In this document: positions 1 through 36,715 of the stretch, one piece after another | Layout of the letters: the number at the start of each line of letters is the position of its first letter | How positions within the stretch are numbered: position 1 is the first letter of the stretch | Origin: a virus | DNA: 36,715 bases | Strand: one strand, 5' to 3' | IMG/VR virus record: IMGVR_UViG_3300030099_003026 | Coordinates: 1 to 36,715 of that record | Position numbers and translations under genes: made by a program | Notes under the pieces: generated by a model | What the model was told of the DNA's origin: nothing | Databases searched by the model: none | The model's input: the letters and a program-made list of their open reading frames with translations, nothing else

Positions 1-452
1 TCTAAAAATGCAGTGATCTCAGCTAATGGGTCATTTGAATCTGCCCACGTTGCAAAATGTTTTTCTGCCTCGTAATAATCTCCATGTTTTTTCGCAAATT
101 CATCAGCACCTATAACGGGGCCATCGTCCTCGTCGTGAGATGGAACCAAATCAAGTTCGATTGGTTCAGTCAATTTATTGCCGTCTATCATAGCGTCATA
201 ATATTCCATTTTACCGATAACGTGAGCCGGCCAGTATCGGGCGGTATCCTCGTCATAAATTTGTATCGTTTCAGGTAGAAACAATTTGCCTAACTGGCCG
301 TATTCGCCATCATTGCAAATTTCGATGTCCGCACCGCTATCGTCCATGACTGCACTGGCATGCCAATATTTATAATCTTCGTGATCCGGATAATAAAAAT
401 CATCACCTGATGTAATGTCTTGCATATGGTATATTGTGATTGATTTAGTCAT
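1..452 (-). CDS. Unknown acidic protein, C-terminus cut by window edge
   Basis: The frame opens at an ATG at 452 and stays open for 150 codons to the left edge, so the C-terminus is missing. A strong ribosome site (AGGAGG) lies at 461-470, inside the end of the upstream gene, which fixes the start. The product begins MTKSITIYHMQD and is rich in Asp, Glu and Tyr (for example PSHDEDDGP near residue 105). I see no signal peptide, membrane segment or known motif. It is the third gene of a small minus-strand operon. The two leftover bases at the edge would fit the partial gene at the right edge if 2 bases (modulo 3) are missing between them, which would make one protein of about 220 residues. Function unknown. 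Confidence 0.75.
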   Translation of the reverse strand, partial: MTKSITIYHMQDITSGDDFYYPDHEDYKYWHASAVMDDSGADIEICNDGEYGQLGKLFLPETIQIYDEDTARYWPAHVIGKMEYYDAMIDGNKLTEPIELDLVPSHDEDDGPVIGADEFAKKHGDYYEAEKHFATWADSNDPLAEITAFL

Positions 453-455
453 GAT

Positions 456-779
456 TTACACCTCCTCCTGATATTCGTTGTGGTATAAGCCAAACTCCAT
501 GCCGTTGCTATCGTTTAGTCGCCAAATCATACCATTTGGTCGCAAATTTTCCGATATCTTGTTTAGATGATTAATCAGATTGAATATCATTTCCTGAACT
601 AATGCTGCATCAATTTCTTCGCCAGATTCAACCCAATCTTGCAGTTGCCGACACGCCCTATCGCTCACTGCATCAGCATAAATGTAATCGCTACACAAAC
701 TGATGACCTTATCCAACACAGCCAGTTCGCCTTCGTCGAGTGATATGTGGCTGCCTAAATGATGTTTGTAATTTGTCAT
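456..779 (-). CDS. Unknown 107-aa protein of the left minus operon
   Basis: I place the start at 779 (protein begins MTNYKHHLGS) because GGAG lies 9 bases upstream; a longer frame to 875 lacks a ribosome site and starts with low-quality sequence. The body looks helical (LDEGELAVLDKVISLCSDYIY, then a helix with QLQDWVES) and ends in a mixed acidic stretch. No catalytic motif, membrane segment or family is recognised. It lies between a 53-aa gene and the edge-truncated gene, and its last codons hold the ribosome site of the next gene, so the two are probably translationally coupled. Function unknown. Confidence 0.7.
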   Translation of the reverse strand: MTNYKHHLGSHISLDEGELAVLDKVISLCSDYIYADAVSDRACRQLQDWVESGEEIDAALVQEMIFNLINHLNKISENLRPNGMIWRLNDSNGMEFGLYHNEYQEEV

Positions 780-843
780 TGTGATACGCTCCATTTTGTG
801 AACTGTTAGAATTATAGTAAAAAGTGTGGGATTTCCGAAATTA

Positions 844-1005
844 TTATTCACGACCTTCCATGATTTCGGCAACAACTTTATTTATGATCTTCTCCTCATC
901 TAATTCGGTCATCATTTTTGCAATGTCATGGCTGGTGCAACACAAATCGTCAAAACTACTCTTCAGCGACCAATACAGCGTGGATTCGAGTTCTTTTTGT
1001 TGCAT
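844..1005 (-). CDS. Unknown 53-aa protein, first gene of the left minus operon
   Basis: A short frame of 53 codons starts at an ATG at 1005 preceded by AAAGGA with 5-base spacing. The protein begins MQQKELESTL and ends VVAEIMEGRE. It looks like a small two-helix acidic protein with a Cys-Cys pair near residues 22-23. It follows a well-formed minus-strand promoter at 1048-1076 and is followed by the 107-aa gene. No family is recognised. Its position as the first gene from a regulated-looking promoter suggests an early or accessory role, but nothing in the sequence shows what it does. Confidence 0.6.
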   Translation of the reverse strand: MQQKELESTLYWSLKSSFDDLCCTSHDIAKMMTELDEEKIINKVVAEIMEGRE

Positions 1006-1038
1006 CGTAATCCTTTCGATTAGTTAGTGGTAATATGA

Positions 1039-1049
1039 TTGACAGTCAA
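1039..1049. promoter_or_regulatory. Palindrome TTGACAGTCAA, possible operator
   Basis: This is a perfect 5-bp inverted repeat (TTGAC/GTCAA) with a one-base centre. It sits on the -10 and start region of the minus promoter at 1048-1076, where a bound protein would block transcription. A related arrangement (TTGACA, three bases, TGTCAA) occurs at 2752-2766. The protein that might bind is unknown. Confidence 0.3.
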
Positions 1050-1076
1050 GTTAACTTCAGATTAATCTATTGTCAA
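1048..1076 (-). promoter_or_regulatory. Sigma70-type promoter for the left minus operon
   Basis: On the minus strand TTGACA (1071-1076) is separated by exactly 17 bases from TAACTT (1048-1053). This is a perfect -35 and a four-of-six -10, and it lies 43 bases upstream of the first start codon at 1005. The short palindrome at 1039-1049 overlaps the -10. Confidence 0.55.
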
Positions 1077-1079
1077 GTG

Positions 1080-1174
1080 CAATCTAATCTCAATCTAATC
1101 CAATCGCAATCGATTCCAATCCTAATTAATCTCAATCTAATCTCAATCTAATCTCAATCAATCTCAATCAATCT
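1080..1174. repeat. Direct-repeat array, unit CAATCTAATCT
   Basis: Near-exact copies of an 11-bp unit start at 1080, 1091, 1133 and 1144. Shortened 10-bp copies (CAATCAATCT) follow at 1155 and 1165, and degenerate CAATC-type copies lie between 1101 and 1132. The array is AT-rich, non-coding and flanked by divergent promoters (minus at 1048-1076, plus at 1383-1411). The layout resembles iterons of a replication origin or a repeated operator. There are no spacers, so it is not CRISPR. Confidence 0.7.
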
Positions 1175-1382
1175 TAATCGGTTTTCCGGATCAATCAGGT
1201 TTAATTGATATCGTTATATATTGTATTGATTTACAAACAAAACCGAAACAAGAAACAAACCAGAAGCAAACCAGAGAAAAAACCAAACCAAACAAACCGG
1301 TTTTGTATTCGCGCCGGTTATACCTGGACAAACGCCGGCAAGGTATACGCAAACAAAAACAGATATATATACATTATAGGCC

Positions 1383-1411
1383 TTGACAATAAATTAACTA
1401 CATGTTAAGTT
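1383..1411 (+). promoter_or_regulatory. Sigma70-type promoter for the 1450-2641 gene set
   Basis: TTGACA (1383-1388) is followed after 17 bases by TAAGTT (1406-1411), about 40 bases upstream of the ATG at 1450. The rest of 1175-1449 is AT-rich with oligo-A stretches and has no convincing gene; a 67-codon open frame at 1205-1408 has no ribosome site and covers this promoter. Confidence 0.5.
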
Positions 1412-1449
1412 TCTCTATATCATATTACTATTAACTGAAAGGTTTGGTT

Positions 1450-1623
1450 ATGTTAAGCAAAATAGAGCAAAAGCAGTTAGTGTTAGACGATAGGCGACAA
1501 GCGCCAAAAGTAGAACGCAAACCAAAGAGAATGACAATAGAGCAATATTTTCGCGATGAGTTTAACGCGCTCGTTATTGTCACCGATGAGATTGCCGAAA
1601 GAAAGCAGTCAAATAATGGCTAA
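1450..1623 (+). CDS. Unknown 57-aa basic protein
   Basis: The frame runs from ATG 1450 to TAA 1623, with AAAGG about 9 bases upstream. The protein begins MLSKIEQKQL and is strongly charged: a Lys/Arg-rich first half (DDRRQAPKVERKPKRM) and a mixed-charge second half. Its stop overlaps the start of the GP88-like gene by 8 bases, so the two are probably co-translated. Size and charge fit a small nucleic-acid-binding or accessory protein, but no motif supports a specific role. Confidence 0.6.
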   Translation: MLSKIEQKQLVLDDRRQAPKVERKPKRMTIEQYFRDEFNALVIVTDEIAERKQSNNG

Positions 1624-2512
1624 ATTTGTTATGACAAAAAAACAAGCGCTAGAAATTGCACAAAGCGCCGGCACTGGCGATAGCGTCAAGGTTGTGGAAT
1701 TGTTACGCCGTATTGATGGCGATGACAAAATAGGCACCTGGAAATATTACGCCAATAAACTGGCGCAATGGATAGACCAAGGTATGCCAGAGAATACGCC
1801 TTTTAGCGTTTGGAATTTAGACGGAAACAATAAGCTACCGTTTGCCAGTTTTAGCACATTACCCGGCGTAACTTGTCCTGGCGCTGGCGCTTGTTGGTTT
1901 GTGGATAATGTGGCTGGCGCTGGTTATTGCTATACTGTGAAAAGCTGGCGCTATCCTACAGCGCTATTTCGCCAGGTTCAAAATACGTTATTGATCAAGT
2001 CGCCAAAAGGGCGCAAACTGATAACCAAAAAAACGCTGGAATTGCCAAACGGTATAGACTGCCGGTTATATGTTGACGGTGATTTTGATAGCTTGCAAAC
2101 TGTTACGTATTGGTTTGTATTGCTTAGATCGCGCCCAGATTTACGCGTCTACGGTTACTCTAAGTCTTGGCAGTTATTACTGGACTACGCTACAAAACGA
2201 GCGCCAAAAATAGGATGGCCAGATAACTATTTGCTTAACTTGAGCAATGGCGCAAGCGCCGAACATTTGCGCGCCAAGGTTTCGCAATTGCCAATAGTGC
2301 GAGGTGATTTTATAGCTGTAGAAATTGACAAAAAGTTAAAAGGTAAATACAATACGCCGGAATATAGACGCGCCGTACGCAATGCCGGAATTGATGCCGG
2401 AATTACCAAGGCGTTTGTATGTCCTGGTAAATGTGGCGAGTGTACAAAATCGGGCCATTTTTGCGGCCGTAGTGATACCAAACAAACACCCGTATTGATC
2501 GGAGTACATTAA
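1616..2512 (+). CDS. GP88-like Cys-rich phage protein
   Basis: I start this 298-aa protein at ATG 1616 (MAKFVMTKKQ). A frame 20 codons longer exists but begins inside the preceding gene. It resembles, from memory, the 'gene product 88' family of phages and plasmids. The matches are a Cys pair in TCPGAGAC (C87, C93), the block YVDGDFDS (about 152-159) followed by a Trp/Pro-rich stretch and YGYSKS (about 179-184), then PDNYLLNLS. Near the end there is a C-x3-C-x2-C-x6-C cluster (C269, C273, C276, C283), which could bind zinc or an iron-sulfur centre. Some annotations tie the family to rolling-circle replication, but I know of no firm function. It lies between two repeat arrays that could be origins, which makes a DNA role attractive but unproven. 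Confidence 0.6.
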   Translation: MAKFVMTKKQALEIAQSAGTGDSVKVVELLRRIDGDDKIGTWKYYANKLAQWIDQGMPENTPFSVWNLDGNNKLPFASFSTLPGVTCPGAGACWFVDNVAGAGYCYTVKSWRYPTALFRQVQNTLLIKSPKGRKLITKKTLELPNGIDCRLYVDGDFDSLQTVTYWFVLLRSRPDLRVYGYSKSWQLLLDYATKRAPKIGWPDNYLLNLSNGASAEHLRAKVSQLPIVRGDFIAVEIDKKLKGKYNTPEYRRAVRNAGIDAGITKAFVCPGKCGECTKSGHFCGRSDTKQTPVLIGVH

Positions 2513-2641
2513 ATGGAAACCGTCAAAAATATAATAGGCAAGGTTTTATTTGGCAGTAATATACGCGTTTTTGTTACTTTGTTGTCCTGGGTATCGATTC
2601 ACTGTTATTTATTCCAAAGAGCATTAGACGCGATAAAATAG
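2513..2641 (+). CDS. 42-aa single-span membrane peptide
   Basis: The ATG at 2513 directly follows the GP88-like stop codon, with GGAG 9 bases upstream inside that gene. The peptide begins METVKNIIGK. Residues about 12-34 form a hydrophobic span (VLFGSN, RVFVTLLSWV, IHCYLF), so it probably sits in the inner membrane. A terminator follows at 2660, closing this three-gene unit. Small membrane peptides of this sort are common in phage early regions; no specific role can be read. Confidence 0.5.
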   Translation: METVKNIIGKVLFGSNIRVFVTLLSWVSIHCYLFQRALDAIK

Positions 2642-2659
2642 ACCACATAAACAAAATAG

Positions 2660-2696
2660 AGCGCCTTGCCGGTTTACGCTGGTAGGGCGTTTTTTT
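2660..2696 (+). terminator. Rho-independent terminator after the GP88-like operon
   Basis: The stem CGCCTTGCC / GGTAGGGCG (9 bp with G-T wobbles, 10-base loop) is followed immediately by seven T residues at 2690-2696. It lies 18 bases after the last stop codon of the 1450-2641 unit. Confidence 0.7.
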
Positions 2697-3557
2697 GTGC
2701 ATAGTCGGCAAGGTATCGCGCCGGCCGGTATGGTTTGCGCTGGGTCAATTTTTGACAAATTGTCAAGCGCTGGCGACTACTGCGAACGATTAACGCTGCT
2801 AACGCTGCGACTGCTATTGATCGCGCTCCGATACTTGAATCCGTAATCCAATCCAACCCAATCAATCAAATTAATACGCGTTTATATTAGCGGATCGATG
2901 CGACAATATAAACGGTTAAACCTGGTCCATAGTCTACGTCGGATAGTGTGGCATAGTCCTATAACCGGCAATATTGCACTATGTTTTTGTGTTGGTTTTG
3001 GTTTGTGTTTGTGTTCGTTTTCGGTTGTGGCCAGTGGTCGAGGCGAAGCGACCGGGGGTGCCGTCAAAAGCACACGAACCCGTATATACCCGTCCATATG
3101 CGTGTCCATCTCAGCACCATAATTTGTCCATACGTGACCCTGTTCGTGCGCTAAATTTTGCGTAGTTGCCGCCGTGTGACCATGCTGGACGTGAGCGAAT
3201 GTTGTGGAGGTGTGTACACTGGGTACACTGTGTCACCGTGTTATTGGGTGATTGGGTTAAAATGTGACACTTTTCTTATTTGCCATGGGTGGTTGGGTGG
3301 GGTACACGTTTTGTCAGCGTAGGGTACACTGGGTACACCGGTTATAACTGGGTACACTGAGTACACTGGGTACACCGTGTACACATTGTGACGTTTGACG
3401 TGTTTAACCGGTTTGCCCCCCCTTACCCCCCCAACCATAACTCCGTGAAAACCATTTGTCAAATTTTTTTTTATTTCTGTGAAAATTTTTTAAAAAAAAG
3501 TGCATGTACTGCACAACTGTATCTCTTGTGCGATTTCTACTTCGGTATTTTTGCATC
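2697..3557. other. Gene-free region before the packaging genes
   Basis: About 860 bases carry no convincing gene. Open frames of 63-75 codons exist on both strands but overlap one another and lack ribosome sites. The region holds an inverted repeat (TTGACA-AAT-TGTCAA, 2752-2766), a small hairpin (GGTCG/CGACC, 3036-3053), the GTACAC array at 3214-3387, two runs of seven or more C (3415-3433) and long T and A runs (3462-3500). This density of repeats and homopolymers points to a functional non-coding region such as an origin, a pac/cos site or late control. Confidence 0.6.
3214..3387. repeat. Nine GTACAC iterons with 9-bp periodicity
   Basis: GTACAC begins at 3214, 3223, 3302, 3324, 3333, 3352, 3361, 3370 and 3379. 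Inside each cluster the step is exactly 9 bp and the fuller unit is close to GTACACTGG. The hexamer is almost a self-complement, and the copies at 3214 and 3379 extend to the palindrome GTGTACAC. The array lies about 170 bp upstream of the endolysin start and 600 bp upstream of the small terminase, a common place for pac or cos recognition sites. An origin or a regulated late promoter is the alternative. Confidence 0.75.
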
Positions 3558-3983
3558 ATGCAAAGAGATTACCATCAGGCCGAATGGCCTTCAGACCGCT
3601 GGCCGAACTTCTCGTTTGACGAGATGAAGTGCACGGCAACGGGTATGTGCCGGGTGGATGAGGATTTGATGGATAAGTTGCAGAAGTTGCGAGAGGCAGT
3701 GGGTAAGCCGTTAACGGTTACGTCGGGGTATCGTTCGCCGGATCATCCGATTGAGGCGGCAAAGTTGGCAGACGGTAGGCCAACCGGTTCGCATACCTCT
3801 GGCAAAGCGGTGGATGTAGCATGTGAGAGGGCGTTTGCCTATCAGGTGCTTTTTGCAGCAACCAAGCTGGGGTTTACGGGTATCGGGGTTCAGCAGTCCG
3901 GATCAAACAGGTTTTTGCATCTGGACGTTATCGGGTCGGGTGACGGGTTCCATGTTCCGCGTCCGGCATTGTGGAGTTACTGA
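3558..3983 (+). CDS. Endolysin, peptidase M15 family (D-Ala-D-Ala type)
   Basis: This 141-aa protein has the M15A zinc peptidase signature. The family opening FSFDEMKC is at 18-25, SGYRS at 56-60, the first metal motif HTSGKAVD gives H79 and D86, and the second, FLHLDV, gives H121. Such enzymes cut peptide stems of peptidoglycan and act as phage endolysins. Size and single-domain form fit an endolysin of a Gram-negative phage. The start at 3558 (MQRDYHQAEW) is not backed by a clear ribosome site; an upstream ATG at 3504 is possible, but its extra residues look non-coding. It is the first gene of the late block, and its stop overlaps the next start (TGATG). Confidence 0.85.
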   Translation: MQRDYHQAEWPSDRWPNFSFDEMKCTATGMCRVDEDLMDKLQKLREAVGKPLTVTSGYRSPDHPIEAAKLADGRPTGSHTSGKAVDVACERAFAYQVLFAATKLGFTGIGVQQSGSNRFLHLDVIGSGDGFHVPRPALWSY

Positions 3984-4438
3984 TGGCGTTAAGCGAACTA
4001 CAGCAACAGGCAGTGCAACTGATTGTGCTGGATCGGTGGACTCCGAACAAGTGTGGAGAGAAAGTAGCCAAAACACTGGATGTGAATCGGTCTACGGTGG
4101 CTGCATGGCGTAAAAAGCCGGAGTTCAAGGAAGCGTTACAGGAGGCACTGGAGCGAGATCGCAAGAATTTTGATGAGGTGCCGTTGGCCTGGCGAAAGAA
4201 TCGGGTGCTGGCACTGGAAGAAATTTACAACAAGATCGACGACAAGCGTGTAGCGCTGAAGTTGAAAGTGTTGAAAGAGATCCGCGAAGAAGTCGGAGAT
4301 AACCGTCTACAGGTCGAGCATACGGTGGAAGTTAGGCCGTTGAACGCACCGCCGGTGGCTGAAAGCTACGAGGAATGGCTGAAACAGAACGAGCAGATGG
4401 TGGAAGCGCAATACACGATTGAGGAAACAGTGGCATGA
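3983..4438 (+). CDS. Terminase small subunit-like HTH protein
   Basis: This 151-aa protein starts at ATG 3983, overlapping the endolysin stop. Residues about 5-45 contain a helix-turn-helix of the transposase/terminase type (TPNKCGEKVAKTLDV, then RSTVAAWRKKPEF). A long charged helical region follows (RVLALEEIYNKI, VLKEIREEV), and the tail is acidic. This matches the phBC6A51-type small terminase proteins, which recognise the packaging site and hand DNA to the large subunit. Position one gene before the large terminase supports the call. The likely DNA target is the GTACAC array upstream. Overlaps join it to the next small gene. Confidence 0.75.
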   Translation: MALSELQQQAVQLIVLDRWTPNKCGEKVAKTLDVNRSTVAAWRKKPEFKEALQEALERDRKNFDEVPLAWRKNRVLALEEIYNKIDDKRVALKLKVLKEIREEVGDNRLQVEHTVEVRPLNAPPVAESYEEWLKQNEQMVEAQYTIEETVA

Positions 4439-4593
4439 TACTTGAAGAGCAGACCTATCGGCCAAAAATCTATCCAACCGATAGTCGTGCGCCCAAGATT
4501 GTGGATAATTGGGGCGGTCTGCACCGTGAGAACAAGGATTGGCGCACTGTTCCGGTTGAAAAGCCGAAAAAAGTCAAGGTCAAGGCAAAATGA
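4435..4593 (+). CDS. 52-aa basic protein between terminase genes
   Basis: The frame from ATG 4435 overlaps the previous stop by ATGA and its own stop overlaps the large terminase start the same way, so it is clearly coding. The peptide begins MILEEQTYRP, has a DNWGGLHRENKDW stretch and ends in a Lys-rich tail (PKKVKVKAK). It may assist packaging or bind DNA, but no motif shows this. Sandwiching between the two terminase subunits with four-base overlaps argues for co-expression in fixed ratio. Confidence 0.7.
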   Translation: MILEEQTYRPKIYPTDSRAPKIVDNWGGLHRENKDWRTVPVEKPKKVKVKAK

Positions 4594-5969
4594 ACTGGCA
4601 ACCGCAACCCGGCCCACAAGAAAAGGCCATACGTGCCAATTTTGTAGATGAAATATTCTACGGAGGCGGTCGAGGTGGTGGTAAGTCGTGGACATTGTGC
4701 TACATGTTCCTGATGGGTGTCCAGAAATACGGTGAACACTGGAAGGGCGTGTTGTTTAGGCGTACCTACCCGGAGTTGGACGAAATTGTAGATCAGACGC
4801 GCAAAATGTATCGAGATTTCTATCCGGATGCCGAATACAAGGTCGGAACGCATACATGGCAGTTTCCAAACGGAGCTACACTGAAGCTCAGACACATAGA
4901 AAACGAAGCCGATGCAGACCATTATCAGGGTATGGCTTTTACGTTTGTTGCTTTTGATGAGTTAGGTAGCTGGAGTGACTTAAAAGCCTATCACAAGATC
5001 AAGGCGTGTTTGCGTTCGGGCAGTGCTGATGTTCCGGACAAGAAGATCGTCAGTTCCGGTAACCCCGGTGGGCCAAATCACCAGAATATCAAAAAATACT
5101 TTATTGACCCTGCACCGGAAGGCACGGTGATTGAGGGTGAAGACGGTATGAACCGTATGTATATCCGCAGTCTGGTTACGGACAACAAGATTTTGTTAGA
5201 CCGCGATCCGCACTACATCAACCGTTTGAAAAGTGTAGGCGATGAGCATCTGGTAAAGGCATGGCTGGAAGGCGATTGGGATGCGTTTGTCGGCCAATAT
5301 TTCACCAACTGGAACGAAAAGAAGATCACGGTCAACAGTTACGAAATACCCGAACACTGGCCGTTGTTTGGCGCTATGGACTACGGTGAAGCTGCACCAA
5401 CCTCTTTTGGCTTATATACCGTAGACTTTGATGGAAACGTTTATCGCATCGCAGAATACTACCAGGACAACGCCAGTGCATCGCAACATGCAGACAACAT
5501 TTGCAAGATGATTGAGAGTTGTCCGTTTACGGATGGACGCTACCCACAAACCATCTATTGCGATCCTTCGATGTTTACCAAGCGCCGTTTGTCGGCTGCT
5601 ATTTCTCATTCACCGGCAGATGTGTTTGCAGAGCGCGGATTGTTTTTAACCAGAGCATCCAACGACCGTATCACCGGATGGCGTGTGATTAACGACGCGC
5701 TGATTAAAGAGCGCTTTTTCTGCTTTAACGGATGGAACGATGCACTGATGCGAACCATGCCGGCGTTGCCACGAAGCAACAAGAATCCGGAGGATCTGGA
5801 CACTCATGCAGAAGATCACGCAGCAGATGAATTGCGCTATGCAATGATGCACGTATACAGACCGCATAAACCGGAAGAAGAGCAGCCGTATGAAGGCACC
5901 GGACAAGAAGTCATTGACATGATGGAACAAGGCTGGGGTACGCGCAAAGGGCGTTACGCACTGGCATAA
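4590..5969 (+). CDS. terL: Terminase large subunit
   Basis: This 459-aa packaging motor has an N-terminal ATPase and a C-terminal RNaseH-like nuclease. Walker A is GGGRGGGKS at 25-33. Walker B is FVAFDE with D123 and E124. A coupling motif SSGNPGG sits at 155-161. The nuclease acidic residues appear in AMDYGEA (D264) and YCDPSM (D325), with a late DELRYA block. Length is normal for the family. It would cut concatemeric or circular DNA and drive it through the portal. It follows the small subunit and precedes the portal, the standard order. The start at 4590 is fixed by the ATGA overlap with the preceding gene. Confidence 0.95.
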   Translation: MNWQPQPGPQEKAIRANFVDEIFYGGGRGGGKSWTLCYMFLMGVQKYGEHWKGVLFRRTYPELDEIVDQTRKMYRDFYPDAEYKVGTHTWQFPNGATLKLRHIENEADADHYQGMAFTFVAFDELGSWSDLKAYHKIKACLRSGSADVPDKKIVSSGNPGGPNHQNIKKYFIDPAPEGTVIEGEDGMNRMYIRSLVTDNKILLDRDPHYINRLKSVGDEHLVKAWLEGDWDAFVGQYFTNWNEKKITVNSYEIPEHWPLFGAMDYGEAAPTSFGLYTVDFDGNVYRIAEYYQDNASASQHADNICKMIESCPFTDGRYPQTIYCDPSMFTKRRLSAAISHSPADVFAERGLFLTRASNDRITGWRVINDALIKERFFCFNGWNDALMRTMPALPRSNKNPEDLDTHAEDHAADELRYAMMHVYRPHKPEEEQPYEGTGQEVIDMMEQGWGTRKGRYALA

Positions 5970-5983
5970 CAGGAGAAATTGCT

Positions 5984-6103
5984 ATGAAGGGTTTTAACGG
6001 TACACCAACAACGACCAAGCCGAACCGCAGTAAAAAAGGCACTCGCGTAAAAGCGAAACCGGCAGGGTCGGACAACTTGAAGAAGGTCGGCAAAGGCAAA
6101 TAG
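5984..6103 (+). CDS. 39-aa very basic peptide
   Basis: The ATG at 5984 follows AGGAGA with good spacing, and the frame runs to TAG 6103, just before the portal gene. The peptide begins MKGFNGTPTT and is mostly Lys, Gly, Thr and Arg, with no hydrophobic segment. It resembles the tiny basic proteins at 26226-26931 in composition. A DNA-contacting role in the head is possible. I recognise no family. Confidence 0.6.
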   Translation: MKGFNGTPTTTKPNRSKKGTRVKAKPAGSDNLKKVGKGK

Positions 6104-6104
6104 G

Positions 6105-8132
6105 TTGAAACAACGGCAGATTGAATACTGGCGTGGAGCCATCGAAGACGGTCGTAAGTATATGAAGACGCGCCACAAGACGTGGCGTAGACTCTTAAAG
6201 ACTTACGAACTCGACTTTGATGTGCCTGGTCTGGACGAGGATAAAATTGTCAAGATCAGTCGCATGTATCCATTGGCGCGTCAGATCATAGCCAGTGTCT
6301 CTTTCAATTATCCGCATGTGTTTTTCAAGGTCGAAGAACCGGGTCGTGAGTTTGCTGCGGAGATACTGGAGCGTGTAGCCAATGCTGCGTTAGAGCAGAT
6401 GGATGCAAAACGCGAAGTGCAACAGGTCATCTTTGATGCGTTGTTTTGTAGTGTGGGTTGGCTGAAGTTTGGCTATAACCCACCGGGTGACGACGACATT
6501 GTTGCACCATACACGATTAACGATGCTGCTGAAAACGACTTTCCGTATGTGCATCGGGTGTCGCCGTTTAACGTCTACGTCGATCCGTTATGTCCACCGC
6601 ACAAATTGTCAGGCGCACGGTATATCATCGAAAAGATGATGGTGCCTTTAGAGTTTGTGAAAGAGGACGACCGGTTTGTGAACCGTAGGCAGATAGAGGC
6701 GATGTCCGATGAAGATCAGGCCGACGCGTTTATTTATGACATGCAAGATGCAGAACACTCAGACGAGTATGACGCGGTGCAGCATTCCAAGCAGGGTCAG
6801 ATGGTTTGCCTGTATGAAATCCATGACCGCTTGCATAAAAAGCGCATCACGTTTGCCGAAGGAGTGACCGATCCGATTGAAGAAGTCGATCATCCGTTTT
6901 TGGCAATGAACCCTATTACCGAAACCGATCCGTTTACCGGTGAAGAACGTATGACCGGTGAGTTTGAGCCGGCTGGTGGCTACCTGATGGACGGTGGCTT
7001 TCCGTATCACGCACTGCGGTTTGACCAGACCGAACGCTCGTTTTACGGCGAACCGCCAATGGCGTATGTCGAGGATACACAGTCACTTATTGTTGAGTCC
7101 GTATCACGCAGAGCCGATCTGTTAAAACGGTTCCAGCGTGTGGTTTTAGCCTCGCGCCGTGAACGCGAAGCTAACCAGGACATCGGCGACACCTTAGAGG
7201 GCGGTCGTGACGGTGAGATCATCTGGGTGGAAGATCCAAGCACTTCGATGCGCGAGATGAACTTTGGCAACCCTCCACCGGATCAGTTGGGTCTGGAGTC
7301 GGATGCACAAAGTTACGAGGAACAAAGTCTGAACGTATCGCAGATGGCGATGGGCGGTGGGCCGAAGGTTACGGCTACACAGGCCAGCTTGTCTGCAAGT
7401 TTTGCTCAGGTCAACCGCGAGTGGATGCAGTTGCGCGTAGCCGATTGCTACCGTGCTGTTGTTCGCAACTCGCTGCGTATGATGGCCGATGAGCGCTATT
7501 TACCCGATGACTTCTTGGTCAACGTAGCCAGAGATACCGAAGATCCGGTATACGAAGCAGTGACTGCTGATCTGTTACGCATACGTTACAAGATCGACAT
7601 CGAAGCCGGTAGTATGCAGCCGTTGACCGAACAGTTAGAACGTCAGGATGCACTGCAACTGTTCAACATGACGATTAACTTGCCGGAGATAAACCGCATC
7701 GAAGCGATCAAGTCATTGCTTTCATCGTTCCGTGTGCAAGACCCTGACAAGTATTTAGGTGATGCAGAAGACGGTGACACGTTGAAAGCGGCACAACTGG
7801 AGAACGTAGCCTACCTGATTAACGGTGGCGATCCGGGTGTCACGCCAAACGAGAATCATCAGATGCACATACAGATCCACCAACAGATACAGCAGTTGCC
7901 ACAGTTCCAGCAACTACTGCCACAACAACAGCAACAGGTGATGGGCGTAGTGCAAAACCACATACAGCAACATCAGCAGATGCTGAACCAGATGGCGCAA
8001 GGTCAGGCACCGCAAGCAGCCGGTGGAGGTGGCAGTAACGCCGGAGTAGCGGAAGGAAACATTTTATCACTCGTACGCAGTCAGGCACAGGAAGTTAGTC
8101 AAGCCGTACAGAACGCACCGGGTCAAGGATAA
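6105..8132 (+). CDS. Portal protein
   Basis: This 675-aa protein directly follows the terminase region and has portal-like features. They include an early segment on residence in the membrane-proximal ring (YPLARQIIASVSFNYP), a mixed alpha/beta core with YEIHDRLHKKR, a central VSRRADLLKRFQR helix, and a very Gln-rich C-terminal tail (about 585-650, runs such as PQQQQQ). The start is a TTG at 6105 with AAAGG 8 bases upstream; an ATG at 6162 would shorten it by 19 residues. The portal forms the dodecameric DNA gate at one capsid vertex and docks the terminase. Length fits podovirus portals, which are longer than siphovirus ones. Confidence 0.85.
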   Translation: MKQRQIEYWRGAIEDGRKYMKTRHKTWRRLLKTYELDFDVPGLDEDKIVKISRMYPLARQIIASVSFNYPHVFFKVEEPGREFAAEILERVANAALEQMDAKREVQQVIFDALFCSVGWLKFGYNPPGDDDIVAPYTINDAAENDFPYVHRVSPFNVYVDPLCPPHKLSGARYIIEKMMVPLEFVKEDDRFVNRRQIEAMSDEDQADAFIYDMQDAEHSDEYDAVQHSKQGQMVCLYEIHDRLHKKRITFAEGVTDPIEEVDHPFLAMNPITETDPFTGEERMTGEFEPAGGYLMDGGFPYHALRFDQTERSFYGEPPMAYVEDTQSLIVESVSRRADLLKRFQRVVLASRREREANQDIGDTLEGGRDGEIIWVEDPSTSMREMNFGNPPPDQLGLESDAQSYEEQSLNVSQMAMGGGPKVTATQASLSASFAQVNREWMQLRVADCYRAVVRNSLRMMADERYLPDDFLVNVARDTEDPVYEAVTADLLRIRYKIDIEAGSMQPLTEQLERQDALQLFNMTINLPEINRIEAIKSLLSSFRVQDPDKYLGDAEDGDTLKAAQLENVAYLINGGDPGVTPNENHQMHIQIHQQIQQLPQFQQLLPQQQQQVMGVVQNHIQQHQQMLNQMAQGQAPQAAGGGGSNAGVAEGNILSLVRSQAQEVSQAVQNAPGQG

Positions 8133-8533
8133 TGCTGGTATTTCACGATTACGAATGCGAAGACGGGCATCGTCAGATTGACGTAGCCAACGACTCAAGC
8201 AAGGTCAGGCGCACGATTGAATGCGATCAGTGCGACAAACGTGCAGCCATGTTGTTTATCAAGAGCAACTTCATACATAACTCACACAGCAATATGTATG
8301 GAAAGTTTCACGCGGGCTTTGGCGAAGTGGTGGAGAGCTACAGCCACAAACAGGAATTGTTAAAAAAATACAACGTGACAGAGAGTGCTGACCGTGTGGG
8401 CGGTTCGACCTGTCACATAACCTCCGATGTAACGGACTCAAAACCGTCAGACACCCCAACGCCTTCTTTTGGAAACACACCCGAAGAAGCAGTGGCTCTG
8501 GCAGAGAAGAGATACAACGAAGGAGAACAATAG
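8132..8533 (+). CDS. FmdB-like zinc-ribbon protein, 133 aa
   Basis: The ATG at 8132 overlaps the portal stop (TAATG). The N-terminus has the layout of the FmdB-type zinc ribbon: C9-x3-H13, then C31-x2-C34 (ECDQCDK). The rest is unstructured and Ser/Thr/Pro-rich, ending in a helix (EEAVALAEKRY). Small zinc-ribbon proteins of this type are common between portal and scaffold genes in phages and are of unknown function, perhaps assembly or regulation. The call rests on the metal ligands and the position. Confidence 0.65.
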   Translation: MLVFHDYECEDGHRQIDVANDSSKVRRTIECDQCDKRAAMLFIKSNFIHNSHSNMYGKFHAGFGEVVESYSHKQELLKKYNVTESADRVGGSTCHITSDVTDSKPSDTPTPSFGNTPEEAVALAEKRYNEGEQ

Positions 8534-9403
8534 ATGTCCGAATCAGTACTAGCTTTGGACTCCGGTGGAGAAGACACGTCACCTTCAGAGGGTTCATCTA
8601 ACGCAGAGTCAACTGAATCATCACTTGAACTTTTCGCAGATGACACACCCAATGAAGCACAGTCGGAAACATCTGGACACTCTGATGCACAGTCAGATTT
8701 TGACCCGGAACGGCACGATTGGTTACGCGGTAACGCAGACGATGTGCCGGAGCAGTATCAGCCGTTAGTTCCGTTGGCAAAAAACATGCAAGCGCAGTTC
8801 ACGCGAACGCAACAGGATCTTGCAGAGCAGCGCCGACAGATCGAAGCACAACAGGGCGAATGGGCCAACAGGGTGCAAACCCTTGTTACACCCCAACAGC
8901 AGCAACAAGATCCGGTTGATGCAATGAGAGCCAACCTTACGGAAGATGAAGCGCGAGGCGTAGATGCCGTCGAGCAGATCATTCAACATAGGGTTGGCAA
9001 TGCAGTAAACGATTTGAACAGTCAGGTGCAGCAGTTACAGCAACAGTTGGCTACGGCCAACCAGTACGTGCAGGGTCAGCAGACCGCGCATATCGCCACG
9101 CAGGTAGGTGAGGCGCGAGAAGTGTATGGCAATGATTTAGATGCGTATACCGATCAGATTGTTGCTACGACCAAGATCAATAACCCAACTACGGGTAACC
9201 CGTATACGGTTAAAGAGGCGTATGAGCTACACGCAGGTATTACGGCTAACAGAGCAGCCGATCTGCGTAACAGCGATACGTCAGCACGTAAGTCCTCAAA
9301 ACGTGCAGTGCGTGGAACGCAAGGTGTAGATGCAACGGAAAGTGACGGCCCACTTAGCGACTCCGATGTATTGTCGGGTCTTTCCAAGTTAGGCTTTGAA
9401 TAA
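8534..9403 (+). CDS. Scaffolding protein
   Basis: This 289-aa protein has a composition typical of scaffolds: an acidic, Ser-rich disordered N-terminus (about 1-55), a long Gln-rich coiled-coil region (about 85-185, with RTQQDLAEQRRQ and QVQQLQQQL) and a basic stretch near the end (SARKSSKRAV). It lies immediately before the major capsid gene, the usual place. Scaffold proteins fill the procapsid and leave before or during packaging. The sequence itself is low in conserved motifs, so the call depends on composition and order. Confidence 0.75.
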   Translation: MSESVLALDSGGEDTSPSEGSSNAESTESSLELFADDTPNEAQSETSGHSDAQSDFDPERHDWLRGNADDVPEQYQPLVPLAKNMQAQFTRTQQDLAEQRRQIEAQQGEWANRVQTLVTPQQQQQDPVDAMRANLTEDEARGVDAVEQIIQHRVGNAVNDLNSQVQQLQQQLATANQYVQGQQTAHIATQVGEAREVYGNDLDAYTDQIVATTKINNPTTGNPYTVKEAYELHAGITANRAADLRNSDTSARKSSKRAVRGTQGVDATESDGPLSDSDVLSGLSKLGFE

Positions 9404-9416
9404 GGAAAAATAGATT

Positions 9417-10406
9417 ATGGCAGCAACATCAACAACAGAAACGTGGGATGCTGCGTGGACTTTAACTATGCGTAGTAAGCGCAAGGAACTTACGGACAAT
9501 TTCTTTGACGCATACCCAACTTTAGACATGTTCCGCTCCGGTGGAGCATTGGTCACCGACAACGGTGGCAAAGAGATACAGGCAGATATTTTGTATGCCG
9601 GTAACTCAGCGCAATATTTCTCAGGATATGACGTGCTAAATACCGATGCGGTCGATGGAATTACAGCCGCGTTCTATCCGTTTAGATACGCCGCAGTGCC
9701 TATTACGATTAACTTTACCGAAGAGCAAGAGAACCGTAAACGCGAAGCAGCGATGTCGCTTTTGGAAGCAAAGACTCGTCAGAGTATGTTGACCTTGCGC
9801 GATCAGATTAACTCTTCGCTTTATTCTGCTCAGACCGGTAAAGCTCCGTTAGGTTTTCAAGACGTTATTGCTGATGCACCGGGAACGACTCCAACTACGT
9901 TGGGCGGTATCACGGTGTCCGGTAATAGCTGGTGGCAAAACAAAGCGAACAACGCTACAGCCGACACTTCGTTTAAAACGATTGTCAATACGAACTTTTA
10001 CGAAGGTATGATTCGTATGTCAACGCTTTGGAACGATGTATCGGAGGGTAACGAACAGCCAACAAATATTTTCACAACGAACAGCATCTATGCTGATTTT
10101 GAAGAAATATTTGAAGGCACGGGTTATCAGCGTTTGTCCGGTAAAGATTCACCGGGCGTAGACGGTCGCTTGCCTTCGTTCAGAGGCATACCGGTGCAGT
10201 ATGACCGCGATTGCGGAACGGGTCGTATGTATTTCTTGAATACAAATTATCTCAAGTTGCACATGCAAGCTGGAATGAACTTCAGCAAGACTCCGTTTAA
10301 AGAAAACGCAAACCAACTTGCAAAGGTTGCATTTATCACAGTTGGATTGCAAGTCGTTACCAATAACCGTCGTCGTCAGGGTGTTATCTACAACTTGAAC
10401 GATTAA
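9417..10406 (+). CDS. Major capsid protein
   Basis: This 329-aa protein follows the scaffold and begins MAATSTTETWD, with AAGGA upstream of the ATG. The early part (WDAAWTLTMRSKRKELTDNF) and the GGKEIQADILYAG and FYPFRYAAVPITINFTEEQ blocks fit the HK97-fold capsid proteins of short-tailed phages, with a long helix around NRKREAAMSLLEAKTRQ. There is no processing protease nearby. It forms the icosahedral shell. Order, size and the family-like pattern support the call. Confidence 0.85.
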   Translation: MAATSTTETWDAAWTLTMRSKRKELTDNFFDAYPTLDMFRSGGALVTDNGGKEIQADILYAGNSAQYFSGYDVLNTDAVDGITAAFYPFRYAAVPITINFTEEQENRKREAAMSLLEAKTRQSMLTLRDQINSSLYSAQTGKAPLGFQDVIADAPGTTPTTLGGITVSGNSWWQNKANNATADTSFKTIVNTNFYEGMIRMSTLWNDVSEGNEQPTNIFTTNSIYADFEEIFEGTGYQRLSGKDSPGVDGRLPSFRGIPVQYDRDCGTGRMYFLNTNYLKLHMQAGMNFSKTPFKENANQLAKVAFITVGLQVVTNNRRRQGVIYNLND

Positions 10407-10414
10407 TAACTTCC

Positions 10415-10440
10415 AAGGTTCAAGCCAATGAGCCTTTTGA
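10415..10440 (+). terminator. Weak hairpin between capsid and decoration genes
   Basis: The stem AAGGTTC / GAGCCTT (7 bp, one G-T pair, 8-base loop) is followed by a short T run. It may trim or stabilise the capsid message rather than end transcription, because the next gene is part of the same block. Confidence 0.3.
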
Positions 10441-10471
10441 GTCCGAAGAAAAGGACAAAGGAGAATGAACA

Positions 10472-11215
10472 ATGAGTACAATACAAAACGCCAACTATGG
10501 GTTGGATCGAATCGGAGGAGATGGCGGTCAAGGCATCTTTGAAGAATCATCCACACCCAAGCACAGGCTTGGTGAAAAGTTAGAGTTATCCGATGGTCGT
10601 ATTTTTCGGTATGCAAGTTTTGCGGCTGCTACGGGCGCAGGTCTTTTGGTTTCTCAGGATATAAGTGCTACGGCTATATCTGTTCAAGATGGCAAGCTCA
10701 CCGCAGCAGCGGCTGGTGCTACTGAGGTAACGTATACCGATTCGGGTACTGTTGGATCGGCTACAAAAGATCAGTATGCTGGTGGCTATCTTCATACTGA
10801 AGACGATGCAGGTGAAGGTTATTGTTATCGCATCAAAAGCAATACGGCAGCAAGTAGCAATGCAGTAACATTTACTTTGTATGATGGGTTGCAAGTAGCT
10901 GTAACTACCGCTACTGATACGGTATTTACAGGAAACTTATACAACCAAGTACGTGCCGCAGTAGGTACTGCTGATTGTATTCCAGCTGGCATAACTCCAA
11001 TTTCATTTACTAGTGGTTATTATGGATGGATACAAGTTCGCGGTATTGCAACAGCCTTATCGGACGGTACTCCTCCAGCAGGTGGAGATGTAATGATGTC
11101 TGATGCTACGGCTGGTGCAGTAGAGGTCGCAGATGCGTCTCACGCACAAGTTGGCTATGCTACGTCATTAGGTACTAGCGGTGCATACATTGGTATTAAT
11201 ATTCAGTTAAACTGA
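10472..11215 (+). CDS. Putative head decoration protein
   Basis: This 247-aa protein has AGGAG correctly spaced before its ATG. It is Ala/Gly/Thr/Ser-rich, lacks long helices and looks all-beta, for example LLVSQDISATAISVQDGK and YYGWIQVRG followed by ALSDGTPPAGG. This pattern (a WIQVRG-type block followed by DG..PAGG) resembles capsid-associated decoration proteins encoded right after the capsid gene. It would bind the outer capsid surface. No catalytic residues are evident. An alternative is a minor head protein. Confidence 0.55.
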   Translation: MSTIQNANYGLDRIGGDGGQGIFEESSTPKHRLGEKLELSDGRIFRYASFAAATGAGLLVSQDISATAISVQDGKLTAAAAGATEVTYTDSGTVGSATKDQYAGGYLHTEDDAGEGYCYRIKSNTAASSNAVTFTLYDGLQVAVTTATDTVFTGNLYNQVRAAVGTADCIPAGITPISFTSGYYGWIQVRGIATALSDGTPPAGGDVMMSDATAGAVEVADASHAQVGYATSLGTSGAYIGINIQLN

Positions 11216-11225
11216 TTAAACATTT

Positions 11226-11280
11226 CGTGTGGCGGTGGGTTTCCACGATGTGATACCTCCAGCCCATCGTCGCACGTTTT
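11226..11280 (+). terminator. Strong hairpin within the late operon
   Basis: The arm CGTGTGGCGGTGGG (11226-11239) pairs over 14 positions with CCCATCGTCGCACG (11263-11276), with three G-T wobbles, and TTTT follows. The loop is 23 bases. It sits between the decoration gene and the next ORF, where a partial terminator could keep capsid-gene expression higher than that of downstream tail genes. Confidence 0.55.
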
Positions 11281-11297
11281 AACGAAAGAGAATACAA

Positions 11298-11723
11298 ATG
11301 GCAAAACGTATGCCTACAGCAAAAAAAACTGAGCATACCCTGCCGGAACAGTTGGCCGAAGTAGTGCAAGATGCTACACCTGTCGAGCAAGCACCGGCAG
11401 CCAGTGTCACGCCAGATCAGATTGCTGACCTCATTTTGAAGGGGTCTGATGAAACAAAAAATGCAATTCGCAAGGCGCTCGACCTGGATAAAACGCACAC
11501 TCGTCAGCGCAAGTCACCGGTAACCAACAGCCAAGTGCGGAATCATGTTCGTGCTGTTGGAGAAGTAACTCATGCACCAGGATTCGTACCCGATCCACCG
11601 TCGCGTATTAAAGATCGTGGAGAGGAAGCCGTACGCATTTGGACAGACCGCTGGTTGGACAACAACGGCGATAACTTGTCCGAATACGATCTCGATCAGA
11701 TCGCAACTACGGCGCATCAGTAA
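11298..11723 (+). CDS. Unknown 141-aa head/tail-region protein
   Basis: The ATG at 11298 begins MAKRMPTAKK. The N-terminal third is Ala/Pro/Glu-rich and probably disordered. A helix (PDQIADLILKG, then ETKNAIRKAL) follows, and the C-terminus has WTDRWLDNNG and DLDQIATTA. No family is recognised. Its place between capsid-associated and adaptor genes suggests a minor virion component or head-completion factor. The next gene starts directly after its stop. Confidence 0.6.
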   Translation: MAKRMPTAKKTEHTLPEQLAEVVQDATPVEQAPAASVTPDQIADLILKGSDETKNAIRKALDLDKTHTRQRKSPVTNSQVRNHVRAVGEVTHAPGFVPDPPSRIKDRGEEAVRIWTDRWLDNNGDNLSEYDLDQIATTAHQ

Positions 11724-11951
11724 ATGTCAGAAACTTTTGGACAAGTCAACGCGGCCAGTTTCTTTGGAGATTCTGCGTTGATTGGAGCGGTAGAGGCAGA
11801 CACCGTAAAACTGTCAGATACGTTAACGGTTGCAAGTTTGACAACAACTGAACGCAACGCACTGACCGCAGTAAACGGAATGCTGATCTACAACTCTACG
11901 GACAACAAGTTTCAAGGGTATGAAAATGGAGCATGGGCTAACTTAATATAG
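11724..11951 (+). CDS. Short fibre-like 75-aa protein
   Basis: The ATG at 11724 abuts the previous stop. The C-terminal half contains LTTTERNALTAVNGMLIYNS followed by KFQGYENGAW. This is a motif frequently found as a trimeric cap or knob segment in phage tail-fibre and surface proteins. The small size suggests a short spike or attachment segment. Position before the adaptor gene makes a virion role likely. Which structure it belongs to cannot be told. Confidence 0.5.
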   Translation: MSETFGQVNAASFFGDSALIGAVEADTVKLSDTLTVASLTTTERNALTAVNGMLIYNSTDNKFQGYENGAWANLI

Positions 11952-11958
11952 GGTTAGC

Positions 11959-12657
11959 ATGACAAATTTGCAGATTATTCAGATTGCGCTACGGCGTGTT
12001 GGATTAAACACAAGTAGTTCTGTTTTTAAAGACTCTGCGCGTGACTATTTAAACTTGGTCACTCAAGATATAGCCTCGCGTGAAAAATGGAACTGGTTAT
12101 TTAAATCTTCGACGTTTAATACAAGCAACGGCACTCGTACGTATTCGTTAGCCAGTGACGTAGTGGCTCCGTTGTCGTTTCGCAACACTACTGAAGATCA
12201 TGTCATTCTCATTATGTCTACGCAAGACATTGATGCGGCTGATCCGGATGCCAGTATAAATGGTGATCCGCGATGGGTAGCTATTGATGGCGTAGACTCC
12301 AGTGGTAACATTGAAGTCACGCTGTATCCGGAACCGGACGGCGTAGATACGATTGCGTATCGCTACTACTCGTCCATACCCACGTTCACTTCTTCCAACG
12401 ACAACGATTCGATCACGCCATATGTAGCGGCGGTTTGTCAACCTGCATTGATACACGGCATCTCTGCGTTGTATAAACAGGAAAAAGGTGACGATCAGGG
12501 CGCAATAGCAGACAAGCAAGAGATGGAGCGCGTGATTGCTATAGCGTCCAGACAAAACATGAACGTGCAAGGTAACCGTTCGTATCGTATGCGTAGGTCA
12601 GATGAGAGCTACAGCAACAAGTTTTCGTTCACGCCCACTGAAGGATCGTTAAGCTAA
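11959..12657 (+). CDS. Head-tail adaptor protein
   Basis: This 232-aa protein begins with a pattern seen in podovirus adaptors: LQIIQIALRRVGLN at 4-17, then SARDYLNLVTQDIASREKW at 26-44 and a WLFK turn. The middle is beta-rich with a NGDPRWVAIDG block, and a C-terminal helix carries QEMERVIAIASRQN. This matches the SU10-type/P22 gp4-like adaptors that sit under the portal. It links the portal to the tail nozzle. Its stop overlaps the next start (TAATG), and it is followed by the nozzle gene as expected. Confidence 0.65.
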   Translation: MTNLQIIQIALRRVGLNTSSSVFKDSARDYLNLVTQDIASREKWNWLFKSSTFNTSNGTRTYSLASDVVAPLSFRNTTEDHVILIMSTQDIDAADPDASINGDPRWVAIDGVDSSGNIEVTLYPEPDGVDTIAYRYYSSIPTFTSSNDNDSITPYVAAVCQPALIHGISALYKQEKGDDQGAIADKQEMERVIAIASRQNMNVQGNRSYRMRRSDESYSNKFSFTPTEGSLS

Positions 12658-14159
12658 TGCCGATTGCAGCTGAGTCGTTACGCCTTGGCCCTTGGAGAAG
12701 TGGGGTAAACTACAGTCTACCGGCTGAAGATATGCCACCTGATGGTATTTACGAAATGGAAAACTGCACGGTTGGGTTGGCCGGTGAGGTAGCTAAACGT
12801 AACGGTTTTGCAAAATTTAACGCTACTGCTATGAACAGCGGTGCGACAATAACAGCTTGTGGTCAGGTTGTCTTAGCCGGAACAGAAAAAGTGTTTGCTT
12901 TTGCAGGTAATAAGTTTTTTGACGTTACAGGTGGAACAGCAACAGATCGAACAGGTAGCGTCACCATAACCGCCGGCAATGACTATACGTGGGATTGGGT
13001 ATTGGCCGGAAACACATTGATCGCCGTAAACGGTCAGGACACAGACGGCATTAAATGGACGGGTGGATCAGCCAACGCAGCAACGCTTGATGACGATTCA
13101 AGGTTTACAAAACCAAAATGGGTAACCTTTTGGGAAAATCGTGCATGGGTTGGCAATTTAAACGGAGCGGCTGATCGCATATGGAGGAGCGATGCAGGTG
13201 ATATAGAAACTTGGGGTTCATTAAGTTTTCATTCAATAGGTTATGACGTAACAGGATTACGCCCATTTCAAAACTATTTGTCTGTTCACACAGAACAAGG
13301 CATTCATACACTTACGCCAACAGGTAACTCCACTATACCGTTTCAACAACAACAACGGACGCAACGCGGAACGATTGCTGGTAAAAGTATTGTCACGGTT
13401 CCTGGCGAGCGTCAGTTGTTTGTAAGAGACGATGGCATTTATCAATGGTCAGGCGGTGCAAGCGTTGAGAAGATCTCTTTAGCGCTGGATGATAGATACT
13501 GGTCAAACTTAAATGTAGCTCGTCTGCCCTTTTCGTTCGCTATGTATTACCCAGCACAAGAGCAGGTTTGGTTCTTTTTGCCTTTTGGTGACAGCACTCA
13601 AACCAGAATGAATAGTGTGGTTGTGTATTCATATCGTTTAAATGCTTGGTTTGGGCCTTATAACGGGTTTGAACGAGACAGCGTGGCATTAATAGACGAT
13701 TTGCCACATGCTGGAGATTTTGCTGGTAGAATAATGAAACACGACAGTGGAACCAATGACGATGGAAGTGCTATTAAAGCGTATTTTGAAACAGCCTCTG
13801 TAAGTCCGTATGGTGATGCAACAGAGTGTAGGTGGCTATATAACCGATTGTTGTATGACAATGTAGGTGCATTTGATATGTCTATATCGCAAGTAGCTGC
13901 CGGAATTGTTTCTAATACACAAACTGTTACCATGGGTAGTGCCGGAAGTGTTTTGAATAGCACGTTTGTTTTAGGAACGTCTGACCTTGCACCAGACGTA
14001 AGCGCATTAACAAGCGATACAGACTTATTTGGATATGACTCAAGAAGCATGTTGCGTTTTACTAATTTTAATTTAGATGAAACATTCACTATACGACGTA
14101 CAAGTCTTCAATACAAGCCTATTGGAAATGTGCGTCAACGTAAAACAGGTATAGAATAA
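12657..14159 (+). CDS. Tail nozzle / stabilisation protein
   Basis: This 500-aa, almost entirely beta protein has repeated Trp/Gly blades (WDWVLAGNTLIAVNG, WENRAWVGNLNG, LFVRDDGIYQWSGG), which suggests a beta-propeller like the P22 gp10 stabilisation protein or podovirus nozzle proteins. The N-terminus LGPWRSGVNYSLP is typical of the family. It would close the tail tube and hold DNA in the head. It follows the adaptor gene with a one-base start/stop overlap. Homology is inferred from memory and layout. Confidence 0.65.
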   Translation: MPIAAESLRLGPWRSGVNYSLPAEDMPPDGIYEMENCTVGLAGEVAKRNGFAKFNATAMNSGATITACGQVVLAGTEKVFAFAGNKFFDVTGGTATDRTGSVTITAGNDYTWDWVLAGNTLIAVNGQDTDGIKWTGGSANAATLDDDSRFTKPKWVTFWENRAWVGNLNGAADRIWRSDAGDIETWGSLSFHSIGYDVTGLRPFQNYLSVHTEQGIHTLTPTGNSTIPFQQQQRTQRGTIAGKSIVTVPGERQLFVRDDGIYQWSGGASVEKISLALDDRYWSNLNVARLPFSFAMYYPAQEQVWFFLPFGDSTQTRMNSVVVYSYRLNAWFGPYNGFERDSVALIDDLPHAGDFAGRIMKHDSGTNDDGSAIKAYFETASVSPYGDATECRWLYNRLLYDNVGAFDMSISQVAAGIVSNTQTVTMGSAGSVLNSTFVLGTSDLAPDVSALTSDTDLFGYDSRSMLRFTNFNLDETFTIRRTSLQYKPIGNVRQRKTGIE

Positions 14160-16762
14160 TGACAGCGGTTAACTATCAGCAGATGATGACAGGCGGTAGC
14201 CAGAAGAAGAAAAAGAAACAGCCTACAATGGCACAGGCTCAAGGTGCTGGTGTTCAACAACCGCAGACATATGGTCAGCCGTCAATGGCTCAAGCACAAG
14301 GTCAACAAGATCCATTAGTGAGTGCAATAGCTGCCGGTAGTCAGGCTCAAAATCAACAGCCTACAATGGCGCAAGCTCAAGGTGGAATGCAACCTCAACA
14401 GCAACAGCCAACGATGCAACAGGCGCAAGGTGGCGCTACGCCACCACCACCTCCTCCACCGCCACCACCGGCTCCGTCGATGGCTCAAGCGCAAGCACCA
14501 GCACCGCAGCCAAGTATGGCTCAAGCACAAGGTGGAATGACAGGCCCACAACAAGCAATGGCACAAGCACAAAGTCCGTTAGCAGGTATGGATTTTAGTA
14601 GCCAATTACAGCAAGAGCAACCGCAATTTTCTGAAGATGAAATAAGGCGTAGGGCAATAGAGAGCAGTAACCAGTTTATGTCACCAGAGCAGCAAGAGCA
14701 GATGTTGCTTGCTGGAATGAAAAATTTTAACGAAGCAGGTTTTAGTCAAAATGCAACCCAGCAAACTTTAACAGGCCAAGCACCGCAGCCTACAATGGCA
14801 CAAGCGCAACAACAACAGCCAGTGGCTCAGCCATCAATAGCCCAACCATCGATGGCACAGGCGCAACAGCCGGTAGCTCAACCAAGCATGGCTGATGCAC
14901 AAAGCGCAGCATCTATTCAACCGGCAATTAATGTAAACCCAACAAGTGATCCGAATTTTGGACAAGCACCAGCCACAGCGGTCAACCCAACAAGTGATCC
15001 AAATTTCGGAAGAGCGCCAGCAACTACAGTGAATCCAACGAGCGACCCAAACTTTGGAAGGCCACCAGCAACAACGGTGAATCCAACGAGCGATCCAAAT
15101 TTTGGTAGAGCGCCGGCTACAACGGTTAACCCGACAAGCGATCCAAACTTTGGCAAAGCTCCAGCAACTACGGTAAATCCAATTAGCAATCCTGGCTTTG
15201 TATCTGACTTAGCTACTGGTCAGCCGGTAACAGAAAATCCATTAAGTGATCCGTTAGCTGTTAGAGCAATGGAAGAAGAACGCAGAAGCCAACCGGTTAC
15301 AGAAAATCCTTTAAGTGACCCATCGTTTGTTCAAGGTTTAGCTGCTGATGCAACTACGCCTACTGACGCATTAGGTGCCGGTGCGGATATGGCAGCCGCT
15401 CAAAATGTGGTTGAACCCGAAGCTGCACCAATGGCTGATACGTTAGAAGGTGCGTTACGTCAGCAATACATGGATCGAATTGGTGGAACAGACGATCCGA
15501 TTTTAGCATCACAATTAGCCGATCAGCAGATGCGCCAGAACGAAGCACGTAAGGCACTCGTCGAGCAGTTGGGTCGATATGGTGTATTGCGAGGCGGTGG
15601 CGATACAGCGGCTGCTTTAGCGAGAATGGGCGAGGGCGATGAGCGTAACCGGTTAGCACTTGAAGCTCAAGCTGCACAACGCAGACAACAGGACTTACGT
15701 GATGCACAAGGTTTTGATTTGGGTCAACGTGGTATGGGTCTGCAAGAAGGTCGTTTCGATCAGGACAGGCTTACGCAAGAACTGGCAAGAGAAGTTACTG
15801 AGGCCGGTCAAACCGGTCAGTTTAGAGGCGGTCAAACAATGGCCGGACAACGCCAGGAAGCAGACATCTTTGGCGAAGTAGACGGTAGGCAGACATTGCA
15901 GTCTGATATACAGCGTGGCCAGTTAGGATTAGGTGAACGTCAAACCGGCTTACAGGAACGCACCGGTGCAGAGGACATTCGCAGATCAGCAGCGCAACGT
16001 GGAGCAATAGAAGGTCAGGAAGGTCGTGCTGAACGCCAGTTAGAATCACAGTTGTTTGGTGAGATCGATGGTCAGCAAACGCTAACGGGTGAAACCACAC
16101 GAAGCGGATTAGATACCCAAGACTTACAGCGTAGAATAGCTGAAGCCGGTCAGACCGGACTGTTTGATCAAGGCATAGAAGGCGTTGATCCAATACAAAC
16201 ACAGCAAGCCAGAGCATTACAGAGCGAACTGGAAACGGCTGCATTAGGACGTGATGCCACACGCGCTGGTTTGACGGGTACGTTTGACGACGATCCAACA
16301 TTAGAAGCTCGACTACGTGAAGCTGCAATGACCGGAAGATTAGGAGAAGGCGAAGACGAGCGACTGACATTGGCCGGAAGACAAGCTGAAATGGATACGA
16401 TAGGCGCAATATTGGCTGGTCAAGATTTAAATGATCGTAGGTTAGATCCATTACTACAAGGTTTAACAGAAAACATAGACAGTGAAGTTTTAGGTGAAGA
16501 AGCATCGCAAAGGTTTAGAGATGCTCAAGGTTTAAGCTCTATGCCTCAAGCAAGTCCATTTATGTCACCTGATAATATGAGAAGGTTTATAGAACTTGAA
16601 AAAATACTTAATGACCGTGGTGCAGGAATTAACCCGAATGAACGCGCATTAATTTATGAAGAAATGAGAGGGTTAAACCAAGAAACCGGTCAAAGCAGCA
16701 TGTTTGACTCGGCCAGACGAGCAGCAGCAGAAGCAAGAAGAAGAAGAGAAGAAGGAGAATAA
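14159..16762 (+). CDS. Large repetitive Gln-rich virion protein
   Basis: This 867-aa protein has three parts. Residues about 1-255 carry around ten copies of a PTMAQAQ / PSMAQAQ heptad-like motif separated by Gln/Pro linkers, including a run of ten prolines. Residues about 258-355 are five 16-aa repeats (VNPTSDPNFG plus a linker), a degenerate sixth copy and two ENPLSDP copies. The remainder is a Gln/Arg-rich helical region with QTGQFRGGQ-, GLQERTGAEDI- and TGLFDQG-type repeats. The first parts look disordered. It lies where podoviruses encode internal (ejection) proteins, so an ejected internal virion role is likely. It is one of the three large proteins after the nozzle gene. Confidence 0.6.
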   Translation: MTAVNYQQMMTGGSQKKKKKQPTMAQAQGAGVQQPQTYGQPSMAQAQGQQDPLVSAIAAGSQAQNQQPTMAQAQGGMQPQQQQPTMQQAQGGATPPPPPPPPPPAPSMAQAQAPAPQPSMAQAQGGMTGPQQAMAQAQSPLAGMDFSSQLQQEQPQFSEDEIRRRAIESSNQFMSPEQQEQMLLAGMKNFNEAGFSQNATQQTLTGQAPQPTMAQAQQQQPVAQPSIAQPSMAQAQQPVAQPSMADAQSAASIQPAINVNPTSDPNFGQAPATAVNPTSDPNFGRAPATTVNPTSDPNFGRPPATTVNPTSDPNFGRAPATTVNPTSDPNFGKAPATTVNPISNPGFVSDLATGQPVTENPLSDPLAVRAMEEERRSQPVTENPLSDPSFVQGLAADATTPTDALGAGADMAAAQNVVEPEAAPMADTLEGALRQQYMDRIGGTDDPILASQLADQQMRQNEARKALVEQLGRYGVLRGGGDTAAALARMGEGDERNRLALEAQAAQRRQQDLRDAQGFDLGQRGMGLQEGRFDQDRLTQELAREVTEAGQTGQFRGGQTMAGQRQEADIFGEVDGRQTLQSDIQRGQLGLGERQTGLQERTGAEDIRRSAAQRGAIEGQEGRAERQLESQLFGEIDGQQTLTGETTRSGLDTQDLQRRIAEAGQTGLFDQGIEGVDPIQTQQARALQSELETAALGRDATRAGLTGTFDDDPTLEARLREAAMTGRLGEGEDERLTLAGRQAEMDTIGAILAGQDLNDRRLDPLLQGLTENIDSEVLGEEASQRFRDAQGLSSMPQASPFMSPDNMRRFIELEKILNDRGAGINPNERALIYEEMRGLNQETGQSSMFDSARRAAAEARRRREEGE
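14933..15220 (+). repeat. 48-bp tandem repeats coding 16-aa units
   Basis: Units start at 14933, 14981, 15029, 15077 and 15125, with a degenerate sixth at 15173. Each encodes VNPTSDPNFG plus a six-residue linker (APATT-like). The copies of the core differ mostly at third codon positions (for example AAC/AAT, GAT/GAC, TTT/TTC) while the core residues are unchanged, so the protein repeat is under selection. Confidence 0.85.
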
Positions 16763-16763
16763 A

Positions 16764-17042
16764 ATGGCAGGATTTTTACCATTTGCAATACCGGCAGGGT
16801 TAAGTCTTGCTCAAGGTATGTACGCAAATCAACAGGCTGAACGTGATCGTAAAAGAGCAGAAGAACAGGCCAAACAAGACAAGCTGATACAGGCGTTCAA
16901 TCCGCAAGCCCAGCCTACAACAACACAACAGGCATCGCAGCCGGGCATTGGGCAAACATTAGTAAGCGATCCAATGACGCGCAAACTGCTTGAACAAATA
17001 GCTGAACAGAAATTCGGCATAACACCTTTAGGTGCAGTATGA
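16764..17042 (+). CDS. 92-aa small virion-region protein
   Basis: I start at ATG 16764 because AAGGAG lies 6 bases upstream; an earlier in-frame ATG at 16704 falls inside the previous gene. The protein has a hydrophobic N-terminal stretch (GFLPFAIPAGLSLAQGMYA, 3-21), then a charged helix (ERDRKRAEEQAKQDK) and a Gln-rich tail. The hydrophobic segment could insert in a membrane during DNA ejection. It overlaps the following gene by ATGA. No family is recognised. Confidence 0.65.
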   Translation: MAGFLPFAIPAGLSLAQGMYANQQAERDRKRAEEQAKQDKLIQAFNPQAQPTTTQQASQPGIGQTLVSDPMTRKLLEQIAEQKFGITPLGAV

Positions 17043-19375
17043 GCAATGTTTTAAGTAGGTCAAACAACCCAACAGGCATACGCCTTCCAAAAAGCAAGGC
17101 TGCACGATTCTATTCAGCTGATAACCCGGGATTTGCATTTGGCGAATCTACGGTTGTTGGCAATACGCCAGGCGGTTTTGTTGAGTTTGGAGATAAGAAG
17201 TCAGGTGCTAAAGCGGCACTTCACGACTATGGCGTAAAAAAAGATAAGGGGTTTACGCTTGGCCAATTTATAGAAGCGCATACAAGTGGTGATTCTACAG
17301 GTATTGCTAACCACAAAATTAACATACCGGCAATACTTAAAAAAGATGGTATAGATGTAAATTTAGATACGCTAATGTCTGACATACCTACTGGTGCTTT
17401 GATGAATGCGGTTACGCAAAGCGAAGGTGGGCTGGAAAACAGAGCGCAATTTGAACCTGTTTTTGCAAATATTTTAGCTGATACCGCAACCGTTGATGAC
17501 TCGTTGGTAAGGAATTTAACTGAGGAACCTTCAACGGGCGAGCAGTTTACCCCTCTCTCTTCTGAAGAGTTGGCTAAAATGACTTCAGAAGAACGCAACG
17601 CATACAATAACAGAGCAATGGATGCTTGGTCTAAATCATCTAAAAGTTTCTCTGATCTTACGGGCGATAAGTCAACAGACCAAACAGATCCTATTACTAA
17701 GCGTCTTACAGCAGATTCCTATCGTGATAATCCTAATGTCAGCATACCAGCCTCAGTAAGAAACAGTATGGATTTTCAAACTGTTGGAGGAGGTCGGATG
17801 TTTGAGCGTTTTCCTAAAATGTCCATAAGGCCTACGCCTACGGCTGGTCAGCCTACGTCACCTGTTACGGATGAATTGCCACCAGGTTCTAAGGTTCCAA
17901 CAGAGCCTTTTGGTTCCATCGACAAGGTGGAAGTTGAACCGGTAGATATAGAAACTCCGGAAAACACTATAGAGAACAAATTAATTGAAACTAAGGTGGA
18001 ACGCGGAGATGAAGAAGCAGTTGCGGTTCCAACTTTTACAGATGAAGAAGAGGTAGAACAACCTCAACAGTCTATGCTGGCTCGTCTTGGCAAAGCAGTA
18101 AGAGACAACCCCGAAATGGCACTGGCCGGAACACGTTCTATTGGCAGTTTATTAGCCGCCATTGGTCAGGGTCGCGGTCAGCGTAAAGAAGATGAGCGCG
18201 TAAGGCAAGCCACTGGCAGATCGAATTTAATAAGTGCTTTAACAAGTGGAAGAGTCACACCGGGCGTAAGCAAAGAACAGCCTGATATTGGATTGTTAGG
18301 TCGTATTGGGCAAGGACTTGCCGTAGCTGGTGAAACCGGCATGGAAGCGCTTAAACAGAGAGATGTGCAAAAGTTAAAACAAGACGAGTTGACAAGAAAG
18401 ATACGTAGAGATGCGGTGACGGCTGCCCGTACTGCTGCTTTGAACAATTTAACTGCTGAACAAATTAATAAATCAATATTTGATGCCACAATGGATATGA
18501 CGGAAGCGGAAGCAAGAGAGTATGAAAGATATTATCGCAGAGGTTTAGCGCAGCAGGGGCAAGACTTAGACCTTGCAAAATTTAAGTTGTCACAAAAAGC
18601 GTTGGATTGGAAAAACATTTGGCAAAACGCTGATATGCAAGCAGAACAGTGGGCGCAAGCACGTAGGGACGAATTCTTTAAGCTAAGTGTTGAGGATAAA
18701 AACAGAGCATACGAGTTGTCAAAAGAGAGATTAAATCTAGATAAGACCAAAACTGATGCCTATGTCAGAAAAGCCGATGCGTATGTGCAAAAATTGAAAA
18801 ACGAAGCCGATGAAGCGTTAAAAGCAGTGTATGGTGATCGGTATAAAAACTTTAGAGATATAGTGACAGAAGCCAATAAGGAGATAAGCGGATTCCTGGC
18901 TGATGAACGAGGAACTTTAAAGATATATACAGGACTCACTGCCGCTTTTGAAGATTTTGATAAAAATCCAAATGCAGCAAACAGTACTGCCATCTTTAAC
19001 TTTTATCAACAGATGATTGATGCTGCAACCGTACGAGAAGGCGACCTCAACTTACAGGAACGAGCGCAAGGTTTCCAGCAAGAGCTTGCAGCGTTTTTTG
19101 AACGTGCCAGAGGTGTTGGACACGTTCTTTCAAATACTCAATTGAGAAGAATGAAACGATTGGGTGATGCCCTGTATAAAGATTTGGCCGGTAAAGCGCG
19201 TGGCAGACTAAACGCTTATCTGTCTGAGGCTGTACCGCCAGAAGAACGCGCAAGTTTCGACAGATACTACGATAGGCTTTTTGGCACACCTTCGCAGATC
19301 GAACAGGATACAGGGGTAAAGGTTACCAATGCTCCAATTATTGTGAAGTCGTTGGAAAATCTGGAGGATGAATAA
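17039..19375 (+). CDS. Ejection protein with N-terminal muramidase-like domain
   Basis: This 778-aa protein begins with a domain (about 1-145) that looks like phage structural muramidases. It has NNPTGIR at 9-15, GFVEFGDKKSGAKAAL, YGVKKDKGFTLGQFIEAHTS, and INIPAILKKDGIDV near 94. Such domains open a local hole in peptidoglycan for DNA entry. The middle is acidic and disordered (PTFTDEEEVEQPQ), and a long charged helical part (about 430-720) follows. Placement among the internal proteins and before another large helical protein supports an ejected, virion-borne role. Start/stop overlaps join it to both neighbours. Confidence 0.65.
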   Translation: MSNVLSRSNNPTGIRLPKSKAARFYSADNPGFAFGESTVVGNTPGGFVEFGDKKSGAKAALHDYGVKKDKGFTLGQFIEAHTSGDSTGIANHKINIPAILKKDGIDVNLDTLMSDIPTGALMNAVTQSEGGLENRAQFEPVFANILADTATVDDSLVRNLTEEPSTGEQFTPLSSEELAKMTSEERNAYNNRAMDAWSKSSKSFSDLTGDKSTDQTDPITKRLTADSYRDNPNVSIPASVRNSMDFQTVGGGRMFERFPKMSIRPTPTAGQPTSPVTDELPPGSKVPTEPFGSIDKVEVEPVDIETPENTIENKLIETKVERGDEEAVAVPTFTDEEEVEQPQQSMLARLGKAVRDNPEMALAGTRSIGSLLAAIGQGRGQRKEDERVRQATGRSNLISALTSGRVTPGVSKEQPDIGLLGRIGQGLAVAGETGMEALKQRDVQKLKQDELTRKIRRDAVTAARTAALNNLTAEQINKSIFDATMDMTEAEAREYERYYRRGLAQQGQDLDLAKFKLSQKALDWKNIWQNADMQAEQWAQARRDEFFKLSVEDKNRAYELSKERLNLDKTKTDAYVRKADAYVQKLKNEADEALKAVYGDRYKNFRDIVTEANKEISGFLADERGTLKIYTGLTAAFEDFDKNPNAANSTAIFNFYQQMIDAATVREGDLNLQERAQGFQQELAAFFERARGVGHVLSNTQLRRMKRLGDALYKDLAGKARGRLNAYLSEAVPPEERASFDRYYDRLFGTPSQIEQDTGVKVTNAPIIVKSLENLEDE

Positions 19376-22014
19376 TGGCTGAACAAAATCGTGTCACAAC
19401 TACGCGAGATCAGGATGCACAAGTGGAGATTGAAGCTCCGACATACACACAGTTGGGTGAATATTTAAAACAAACCGCAGAAAGCGAAGGCGTTACAAAG
19501 TATCGTGATGTGGATAGTCGATCTTTGGGTCTAAGATACCATAAGCGATATGCGCCAACGCAAAAGATTACGATCACGGAAGAGGACGTTCCAATATTTG
19601 CTCCGTTTATACCGGATGAAGGATTCTCTGCGTTAGGTACAGCGCAAAATATTCCGGAAAGTGCAGTAGAAGAAGGCAAGAATATTTTAACAGCATTGAG
19701 TAGTCCGTATACAACCGGAAAGACAATGGTGCAAGCTGGAATTGGTGCTGTTGAAGGGTTGGCCGGAACAAATATTTTTCCGGAGAGCAAACAGGTCGCA
19801 AGAGAAATGAAGGAAGGTGTGCTTGCTGACGTTGGGTTTACTCGCCGTCCGGATGGAACATTAGATTTTACCGGAGAGGGGTTGCAGAATCGGCCATTGG
19901 CAGCAATTAGTACCTTGCTTGGTGGCACTGGATTAGGAGCAAACATAGCAAAACGAACGGCGGCACAAGTTGCTAAACAGGCAGGTAAACGCGGTGCAGA
20001 TCAAGTAAGAGAAGGGGCAGAAAGATTTGTTAGAGGTGCAGAAAAAGTTGAAAAGGCATCTCAGCTTTTTGATCCGACAACAGCAATCGGTAGAGGTATG
20101 TTAAAAGGAGCAGAGCTTAGTGGTAAGGCTGCACTTGGAGGCATTAAACAAGTAGGCAAAGAAGTTGTTGTTAAGCCTATAGCTAAAGCCTATCAAGGTA
20201 GTCAGGCGCAACAGACGTTTAAAAACTTTCAAGAGGCAATAACTGGTTTTAAAGAGTTTGCACAGAGTGGGTTTGATGGTCGGTTTGCAAACATATTTGG
20301 AAGAAAAGGTCAAACTATACGAGAGCGTGGAAGGTCTGCTTTAGAGTCGATAAAAGATTTGAACAAAAAAGCAGAAGAGTTTGTAACAGAACAGGTAGGT
20401 CAACGCACAATGGATCAGGTTGGCCCCGTTAAAACAAAAGGATTATTAGATGGACTTGTTGCTCAGTTCATGGGTTTTACAACAGGTCTTGGTTCTGATG
20501 TAATAGATGAGATTGTCAGGATAAGTCGCATTGATGACCAGGCGCAACGTAAGATTATGCTTGAAGCGGCAAACCGAGAGTATGATACAGGCAGTCGTTA
20601 CGTTACGGTAGGCGATGAAATTATTTCTGAACTTACCGGAGCGGTGAATGAATGGTCGGAAAAAATGCGTGAGGGTACATTGGATACCCGTCAAGCATTG
20701 CAGATGAACAAAGTTAAAACCAACATGCCTTCCATACGGCAAGCCATTATCCAAGATCCAAATTTACGCAATCAGGGTGTGGTATTTGAGTTTGGAACGG
20801 TAAAAGATGATATAGGATACGGTGCTGTTGGTGGTAGGGTTTTTAAGGAACGACCAGCTACGCCAGAAGAAAAAGGATTTAAACCGGACAACATCAATTT
20901 CGGAGGCACGGATATACCGGCAATGGGTCAGGGGGTTGCTGCGGTAAAAGAGGCGTTTGAATATGTGATGAATCTGCCGGAAAATGCCAGTATAGCAGAA
21001 TTGGATTTAGCAAAAAGAAGAATATCTAAACTGCAAAAAGCGTCAGAAGGACAAGCGCAAAGTCAGTTGAATACGTTACGGGGTATCGTTTATGATGCAA
21101 TAGTTAAAAGATACGATGCACAAGACGTACGTCAGCAACTTGGCGTAAGTGGAACCGGGCCTAATCCGTATTTAGCAGCTATGGCTGAGTATGAAGATTA
21201 CGTTACGCGCTTAGATGACATAGAGGCAACATTAGGCGTGAAAGATCCGCAACTGAAGTTTGGCGGTGAGGAAACGCTTGCCGTTTTGCGACAAAGTAAA
21301 AACCCACAAACAGTTATCAAGGCAGTATTGAACGCATTTGGCGGTGCAGATCGTGAGATTGCATTGAGAAATCTGCGTGTATTGCTTGACGATACTGGCC
21401 GTCAGGATTTACTGCCAAAAATAGTTGGCCTTAGTATGCGACCCATATTTGGTGAAGGTTTGGTTGTAAAATCAGAAATAAGCCAGATCGGTCGTGCAGC
21501 ACTCAGTTATAACCTTTTTAATGTTTTAACTGCTCCGCTTGTTTTAGCAGGGTTTAGTCCAAAGTATGGTGGCATGGCTTTAAGTTATCTCTACTCGCCT
21601 TCGGGTGCAGCAGAGTTGTCTTCGTTGCCGGGTAAAGGCGTTGATCTCGCTACTCAAGGCGTAGGTCGATTAGAACAAATACTTTCTGCCGGTAACGTGC
21701 CTTTGCTGAATAAGTTGTCTGCGGAGCGCACGGGTAAATCCATAGACAAAATCACCCCGGCTGATCGTGCTAAGACGCTTACCGAAGTGCGAACAATGAG
21801 AGAAATCTTAGAACAGTCGGTAGGCAGTCAAGAGATCACCACATTAAAAAGTCTTTTGCGTGGTGGCGTGGCTACGAATCGTGCTGTTGAGCAAGGGCAA
21901 GAAGAAGAAACGCGACGTAACATTTTGGCTACGCTTAGTCGAGCCGGAAGATTTGAAAATCCAACAACGCCGCCACCAACAGGTGGAGGCTCAACACTGC
22001 CTCCGTCAAGATAG
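19375..22014 (+). CDS. Large internal virion (ejection) protein
   Basis: This 879-aa protein is Ala/Gly/Arg-rich and mostly helical. It has weakly hydrophobic Gly-rich stretches (PLAAISTLLGGTGLGANIAK near 174-193 and NLFNVLTAPLVLAGFSPKYGG near 714-734) that could contact membranes. No enzymatic motif is visible. Third of three large proteins after the nozzle, it fits the ejection-protein set that forms the trans-envelope channel in short-tailed phages. The start overlaps the previous stop (TAATG). The proline/glycine-rich C-terminal end (PTTPPPTGGG) is probably flexible. Confidence 0.6.
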   Translation: MAEQNRVTTTRDQDAQVEIEAPTYTQLGEYLKQTAESEGVTKYRDVDSRSLGLRYHKRYAPTQKITITEEDVPIFAPFIPDEGFSALGTAQNIPESAVEEGKNILTALSSPYTTGKTMVQAGIGAVEGLAGTNIFPESKQVAREMKEGVLADVGFTRRPDGTLDFTGEGLQNRPLAAISTLLGGTGLGANIAKRTAAQVAKQAGKRGADQVREGAERFVRGAEKVEKASQLFDPTTAIGRGMLKGAELSGKAALGGIKQVGKEVVVKPIAKAYQGSQAQQTFKNFQEAITGFKEFAQSGFDGRFANIFGRKGQTIRERGRSALESIKDLNKKAEEFVTEQVGQRTMDQVGPVKTKGLLDGLVAQFMGFTTGLGSDVIDEIVRISRIDDQAQRKIMLEAANREYDTGSRYVTVGDEIISELTGAVNEWSEKMREGTLDTRQALQMNKVKTNMPSIRQAIIQDPNLRNQGVVFEFGTVKDDIGYGAVGGRVFKERPATPEEKGFKPDNINFGGTDIPAMGQGVAAVKEAFEYVMNLPENASIAELDLAKRRISKLQKASEGQAQSQLNTLRGIVYDAIVKRYDAQDVRQQLGVSGTGPNPYLAAMAEYEDYVTRLDDIEATLGVKDPQLKFGGEETLAVLRQSKNPQTVIKAVLNAFGGADREIALRNLRVLLDDTGRQDLLPKIVGLSMRPIFGEGLVVKSEISQIGRAALSYNLFNVLTAPLVLAGFSPKYGGMALSYLYSPSGAAELSSLPGKGVDLATQGVGRLEQILSAGNVPLLNKLSAERTGKSIDKITPADRAKTLTEVRTMREILEQSVGSQEITTLKSLLRGGVATNRAVEQGQEEETRRNILATLSRAGRFENPTTPPPTGGGSTLPPSR

Positions 22015-22024
22015 GTAAATTAAC

Positions 22025-23971
22025 ATGGGTACTGTATCAAGGGTACATACATTTTCATCAGGCGCGGTTTTAACAGCGGCGCAACTCAACAACGAGTTCG
22101 ATAACCTTCTGACCAGTAGCGCGGTCAATGGAGGCCTGGATGCGTCTAACTTAGGCGTAAGCGCCGGCCAGGTTACTGCCTCTAAAGCGTTAGTTGTTGA
22201 CAGTTCGCGAGATCTTGATGATACGTCATCGTCAAACCAGTTAAACAACCTTACGGTATCAGGGTTGCTAAAAACAGACAATACGACTAATGCTACATCC
22301 ACAACAGACGGGTCATTACAAACAGATGGTGGTCTATCTGTGGCGCTGGATGCGGTTATCGGTGACGATCTGAAATTGTTAAGTGATTCTGCTGTATTGT
22401 CGTTAGGTTTAGGGTCTGATTTTACAATTACACACGATGGAACGACAGGCGCTACATTAGCCGGAAACCCCATTGTAATCGACTCAGGAGACGATCTAAC
22501 GCTCGATGCTCATACTGGCGTGTTTACCTTCAAAGATGCTGGAACGTCCGTTTTAAGCATCACAGAGAGCAACTCAGGCGATGTTACGATTAAGCTGATT
22601 ACAAACGGTAAAGATTTAAAGTTTACGGACAATGGAGATGCGGTAGGACTAACCGTATTAGATGGGGCTGCTGGTATTACTGTAGCCGGTGAAGGTGATT
22701 TTGGCTCACTGGATGTCAGTGGAAATGCCGACATAGACGGAATAACTAACTTAGATGCAGTAGACATAGATGGAGCAGTTCAAATCGACGGAACGGTAAC
22801 AGTTGGAGTTGACGATACAGGCTATGATGTCAAGTTCTTTGGTGCTACAAGCGGATCAAGCGTGTTAATTGATGAATCTGCCGATGATGTGATTTTTACA
22901 AACTTTGGATTAGCGGTAGGATCGGATGCTACAGGTGACATATACTACCGTAACTCAAGTGGATACCTTGCACGTTTAGCGGCTGGATCAAACGGAAACG
23001 TATTAACTCTTGATTCTGGCATTCCTTCCTGGTCAGCATCGTCTGGTGGAGATATTGGAGGTAGCACAGGTTCAACAGACAATATTGTACTAACAGCCAA
23101 CGGCACAGGTGGATCTACCGTTCAAGCTAATTCGGCTGTTGCCATAGACGATAGCTCAAATATTTCAGGGGTAGGAACTATTGCCAGTGGAGCTATTACT
23201 GCCACAGACACAACTGCTCCATTAATTTTAAAATACGATGCACAAGAATTTGTCACTCACGCTGTTAGTTCAGCAGGGGTGTATAGTATAGCCACTACAG
23301 ATGCAAGCAGTGATAGTGGCGCAATAACATTAGACACGGTAGACAAAATTACACTCGACTCAGATACAGCGGATCAGGGCATTGTATACGCTGACGGTGG
23401 CACTGAACTGATGTCGATTACCAACAGTTCATCGGATGTAATTTTTAAACCTTTGGTGGACGCTAAAGACATTGTTATTCAACAATACGATGGTAACGAA
23501 GTTGCAAGATTTGCTGATAATAGACGGTTTTATTTATACGATGAAGGCGGTGAATATTTATCGTCTGATGGATCTAATTTAACAATTGCATCAGGCTCGG
23601 CTGCTTGGGTTTTACCAGCCAGTGATGGCAGTGCAAACCAAGTATTAAAAACCAACGGGAGTGGCACGTTATCTTGGACTGATGCAGGTGGAGGAGCGTA
23701 TTCAGATTGGTCTGTTAAAACCAGTAATTATACTGCATCGACCAAAGATCAGTTAATCTGCAACCACGCATCTACGGCATTTACTATTACTTTGCCAAGT
23801 TCGCCAAGTGCAGGTAACACAGTGACCATTAAAAATGTTGGAGCAGCAACAGTAACCGTTGGGCGCAATTCAGAGAAGATAAACTCACAGGCAGAAGATG
23901 GCACTTTATTCACCGATGCAGCAGTCCAGTGTGTTTATGTGGACTCAACTATTGGTTGGACAACACTTTAA
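22025..23971 (+). CDS. Tail fibre / spike protein
   Basis: This 648-aa Asp/Gly/Ser/Thr-rich protein has beta-helix-like repeats (LTVSG, ITVAGEGDFGSLDVSG, ADIDGITNLDAVDIDG). The N-terminus VHTFSSGAVLTAAQLNNEFDN is a very common start for phage fibre proteins and probably anchors to the tail. The C-terminus ends in a compact beta domain (FTITLPSSPSAGNTVTIKN) that may trimerise. It would bind the host surface. A glycine-rich adhesin and a fibre-assembly protein follow, giving a complete receptor-binding cluster. Confidence 0.75.
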   Translation: MGTVSRVHTFSSGAVLTAAQLNNEFDNLLTSSAVNGGLDASNLGVSAGQVTASKALVVDSSRDLDDTSSSNQLNNLTVSGLLKTDNTTNATSTTDGSLQTDGGLSVALDAVIGDDLKLLSDSAVLSLGLGSDFTITHDGTTGATLAGNPIVIDSGDDLTLDAHTGVFTFKDAGTSVLSITESNSGDVTIKLITNGKDLKFTDNGDAVGLTVLDGAAGITVAGEGDFGSLDVSGNADIDGITNLDAVDIDGAVQIDGTVTVGVDDTGYDVKFFGATSGSSVLIDESADDVIFTNFGLAVGSDATGDIYYRNSSGYLARLAAGSNGNVLTLDSGIPSWSASSGGDIGGSTGSTDNIVLTANGTGGSTVQANSAVAIDDSSNISGVGTIASGAITATDTTAPLILKYDAQEFVTHAVSSAGVYSIATTDASSDSGAITLDTVDKITLDSDTADQGIVYADGGTELMSITNSSSDVIFKPLVDAKDIVIQQYDGNEVARFADNRRFYLYDEGGEYLSSDGSNLTIASGSAAWVLPASDGSANQVLKTNGSGTLSWTDAGGGAYSDWSVKTSNYTASTKDQLICNHASTAFTITLPSSPSAGNTVTIKNVGAATVTVGRNSEKINSQAEDGTLFTDAAVQCVYVDSTIGWTTL

Positions 23972-23984
23972 AGGATAAAATAGG

Positions 23985-24971
23985 ATGGCAATTTTAGGCA
24001 GCAAAACTGGTGATACTGGATTTCCAAATATATTGTGGCAGAAATCTACTACGTGGAGTCCAGCCACTTCCATGGAGTGTATAGTCTATGTCATTGGAGG
24101 TGGTGGTAGTGGTGCCATATCAGCCGAAAACGCGAATTATTCTGCTACTGGAGGAGGTGCAGGTGCCACAGCAATTTCCAGACTCAGGCTGAGTAGCAGT
24201 GTGACGTATACGGTGACAGTGGGTGCTGGTGGCGCAGGTCACACGTCCGATGCACATCAGGCAGGTAACGCTGGTGCTAACTCTGGTTTTTCTGGTTCTG
24301 ACATAACAGACATGACCGCAAATGGTGGAGCAGCAGGGGCCATACATTCGGGGGCCGGGGGTTCAGGTGGTGCAGGTGGCGCAGCAGGATCTACGGGCAA
24401 TATCGCAAATTGGGCAGGTGGCGCAGGTGGAACTACGACATCTACTCGGAGTTGTACTGGGGGTGGTGCCGTGGGCCTGTGGGCTACGGGCCTTACGCCA
24501 ACTGAGGAATCTGGCACGGGTGACAATGGTTATCCGGTAGGTGGAAACCTGAGCCATTACGACAGAGGTGGAGTAACGCGAGAACCAACAAAGCCAACAG
24601 ACTATTTGTATCCATTACCTGTTTCGCTCACGCCATTTCCAGAGTTGTTCACTTATCTGCAATCCGATCAAAATGCCTACATCTCTGGTACGAACTACAA
24701 TGATGCACCGCTGACATACCAGGCTGGCATGCAACATGTTGGTGAAGGCTTATTTCCGCAAGGTTTCACTACATCCGATACTCAGTTTTCCGCAATGCCG
24801 AGTCCTTTCATCGGAGGAAACGGCAATAAATCGAACTATACGCACATCTATGGCTCAAAGGGTTGCATGGGGTCTGGGTCAGGAGCAATCGCCAGCAACG
24901 ATACCACAATGGATGCGTACGCTGGTGCTGGTGGAAACGGAGCCGTGATGCTGTTTCCGATAACATTGTAA
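23985..24971 (+). CDS. Glycine-rich adhesin at the fibre tip
   Basis: In this 328-aa protein the first half is dominated by Gly/Ala/Ser (GGGGSGAIS, VGAGGAGHTSD, then GAGGSGGAGGAAGS and WAGGAGGTTTS). Such segments form polyglycine-II bundles in receptor-binding proteins such as those of T-even-like phages. The second half is Pro/Tyr-rich with a different composition (FPELFTYLQSDQN). It closes with a Gly-rich edge. It follows the long fibre and probably caps it to choose the receptor. The variable loops between Gly runs would be the specificity elements. Confidence 0.6.
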   Translation: MAILGSKTGDTGFPNILWQKSTTWSPATSMECIVYVIGGGGSGAISAENANYSATGGGAGATAISRLRLSSSVTYTVTVGAGGAGHTSDAHQAGNAGANSGFSGSDITDMTANGGAAGAIHSGAGGSGGAGGAAGSTGNIANWAGGAGGTTTSTRSCTGGGAVGLWATGLTPTEESGTGDNGYPVGGNLSHYDRGGVTREPTKPTDYLYPLPVSLTPFPELFTYLQSDQNAYISGTNYNDAPLTYQAGMQHVGEGLFPQGFTTSDTQFSAMPSPFIGGNGNKSNYTHIYGSKGCMGSGSGAIASNDTTMDAYAGAGGNGAVMLFPITL

Positions 24972-24981
24972 AGGACACATT

Positions 24982-25290
24982 ATGCCAAACTACAGAATTA
25001 CGTTTCCAGATGGTACGACGAACATCATTGTAGCCGATGAGGAATTTTGTAAAACATACACGGAGTCTGGTGGATCGTACGAATTAGTGGAACCCCCAGA
25101 TCCTACAGACCGAGAATTAGAAAACCGCGCACGGATGTGGCGTGACAAACAGTTGGGTGCTACGGATTTTATTGTGCCTTTGACAGACCATCCACAGCGT
25201 GATGCGTATCTATTATATAGGCAAGCACTTCGCCAATGGCCCGAAACTTCCGAGTTTCCATCAGGCACAAAGCCCACATTAGGTAGCTAA
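24982..25290 (+). CDS. Tail fibre assembly-like protein
   Basis: This 102-aa protein has an N-terminal beta hairpin (YRITFPDGTTNIIVADEEF). The second half has the common phage pattern RDKQLGATDFIVPLTDHPQR, then AYLLYRQALRQWPE and a Phe-Pro ending, typical of fibre-associated assembly or chaperone proteins. It directly follows the adhesin. The pattern is well known but gives little about mechanism; it may help fold or attach the fibre tip. Confidence 0.6.
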   Translation: MPNYRITFPDGTTNIIVADEEFCKTYTESGGSYELVEPPDPTDRELENRARMWRDKQLGATDFIVPLTDHPQRDAYLLYRQALRQWPETSEFPSGTKPTLGS

Positions 25291-25295
25291 ACGCT

Positions 25296-25736
25296 ATGAG
25301 TCCGGCCAAGTATCCATCACCTGAGCAAATACCATCAGCAGAACGGCAACGGCGTTTGTACGTCGAGGCGGTAAAAGAGATCGAACATCTGCGTAAAATG
25401 GTGGCATCTGAAAACATAGTCGCTAAAGAGTATCGTCACGACCGAGATGAATTGAAGGGCGAACTCAAACACGCCAAGCGATCTATTGTTACACTATCCA
25501 AACGGCAAAAAGCCGCTGACGAGTCGAAGAAAGCCGCTGCCTGGTCCGGCGGTGCAACGATTTGCGTAACCATCCTATATCAACTCTGGCATACCATCGG
25601 CTTTCCATTTGCGAGAAACGGTGCTGACAAAAAATGGATGGAGTTTTGGAACCATGAGGCGGTCTACGGGGTCATTGTGTGGCTGATGACAGTGATGTTC
25701 GCTGAAGTCTACAAAGCGACCAACGGCAATAAATAA
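25296..25736 (+). CDS. Coiled-coil protein with two membrane spans, holin/spanin candidate
   Basis: In this 146-aa protein residues about 14-80 form a charged coiled coil (LRKMVASENIVAKEY, RDELKGELKHAKRS). Two hydrophobic spans follow, about 82-105 (WSGGATICVTILYQLW) and 121-139 (YGVIVWLMTVMFAEVY). Long coiled coil plus membrane spans between fibre genes and small basic genes fits a lysis protein, but the layout is not a standard holin or spanin. No lipobox is present. The endolysin gene is far away at 3558, so the lysis genes would be split. Confidence 0.5.
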   Translation: MSPAKYPSPEQIPSAERQRRLYVEAVKEIEHLRKMVASENIVAKEYRHDRDELKGELKHAKRSIVTLSKRQKAADESKKAAAWSGGATICVTILYQLWHTIGFPFARNGADKKWMEFWNHEAVYGVIVWLMTVMFAEVYKATNGNK

Positions 25737-25737
25737 A

Positions 25738-25866
25738 ATGAACCGCTTTTGGTCGTGGTTGGAAAAATTGTTAAACCGAAAGCGTCTAAAAGACAAACGT
25801 AGCCCACAGGCGCGGATGGCAAAAAAGAATGGAAAAAGAAGCCGCAGAAGCGTTACAAAGATTTAG
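25738..25866 (+). CDS. 42-aa very basic peptide
   Basis: The ATG at 25738 lies two bases after the previous stop, and the frame ends at TAG 25866, overlapping the next gene by 38 bases in another frame. The peptide begins MNRFWSWLEK and then turns strongly basic (NRKRLKDKRSP, then KKNGKRSRRS). An aromatic amphipathic start followed by a basic tail suggests a membrane-surface or nucleic-acid contact. No ribosome site is clear. Coupling to the neighbour makes it plausible but not certain. Confidence 0.4.
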   Translation: MNRFWSWLEKLLNRKRLKDKRSPQARMAKKNGKRSRRSVTKI

Positions 25867-26224
25867 TGAACAGTCCGGTATCGGTCTGCTTATAGAACAG
25901 TATTCTTGGCTGTTTGTGGTTGGGTTTGCGCTCTTGTTTTTGAAAAACTCAATAGAGAATATACTGGCCGGATGCGCGGTGTTTTTTGGCAGTAAATATG
26001 ACGAGAATCAGACATGTTGGATACAGGTAGGCGGTGATCGAAGACCGGCAAGAATTAGCAAAACAGCAATAACGACTACCACGTTTTACGTGTATGAGAC
26101 AGACGAGGCTGGAGCCATCATAGGTGGCACGTTACTGAGTGTGGCAAACAACGAATTAGGATCGTTACGCATCGAACGACAACTCGACAAATTGGATTTA
26201 GGCACATCTAACAAAGGAGGCTAA
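25829..26224 (+). CDS. Small MscS-like membrane protein
   Basis: This 131-aa protein has one long hydrophobic stretch at about 25-54 (YSWLFVVGFALLFLKNSIEN, then ILAGCAVFFG). A short beta domain follows, with ITTTTFYVYE and GGTLLSVANNEL. The order NILAG, beta strands with a Thr-rich strand, then xxxxANxxL follows the TM3 helix and beta domain of MscS mechanosensitive channels (NIIAG ... PNxxL). It lacks the first two membrane helices and the large cage. If the likeness holds, it could form or alter a pore, for example as an unusual holin, or modulate the host channel. This is recognised by pattern only. Confidence 0.5.
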   Translation: MEKEAAEALQRFSEQSGIGLLIEQYSWLFVVGFALLFLKNSIENILAGCAVFFGSKYDENQTCWIQVGGDRRPARISKTAITTTTFYVYETDEAGAIIGGTLLSVANNELGSLRIERQLDKLDLGTSNKGG

Positions 26225-26225
26225 C

Positions 26226-26333
26226 ATGCCAATGGTAAAAGGTCAGAAATATCCATATACTGCAAAAGGTAAAAAAGCTGCTGCTAAAGCTAAAAACAAA
26301 GCCAAGCCAAAGAGCAAAAAACGAGGTCGCTAA
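26226..26333 (+). CDS. 35-aa Lys-rich peptide
   Basis: A perfect AGGAGG precedes the ATG at 26226. The peptide begins MPMVKGQKYPYTAKG and continues as nearly pure Lys/Ala (KKAAAKAKNKAKPKSKK), ending RGR. It resembles histone H1-like tails and could bind nucleic acid. It is the first of four adjacent tiny basic proteins joined by start/stop overlaps. I recall Lys-rich peptides of this kind next to the following two proteins in marine phages. Confidence 0.65.
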   Translation: MPMVKGQKYPYTAKGKKAAAKAKNKAKPKSKKRGR

Positions 26334-26491
26334 TGCCAGCAAAAAAATTAACGACACGGCAGCAAAATGCACTGAGCAGACATGCCAAACATCACACCGC
26401 AAAACACATGGCTGAGATGCGGAAATCAATGAGAGCAGGATCAACATTCACTGCTGCTCACAAAAAAGCAATGGGCAAGGTCGGTCGCTGA
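26333..26491 (+). CDS. 52-aa basic His-rich protein (marine-phage type)
   Basis: The ATG at 26333 overlaps the previous stop (TAATG). The protein begins MPAKKLTTRQQNAL and contains HAKHHTAKHMAEM followed by a MRAGSTFTAAHKKAM block. I recall this pattern (KHM..M...M..G..F..AH..A) as a conserved small protein of marine cyanophages and related phages, function unknown. High Lys/His/Arg content is compatible with binding DNA or other virion parts. Its stop overlaps the next start. Confidence 0.6.
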   Translation: MPAKKLTTRQQNALSRHAKHHTAKHMAEMRKSMRAGSTFTAAHKKAMGKVGR

Positions 26492-26778
26492 TGCCAGCAA
26501 AACGAGATCCGAAACTTGCAAGAGCAGGGGTCAGCGCCTACAACAAACCCAAGCGAACGCCTAACCACAAAACCAAGTCGCATGTGGTAGTGGCTAAGTC
26601 GGGCGGTCAAACCAAAACCATTCGATTCGGGCAACAAGGTGTCAGGGGGGCCGGTAAAAACCCTACGTCAGCAAAGCAAAAAGCACGGCGTAAATCCTAC
26701 TACGCGAGACACAATGCTCAAGACTCTAAACCATCTAAAATGTCGGCTCGTTATTGGTCGCATAAAACGAAGTGGTGA
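26491..26778 (+). CDS. 95-aa basic protein (marine-phage type)
   Basis: The ATG at 26491 overlaps the previous stop. It has KPKRTPNHKTKSHVVVAK at 19-36, then TKTIRFGQQGVRGAGKNP, a KARRKSYYARHN run and a final SARYWSHKTKW. This exact succession (SHVVVA, FGQQGV, GAGKNP, YW..K.KW) matches a small protein I remember from many marine phages, with no assigned function. It is very basic. Conservation of the motif suggests a virion or DNA-packaging role rather than a host-specific one. Confidence 0.65.
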   Translation: MPAKRDPKLARAGVSAYNKPKRTPNHKTKSHVVVAKSGGQTKTIRFGQQGVRGAGKNPTSAKQKARRKSYYARHNAQDSKPSKMSARYWSHKTKW

Positions 26779-26781
26779 TCT

Positions 26782-26931
26782 ATGGCTAAACGAGGACTAT
26801 ACGCGAATATCCATGCCAAACGTAAGCGCATAGCCGGTGGGTCGGGTGAGAAGATGCGTAAACCCGGCACTAAAGGTGCGCCTACTGCAAAGGCATTTCG
26901 TGCAAGCAAAAAGACAGCAAAAAAACGATAG
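26782..26931 (+). CDS. 49-aa basic GLYANIHAKRKRI protein
   Basis: The ATG at 26782 sits three bases after the previous stop. The peptide begins MAKRGLYANIHAKRKRIAGG and includes SGEKMRKPGTKGAPTA. This motif is one I recognise from marine phage and pelagiphage genomes as a ubiquitous short protein of unknown function. It is very basic with several glycines. It is the last of the basic cluster; a coiled-coil gene follows after 30 bases. Confidence 0.65.
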   Translation: MAKRGLYANIHAKRKRIAGGSGEKMRKPGTKGAPTAKAFRASKKTAKKR

Positions 26932-26961
26932 AGAAACTCAACTAACCCACAGGAGAGGAAG

Positions 26962-27162
26962 ATGACCGAATCGGCTGTTGTAAACAAAATCGACGAGCTA
27001 ACAAACAACCGTCAGGAAGCGCTCCAGATGCTCCAGGAGGCGCAAACAAAAGTCACGGAACTGAACGCCCTGATACAACGTCAAAGCGGCGCAATAACGG
27101 CACTGGAGAGCCTACAAGAGGATGCCAGTGCGGAAAGCGAAAACGATGAAACTTCTGAATGA
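26962..27162 (+). CDS. 66-aa coiled-coil protein
   Basis: AGGAG precedes the ATG at 26962. The sequence is a single predicted coiled coil from about residue 8 to 50 (ELTNNRQEALQMLQEAQTKV, then ELNALIQRQSG) with an acidic tail. It resembles small phage coiled-coil proteins near lysis genes, but nothing fixes a role. Its end overlaps the start of the next gene in another frame. Confidence 0.6.
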   Translation: MTESAVVNKIDELTNNRQEALQMLQEAQTKVTELNALIQRQSGAITALESLQEDASAESENDETSE

Positions 27163-27316
27163 TTTGAAAAAAAAATTAGGTAGCCGAAAACTCGGCGTAA
27201 CCGCTGCCATCACAGCAGCAGCCGGAACCGGTGCCGTTGAGGTCACATGGCCCATCGCTCTGGTAGCCGCAGCGTATGTGCTGGGTCAAGCCTATGTAGA
27301 TGCCCACGCTAAATAA
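27146..27316 (+). CDS. Holin-like small membrane protein
   Basis: I start at ATG 27146 (56 aa); an upstream ATG at 27122 would add 8 basic residues. The N-terminus is basic (MKLLNDLKKKLGSRKLG), followed by a hydrophobic, Ala-rich stretch of about 30 residues (VTAAITAAAGTGAVEVTWPI, then ALVAAAYVLG). This basic-then-hydrophobic layout with SRKLGVT and AAYVLGQAY is seen in phage holin-like proteins. It ends the plus-strand block, shortly before a hairpin between converging operons. It could be the holin for the endolysin at 3558. Confidence 0.55.
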   Translation: MKLLNDLKKKLGSRKLGVTAAITAAAGTGAVEVTWPIALVAAAYVLGQAYVDAHAK

Positions 27317-27322
27317 CAAATG

Positions 27323-27383
27323 GCCGTGCCGGGCTTTAACTTCTTGTGGCGATTCGTGTGGGTGTTGCCACGCCCGGTGCGGC
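27323..27383. terminator. Nested inverted repeat between converging operons
   Basis: The outer arms GCCGTGCCGGGC (27323-27334) and GCCCGGTGCGGC (27372-27383) pair over all 12 positions, with two G-T pairs. Inside them GTGGC (27346-27350) pairs with GCCAC (27367-27371). No T run follows on either strand, so this is not a plain Rho-independent terminator. It lies between the plus late block and the minus integrase. It may block collisions between converging transcription or act as a structured RNA. Confidence 0.5.
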
Positions 27384-27390
27384 TCTTGTG

Positions 27391-28644
27391 TTAGGCTGAT
27401 TTGATGACTTCTAAATTGGTATCTCCAGGATCTCCATATCCGTCCAGTTTGCTGACGGCCTCTTTTTGTAAGTTGTCTTCTTCTTTTGCATAGCGCATCA
27501 TCATTGAATGCGATGACCATCCACCCATTCGCATCAAAACGCTATCTTTTACGTCATTGTTTTTCGCCATGTCCGTTGCCCATGTATGGCGCATTAGATG
27601 GCGTGTAACTTTCTCAATCGTCCATCTTTTTTCGCCTTTAAATTTTTCAGTAGCTTTGGTCAACTTGGCAACTGCTTTGTCTATTGCTTTAGCGATGCTC
27701 ATGTGCGGTATGATTAAATCGTTAAGGTTTTTATCAGATGGCCATACAATAACCCTGCGGTTGTTAATTACCCATTCTGTTCCACTCCGCATCTCTTCTA
27801 ACTTTTCACTTATGTAACGGGTCATGTATATTTTTCTGCCTTCATCACGCTTGCTTAGTTTAGTTCCTTTTTCGTTAGCTGCTCGTAGTTGTATGTAGCC
27901 GATAGATCCGTCGTCAGGCCATTTAACATCACGCCATTTCAAGCTATGCAGTTCACTGGCTCTCATACCTGTATAACGAAGAAAGCACATAATGACACGC
28001 ACGTAAGGGGGTAGATATGACAACATCATTTCAAACTGTTTTTGTGTCAGTGGTTCTTTCTCTTCGACAACTTCTTCTACGTGTATCACATCATCCATAG
28101 GCCAACGATTTATATAGTTCTTTTGTTCAGCAAGGTGCATAACGCACGATATAAAAGATTTATAACGATTGCGCGAAGATTCCTTCCAGCCACCTTCCAA
28201 ACCACGTATACCTTTTTTACTCTTCTTTGCTAAATAATCAGAGATAAATTCGCCCGTCATCGACTGCACTGGCACGTTGCCAAGATCCGGTGCAAGACAC
28301 GTTAATTTTGACCGTTCTTGTTTTAGTGTTTCATCGGATTTCTTCCAAGCTGGTCTGAGTTTTCTTTTTTTAAGTAGAGGGGTTTCTTTCGTATCGCCGT
28401 TAAAGTATTCTTCGGCAACTTGGGCAAAGGTTACGCCTCTGTTTTTTTTGACCTCTTGCACTTTATCAAATGTGCCACCTTCAATTGCCTCGTTTAATTC
28501 TTTTGCCTTGATTTTTGCTACATGCAAGTTTTCGCACTTTAAAGACTTCCATTTTCTAATACCATTTTGTCGCCAATAGGCAGTCCAAGTGTTTCCGCGC
28601 TTAAAGTAAGTAACACTGCCCTGATTATATTTTTTAGCAGCCAT
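27391..28644 (-). CDS. int: Tyrosine integrase with arm-binding domain
   Basis: The 417-aa protein starts at ATG 28644, with GGAGG just upstream; an ATG at 28656 adds four residues. The N-terminus is a beta-rich arm-binding domain (GSVTYFKRGNTWTAYWRQ), the middle is the core-binding domain, and the catalytic part has Arg in YTGMRASEL, the box HLMRHTWAT and a late GGWSSHSMMMRYAK with the Tyr nucleophile. This is the lambda/P4-like class that integrates phage DNA at tRNA genes. It lies next to attP, with paired arm repeats on both sides, and downstream of the excisionase gene, separated by a terminator. Confidence 0.92.
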   Translation of the reverse strand: MAAKKYNQGSVTYFKRGNTWTAYWRQNGIRKWKSLKCENLHVAKIKAKELNEAIEGGTFDKVQEVKKNRGVTFAQVAEEYFNGDTKETPLLKKRKLRPAWKKSDETLKQERSKLTCLAPDLGNVPVQSMTGEFISDYLAKKSKKGIRGLEGGWKESSRNRYKSFISCVMHLAEQKNYINRWPMDDVIHVEEVVEEKEPLTQKQFEMMLSYLPPYVRVIMCFLRYTGMRASELHSLKWRDVKWPDDGSIGYIQLRAANEKGTKLSKRDEGRKIYMTRYISEKLEEMRSGTEWVINNRRVIVWPSDKNLNDLIIPHMSIAKAIDKAVAKLTKATEKFKGEKRWTIEKVTRHLMRHTWATDMAKNNDVKDSVLMRMGGWSSHSMMMRYAKEEDNLQKEAVSKLDGYGDPGDTNLEVIKSA

Positions 28645-28660
28645 TCTTTCCTCCATGTTT

Positions 28661-28678
28661 TGCTACCGAAATGCTACC
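28661..28678. repeat. Left arm-type sites: TGCTACC twice, 11 bp apart
   Basis: TGCTACC occurs at 28661-28667 and 28672-28678, in the same orientation and 11 bp apart (about one helical turn). The identical pair occurs at 28914-28931 on the other side of the tRNA segment, also 11 bp apart. Paired, equally spaced direct repeats flanking a crossover core are the hallmark of integrase arm sites. A related TGCTACG lies at 28711. Confidence 0.75.
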
Positions 28679-28723
28679 ATAAGAGAGCATTTGCCGGTAT
28701 GCGTGTGGGTTGCTACGTAGGAA

Positions 28724-28752
28724 AATATAGCTATCTTTATACTGCTATACAA
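28724..28752 (-). promoter_or_regulatory. Possible integrase promoter
   Basis: On the minus strand TTGTAT (28747-28752) is separated by 17 bases from TATATT (28724-28729), a five-of-six -10. It lies about 80 bases before the integrase start. A small palindrome GCAC-AAA-GTGC at 28753-28763 sits directly upstream and shares its half-sites with the repressor promoter operator at 34885-34902. Confidence 0.4.
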
Positions 28753-28804
28753 GCACAAAGTGCATAAGTTGTTGTTTTTATTAAAAGCTCAAATCTCTAC
28801 GTTA

Positions 28805-28854
28805 AGTGACTGTTAATCACTTGGTCGTTGGTTCGAATCCAACCGCCGGAGCCA
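28805..28854 (+). other. attP: attP core: 3' end of tRNA-Asn(GTT)
   Basis: The 50 bases reproduce the 3' part of a tRNA gene: anticodon stem AGTGA/TCACT (28805-28809, 28817-28821) with loop CTGTTAA holding anticodon GTT, variable region TGGTC, T arm GTTGG-TTCGAAT-CCAAC (28827-28843), 3' acceptor strand CGCCGGA, discriminator G and CCA. The 5' half is absent, so this is not a working tRNA but the phage copy that restores the host tRNA-Asn gene on integration. The flanking repeats and neighbouring int and xis complete the site. Confidence 0.85.
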
Positions 28855-28859
28855 TAAAA

Positions 28860-28895
28860 AACAACCACTTACATTAATTTGTAGGTGGTTGTTTT
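28860..28895. terminator. Bidirectional terminator beside attP
   Basis: The stem AACAACCACTTACA / TGTAGGTGGTTGTT (14 bp, one wobble) has a 6-base loop, with TTTT on the plus side and six T on the minus side. On the plus strand it would end the rebuilt host tRNA transcript; on the minus strand it lies between xis and int and could uncouple them. Confidence 0.75.
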
Positions 28896-28913
28896 GGTTT
28901 AAAGTAGGCCGTT

Positions 28914-28931
28914 TGCTACCATAATGCTACC
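28914..28931. repeat. Right arm-type sites: TGCTACC twice, 11 bp apart
   Basis: TGCTACC occurs at 28914-28920 and 28925-28931, with the same orientation and spacing as the left pair. The second copy overlaps the stop codon of the excisionase gene. With the left pair these make a complete P/P' arm layout around the tRNA-Asn core. Confidence 0.75.
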
Positions 28932-29133
28932 GTTCGATTCCGTTGCCCCCTTGTTTACGGTCGGCAACAAACTGTTGAACATCAGCCAAATCAAAGCGAG
29001 TTGATGCAGAAATTTTAATAAAAGGCAATTCACCGATTGCTTTCAGTGCATAAACTTTGTTGATAGAAATGGACAACATCTCTGCCACTTCCGGCACGGT
29101 CAGCAATTTGAGTTGGTCTGTTTTATCTGTCAT
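28927..29133 (-). CDS. xis: Excisionase-like MerR/HTH_17 protein
   Basis: The 68-aa protein begins MTDKTDQLKLLTVPEVAEML at ATG 29133, after GGAG with 8-base spacing. It has a single winged helix of the excisionase type (VPEVAEMLSISINKVYALKA, then PFIKISASTRFDLADV), ending in a basic tail. Such proteins bend attachment-site DNA and direct integrase to excise. Its stop codon overlaps the right arm site of attP. This layout (xis, attP, int) is the standard excision module; a terminator separates xis from int. Confidence 0.75.
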   Translation of the reverse strand: MTDKTDQLKLLTVPEVAEMLSISINKVYALKAIGELPFIKISASTRFDLADVQQFVADRKQGGNGIER

Positions 29134-29393
29134 TCGCTTTTCTCCAGGACAACGGTTCGATACCGGTCAGACAATGCGACTCTTGGCCCGTATGCTAAAT
29201 GACCCTTTTTCTGCAAACGGTTTATCTGGGTGCTGACAGAGAACGTGGACTTCAAGCCAAGCTCTTCGCATATCTGCCGGATGGTCGGTGTGCGATTGTG
29301 TTCCTCTAAGTGTCGCCGTATGACATCCAGCACCCGTTGTTGTGCCGGAGTCACTGGCGTGTTGTGCGTATCTCGAAATTGTCGTTTATCCAT
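29130..29393 (-). CDS. LexA-type winged-helix DNA-binding protein
   Basis: The 87-aa protein starts at ATG 29393 after GAGGAG with 6-base spacing. Residues about 15-70 match the LexA DNA-binding domain: TPAQQRVLDVIRRHLEEH, TPTIRQICEELGLKS, then VSTQINRLQKKGHL. The peptidase half of LexA is absent, so it would bind DNA without self-cleavage. It may be a small repressor acting in the early region. Its stop overlaps the xis start (ATGA). Confidence 0.7.
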   Translation of the reverse strand: MDKRQFRDTHNTPVTPAQQRVLDVIRRHLEEHNRTPTIRQICEELGLKSTFSVSTQINRLQKKGHLAYGPRVALSDRYRTVVLEKSE

Positions 29394-29625
29394 CGGTTGC
29401 TCCTCTGTATTGTATTTCTCCGTCTATGGTATTTCGCAAAAGTTCAATTTCTTCTTCATCAATTTTGTTTGTGATGTCGTCGTCGTTCCAAGTTATTTTG
29501 ATGTTGCCAGCATACTGCCCCTCGCTTGGCTCATCAAAACGAGCATCGCGGTTCTCGCCTAAAATGTCGGCGGTGATGACAACCGGTATGGTTATCTCAT
29601 ATTGGATTTCTATTTCATCTGGCAT
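29386..29625 (-). CDS. Unknown 79-aa acidic protein
   Basis: The frame starts at ATG 29625 and ends by overlapping the LexA-like start. The protein begins MPDEIEIQYEITIPVVITAD and is very acidic, with a second strand-rich segment (YAGNIKITWND). It looks like a small beta protein. The ribosome site is weak, but overlaps on both sides and steady codon use support it. No family is recognised; an acidic protein among DNA-binding genes could be a DNA mimic or modulator, which is conjecture. Confidence 0.5.
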   Translation of the reverse strand: MPDEIEIQYEITIPVVITADILGENRDARFDEPSEGQYAGNIKITWNDDDITNKIDEEEIELLRNTIDGEIQYRGATDG

Positions 29626-30056
29626 AAATATTCCGATTCGTTTTTAAGTGCGTCCATCACATCTTCGTGCAGCATTTTTAAATCAATTAAAATGGACGTT
29701 GTGTAAGGAAAATTTGTGCTGGTGTGCCACGATACTTTTACAGCCAAATCTGACGTAACATAGAGCGACATATATCGTGATGAGCTTTTCGTTTCATCTA
29801 AATACCTCTTAATGCCAATGTTCAATAACTCTGCTTTGAATGATAGCTTTTTTGGAGCTACGCCAAGCCTTTGCAAGTTCCACGCAAGTTTAGTCATCAT
29901 AAGGTTTGCAATGCTGTAGCGTCTGGTCGTGCCGGTGCCGGGTCGCTGGTCGTGATGATCGACGATCTGCAAATCGGCAAACGCGGTAAGTCTGCGTACG
30001 GGTATGCTAAACATGTGTGAAACTTGTGCCGTGCCGAGTATGGGTAGGTTGTGCAT
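29610..30056 (-). CDS. MerR-like HTH protein, 148 aa
   Basis: ATG 30056 is preceded by GGAG with 8-base spacing. The N-terminus fits a MerR-type winged helix (AQVSHMFSIPVRRLTAFADL, then GTTRRYSIANLMMTKLAW, about 10-60). The rest is beta/helical with a VSWHTSTNFPYTTSILID block and ends in a charged helix. A signal-binding domain is possible. It is likely a regulator of the early block. Its end overlaps the 79-aa gene by 16 bases, and its start overlaps the methyltransferase stop. Confidence 0.6.
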   Translation of the reverse strand: MHNLPILGTAQVSHMFSIPVRRLTAFADLQIVDHHDQRPGTGTTRRYSIANLMMTKLAWNLQRLGVAPKKLSFKAELLNIGIKRYLDETKSSSRYMSLYVTSDLAVKVSWHTSTNFPYTTSILIDLKMLHEDVMDALKNESEYLCQMK

Positions 30057-31141
30057 TATTCTGTCTCCATGTAGGATTCTATAAACGCTTGCGCTTGGGG
30101 CGCGACGATGGCGTTGCCGTAACCGCGGAGGCGCACCATTCGGGCGGAAGACCCATCAACCAACGGGGCAAGGCCGGGTTCAGTTGGCCTCCATTTTTGA
30201 TCTCTGCACCAGATCCAATCTGCATTTCGCCAGTAGCCGTTAATCGGGCCGGCCCCGTGAGTGTCGCTGATGTTGCCAGTGGATTTCCGGCATTTGCCCC
30301 TCGCGGATTGTCCGGATTTTTGGATGGCCCTCCGGTTGAGGCGGTTGGACTGCTCCACCCCGTCAGCTGGACTGTTGTGCCAAGTTTCATCAGCCCTCCG
30401 CTTTTGCCTTCTTTCTTGCGTCTCTGTTTCCGTTTTTCTACTGTCTCCAATTTCTCGCAGGTTTCGCTTGCATTGCACGTTGGCCACCCCGTCAGTTGGC
30501 TCTGTGTCACCAGTGTCATTCCGAACTTCGTACCGGTTGTTTTGCTGATCCGTTGTGCGTTGCCGTTTTTGTCCATCGTGATTGCATGTGGCCCTCTGTT
30601 GCCGTCCATTGCTGTTGGGCTGTTCCACGTTGTCGGCGAACCAGTAGAGTCTTTGCCGGAGGTGCGGTGCGCCGACGCTACAAGCTGGAAAAACGACCAA
30701 CCCTGCGGCGTACTTTTCTCGCGCAAGGTCTGCTTGTAGAGCGTCGAACCAAGCCTGACCAGCTTTTTGTGCAACCTGCTCACCAAATATTGTTGGCGGT
30801 CTTTTGCTCTCTGGTAGACCGGCGATGACGCGAAACATTTCCGGCCAGAGGTGTCGCTTGTCTTTTGTTCCATCTTTTTTTCCGGCTGATGAGAATGGCT
30901 GGCATGGACAACTTCCGGTGAGGACGGGTCTATCGTCCGGCCATCCGGCTTGTCGGAGTGCGTAGCTCCAGACCCCGATGCCGGCGAAGAGGTGAATTTG
31001 TTTATATTGAACAAGGTCATTTGATCTAACATCTCTAATGTCTCTCTCGTCTACGTCACCCGGTGCGATTAGATCCTGTTTAATCAGTTCGCGTAACCAG
31101 GCACAAGTTTGTTTGTCGTTTTCGTTATAGTAGGCCGTCAT
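30056..31141 (-). CDS. dcm-like: DNA C5-cytosine methyltransferase
   Basis: The 361-aa protein carries the C5-methyltransferase motifs: I as LFAGIG (51-56), IV with the catalytic Cys in GSCPCQPFSSAG (C80), VI as GEQV (E121), VIII as GAPHLRQRLYW (157-167), and the late motifs RGYGNAIVAPQA near residue 345. It transfers a methyl from SAM to cytosine in a specific site, probably to shield phage DNA from host restriction. Between about 180 and 300 the sequence is a charged, low-complexity stretch with no hydrophobic core, unusual for the target-recognition domain. That stretch lies where the second frame (30079-31032) codes for something else. Confidence 0.9.
   Translation of the reverse strand: MTAYYNENDKQTCAWLRELIKQDLIAPGDVDERDIRDVRSNDLVQYKQIHLFAGIGVWSYALRQAGWPDDRPVLTGSCPCQPFSSAGKKDGTKDKRHLWPEMFRVIAGLPESKRPPTIFGEQVAQKAGQAWFDALQADLAREKYAAGLVVFPACSVGAPHLRQRLYWFADNVEQPNSNGRQQRATCNHDGQKRQRTTDQQNNRYEVRNDTGDTEPTDGVANVQCKRNLREIGDSRKTETETQERRQKRRADETWHNSPADGVEQSNRLNRRAIQKSGQSARGKCRKSTGNISDTHGAGPINGYWRNADWIWCRDQKWRPTEPGLAPLVDGSSARMVRLRGYGNAIVAPQAQAFIESYMETE
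30079..31032 (-). CDS. Second long gene overlapping the methyltransferase
   Basis: A 317-codon frame runs entirely inside the methyltransferase gene on the same strand, one frame over. Its product has features of a real protein. The N-terminal part contains SGSGATHSDKPDGRTIDPS and STLYKQTLREKSTPQGW, then ASAHRTSGKDST. A repeated motif (TWNSPTAMDG, LTGWPTCNAS, LTGWSSPTAS) follows, and the C-terminus ends PARLTATGEMQIGSGAEIKN, GGQLNPALPRWLMGLPPEW. From memory, these blocks belong to a phage/prophage protein family of unknown function, often next to or over C5-methyltransferase genes. No catalytic residues are obvious. I consider it real, with dual coding of about 950 bases. Confidence 0.65.
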   Translation of the reverse strand: MLDQMTLFNINKFTSSPASGSGATHSDKPDGRTIDPSSPEVVHASHSHQPEKKMEQKTSDTSGRKCFASSPVYQRAKDRQQYLVSRLHKKLVRLGSTLYKQTLREKSTPQGWSFFQLVASAHRTSGKDSTGSPTTWNSPTAMDGNRGPHAITMDKNGNAQRISKTTGTKFGMTLVTQSQLTGWPTCNASETCEKLETVEKRKQRRKKEGKSGGLMKLGTTVQLTGWSSPTASTGGPSKNPDNPRGANAGNPLATSATLTGPARLTATGEMQIGSGAEIKNGGQLNPALPRWLMGLPPEWCASAVTATPSSRPKRKRL

Positions 31142-31142
31142 A

Positions 31143-31568
31143 TTATTGGCTGTTCATAACTTTGGTTGCGTTTATACCTCTGGTAGAGCGCAATGGCTCC
31201 AACGAGGATAACCAGTGCCGGTAGACATCTCTTGACATATCGACCCATTCGGAGTGCGGACTTGTTTGATGGCATACGCTGATCTCTTCTGAGTTAAATG
31301 TTGTTAGAACGATGTAGAACGGAACGCCTAATGCCTCGGCTACATGGCGTAGTTTCTTGCCACTGAACTGATACCAGAGACGATGAGCGACCTTGTCTTT
31401 TACCTTCAGATTGATGTGCCGATGAGTGGTCAACTCAAGCAGGGCAACAGGGTAGTCTCCGCGCCATTCGATCTGGTCTACATCATGCACACCCGATACG
31501 TTCCACTGATAGCGCCATGACTTGTACGGAGCAGCTTTATCTGCCCAACCATACTTGCGCGGTTTCAT
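31143..31568 (-). CDS. Possible PD-(D/E)XK nuclease-fold protein
   Basis: The 141-aa protein starts at ATG 31568 with GGTGAG just upstream. It has DVDQIEWRGDYPVALLELTT (28-48) followed by a helix with the turn RHVAEALGVPFYIVLTTFN. An Asp, a beta strand with ELT and a late Gln-containing strand are typical of restriction-endonuclease-like folds. Related phage proteins with a D..D.IE..PVA..E pattern come to mind. Next to the methyltransferase a restriction-like or modification-linked role is thinkable, but catalytic Lys is not clearly placed. The stop lies just before the methyltransferase start. Confidence 0.45.
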   Translation of the reverse strand: MKPRKYGWADKAAPYKSWRYQWNVSGVHDVDQIEWRGDYPVALLELTTHRHINLKVKDKVAHRLWYQFSGKKLRHVAEALGVPFYIVLTTFNSEEISVCHQTSPHSEWVDMSRDVYRHWLSSLEPLRSTRGINATKVMNSQ

Positions 31569-32302
31569 AGCTCACCCGTTAGATCAGTCGCCCCTGCACG
31601 GACAACAATTCGTTTGCGGTTATGACCATCTCGTCCGTCTGCCACCCAGACCACAGTTTCGTTTCGTGGCTGTAACTGAGGCCCACTTCTTTCAGCCGTC
31701 GATAGACCGGAGTCGATAGCTCCAGTGGTTCCGGCCCTTTGGTCTGATATCGCACTGCCGGTTGCGGTCTGTTTTCCATCAGCCACTGGTGCTGTATCGT
31801 CTGGCGTTTCAGCCACGTCACCTCTTCTTCGATCAGTTCGATAATCGCTTTCATCAGCAAAGGTGAACTCAGCGTCGCCCCATCCAGCAATTCGGAAAGT
31901 ATTTCTAATGCGAGCCTGATAGTCTCGTTGTGTACGTTTTGCGCTGGCGGTATCGTGCGCGATTTTTCTTGGATCATTTTTTGTAAAGTAAGTTGAGCGT
32001 GTTGCGTGAGCGTTAATACGGGCCTGGGTGTTTCGGTGTCTGGTTCGAGCATTTTCGATCATCTGTTTAAGGGCTTTGCCGGTGAGATTTAAGGTGTGAC
32101 CTTCAAGCGAAAAAACGGTAAACACGCCCGGTTTACGTGGCGGTAATTCTGCGGTGAGTGCGCGTTTGTTTTGCTCAAGCGCAGCCCATGTATAGCCGTA
32201 TTCCAGGTCTTTACCTATTGCCATTTTTGCACCGCTGGATAGCGGAAACTTTTTGAGAACGTGTCTGGCTCGTTCCAGTGTTGTTGCTGTATACTCTTCC
32301 AT
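31565..32302 (-). CDS. Unknown protein, second half overlapped by another frame
   Basis: The ATG at 32302 (MEEYTATTLERARH) is preceded by GGAGG with 5-base spacing. The first 83 residues look like real protein (LERARHVLKKFPLSSGAKMA, then LTAELPPRKPGVFTVFSLEG). From about residue 84 on the sequence turns into Arg/Thr/Asp-rich low-complexity stretches, while another frame (31579-32052) reads as a sound protein. Either the reading frame shifts near 32050 or two genes overlap. The stop overlaps the next gene start by ATGA. Function unknown. Confidence 0.45.
   Translation of the reverse strand: MEEYTATTLERARHVLKKFPLSSGAKMAIGKDLEYGYTWAALEQNKRALTAELPPRKPGVFTVFSLEGHTLNLTGKALKQMIENARTRHRNTQARINAHATRSTYFTKNDPRKIAHDTASAKRTQRDYQARIRNTFRIAGWGDAEFTFADESDYRTDRRRGDVAETPDDTAPVADGKQTATGSAISDQRAGTTGAIDSGLSTAERSGPQLQPRNETVVWVADGRDGHNRKRIVVRAGATDLTGEL
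31579..32052 (-). CDS. 157-aa protein in the overlapping frame
   Basis: This frame lies within 31565-32302, one frame over. It begins MLEPDTETPRPVLTLTQHAQ and holds amphipathic helices (NETIRLALEILSELLDGATL, then PLLMKAIIELIEEEVTWLKR) and a mixed C-terminal domain with a PVYRRLKEVGLSYSHETKLW block. Composition and hydrophobic periodicity are those of a folded protein, in contrast to the other frame over the same bases. It has no clear ribosome site, so it may be reached by a +1 frameshift from the 32302 gene. Function unknown; a replication or recombination helper is a guess from context. Confidence 0.5.
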   Translation of the reverse strand: MLEPDTETPRPVLTLTQHAQLTLQKMIQEKSRTIPPAQNVHNETIRLALEILSELLDGATLSSPLLMKAIIELIEEEVTWLKRQTIQHQWLMENRPQPAVRYQTKGPEPLELSTPVYRRLKEVGLSYSHETKLWSGWQTDEMVITANELLSVQGRLI

Positions 32303-32327
32303 TACTACCTCCATTTTTGTATTAGAC

Positions 32328-32362
32328 GGGGTAGGCCAGAGGGGTTAGTTCCGGCCCACCCC
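32328..32362. promoter_or_regulatory. GC-rich hairpin between early genes
   Basis: GGGGTAGGCC (32328-32337) pairs with GGCCCACCCC (32353-32362) with one mismatch and a 15-base loop, in the gap between the 32302 start and the 32367 stop. It has no T run, so an attenuating or message-processing role is more likely than termination. Confidence 0.35.
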
Positions 32363-32366
32363 TAAG

Positions 32367-32639
32367 TCACTGAGCGCAGCCGGACGACCCGGCCCCCATA
32401 CGCTCCACGCGCCCCATTGGTGTGATGCGTGTTCGTGACTCTTCCAAATTTTCTATCCACCATTCAATGATTTGTATCACGTTTGTTTCTTCCGATAACA
32501 AAACCGGATCACCGTATCGCATTACGATGGCACAAGGTTGCCGGTCGGGTTCCGCAGACGGCACAACGTCCACGATTTGATCTGCGTAGACATTGAGTAG
32601 GTAGCCGTCTGTTTTCTCGACCAACAACTGGTTGCTCAT
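32367..32639 (-). CDS. Unknown 90-aa protein
   Basis: The 90-aa frame ends before the hairpin and starts at ATG 32639 (MSNQLLVEKTDGYL), overlapping the RusA-like stop by ATGA. The first half is beta-rich (TDGYLLNVYADQIVDVV, then CAIVMRYGDPVLL), followed by a helix (NVIQIIEWWIENLEESRT) and a flexible Gly/Arg tail. It looks like a small folded protein. No family is recognised. Its neighbours are recombination-type genes. Confidence 0.6.
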   Translation of the reverse strand: MSNQLLVEKTDGYLLNVYADQIVDVVPSAEPDRQPCAIVMRYGDPVLLSEETNVIQIIEWWIENLEESRTRITPMGRVERMGAGSSGCAQ

Positions 32640-33019
32640 AAGCCATCCGGCTCCGGCATTAACTCGACTTCGATTCGTGGGTCGTTTTTGTCCACGTCAA
32701 ACCGATCCACAAAACCGATGATCCATTTTTGCGAGTCATCGGGTAAAACTTGTGCTTCGACCAATCCGTCCAAAATGTATTTTGCTGCTATGCGAATACC
32801 GTCCGGATCAGCACGTCTGTTTTTTGAGTAATATTCTGAGCGAACCCACACGGGTTGCGTGATTGGTGTGAGCTTTTGTGCCAACGCCTCAACGCGCACC
32901 ATCTGAGTCCAACGCTTTTTCTCTTTGGAGTAGTGCGACCAGTGCCGTTTGGTTGCAGCTATCACCGTGTTGAGATTGGGCATGGCTCCTCTGATAACGA
33001 GCTTAGAATGGTAGGTCAT
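32636..33019 (-). CDS. rusA-like: RusA-like Holliday junction resolvase
   Basis: This 127-aa protein fits RusA. It has an early strand (LVIRGAMPNLNTVI), then HWSHYSKEKKRW, and the acidic catalytic region RRADPDGIRIAAKYILDGLV followed by LPDDSQKWI and a late RFDVDKNDPRIEVEL strand. The Asp residues of DPDG, LPDDS and VDKNDPR are in the places of the metal ligands. RusA cuts four-way junctions at the end of phage recombination or replication. I start at ATG 33019 because an alternative at 32983 would remove the first strand. It overlaps both neighbours. Confidence 0.75.
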   Translation of the reverse strand: MTYHSKLVIRGAMPNLNTVIAATKRHWSHYSKEKKRWTQMVRVEALAQKLTPITQPVWVRSEYYSKNRRADPDGIRIAAKYILDGLVEAQVLPDDSQKWIIGFVDRFDVDKNDPRIEVELMPEPDGL

Positions 33020-33470
33020 CCGGATCGCCGATCAGATAATTCACATCGAAACTTTTGCAGCATTGGATAAACATGGACGTAGCCATTGGGCCAACCAGTT
33101 CCGATGTAGGCTCCAAGTTGTTTGCCTTACAGTTATTGATTGCACTGCTGATACAACGGCGCATCATCATCACAATGCCTTCAAATTTCCATTCGGCATG
33201 TTCTTCAGTGTTTGGTTCCGGTCGATGCCGTGCAATCATTTCTACCGCAAACGCTACGCTACCGTCTGTTCGCTTACTGGCCGTGACCTGGATCGTATCG
33301 CCTTGAGCAATCGACATCGGTTGTAGCTCTTTTAAGATTGCAGAATGGGCATCCGTTTTGAACTTGGCTTGGGTTGTTCCGGCTTGGACCGTGTATGGCC
33401 AAACAGCGCAGTCGATGATGGTTAGAGCAGTAGGCGTGTCAGGCCGAAAGCCAACGTCAGGTAGGCTCAT
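33003..33470 (-). CDS. Unknown 155-aa protein next to SSB-like gene
   Basis: The ATG at 33470 follows GGGGGTG, a good ribosome site. The protein is mixed, with a strand-rich first half (TALTIIDCAVWPYTVQAGTT, then GDTIQVTASKRTDGSVAFAV) and a helical, Cys-containing second half (EGIVMMMRRCISSAINNC, IQCCKSFDVNYLI). The start overlaps the stop of the SSB-like gene by ATGA, so the two are coupled. A role in recombination or replication is suggested by context only. Confidence 0.55.
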   Translation of the reverse strand: MSLPDVGFRPDTPTALTIIDCAVWPYTVQAGTTQAKFKTDAHSAILKELQPMSIAQGDTIQVTASKRTDGSVAFAVEMIARHRPEPNTEEHAEWKFEGIVMMMRRCISSAINNCKANNLEPTSELVGPMATSMFIQCCKSFDVNYLIGDPDDLPF

Positions 33471-33964
33471 AGATCACCCCCTAACAGGTCAGCTTGTGGT
33501 TGGGGTGTATTAGTTGGTTTGAGTTGTTCGGTTGCCTGTTGAGCAGCCTGTTGGGTCTGTTCAGAAGCGAGAAAACTATCTACGGTTGTATTGGGTGCAG
33601 CAGTGCAGGTAACCGTCCAAACCGGCGCCCATTTCTGTGTGCCGTCTCTACCAGTGAACTCCTCACGGTCGCATTGAATATGAATCGTAGAGCCACGATG
33701 TCCACCGGCATTCTGGATCGCCTCATGCTGGCGCGGATTACAAAACATGGTGTGGGTTACGCCCTGATGGTCTACGTTGTAAATAAAGTAAGGCCCGTAT
33801 TTACCATCCTTTTCCAATGGTGTATCGTAGTTGAGGATCAGGTCGTGCGACGTGCCGTCAGGCAGTAGGGTAGTGGGGTCACCACGATTGTCTTTGCCCT
33901 GAGTTACTTCAACAACCTTACTGTCAAAAATTAATTTGGGCGGAAAGGTTCGCATCTCTGTCAT
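33467..33964 (-). CDS. Putative single-stranded DNA-binding protein
   Basis: This 165-aa protein starts at ATG 33964, with GGAGG 8 bases upstream. Residues about 12-122 look like an OB-fold (KLIFDSKVVEVTQGKDN, PLEKDGKYGPYFIYNVDHQG, IHIQCDREEFTGRDGTQKWA). A Gln-rich linker follows (TQQAAQQATEQL), and an acidic tip ends in DLLGGDL. An OB core, a Gln/Pro linker and a short acidic end are the layout of SSB proteins, whose tip recruits partners. The canonical SSB tip ends in DIPF, which is absent. A RusA-like gene nearby supports a recombination setting. Confidence 0.5.
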   Translation of the reverse strand: MTEMRTFPPKLIFDSKVVEVTQGKDNRGDPTTLLPDGTSHDLILNYDTPLEKDGKYGPYFIYNVDHQGVTHTMFCNPRQHEAIQNAGGHRGSTIHIQCDREEFTGRDGTQKWAPVWTVTCTAAPNTTVDSFLASEQTQQAAQQATEQLKPTNTPQPQADLLGGDL

Positions 33965-34098
33965 TTCAGCACCTCCATAATGAAAGGCACAAACAAAAAC
34001 GCGAAGACATACAACGATGTGAGGGTGAGGGCAACTGTGTAGCCGTGCAGTTTAAGCCATTTGACTATTGCACAGCCGTTCAGCATATTTGACAACAT
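33961..34098 (-). CDS. 45-aa single-span membrane peptide
   Basis: The frame starts at ATG 34098 after AGGAAAG and ends by overlapping the SSB-like start (ATGA). The peptide begins MLSNMLNGCA and has one hydrophobic span from about 19 to 40 (GYTVALTLTSLYVFAFLFVP). It is the first gene of the early block. Small membrane peptides at this place could be superinfection or lysis regulators, but nothing in the sequence says which. Confidence 0.5.
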   Translation of the reverse strand: MLSNMLNGCAIVKWLKLHGYTVALTLTSLYVFAFLFVPFIMEVLK

Positions 34099-34138
34099 AC
34101 TTTCCTACTTTCTTTAGCGAGTGAGGTGGATTGTAATC

Positions 34139-34177
34139 GGCTCACACGGTGTTACAGCACCGCGTGGGCTTTTTTTA
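34139..34177 (+). terminator. Plus-strand terminator in the early block
   Basis: GGCTCACACGGTG (34139-34151) folds back on CACCGCGTGGGCT (34158-34170) with a wobble and one mismatch, and a run of eight T follows (34170-34177). It faces the plus strand, where no gene is known, so it would stop antisense transcription entering the repressor gene. Confidence 0.5.
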
Positions 34178-34179
34178 TG

Positions 34180-34848
34180 TTAGCTCATTATCGTGTCTAT
34201 ATATTTTAGTGTCCGGGTTTTAATTTTTACTGGCGCTCCGTCGCAAATCTCACGCACCGAATGCAACATGCACCAGCTATCAATAATTGCTGTAGTCCGT
34301 ATGTGCGCTGATGCGTTCAGGCCGACGGCAACCGGATCGCCGGCGTGATTGTCTACAATGTCCACAAACACGTTAACTTGGTCTGCACTAAGCCATGCGC
34401 TTTTCACCAGCAAAACCATTTTTTTTGATTTTAAGTTTTTATTGGATTCCAGTTCTTCTGCAAGGGTACAACCTACGCGATTAGGACTGCCCAGTGGCTG
34501 GTCGCCATAGATCAGCTTGTAATCGTCGGCAAAATATTTATTGATTGTTTTGATTGTTTCCGGGCCATCGTACAAATTGCTATAAATGTCAAAAATCGCC
34601 GTGTCTATTTTTTTGACACTTGTCAATGATTTCCGATCAAGGCCAGCCTCTATCAGCGTTGCCGGAGGCACACCAAACCCACTGGCGAGTTGTTGCAGCG
34701 TATGCAGTGTGGGTGAGACTTCGCCGTTCATAATTCGCTGTATGGACGCTTTCGATACGTTGGATTTTGTTGCAAGTGTGGCCTGAGACATTGACGTTCG
34801 GGCCAGTAATATCGGTATGTTTTTCTGCACTGCTTTACTCACGTCCAT
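34180..34848 (-). CDS. Phage repressor-type HTH protein
   Basis: The 222-aa protein starts at ATG 34848 (MDVSKAVQKN) after AGGAG; a TTG six bases earlier is less well spaced. The N-terminal domain (about 5-60) is a Cro/CI-type helix-turn-helix (QATLATKSNVSKASIQRIMN, then TLHTLQQLASGFGVPPATLI). The C-terminal part (about 80-222) lacks the Ser/Lys peptidase signature of SOS-cleaved repressors. It contains a FADDYKLIYGDQPLG block and a KKMVLLVKSAWLS strand, and may sense a ligand. Its promoter carries a likely operator, so it is probably self-regulated. Confidence 0.75.
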   Translation of the reverse strand: MDVSKAVQKNIPILLARTSMSQATLATKSNVSKASIQRIMNGEVSPTLHTLQQLASGFGVPPATLIEAGLDRKSLTSVKKIDTAIFDIYSNLYDGPETIKTINKYFADDYKLIYGDQPLGSPNRVGCTLAEELESNKNLKSKKMVLLVKSAWLSADQVNVFVDIVDNHAGDPVAVGLNASAHIRTTAIIDSWCMLHSVREICDGAPVKIKTRTLKYIDTIMS

Positions 34849-34874
34849 AATCAAATTCTCCTGTGGGGGTGAGT

Positions 34875-34903
34875 ATTATAGCAATGCACAAAAGATAGTG
34901 CAA
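34875..34903 (-). promoter_or_regulatory. Repressor promoter with overlapping operator
   Basis: On the minus strand TTGCAC (34898-34903) and a perfect TATAAT (34875-34880) are 17 bases apart. An inverted repeat TGCAC-N8-GTGCA (34885-34902) fills the gap and overlaps the -35, which would allow self-repression. A second repeat, TTTTGC at 34932-34937 against GCAAAA at 34952-34957, lies upstream and may be another operator. Confidence 0.65.
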
Positions 34904-35019
34904 ATCTCAAACAAACCCATTTATGTGTTCATTTTGCTAATCAAAAACAGTGCAAAATATGACGACTATGTAATTAAAACGCTATTTATATAGGGGTATT
35001 GTTATTCAAGGGTGAACAA

Positions 35020-35115
35020 ATGACCAACTTAACAGGTGCGAAAATGAACCCATATTGTTGTTTGTTGGTTGCAAAAAAGTTTGATAAAATTAATTGCCAG
35101 TTGGCAATCGTATAG
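35020..35115 (+). CDS. Possible 31-aa leader or Cro-like peptide
   Basis: ATG 35020 has AGGGTG upstream, and the frame ends at TAG 35115. The peptide begins MTNLTGAKMNPYCCLLVAKK. It is the only plus-strand candidate in the immunity region; a Cro gene would be expected near here, but this is too short for a helix-turn-helix. The palindrome at 35093-35108 lies over its end. It may be a leader peptide or chance. Confidence 0.2.
   Translation: MTNLTGAKMNPYCCLLVAKKFDKINCQLAIV
35093..35108. promoter_or_regulatory. Perfect palindrome ATTGCCA-GT-TGGCAAT, possible operator
   Basis: Seven-base arms flank a two-base centre in the gap between the repressor and the second recombinase operon. The site has the size of an HTH-dimer operator and differs from the GTGCA type at the repressor promoter, so the XRE protein encoded at 35213-35428 is a candidate binder. 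Confidence 0.35.
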
Positions 35116-35147
35116 CAATGTAATGACAATGTAGCTATATGATATAC

Positions 35148-35188
35148 AAAAAAACAGCCGCCAACCGGTCTATCCGATTAGCGACTGC
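35148..35188 (-). terminator. Terminator after the second recombinase operon
   Basis: On the minus strand CAGTCGCTAA pairs with TTGGCGGCTG (35178-35187 and 35155-35164, two wobbles), and seven T follow. It lies about 25 bases beyond the stop of the XRE gene and ends the operon entering from the right edge. Confidence 0.75.
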
Positions 35189-35212
35189 TATCATATTACC
35201 ATAACCAAAAGG

Positions 35213-35428
35213 TTACGACGAATACAATTTAAGCCAATCTGCTCCAGGTTTCAATGTTGCAATTAATTCAACAAAGCGTATGATGGTTTCAGACGGCTCT
35301 GCCTTGTTGCGTTCCCACCGGTTTTGCGCGATGGCCGTGACTCCAATCATACCGGCAAACGTGCGCTGGCTCAGACCTAAACTCTCACGCACTTCTTTGA
35401 TGCGCTCTCCGGGCGTTTGCTCACTCAT
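35213..35428 (-). CDS. XRE-family HTH regulator, 71 aa
   Basis: I place the start at ATG 35428 (MSEQTPGERIKEV), with GGAG 7 bases upstream; the longer frame to 35557 overlaps the recombinase fully. The protein is one HTH_3 domain (ERIKEVRESLGLSQRTFAGM, then IAQNRWERNKAEPS) with a short C-terminal helix. It likely binds DNA as a dimer. The start overlaps the recombinase stop (ATGAGTGA), so the two are coupled. It may regulate its own operon or the GTGCA-type operators; the sequence does not say. Confidence 0.7.
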   Translation of the reverse strand: MSEQTPGERIKEVRESLGLSQRTFAGMIGVTAIAQNRWERNKAEPSETIIRFVELIATLKPGADWLKLYSS

Positions 35429-36341
35429 TGCCCACTCCAATCGATATGTAATCGGTTGCGTTATCCGATAGGGCATCGCGTTCCGTGTAATAGCGCATGG
35501 TCGTTTTGATATCCTTATGCCTAAGATGCGATTGAACCTGTTGGGGTTTCGCTCCACCTTCCATAGCCAAGGTAGCGCATGTATGGCGTAACTGGTGCGT
35601 GGTAATCTTTAATCCAATCATCTCGCCGTATCGCACCACTACATCGCGCACGGCCTTACTGCTGATCTGATCGCCGTATCTGCTCTTGTGATGCAATGAT
35701 ACAAATACGTAATCAAACTCGCCGTTGTATGCGTCCGACAACGCGGTGAGTGCCTCGACAACAATAGGGGCCAGCTTTACATGCTGATCGGTTCCGGCCT
35801 TTGTGTCACGCAGTATAACAATTGTATGACCGCCTTCGACAATCAGGTCAGACCATTGCATGCTGCAAGCCTCGTTGCGCCGTAGACCGGCATACAATAG
35901 AACCTTGAGCAATGCTACGTCGCGCAATGCAATCAAGCGGTTGTCGTGCTTGCTTGCAAGGCTAATCATTTCGGCTATATGTTCAGGTGCAATCGCTTTG
36001 CCTACTGAGGTATCGGCCATCCGCAATCGTTTGACCAAGGCACTGTCTGCCGGGTTACGTGCAATCAAACCCAACGCTACGCATCGCTTAAAAAACGCAA
36101 ACAGGCTGGTGAGATACCGGTTCACCGTCGTCGGCTTTTTACCTTCCGCGACCAGGTCGTTCCGGTATTGCTCAACATCTTCAAAACCTATCGATGTCAC
36201 CTGGTTAATCGTAATCAAATCCGTGCCGAAGAACGCCCGTAGATCGGCGCTGTAGGCTATACGGGTATGGGTTGTGGTTTGTGACTCCAGGAACGGCGCA
36301 AGCAAATCTGCTGACGGATGGGGCAATGATAATACAGTCAT
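35421..36341 (-). CDS. Second tyrosine recombinase, XerC/D-like
   Basis: The 306-aa protein starts at ATG 36341, overlapping the previous stop by ATGA; a frame to 36389 is less likely. It lacks the arm-binding domain of the first integrase. The N-terminus (about 10-110) is a SAM-like core-binding domain (HTRIAYSADLRAFFG), and the catalytic domain has Arg in YAGLRRNEAC, the box HQLRHTCATLA and the final LRHKDIKTTMRYYTE with the Tyr. This resembles Xer-type enzymes. It may resolve dimers or act at another site rather than at the tRNA-Asn attP. The operon ends with an XRE gene and a terminator. Confidence 0.9.
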   Translation of the reverse strand: MTVLSLPHPSADLLAPFLESQTTTHTRIAYSADLRAFFGTDLITINQVTSIGFEDVEQYRNDLVAEGKKPTTVNRYLTSLFAFFKRCVALGLIARNPADSALVKRLRMADTSVGKAIAPEHIAEMISLASKHDNRLIALRDVALLKVLLYAGLRRNEACSMQWSDLIVEGGHTIVILRDTKAGTDQHVKLAPIVVEALTALSDAYNGEFDYVFVSLHHKSRYGDQISSKAVRDVVVRYGEMIGLKITTHQLRHTCATLAMEGGAKPQQVQSHLRHKDIKTTMRYYTERDALSDNATDYISIGVGNE

Positions 36342-36511
36342 CGGTTTGCCTCGCTTTCCAGATCCGTTTTGAGATCGCGTATCAGCCAATCAAACCCGGT
36401 ATTAAACTCTTCGTTAGCAGCCATGCGTTCGCGCTCTGTTTCGTTGGTAATCGATTCGGTGCGAAAGTGAGCCAATCGTTCCAGCCATTCCAGTATTTCC
36501 TGTTTAGTCAT
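36338..36511 (-). CDS. Unknown 57-aa charged helical protein
   Basis: The frame starts at ATG 36511 and overlaps both neighbours (start within the previous stop region, stop within the recombinase start). The protein begins MTKQEILEWLERLAHFRTES and is helical and charged throughout, with an EEFNTGFDWLIRDLKTD middle. Small helical proteins of this kind often accompany recombinases as accessory factors, but no family is recognised. The tight overlap suggests fixed co-production with the recombinase. Confidence 0.6.
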   Translation of the reverse strand: MTKQEILEWLERLAHFRTESITNETERERMAANEEFNTGFDWLIRDLKTDLESEANR

Positions 36512-36715
36512 GGCTCACCGTCGCCTTCTCTGAGCGATACTCATTGACTTTATTTAAATAGTAATCAGCCAAACCAATTAATACCTTTGAGTGTCTATCC
36601 TGGTCAAATAATCCGGTAATATCAATTTGGTTGCCTACGCCGTCTAATATTTTAATTGTTCTTTCCTCATTATGATAACCACGATCTACATATTCAATAT
36701 CATCAGCCTCTTCAC
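36504..36715 (-). CDS. Unknown protein, N-terminus beyond window
   Basis: A frame open from the right edge for 70 codons ends at TAA 36504, overlapping the next start. It has the order DDIEYVDRGYHNEE, then IKILDGVGNQIDITGLFDQD and VLIGLADYYLNKVNEY. No start codon lies in the visible part that would make a sensible short gene. It may be the C-terminal half of the gene at 1-452 if the window ends adjoin. No family is recognised. Confidence 0.55.
   Translation of the reverse strand, partial: EEADDIEYVDRGYHNEERTIKILDGVGNQIDITGLFDQDRHSKVLIGLADYYLNKVNEYRSEKATVSHD

Follow-up and report, generated by a model that had tools for sequence, protein, structure and literature searches.

A probable lambda-like attP at a tRNA-Asn 3' end in a viral contig, and the exchange of its arm sites and tRNA target with matching integrase domains among relatives

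Introduction

The choice of arm sites is understood for few integrases. The locus studied here raises the question of whether a tRNA remnant set between short matched repeats and between two recombination genes is the attachment site of a temperate phage and, if so, which part of the DNA belongs with which part of the integrase. It lies in a viral contig 36,715 bases long, analyzed at full length and called the window below. A first-pass annotation of the sequence had proposed a complete attP here, i.e., a 50-bp tRNA-Asn(GTT) 3' end flanked by two identical pairs of TGCTACC with 11-bp spacing, with int and xis on either side, and had taken the core as a clue to the host. We examined this proposal in the window and in related viral contigs.

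Results

Anatomy of the attachment region

Both repeat pairs were found at the predicted positions. TGCTACC occurs at 28661-28667 and 28672-28678 (P arm pair, 28661-28678) and at 28914-28920 and 28925-28931 (P' arm pair, 28914-28931), always on the + strand and 11 bp start to start within each pair; we read these copies as putative arm-type sites. The 7-mer alone is not unusual, with 6 copies in the window versus 3.6 expected. A search for the 18-bp pair that tolerates 2 mismatches finds it nowhere in the window but at these two positions (0.22 expected), and both copies are perfect. Between the pairs lies the core, the 3' part of tRNA-Asn(GTT) on the + strand, which extends from the anticodon stem at about 28804 to CCA at 28854 with the anticodon at 28812-28814; the annotated layout held, except that the tRNA part measures 51 bp rather than 50. 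ARAGORN detected no whole tRNA gene in the window or in the relatives' loci that were scanned, as expected, because an attP copy carries the 3' part only.

The two genes flank the core, one to each side, as had been claimed. On the left, int (27391-28656, - strand) encodes a tyrosine recombinase matching PF00589, with ATG at 28644 as the likely start and 28656 as the alternative. On the right, xis (28927-29133, - strand) encodes a 68-aa winged-helix protein of the excisionase family, scoring 31.9 bits against TIGR01764 (cut-off, 28.8) and matching the excisionase family phrog_66 and HTH_17; one detail had to be amended, in that the final TGCTACC overlaps the xis stop codon. Directly upstream of xis, a protein of 87 aa whose DNA-binding domain is of the LexA type (29130-29393, - strand) is possibly a regulator of excision, and further along, at 30056-31141 (- strand), is a phage cytosine-C5 DNA methyltransferase of the dcm superfamily. 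Two tandem arrays lie elsewhere in the window: a 48-bp unit in five copies (14936-15182) within an 867-aa gene (14159-16762), and a degenerate array of CAATC/CAATCTAATCT units (1080-1179) outside the larger open reading frames.

Several further elements were read between the arm pairs. The inner P arm (28685-28743) is a candidate Xis region. A candidate int promoter, TTGTAT-17-TATATT (28725-28752, - strand), is a weak sequence reading that falls below the tool threshold and is absent from the promoter scan listing; it is also present in the relatives L005 and L014. Two IHF-like 13-mers lie at -48 and +46 relative to the anticodon, each with one mismatch to the consensus: site H, AAACAACAACTTA (28765-28777, - strand; consensus WATCAANNNNTTR), and site H' (28859-28871), which forms the left arm of a 16-bp hairpin directly after CCA (28858-28895, + strand). 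The window very probably holds the complete attP of a temperate phage, lambda-like in build.

One layout with ten arm sequences

Relatives were gathered through Int relatives in IMG/VR and one pattern scan for a hairpin just after a tRNA part, and 21 further IMG/VR contigs were found with the same order of xis, attP, and int. Two other candidates, L040 and L041, encode distant integrases without the cassette and were set aside. The window and its relatives have ten arm types, a lower bound, since the collection rests on a single pattern scan and a small number of protein searches: TGCTACC (window and L013), TCTCCTTA (L005, L014, and L022), TGATCGAA (L009, L011, and L027), GGCATTA (L012), TTGCTAT (L015), TGTGTGCA (L016, L017, and L025), TGTCCCC (L028), TGACACA (L019, L024, L026, L044, L046, and L047), GTTTGAC (L020), and CTGTTCA (L021). 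The cores are 3' parts of tRNA-Asn(GTT), tRNA-Lys(TTT), or tRNA-Arg(CCT), in two versions of each. The same arms are found with different cores: TGTGTGCA with Lys and Arg, TCTCCTTA with Asn and Lys, and TGACACA with Lys and Asn.

All 14 distinct sites have one 6-mer that occurs twice in the left arm and twice in the right, each time exactly 11 bp apart, while none of the 14 shows such doubling at another spacing between 7 and 21; these sites include L013, whose arms are the same as the window's, and counting 12 or 13 independent sites tells the same story. Distances are equally constant (17 sites), with 151-153 bp from the left pair to the anticodon, 98-102 bp from the anticodon to the right pair, and 250-253 bp from pair to pair regardless of arm sequence. 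Site H is present at -47/-48 in 12 of 14 sites, its N4 positions being variable, and H' at +45/+46 in 13 of 14, a count that is partly selected because H' shares bases with the hairpin by which relatives were sought. A merely fortuitous layout around a tRNA fragment, without a functional attP, is hardly credible: the single 7-mer is indeed no rarer than chance and no host tRNA match was found (see below), but the same layout recurs with ten different sequences in 22 contigs, and two-arm 11-bp doubling arose in 0 of 14,000 dinucleotide shuffles. The matched pairs and fixed geometry across these contigs thus lend strong comparative support to the attP reading.

The core and the host

In the Lys-type relatives, tRNA identity starts at the anticodon loop, and the crossover would lie in or near this loop (28810-28816 in the window). 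The proposal that the core identifies a host has not been borne out so far, as the 49-bp core had no match in 84,980 species genomes searched for exact matches only, and the near-identical phage L013 has two substitutions within these 49 bp, which also tells against it. The host may be missing from the genomes searched. No lysogen was found, nor any attB, attL, or attR, which leaves tRNA-Asn a presumed rather than an observed site of integration; likewise, no Int relatives were found in genome_contigs. Relatives of the terminase and portal proteins in the 'phages' set are distant (32-36% and 22%, respectively) and indicate no host. One neisserial-type uptake word is present, at 35288, a number that chance can account for. 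L013 (IMGVR_UViG_3300025300_000986) carries a cassette near-identical to that of the window, and one of the substitutions in its tRNA-Asn part breaks a T-stem pair, so that a tRNA built with this half would be damaged.

A predicted arm-binding domain in Int

The catalytic residues R228, K259, H349, R352, W376, and Y385 are nearly invariant among 16 Int proteins, 15 of which match PF00589; the sixteenth is presumably missed as the truncated sequence of L012. In an AlphaFold2 model of Int (pLDDT 78.5), the N terminus folds into a small beta-sheet and a helix, and the N-terminal domain modeled alone (pLDDT 80.5) has strands at residues 11-16, 19-26, and 29-34 and a helix at 40-55. For the whole model, the best fold match is the Int of Tn1549, with a full-length match to lambda Int (1z1b). 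Foldseek alone returned no significant match for the 68-residue N-terminal domain. Upon further structure comparison, its top chains were the arm-binding domains 3rmp, 3jtz, and 3ju0 (Z 5.8-6.4), with the best alignments to the island integrases 3rmp (Z 6.4) and 3jtz (Z 6.2) at an rmsd of 1.9 over 54 residues, a moderate match, as Z below 8 can reflect a common arrangement. Pfam Arm-DNA-bind_3 matches three family members weakly. By its catalytic residues and its modeled N-terminal fold, Int is predicted to be a tyrosine recombinase with an arm-binding domain at residues 1 to approximately 66, the remainder being the predicted core-binding and catalytic part.

Most Int relatives are 362-426 aa long; that of L015 (5564-7063, - strand) has 500 aa with a big insertion in the catalytic part. 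The window also encodes a second tyrosine recombinase of 322 aa (35421-36389, - strand) without an arm-binding domain, which is XerC/D-like yet scores far under the cut-offs of those models. Its relatives in L027 (97%) and L021 (42%) indicate that it belongs to the phage family.

Arm sites vary with the N-terminal domain of Int and the core with its C-terminal part

Identity between Int N-terminal domains averages 0.84 in pairs with the same arm type versus 0.36 in other pairs (permutation p 5e-5), whereas the C-terminal part tracks the class of the tRNA core, i.e., Asn, Lys, or Arg (permutation p 0.0045). No association was detected between the N-terminal domain and the core (p 0.37); a weaker one between arm class and the C-terminal part (p 0.045) probably stems from shared ancestry. 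Over all pairs, the rank correlation of arm similarity with N-terminal domain identity is weak (0.19, p 0.06) because similarity among unrelated 7-mers is noise, and the class-based permutation test was used in its place. Arm type tracks the N-terminal domain of Int, not the tRNA, and this covariation, together with that of the core, further backs the attP reading.

The same relation is evident in individual swaps. The window and L005 are alike in the core (100%) and the Int C-terminal part (96% nt, 99% aa) but differ in the N-terminal domain, at 46%, as well as in the P leader (36%) and the P' pair (42% nt). The reverse holds for L005 and L014: the N-terminal domain (90%) and the P pair and P leader (100%) are alike, while the Int C-terminal part (54%) and core (67%) are not. 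Between L016 and L028, the N-terminal domain differs at 13 residues within the three strands, and the arms are TGTGTGCA and TGTCCCC, respectively.

A third element appears to be exchanged as well. In 9 of 14 sites, the inner P arm carries repeats at 10 bp (at least 7 of 8 positions identical), which we read as putative Xis sites; other spacings from 6 to 16 gave one such case only. The window's own repeat is weak (4 of 8 identical). This brings up the alternative that it is Xis, or a phage repressor, rather than Int that binds the 11-bp pairs. The last TGCTACC touches the xis gene, the window and L005 also differ in the C-terminal halves of Xis (54% nt), and the winged-helix directionality factor RdfS binds about one per 10 bp (PMC11963761). 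Two contrasts make the alternative improbable. Xis is almost unchanged between L017 and L028 (94-96% nt) and their inner P arms are identical (100%), but their arm pairs and Int N-terminal domains differ; conversely, L016 and L017 have the arm pairs in common and 99% identical N-terminal domains, but only 46% identity in the inner P arm. Hence, the pairs spaced at 11 bp track Int, and the inner repeats, spaced at 10 bp, track something else, most simply Xis. Altogether, the comparisons point to three separately exchanged pairings, i.e., N-terminal domain with arm pairs, C-terminal part with tRNA core, and, least certain, Xis with inner repeats, on a fixed scaffold in which arm sites and tRNA target have each been swapped many times along with the matching part of Int.

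The hairpin behind the tRNA part

The hairpin retains its 16 base pairs in all but one of 17 sites. Three pairs vary in a compensatory way, and pair 12 is a U-G wobble, which pairs in the + strand transcript only. The compensatory pairs and the wobble favor a role as a terminator for the restored tRNA gene, and we consider the hairpin probably a phage-borne terminator of this kind. Conceivably, though with lower probability, it is a DNA site alone, an inverted repeat for a protein: its left arm is one mismatch from the IHF consensus and mirrors site H, its T run on the + side is just 4 long, and it is missing from the terminator scan listing. Besides the pairing evidence, the loss of the IHF match in L046 with the stem kept speaks against this. 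As the left arm also fits IHF, both uses, by terminator and IHF, are possible.

Discussion

Under the attP reading, the elements are ordered as P arm pair, Xis region, H, tRNA core, H' within the hairpin, and P' arm pair. Int would bridge arm and core sites, its N-terminal domain binding the arm pairs with their 11-bp spacing and its C-terminal part binding and cutting the core at the anticodon loop, while accessory bending proteins acting at the IHF-like sites would fold the DNA. Integration would rebuild tRNA-Asn, with the phage providing the hairpin terminator right behind CCA. Because the two genes flank the core on opposite sides, int and xis would end up at opposite prophage ends and be expressed separately, and by occupying the P pair, which directly precedes int, Int may repress its own gene. 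The sequences themselves show the anatomy, the fixed geometry, the covariation, and the swaps; the steps of binding, bending, recombination, termination, and regulation are our interpretation of them.

How the swaps originated is a separate matter that does not compete with the attP explanation. The exchange of arms and N-terminal domains may well be neutral mosaicism, arising by homologous recombination in a shared gene pool and not by selection for insulation among phages with a common tRNA target; we give this an even chance. Phage genomes are generally mosaic, and the well-conserved flanks and core offer places to recombine, after which only working pairings survive. At least seven arm types on one tRNA-Lys core fit selection for distinct addresses instead. 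A further and less probable reading is that selection among phages sharing few tRNA sites repeatedly changes the N-terminal domain address on a rigid scaffold, such that Int would excise its own kind only. If addresses are private in this sense, the N-terminal domain should follow a simple, transferable recognition code, for which L016 and L028 would provide the change from TGTGTGCA to TGTCCCC with 13 strand residues.

The first-pass annotation did not extend to the IHF-like sites, the hairpin behind CCA, the candidate Xis repeats, or the family-wide swapping, and the swapping is of more interest than the layout itself. It offers ten arm sites and their domains on one scaffold, natural swaps in both directions, and a domain pair that differs almost only in three strands. 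Arm recognition and the question of private addresses thereby become directly testable with small pieces of DNA and protein, and sets of integrases could result that share a target and are inactive on each other's sites.

The window's site resembles in plan that of lambda, in which Int has a separate arm-binding N-terminal domain, IHF binds on either side of the core, inside the two arms P and P', and Xis acts in the P arm (PMC4880445). The IHF-like sites and the candidate Xis region would be the counterparts in the window; the total size of about 240-250 bp is similar, and Int matches 1z1b in structure. In contrast to the unequal arms of lambda, the window has two equal 11-bp pairs, and it further differs in its tRNA core with a crossover presumably at the anticodon loop, the hairpin after the core, and the separation of xis from int by attP. 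With the KplE1/HK620 system (IntS/TorI), it shares uncoupled int and directionality genes and, as candidate features, an integrase promoter in the att region and a tRNA target, whereas the layout of arm and Xis sites differs (PMC2951348). KplE1 IntS represses its own gene (PMC2951348), and Int here may well do likewise. A three-strand and helix arm-binding domain is described for the Tn916/Tn1549-type subgroup of integrases, to which the best whole-Int fold match, Tn1549 Int, belongs, and arm-binding domains are highly variable (PMC8138268); unlike those conjugative elements, the window comes from a phage whose site is in a tRNA sequence.

Cluster K mycobacteriophages (CrimD, Anaya, Adephagia, and Pixie) and Tweety share two arm-site pairs around an RNA-gene core, a stem-loop between the core and the P' arm, and different arms at the same attB, as with Tweety and Pixie, which have a common target; arm differences there track N-terminal residues of Int (PMC3203893). 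Arm pairs and their covariation with the N-terminal domain are thus already known on a small scale. Among the K1 phages, arms vary by single positions and the pairs are inverted, whereas the ten arms of the window family are unrelated and all direct, the geometry is constant, and swaps are explicit both ways. What is new here is the scale, with ten unrelated arm sequences, the constant geometry, and the clean two-way swaps.

Follow-up and report, generated by a model that had tools for sequence, protein, structure and literature searches.

A phage C5-cytosine methyltransferase gene with a second, modular gene nested in its +1 frame, proposed to encode the motif-IX and target-recognition subunit

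One gene of the viral DNA analysed here (the window, 36,715 nucleotides in all) holds a second gene in an overlapping frame of the same strand, and both frames encode selected proteins. Frame A (30056–31141, minus strand) encodes a C5-cytosine DNA methyltransferase catalytic subunit of 361 residues with motifs I–VIII and X, as identified by PF00145 (2.4e-17), phrog_363 (2.3e-73) and an AF2 model with the M.HhaI fold. Frame B (30079–31032, minus strand), of 317 residues, lies wholly within A and is read in A+1; we propose it as a target-recognition and motif-IX subunit. A first-pass annotation had reported a 317-codon gene nested in another frame of a C5-methyltransferase gene, and on rechecking its coordinates and lengths were exact. 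Sequence searches with B matched phrog_31772 (3.8e-22) and phrog_1008 (8.2e-22) and returned nothing significant from Pfam, NCBIfam, PADLOC or PDB; B belongs to these PHROG families by sequence, but their label, ‘DNA methyltransferase’, names the host gene, B itself being devoid of methyltransferase catalytic motifs. No Rfam match was found between 29500 and 32700.

The nesting is constant. Homologues of B were found in 195 phage records by tblastn, in viral loci (32 in one search and 80 in another, the sets overlapping) and in 80 bacterial genome loci; at every one of the 196 loci found via B, drawn from viral contigs, bacterial genomes and phages, it overlaps A and is read in A+1. As a control for picking loci by B, 80 were picked by A alone, some contigs being common to both sets, and all 80 carry an intact B, open in A+1. 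Non-exhaustive searches of viral, genome, phage and plasmid collections yielded no stand-alone B. Because it is nested in a C5-methyltransferase gene at every locus that could be placed, B is not a free-standing family, and we rejected that candidate. The first-pass annotation had supposed a conserved overprinted pair recurring across phages, with B possibly a fixed partner of the methyltransferase, and the unchanging +1 arrangement in both sets of loci bears this out; its concern that homologues of the second frame might be absent is answered by the phage, viral and bacterial copies. Its mention of a separate phage protein family is right insofar as the family exists and recurs, but not as to its being separate.

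To ask how far B follows from A, we used a control that keeps the residues and codon composition of A and shuffles its synonymous codons. Over 189 loci such shuffles put a mean of 3.3 stops into each B, and the B HMM score, 364 bits for the real sequences, falls to 125. For the window the mean was 3.6 stops, with B open in 0.5% of 20,000 trials, which disposes of the first-pass worry that its openness might be no longer than chance; under phage structural-gene codon usage the mean rose to 10.4 stops and none of 20,000 trials was open. The third frame holds 17 stops and is never open.

Rates of change by codon position tell the two frames apart. With B in A+1, the third codon position of A is the second of B, and the first of A is the third of B. 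Among 38 close pairs, the ratio of changes at the third and first positions of A (A3/A1) is 5.27 upstream of B, where a single frame is read, 3.53 over B residues 1–70, close to single-frame behaviour, 1.65 over residues 70–130, 0.59 over the B modules described below and 1.10 over its C-terminal block, a gradient indicating that A governs the catalytic part and B the middle. The first-pass annotation had suggested looking for constraint in each frame, and it is found: an A signal upstream and a B signal in the middle. Between the window and its relative L001, the module region differs by 11 changes at the third position of B and by 2 at each of the others. Likewise, in 16 distinct sequences of the module type ‘..KGGYxGGRxRNGKLSTDRLDV’, the B residues are kept while the A reading drifts; the entropy of this type by B codon position (0.56, 0.25 and 1.24 bits at positions 1, 2 and 3) points to constraint on the protein rather than on the DNA. 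That B might be a shadow, its openness and similarity following from the residues of A and from base composition, gains something from the one-third of its score that shuffled controls retain (125 of 364 bits); two-thirds of the score are then left unaccounted for, as are the rarity of open shuffles for the window and the never-open third frame, the third-position wobble of B in the modules and the selection on its start site. The codon shuffles, the stops in the third frame and the rates by codon position rule out a chance reading frame or compositional shadow; the probability of such a shadow is negligible, and the overprinted B is almost certainly a real, selected protein.

What A contains, and what it lacks, suggests a role for this protein. 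Its motif I (HLFAGIGVWSYAL; 30956–30994), motif VIII (HLRQRLYWFA; 30635–30664) and motif X (GYGNAIV; 30104–30124), all on the minus strand like the features that follow, are evident in alignment A2; motif IV with the catalytic Cys (PCQPFS; 30890–30907) is invariant there, and both it and motif VI, present as the variant GEQV at the ENV position with an invariant G-E-Q (30773–30784), align to M.HhaI. The features expected of PF00145, namely FAGIG, PCQ, the motif VI glutamate, motif VIII and GNA, are invariant columns of alignments A2, A4 and A6. Residues 1–180 gave a confident AF2 model whose best PDB fold match is M.HhaI (9.5e-8). Residues 181–297 (30251–30601), the variable region, have no conserved residues and are predicted to be disordered (AF2 pLDDT mostly 31–49); as the A3/A1 values show, the DNA of this region evolves as B coding sequence. 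Residues 326–342 are again of low AF2 confidence and are followed by a confident C-terminal helix. Motif IX is absent from A in alignment A2, and neither alignment nor AF2 model revealed a folded target-recognition domain. The first-pass description of A as having all catalytic motifs therefore holds for motifs I–VIII and X but not for motif IX, which A lacks and whose equivalent block is in B.

That block (GQLNPALPRWLMGLPPEW; 30136–30189) lies near the C-terminus of B and was recognised from B proteins and single-chain enzymes together. Of 289 B proteins, 269 have it in the form LNPxxxRWLMGLPPEW. Single-chain actinophage methyltransferases, those of Gordonia phages JKSyngboy (L286) and Rabbitrun (L294) and Mycobacterium phage Magnar (L291), carry it in frame with their catalytic motifs, directly before motif X (E 4e-7 to 1e-4). 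It occurs in a nested +1 frame in Paenibacillus phage DevRi (L287) and podovirus ctgrD200 (L278), in Porphyromonas phage018a (L293; E 0.003) and, as a weak match, in Stenotrophomonas phage S72 (L292; E 0.02). As the block occupies the place of motif IX in the single-chain enzymes, A lacks what B has: by way of these phage enzymes, the missing motif IX of A finds an apparent counterpart in B. A profile of the block searched against PDB found no methyltransferase. In our tree, the two single-chain rows tested fall inside a clade that also has nested members, with long branches on which we claim no older state.

The rest of B is less well modelled. Residues 1–70 (30823–31032), over motifs I–IV of A, form a weakly constrained N-terminus by A3/A1 and are of low confidence (AF2 pLDDT about 50), whereas residues 71–121 (30670–30822), over motifs VI–VIII, form a confident helix and beta hairpin (H71–94, E99–107, E113–121; pLDDT about 90); the remainder is of low confidence in isolation. 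The model of B alone has a pLDDT of 62, and this weak model gave no usable match in a PDB fold search.

The division of motifs between A and B has a precedent in M.EcoHK31I, a methyltransferase of YGGCCR for which both chains are needed for activity. Lee, Kam and Shaw reportedly described in 1995 how the gene for its small chain lies inside that for the large chain in another frame, as B lies inside A. According to the published description, the large chain of that two-polypeptide enzyme has motifs I–VIII and X and the smaller alone has motif IX (PMC3404938); compared on this description, A corresponds to the large chain and B, with its motif-IX-like block, to the small one. M.AquI (alpha/beta) is likewise a naturally split C5-methyltransferase with motif IX in its second chain (PMC3404938), but its split is sequential, with motifs IX and X and half of the variable region in beta; here A retains motif X, and B is encoded inside it in a different frame. 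That a C5-methyltransferase can consist of two chains is already published, and B is probably the motif-IX and recognition partner of A in such an enzyme, a reading that comes from sequence comparison. The first-pass annotation had called the purpose of the pair unknown, which we judge too cautious given this precedent (M.EcoHK31I; PMC3404938) and the target-recognition and motif-IX role proposed here. Next to A and B we recognised no gene for a restriction enzyme, a difference from M.EcoHK31I; when a restriction-modification locus like that of M.EcoHK31I was sought in plasmids and in E. coli genomes, the regions inspected proved to be phage-like or prophage remnants, and the collections searched yielded no sequence identified as M.EcoHK31I.

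B could instead be a separate effector riding on the methyltransferase gene, such as a restriction-enzyme inhibitor or an anti-restriction protein that binds DNA; there are many stand-alone anti-restriction proteins in phages, and B has no PDB relative. Yet among the loci examined B is never seen apart from A, their frame relation is unchanged across large sequence distances, and the C-terminal block of B is the very part that A is missing and that single-chain methyltransferases carry in frame. We therefore consider an independent effector very unlikely.

Between its hairpin and its C-terminal block, B is built of tandem W-P-T-P-x-A modules with a median length of 35 residues (IQR 32–39), mostly one to five and usually two to five per protein. 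The window has three: module 1 (WNSPTAMDGNRG...QLTG; 30487–30627), module 2 (WPTCNASETCEK...QLTG; 30358–30486) and module 3 (WSSPTASTGGPSKNP...; 30247–30357), as delimited by module segmentation. The repeated W-P/S-T/S-x-A blocks and the LNPALPRWLMGLPPEW end picked out in the first-pass annotation are both present in B and kept in its relatives. Module types recur in varying order in unrelated phages: taking pairs with at least 75% identity over at least 28 residues, we found 191 module pairs, many of them non-independent, in B proteins whose backbones share less than 50% identity; in 133 of the 191 the two modules stand at different ordinal positions. In the window and the three relatives nearest to it, 80–92% identical in B, four different arrays are seen: WNSPT/WPTCN/WSSPT in the window, WNSPT/WKTPV/WPTCN in L001, WNSPT/WPTCN/WPTAT in L003 and WNSPT/WKTPV/WPTCN/WPTTL/WATPN in L004; module 3 of the window is absent from all three relatives, which have other modules instead. 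B is thus modular, and between nearest relatives entire modules have been gained, lost or swapped.

Such whole-module turnover with both frames kept open is the trace expected from an exchange of recognition units, and it is reasonably likely that each module is an individual target-recognition unit. Multispecific Bacillus phage methyltransferases are single chains read in one frame. Those of SPR, SPbeta, phi3T, rho11 and H2 carry tandem target-recognition domains and recognise several sequences (PMC8936443). By analogy, the tandem, exchangeable modules of B may recognise DNA too, but B, which bears the array, is a protein distinct from the catalytic chain and encoded in the overlapping frame.

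We place recognition in B, as an inferred step, because the variable region of A is unconserved, predicted disordered and evolving as B. A narrower role would make B a motif-IX and assembly subunit only, its modules spacers or structural repeats, with specificity residing in the variable region of A. M.EcoHK31I is described in this way, its recognition domain being predicted in the larger subunit (PMC3404938), and a conserved tail of A before motif X (DADWLxCRDGKWRPVEPG) could touch DNA. That variable region, however, has no conserved residues and an A3/A1 of 0.59 besides its predicted disorder, and it is in B, not in A, that module types are kept and exchanged; an assembly-only B is therefore unlikely. 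With recognition in B, the pair would differ from M.EcoHK31I in having its apparent recognition function as a multi-module array on the nested chain.

The mechanism we propose is that a C5-cytosine methyltransferase of two polypeptides arises from one phage gene. Frame A would supply the catalytic chain, with SAM binding, the catalytic Cys and motifs I–VIII and X, but neither a folded target-recognition domain nor motif IX; B, initiated at its own ATG inside A, would supply the helix-hairpin core, the tandem modules of about 35 residues and the motif-IX-like C-terminal block. The two chains would assemble, with B standing in for the small domain that recognises DNA, and the modules would serve as target-recognition units, the array setting one or more methylated sequences; whole modules would be gained, lost and exchanged between phages, and the enzyme would methylate phage DNA, protecting it from host restriction. 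We infer the binding of A to B, the contact of B with DNA, the setting of specificity by modules and the anti-restriction purpose. Slightly better than even, in our estimate, are the chances of the broadest version of this proposal, an old and large group of C5-methyltransferases of phages and prophages in which the DNA-sequence reader is overprinted in +1 as an array of modules of about 35 residues, dual-frame cassette swaps reprogramme methylation and the variable region of A is a mere echo.

To our knowledge, long, fully nested same-strand pairs with both frames selected are rare outside small viruses. The literature searched, which included few subscription journals, gave no description of a nested phage methyltransferase pair, only papers that cite M.EcoHK31I as a two-polypeptide enzyme, and we did not find the nested modular reader or its breadth described there. 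The same DNA serves two genes, with the catalytic ends under A and the proposed recognition middle under B. If B is the recognition subunit, an annotated methyltransferase expressed alone would be inactive or unspecific, it would not be possible to assign methylome motifs from A, and every module type would be a testable, swappable DNA-recognition part.

How B is expressed is suggested by its start. The ATG (31030–31032) was examined in a start-codon test and is read over Asp-Val codons of A (G|ATG|T), at a conserved Asp/Glu-Val; a weak, purine-rich SD-like stretch (gagagag; 31042–31048) lies upstream, where many relatives have a clear GGAG. Of 275 loci, 189 have an ATG at this site, where 92 (maximum 112) would be expected from 200 draws that keep the residues of A, and 141 have SD-like motifs, where 53 (maximum 74) would be expected. 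Being above expectation, the start codon and SD-like motifs favour internal initiation. The excess also weighs against a +1 ribosomal shift from A into B, by which B would not be translated separately and the front of A would be fused to the recognition part of B. The invariable +1 relation and the weak constraint on the first 70 or so residues of B would suit such a fusion; entry at the B core (residues 71–121), over motifs VI–VIII of A, would however lose motif VIII, and motif X of A, close to the end of the overlap, is still conserved. We hold this fusion to be highly improbable and internal initiation to be the favoured route.

Hundreds of phage and prophage loci carry the nested pair, which annotations mostly give as one gene and sometimes in the wrong frame. 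Gene 58 of coliphage N15 (L280) is one such pair and would make a convenient laboratory model. The close group comprises phages and genome assemblies of Pseudomonadota, and the tree also places in it assemblies labelled Thermodesulfobacteriota, Planctomycetota and Campylobacterota; Paenibacillus and Porphyromonas phages have nested pairs that are more distant. As a rule A alone is annotated, sometimes both frames (L035; K1ind3 ORF29/30, L279; DEVRI_57, ‘Not called by any program’, L287) and sometimes B alone (L038, L293). In the Porphyromonas phage record (L293; 976–1944 and 1175–1789), the nested B frame is annotated as a hypothetical protein and the overlapping methyltransferase frame has no annotation. 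Two phage records (L036, 2056–2439; L038, 1501–2454) give the product name ‘DNA methyltransferase’ to the B frame and not to A, and in L036 a hypothetical gene is called on the opposite strand across the true A frame. Among bacterial genome copies, L136 and L139 have an in-frame stop in A with B open end to end. Reciprocal frameshifts of both frames in the contigs L028 and L031 are probably assembly errors or decay, and the same may be true of an apparent indel in Krischvirus LF73P4 (L285, 1486–2341), by which the front of B runs on into the end of A; the copy in the related Delraymugoa (L281) differs in this.

Just upstream of A lies a second fully nested same-strand pair (31565–32314 and 31579–32052, minus strand; 249 and 157 residues, the inner frame in +1). 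Both of its frames are open in L001, L003, L004 and L197, at 71–93% identity, and where the two overlap it is the inner frame that shows a third-position signal, with 21, 27 and 49 differences at positions 1, 2 and 3 relative to L197. Between this pair and A, a gene on the same strand (31143–31568) encodes a protein of 141 residues (‘DQIEWRGDYPVALLELTTHR...’) with no family match, whose sequence is reminiscent of a possible small nuclease core of the PD-(D/E)XK type. Paracoccus phage KLEP18-1 (L282) has a VRR-NUC gene at the matching site before its methyltransferase.
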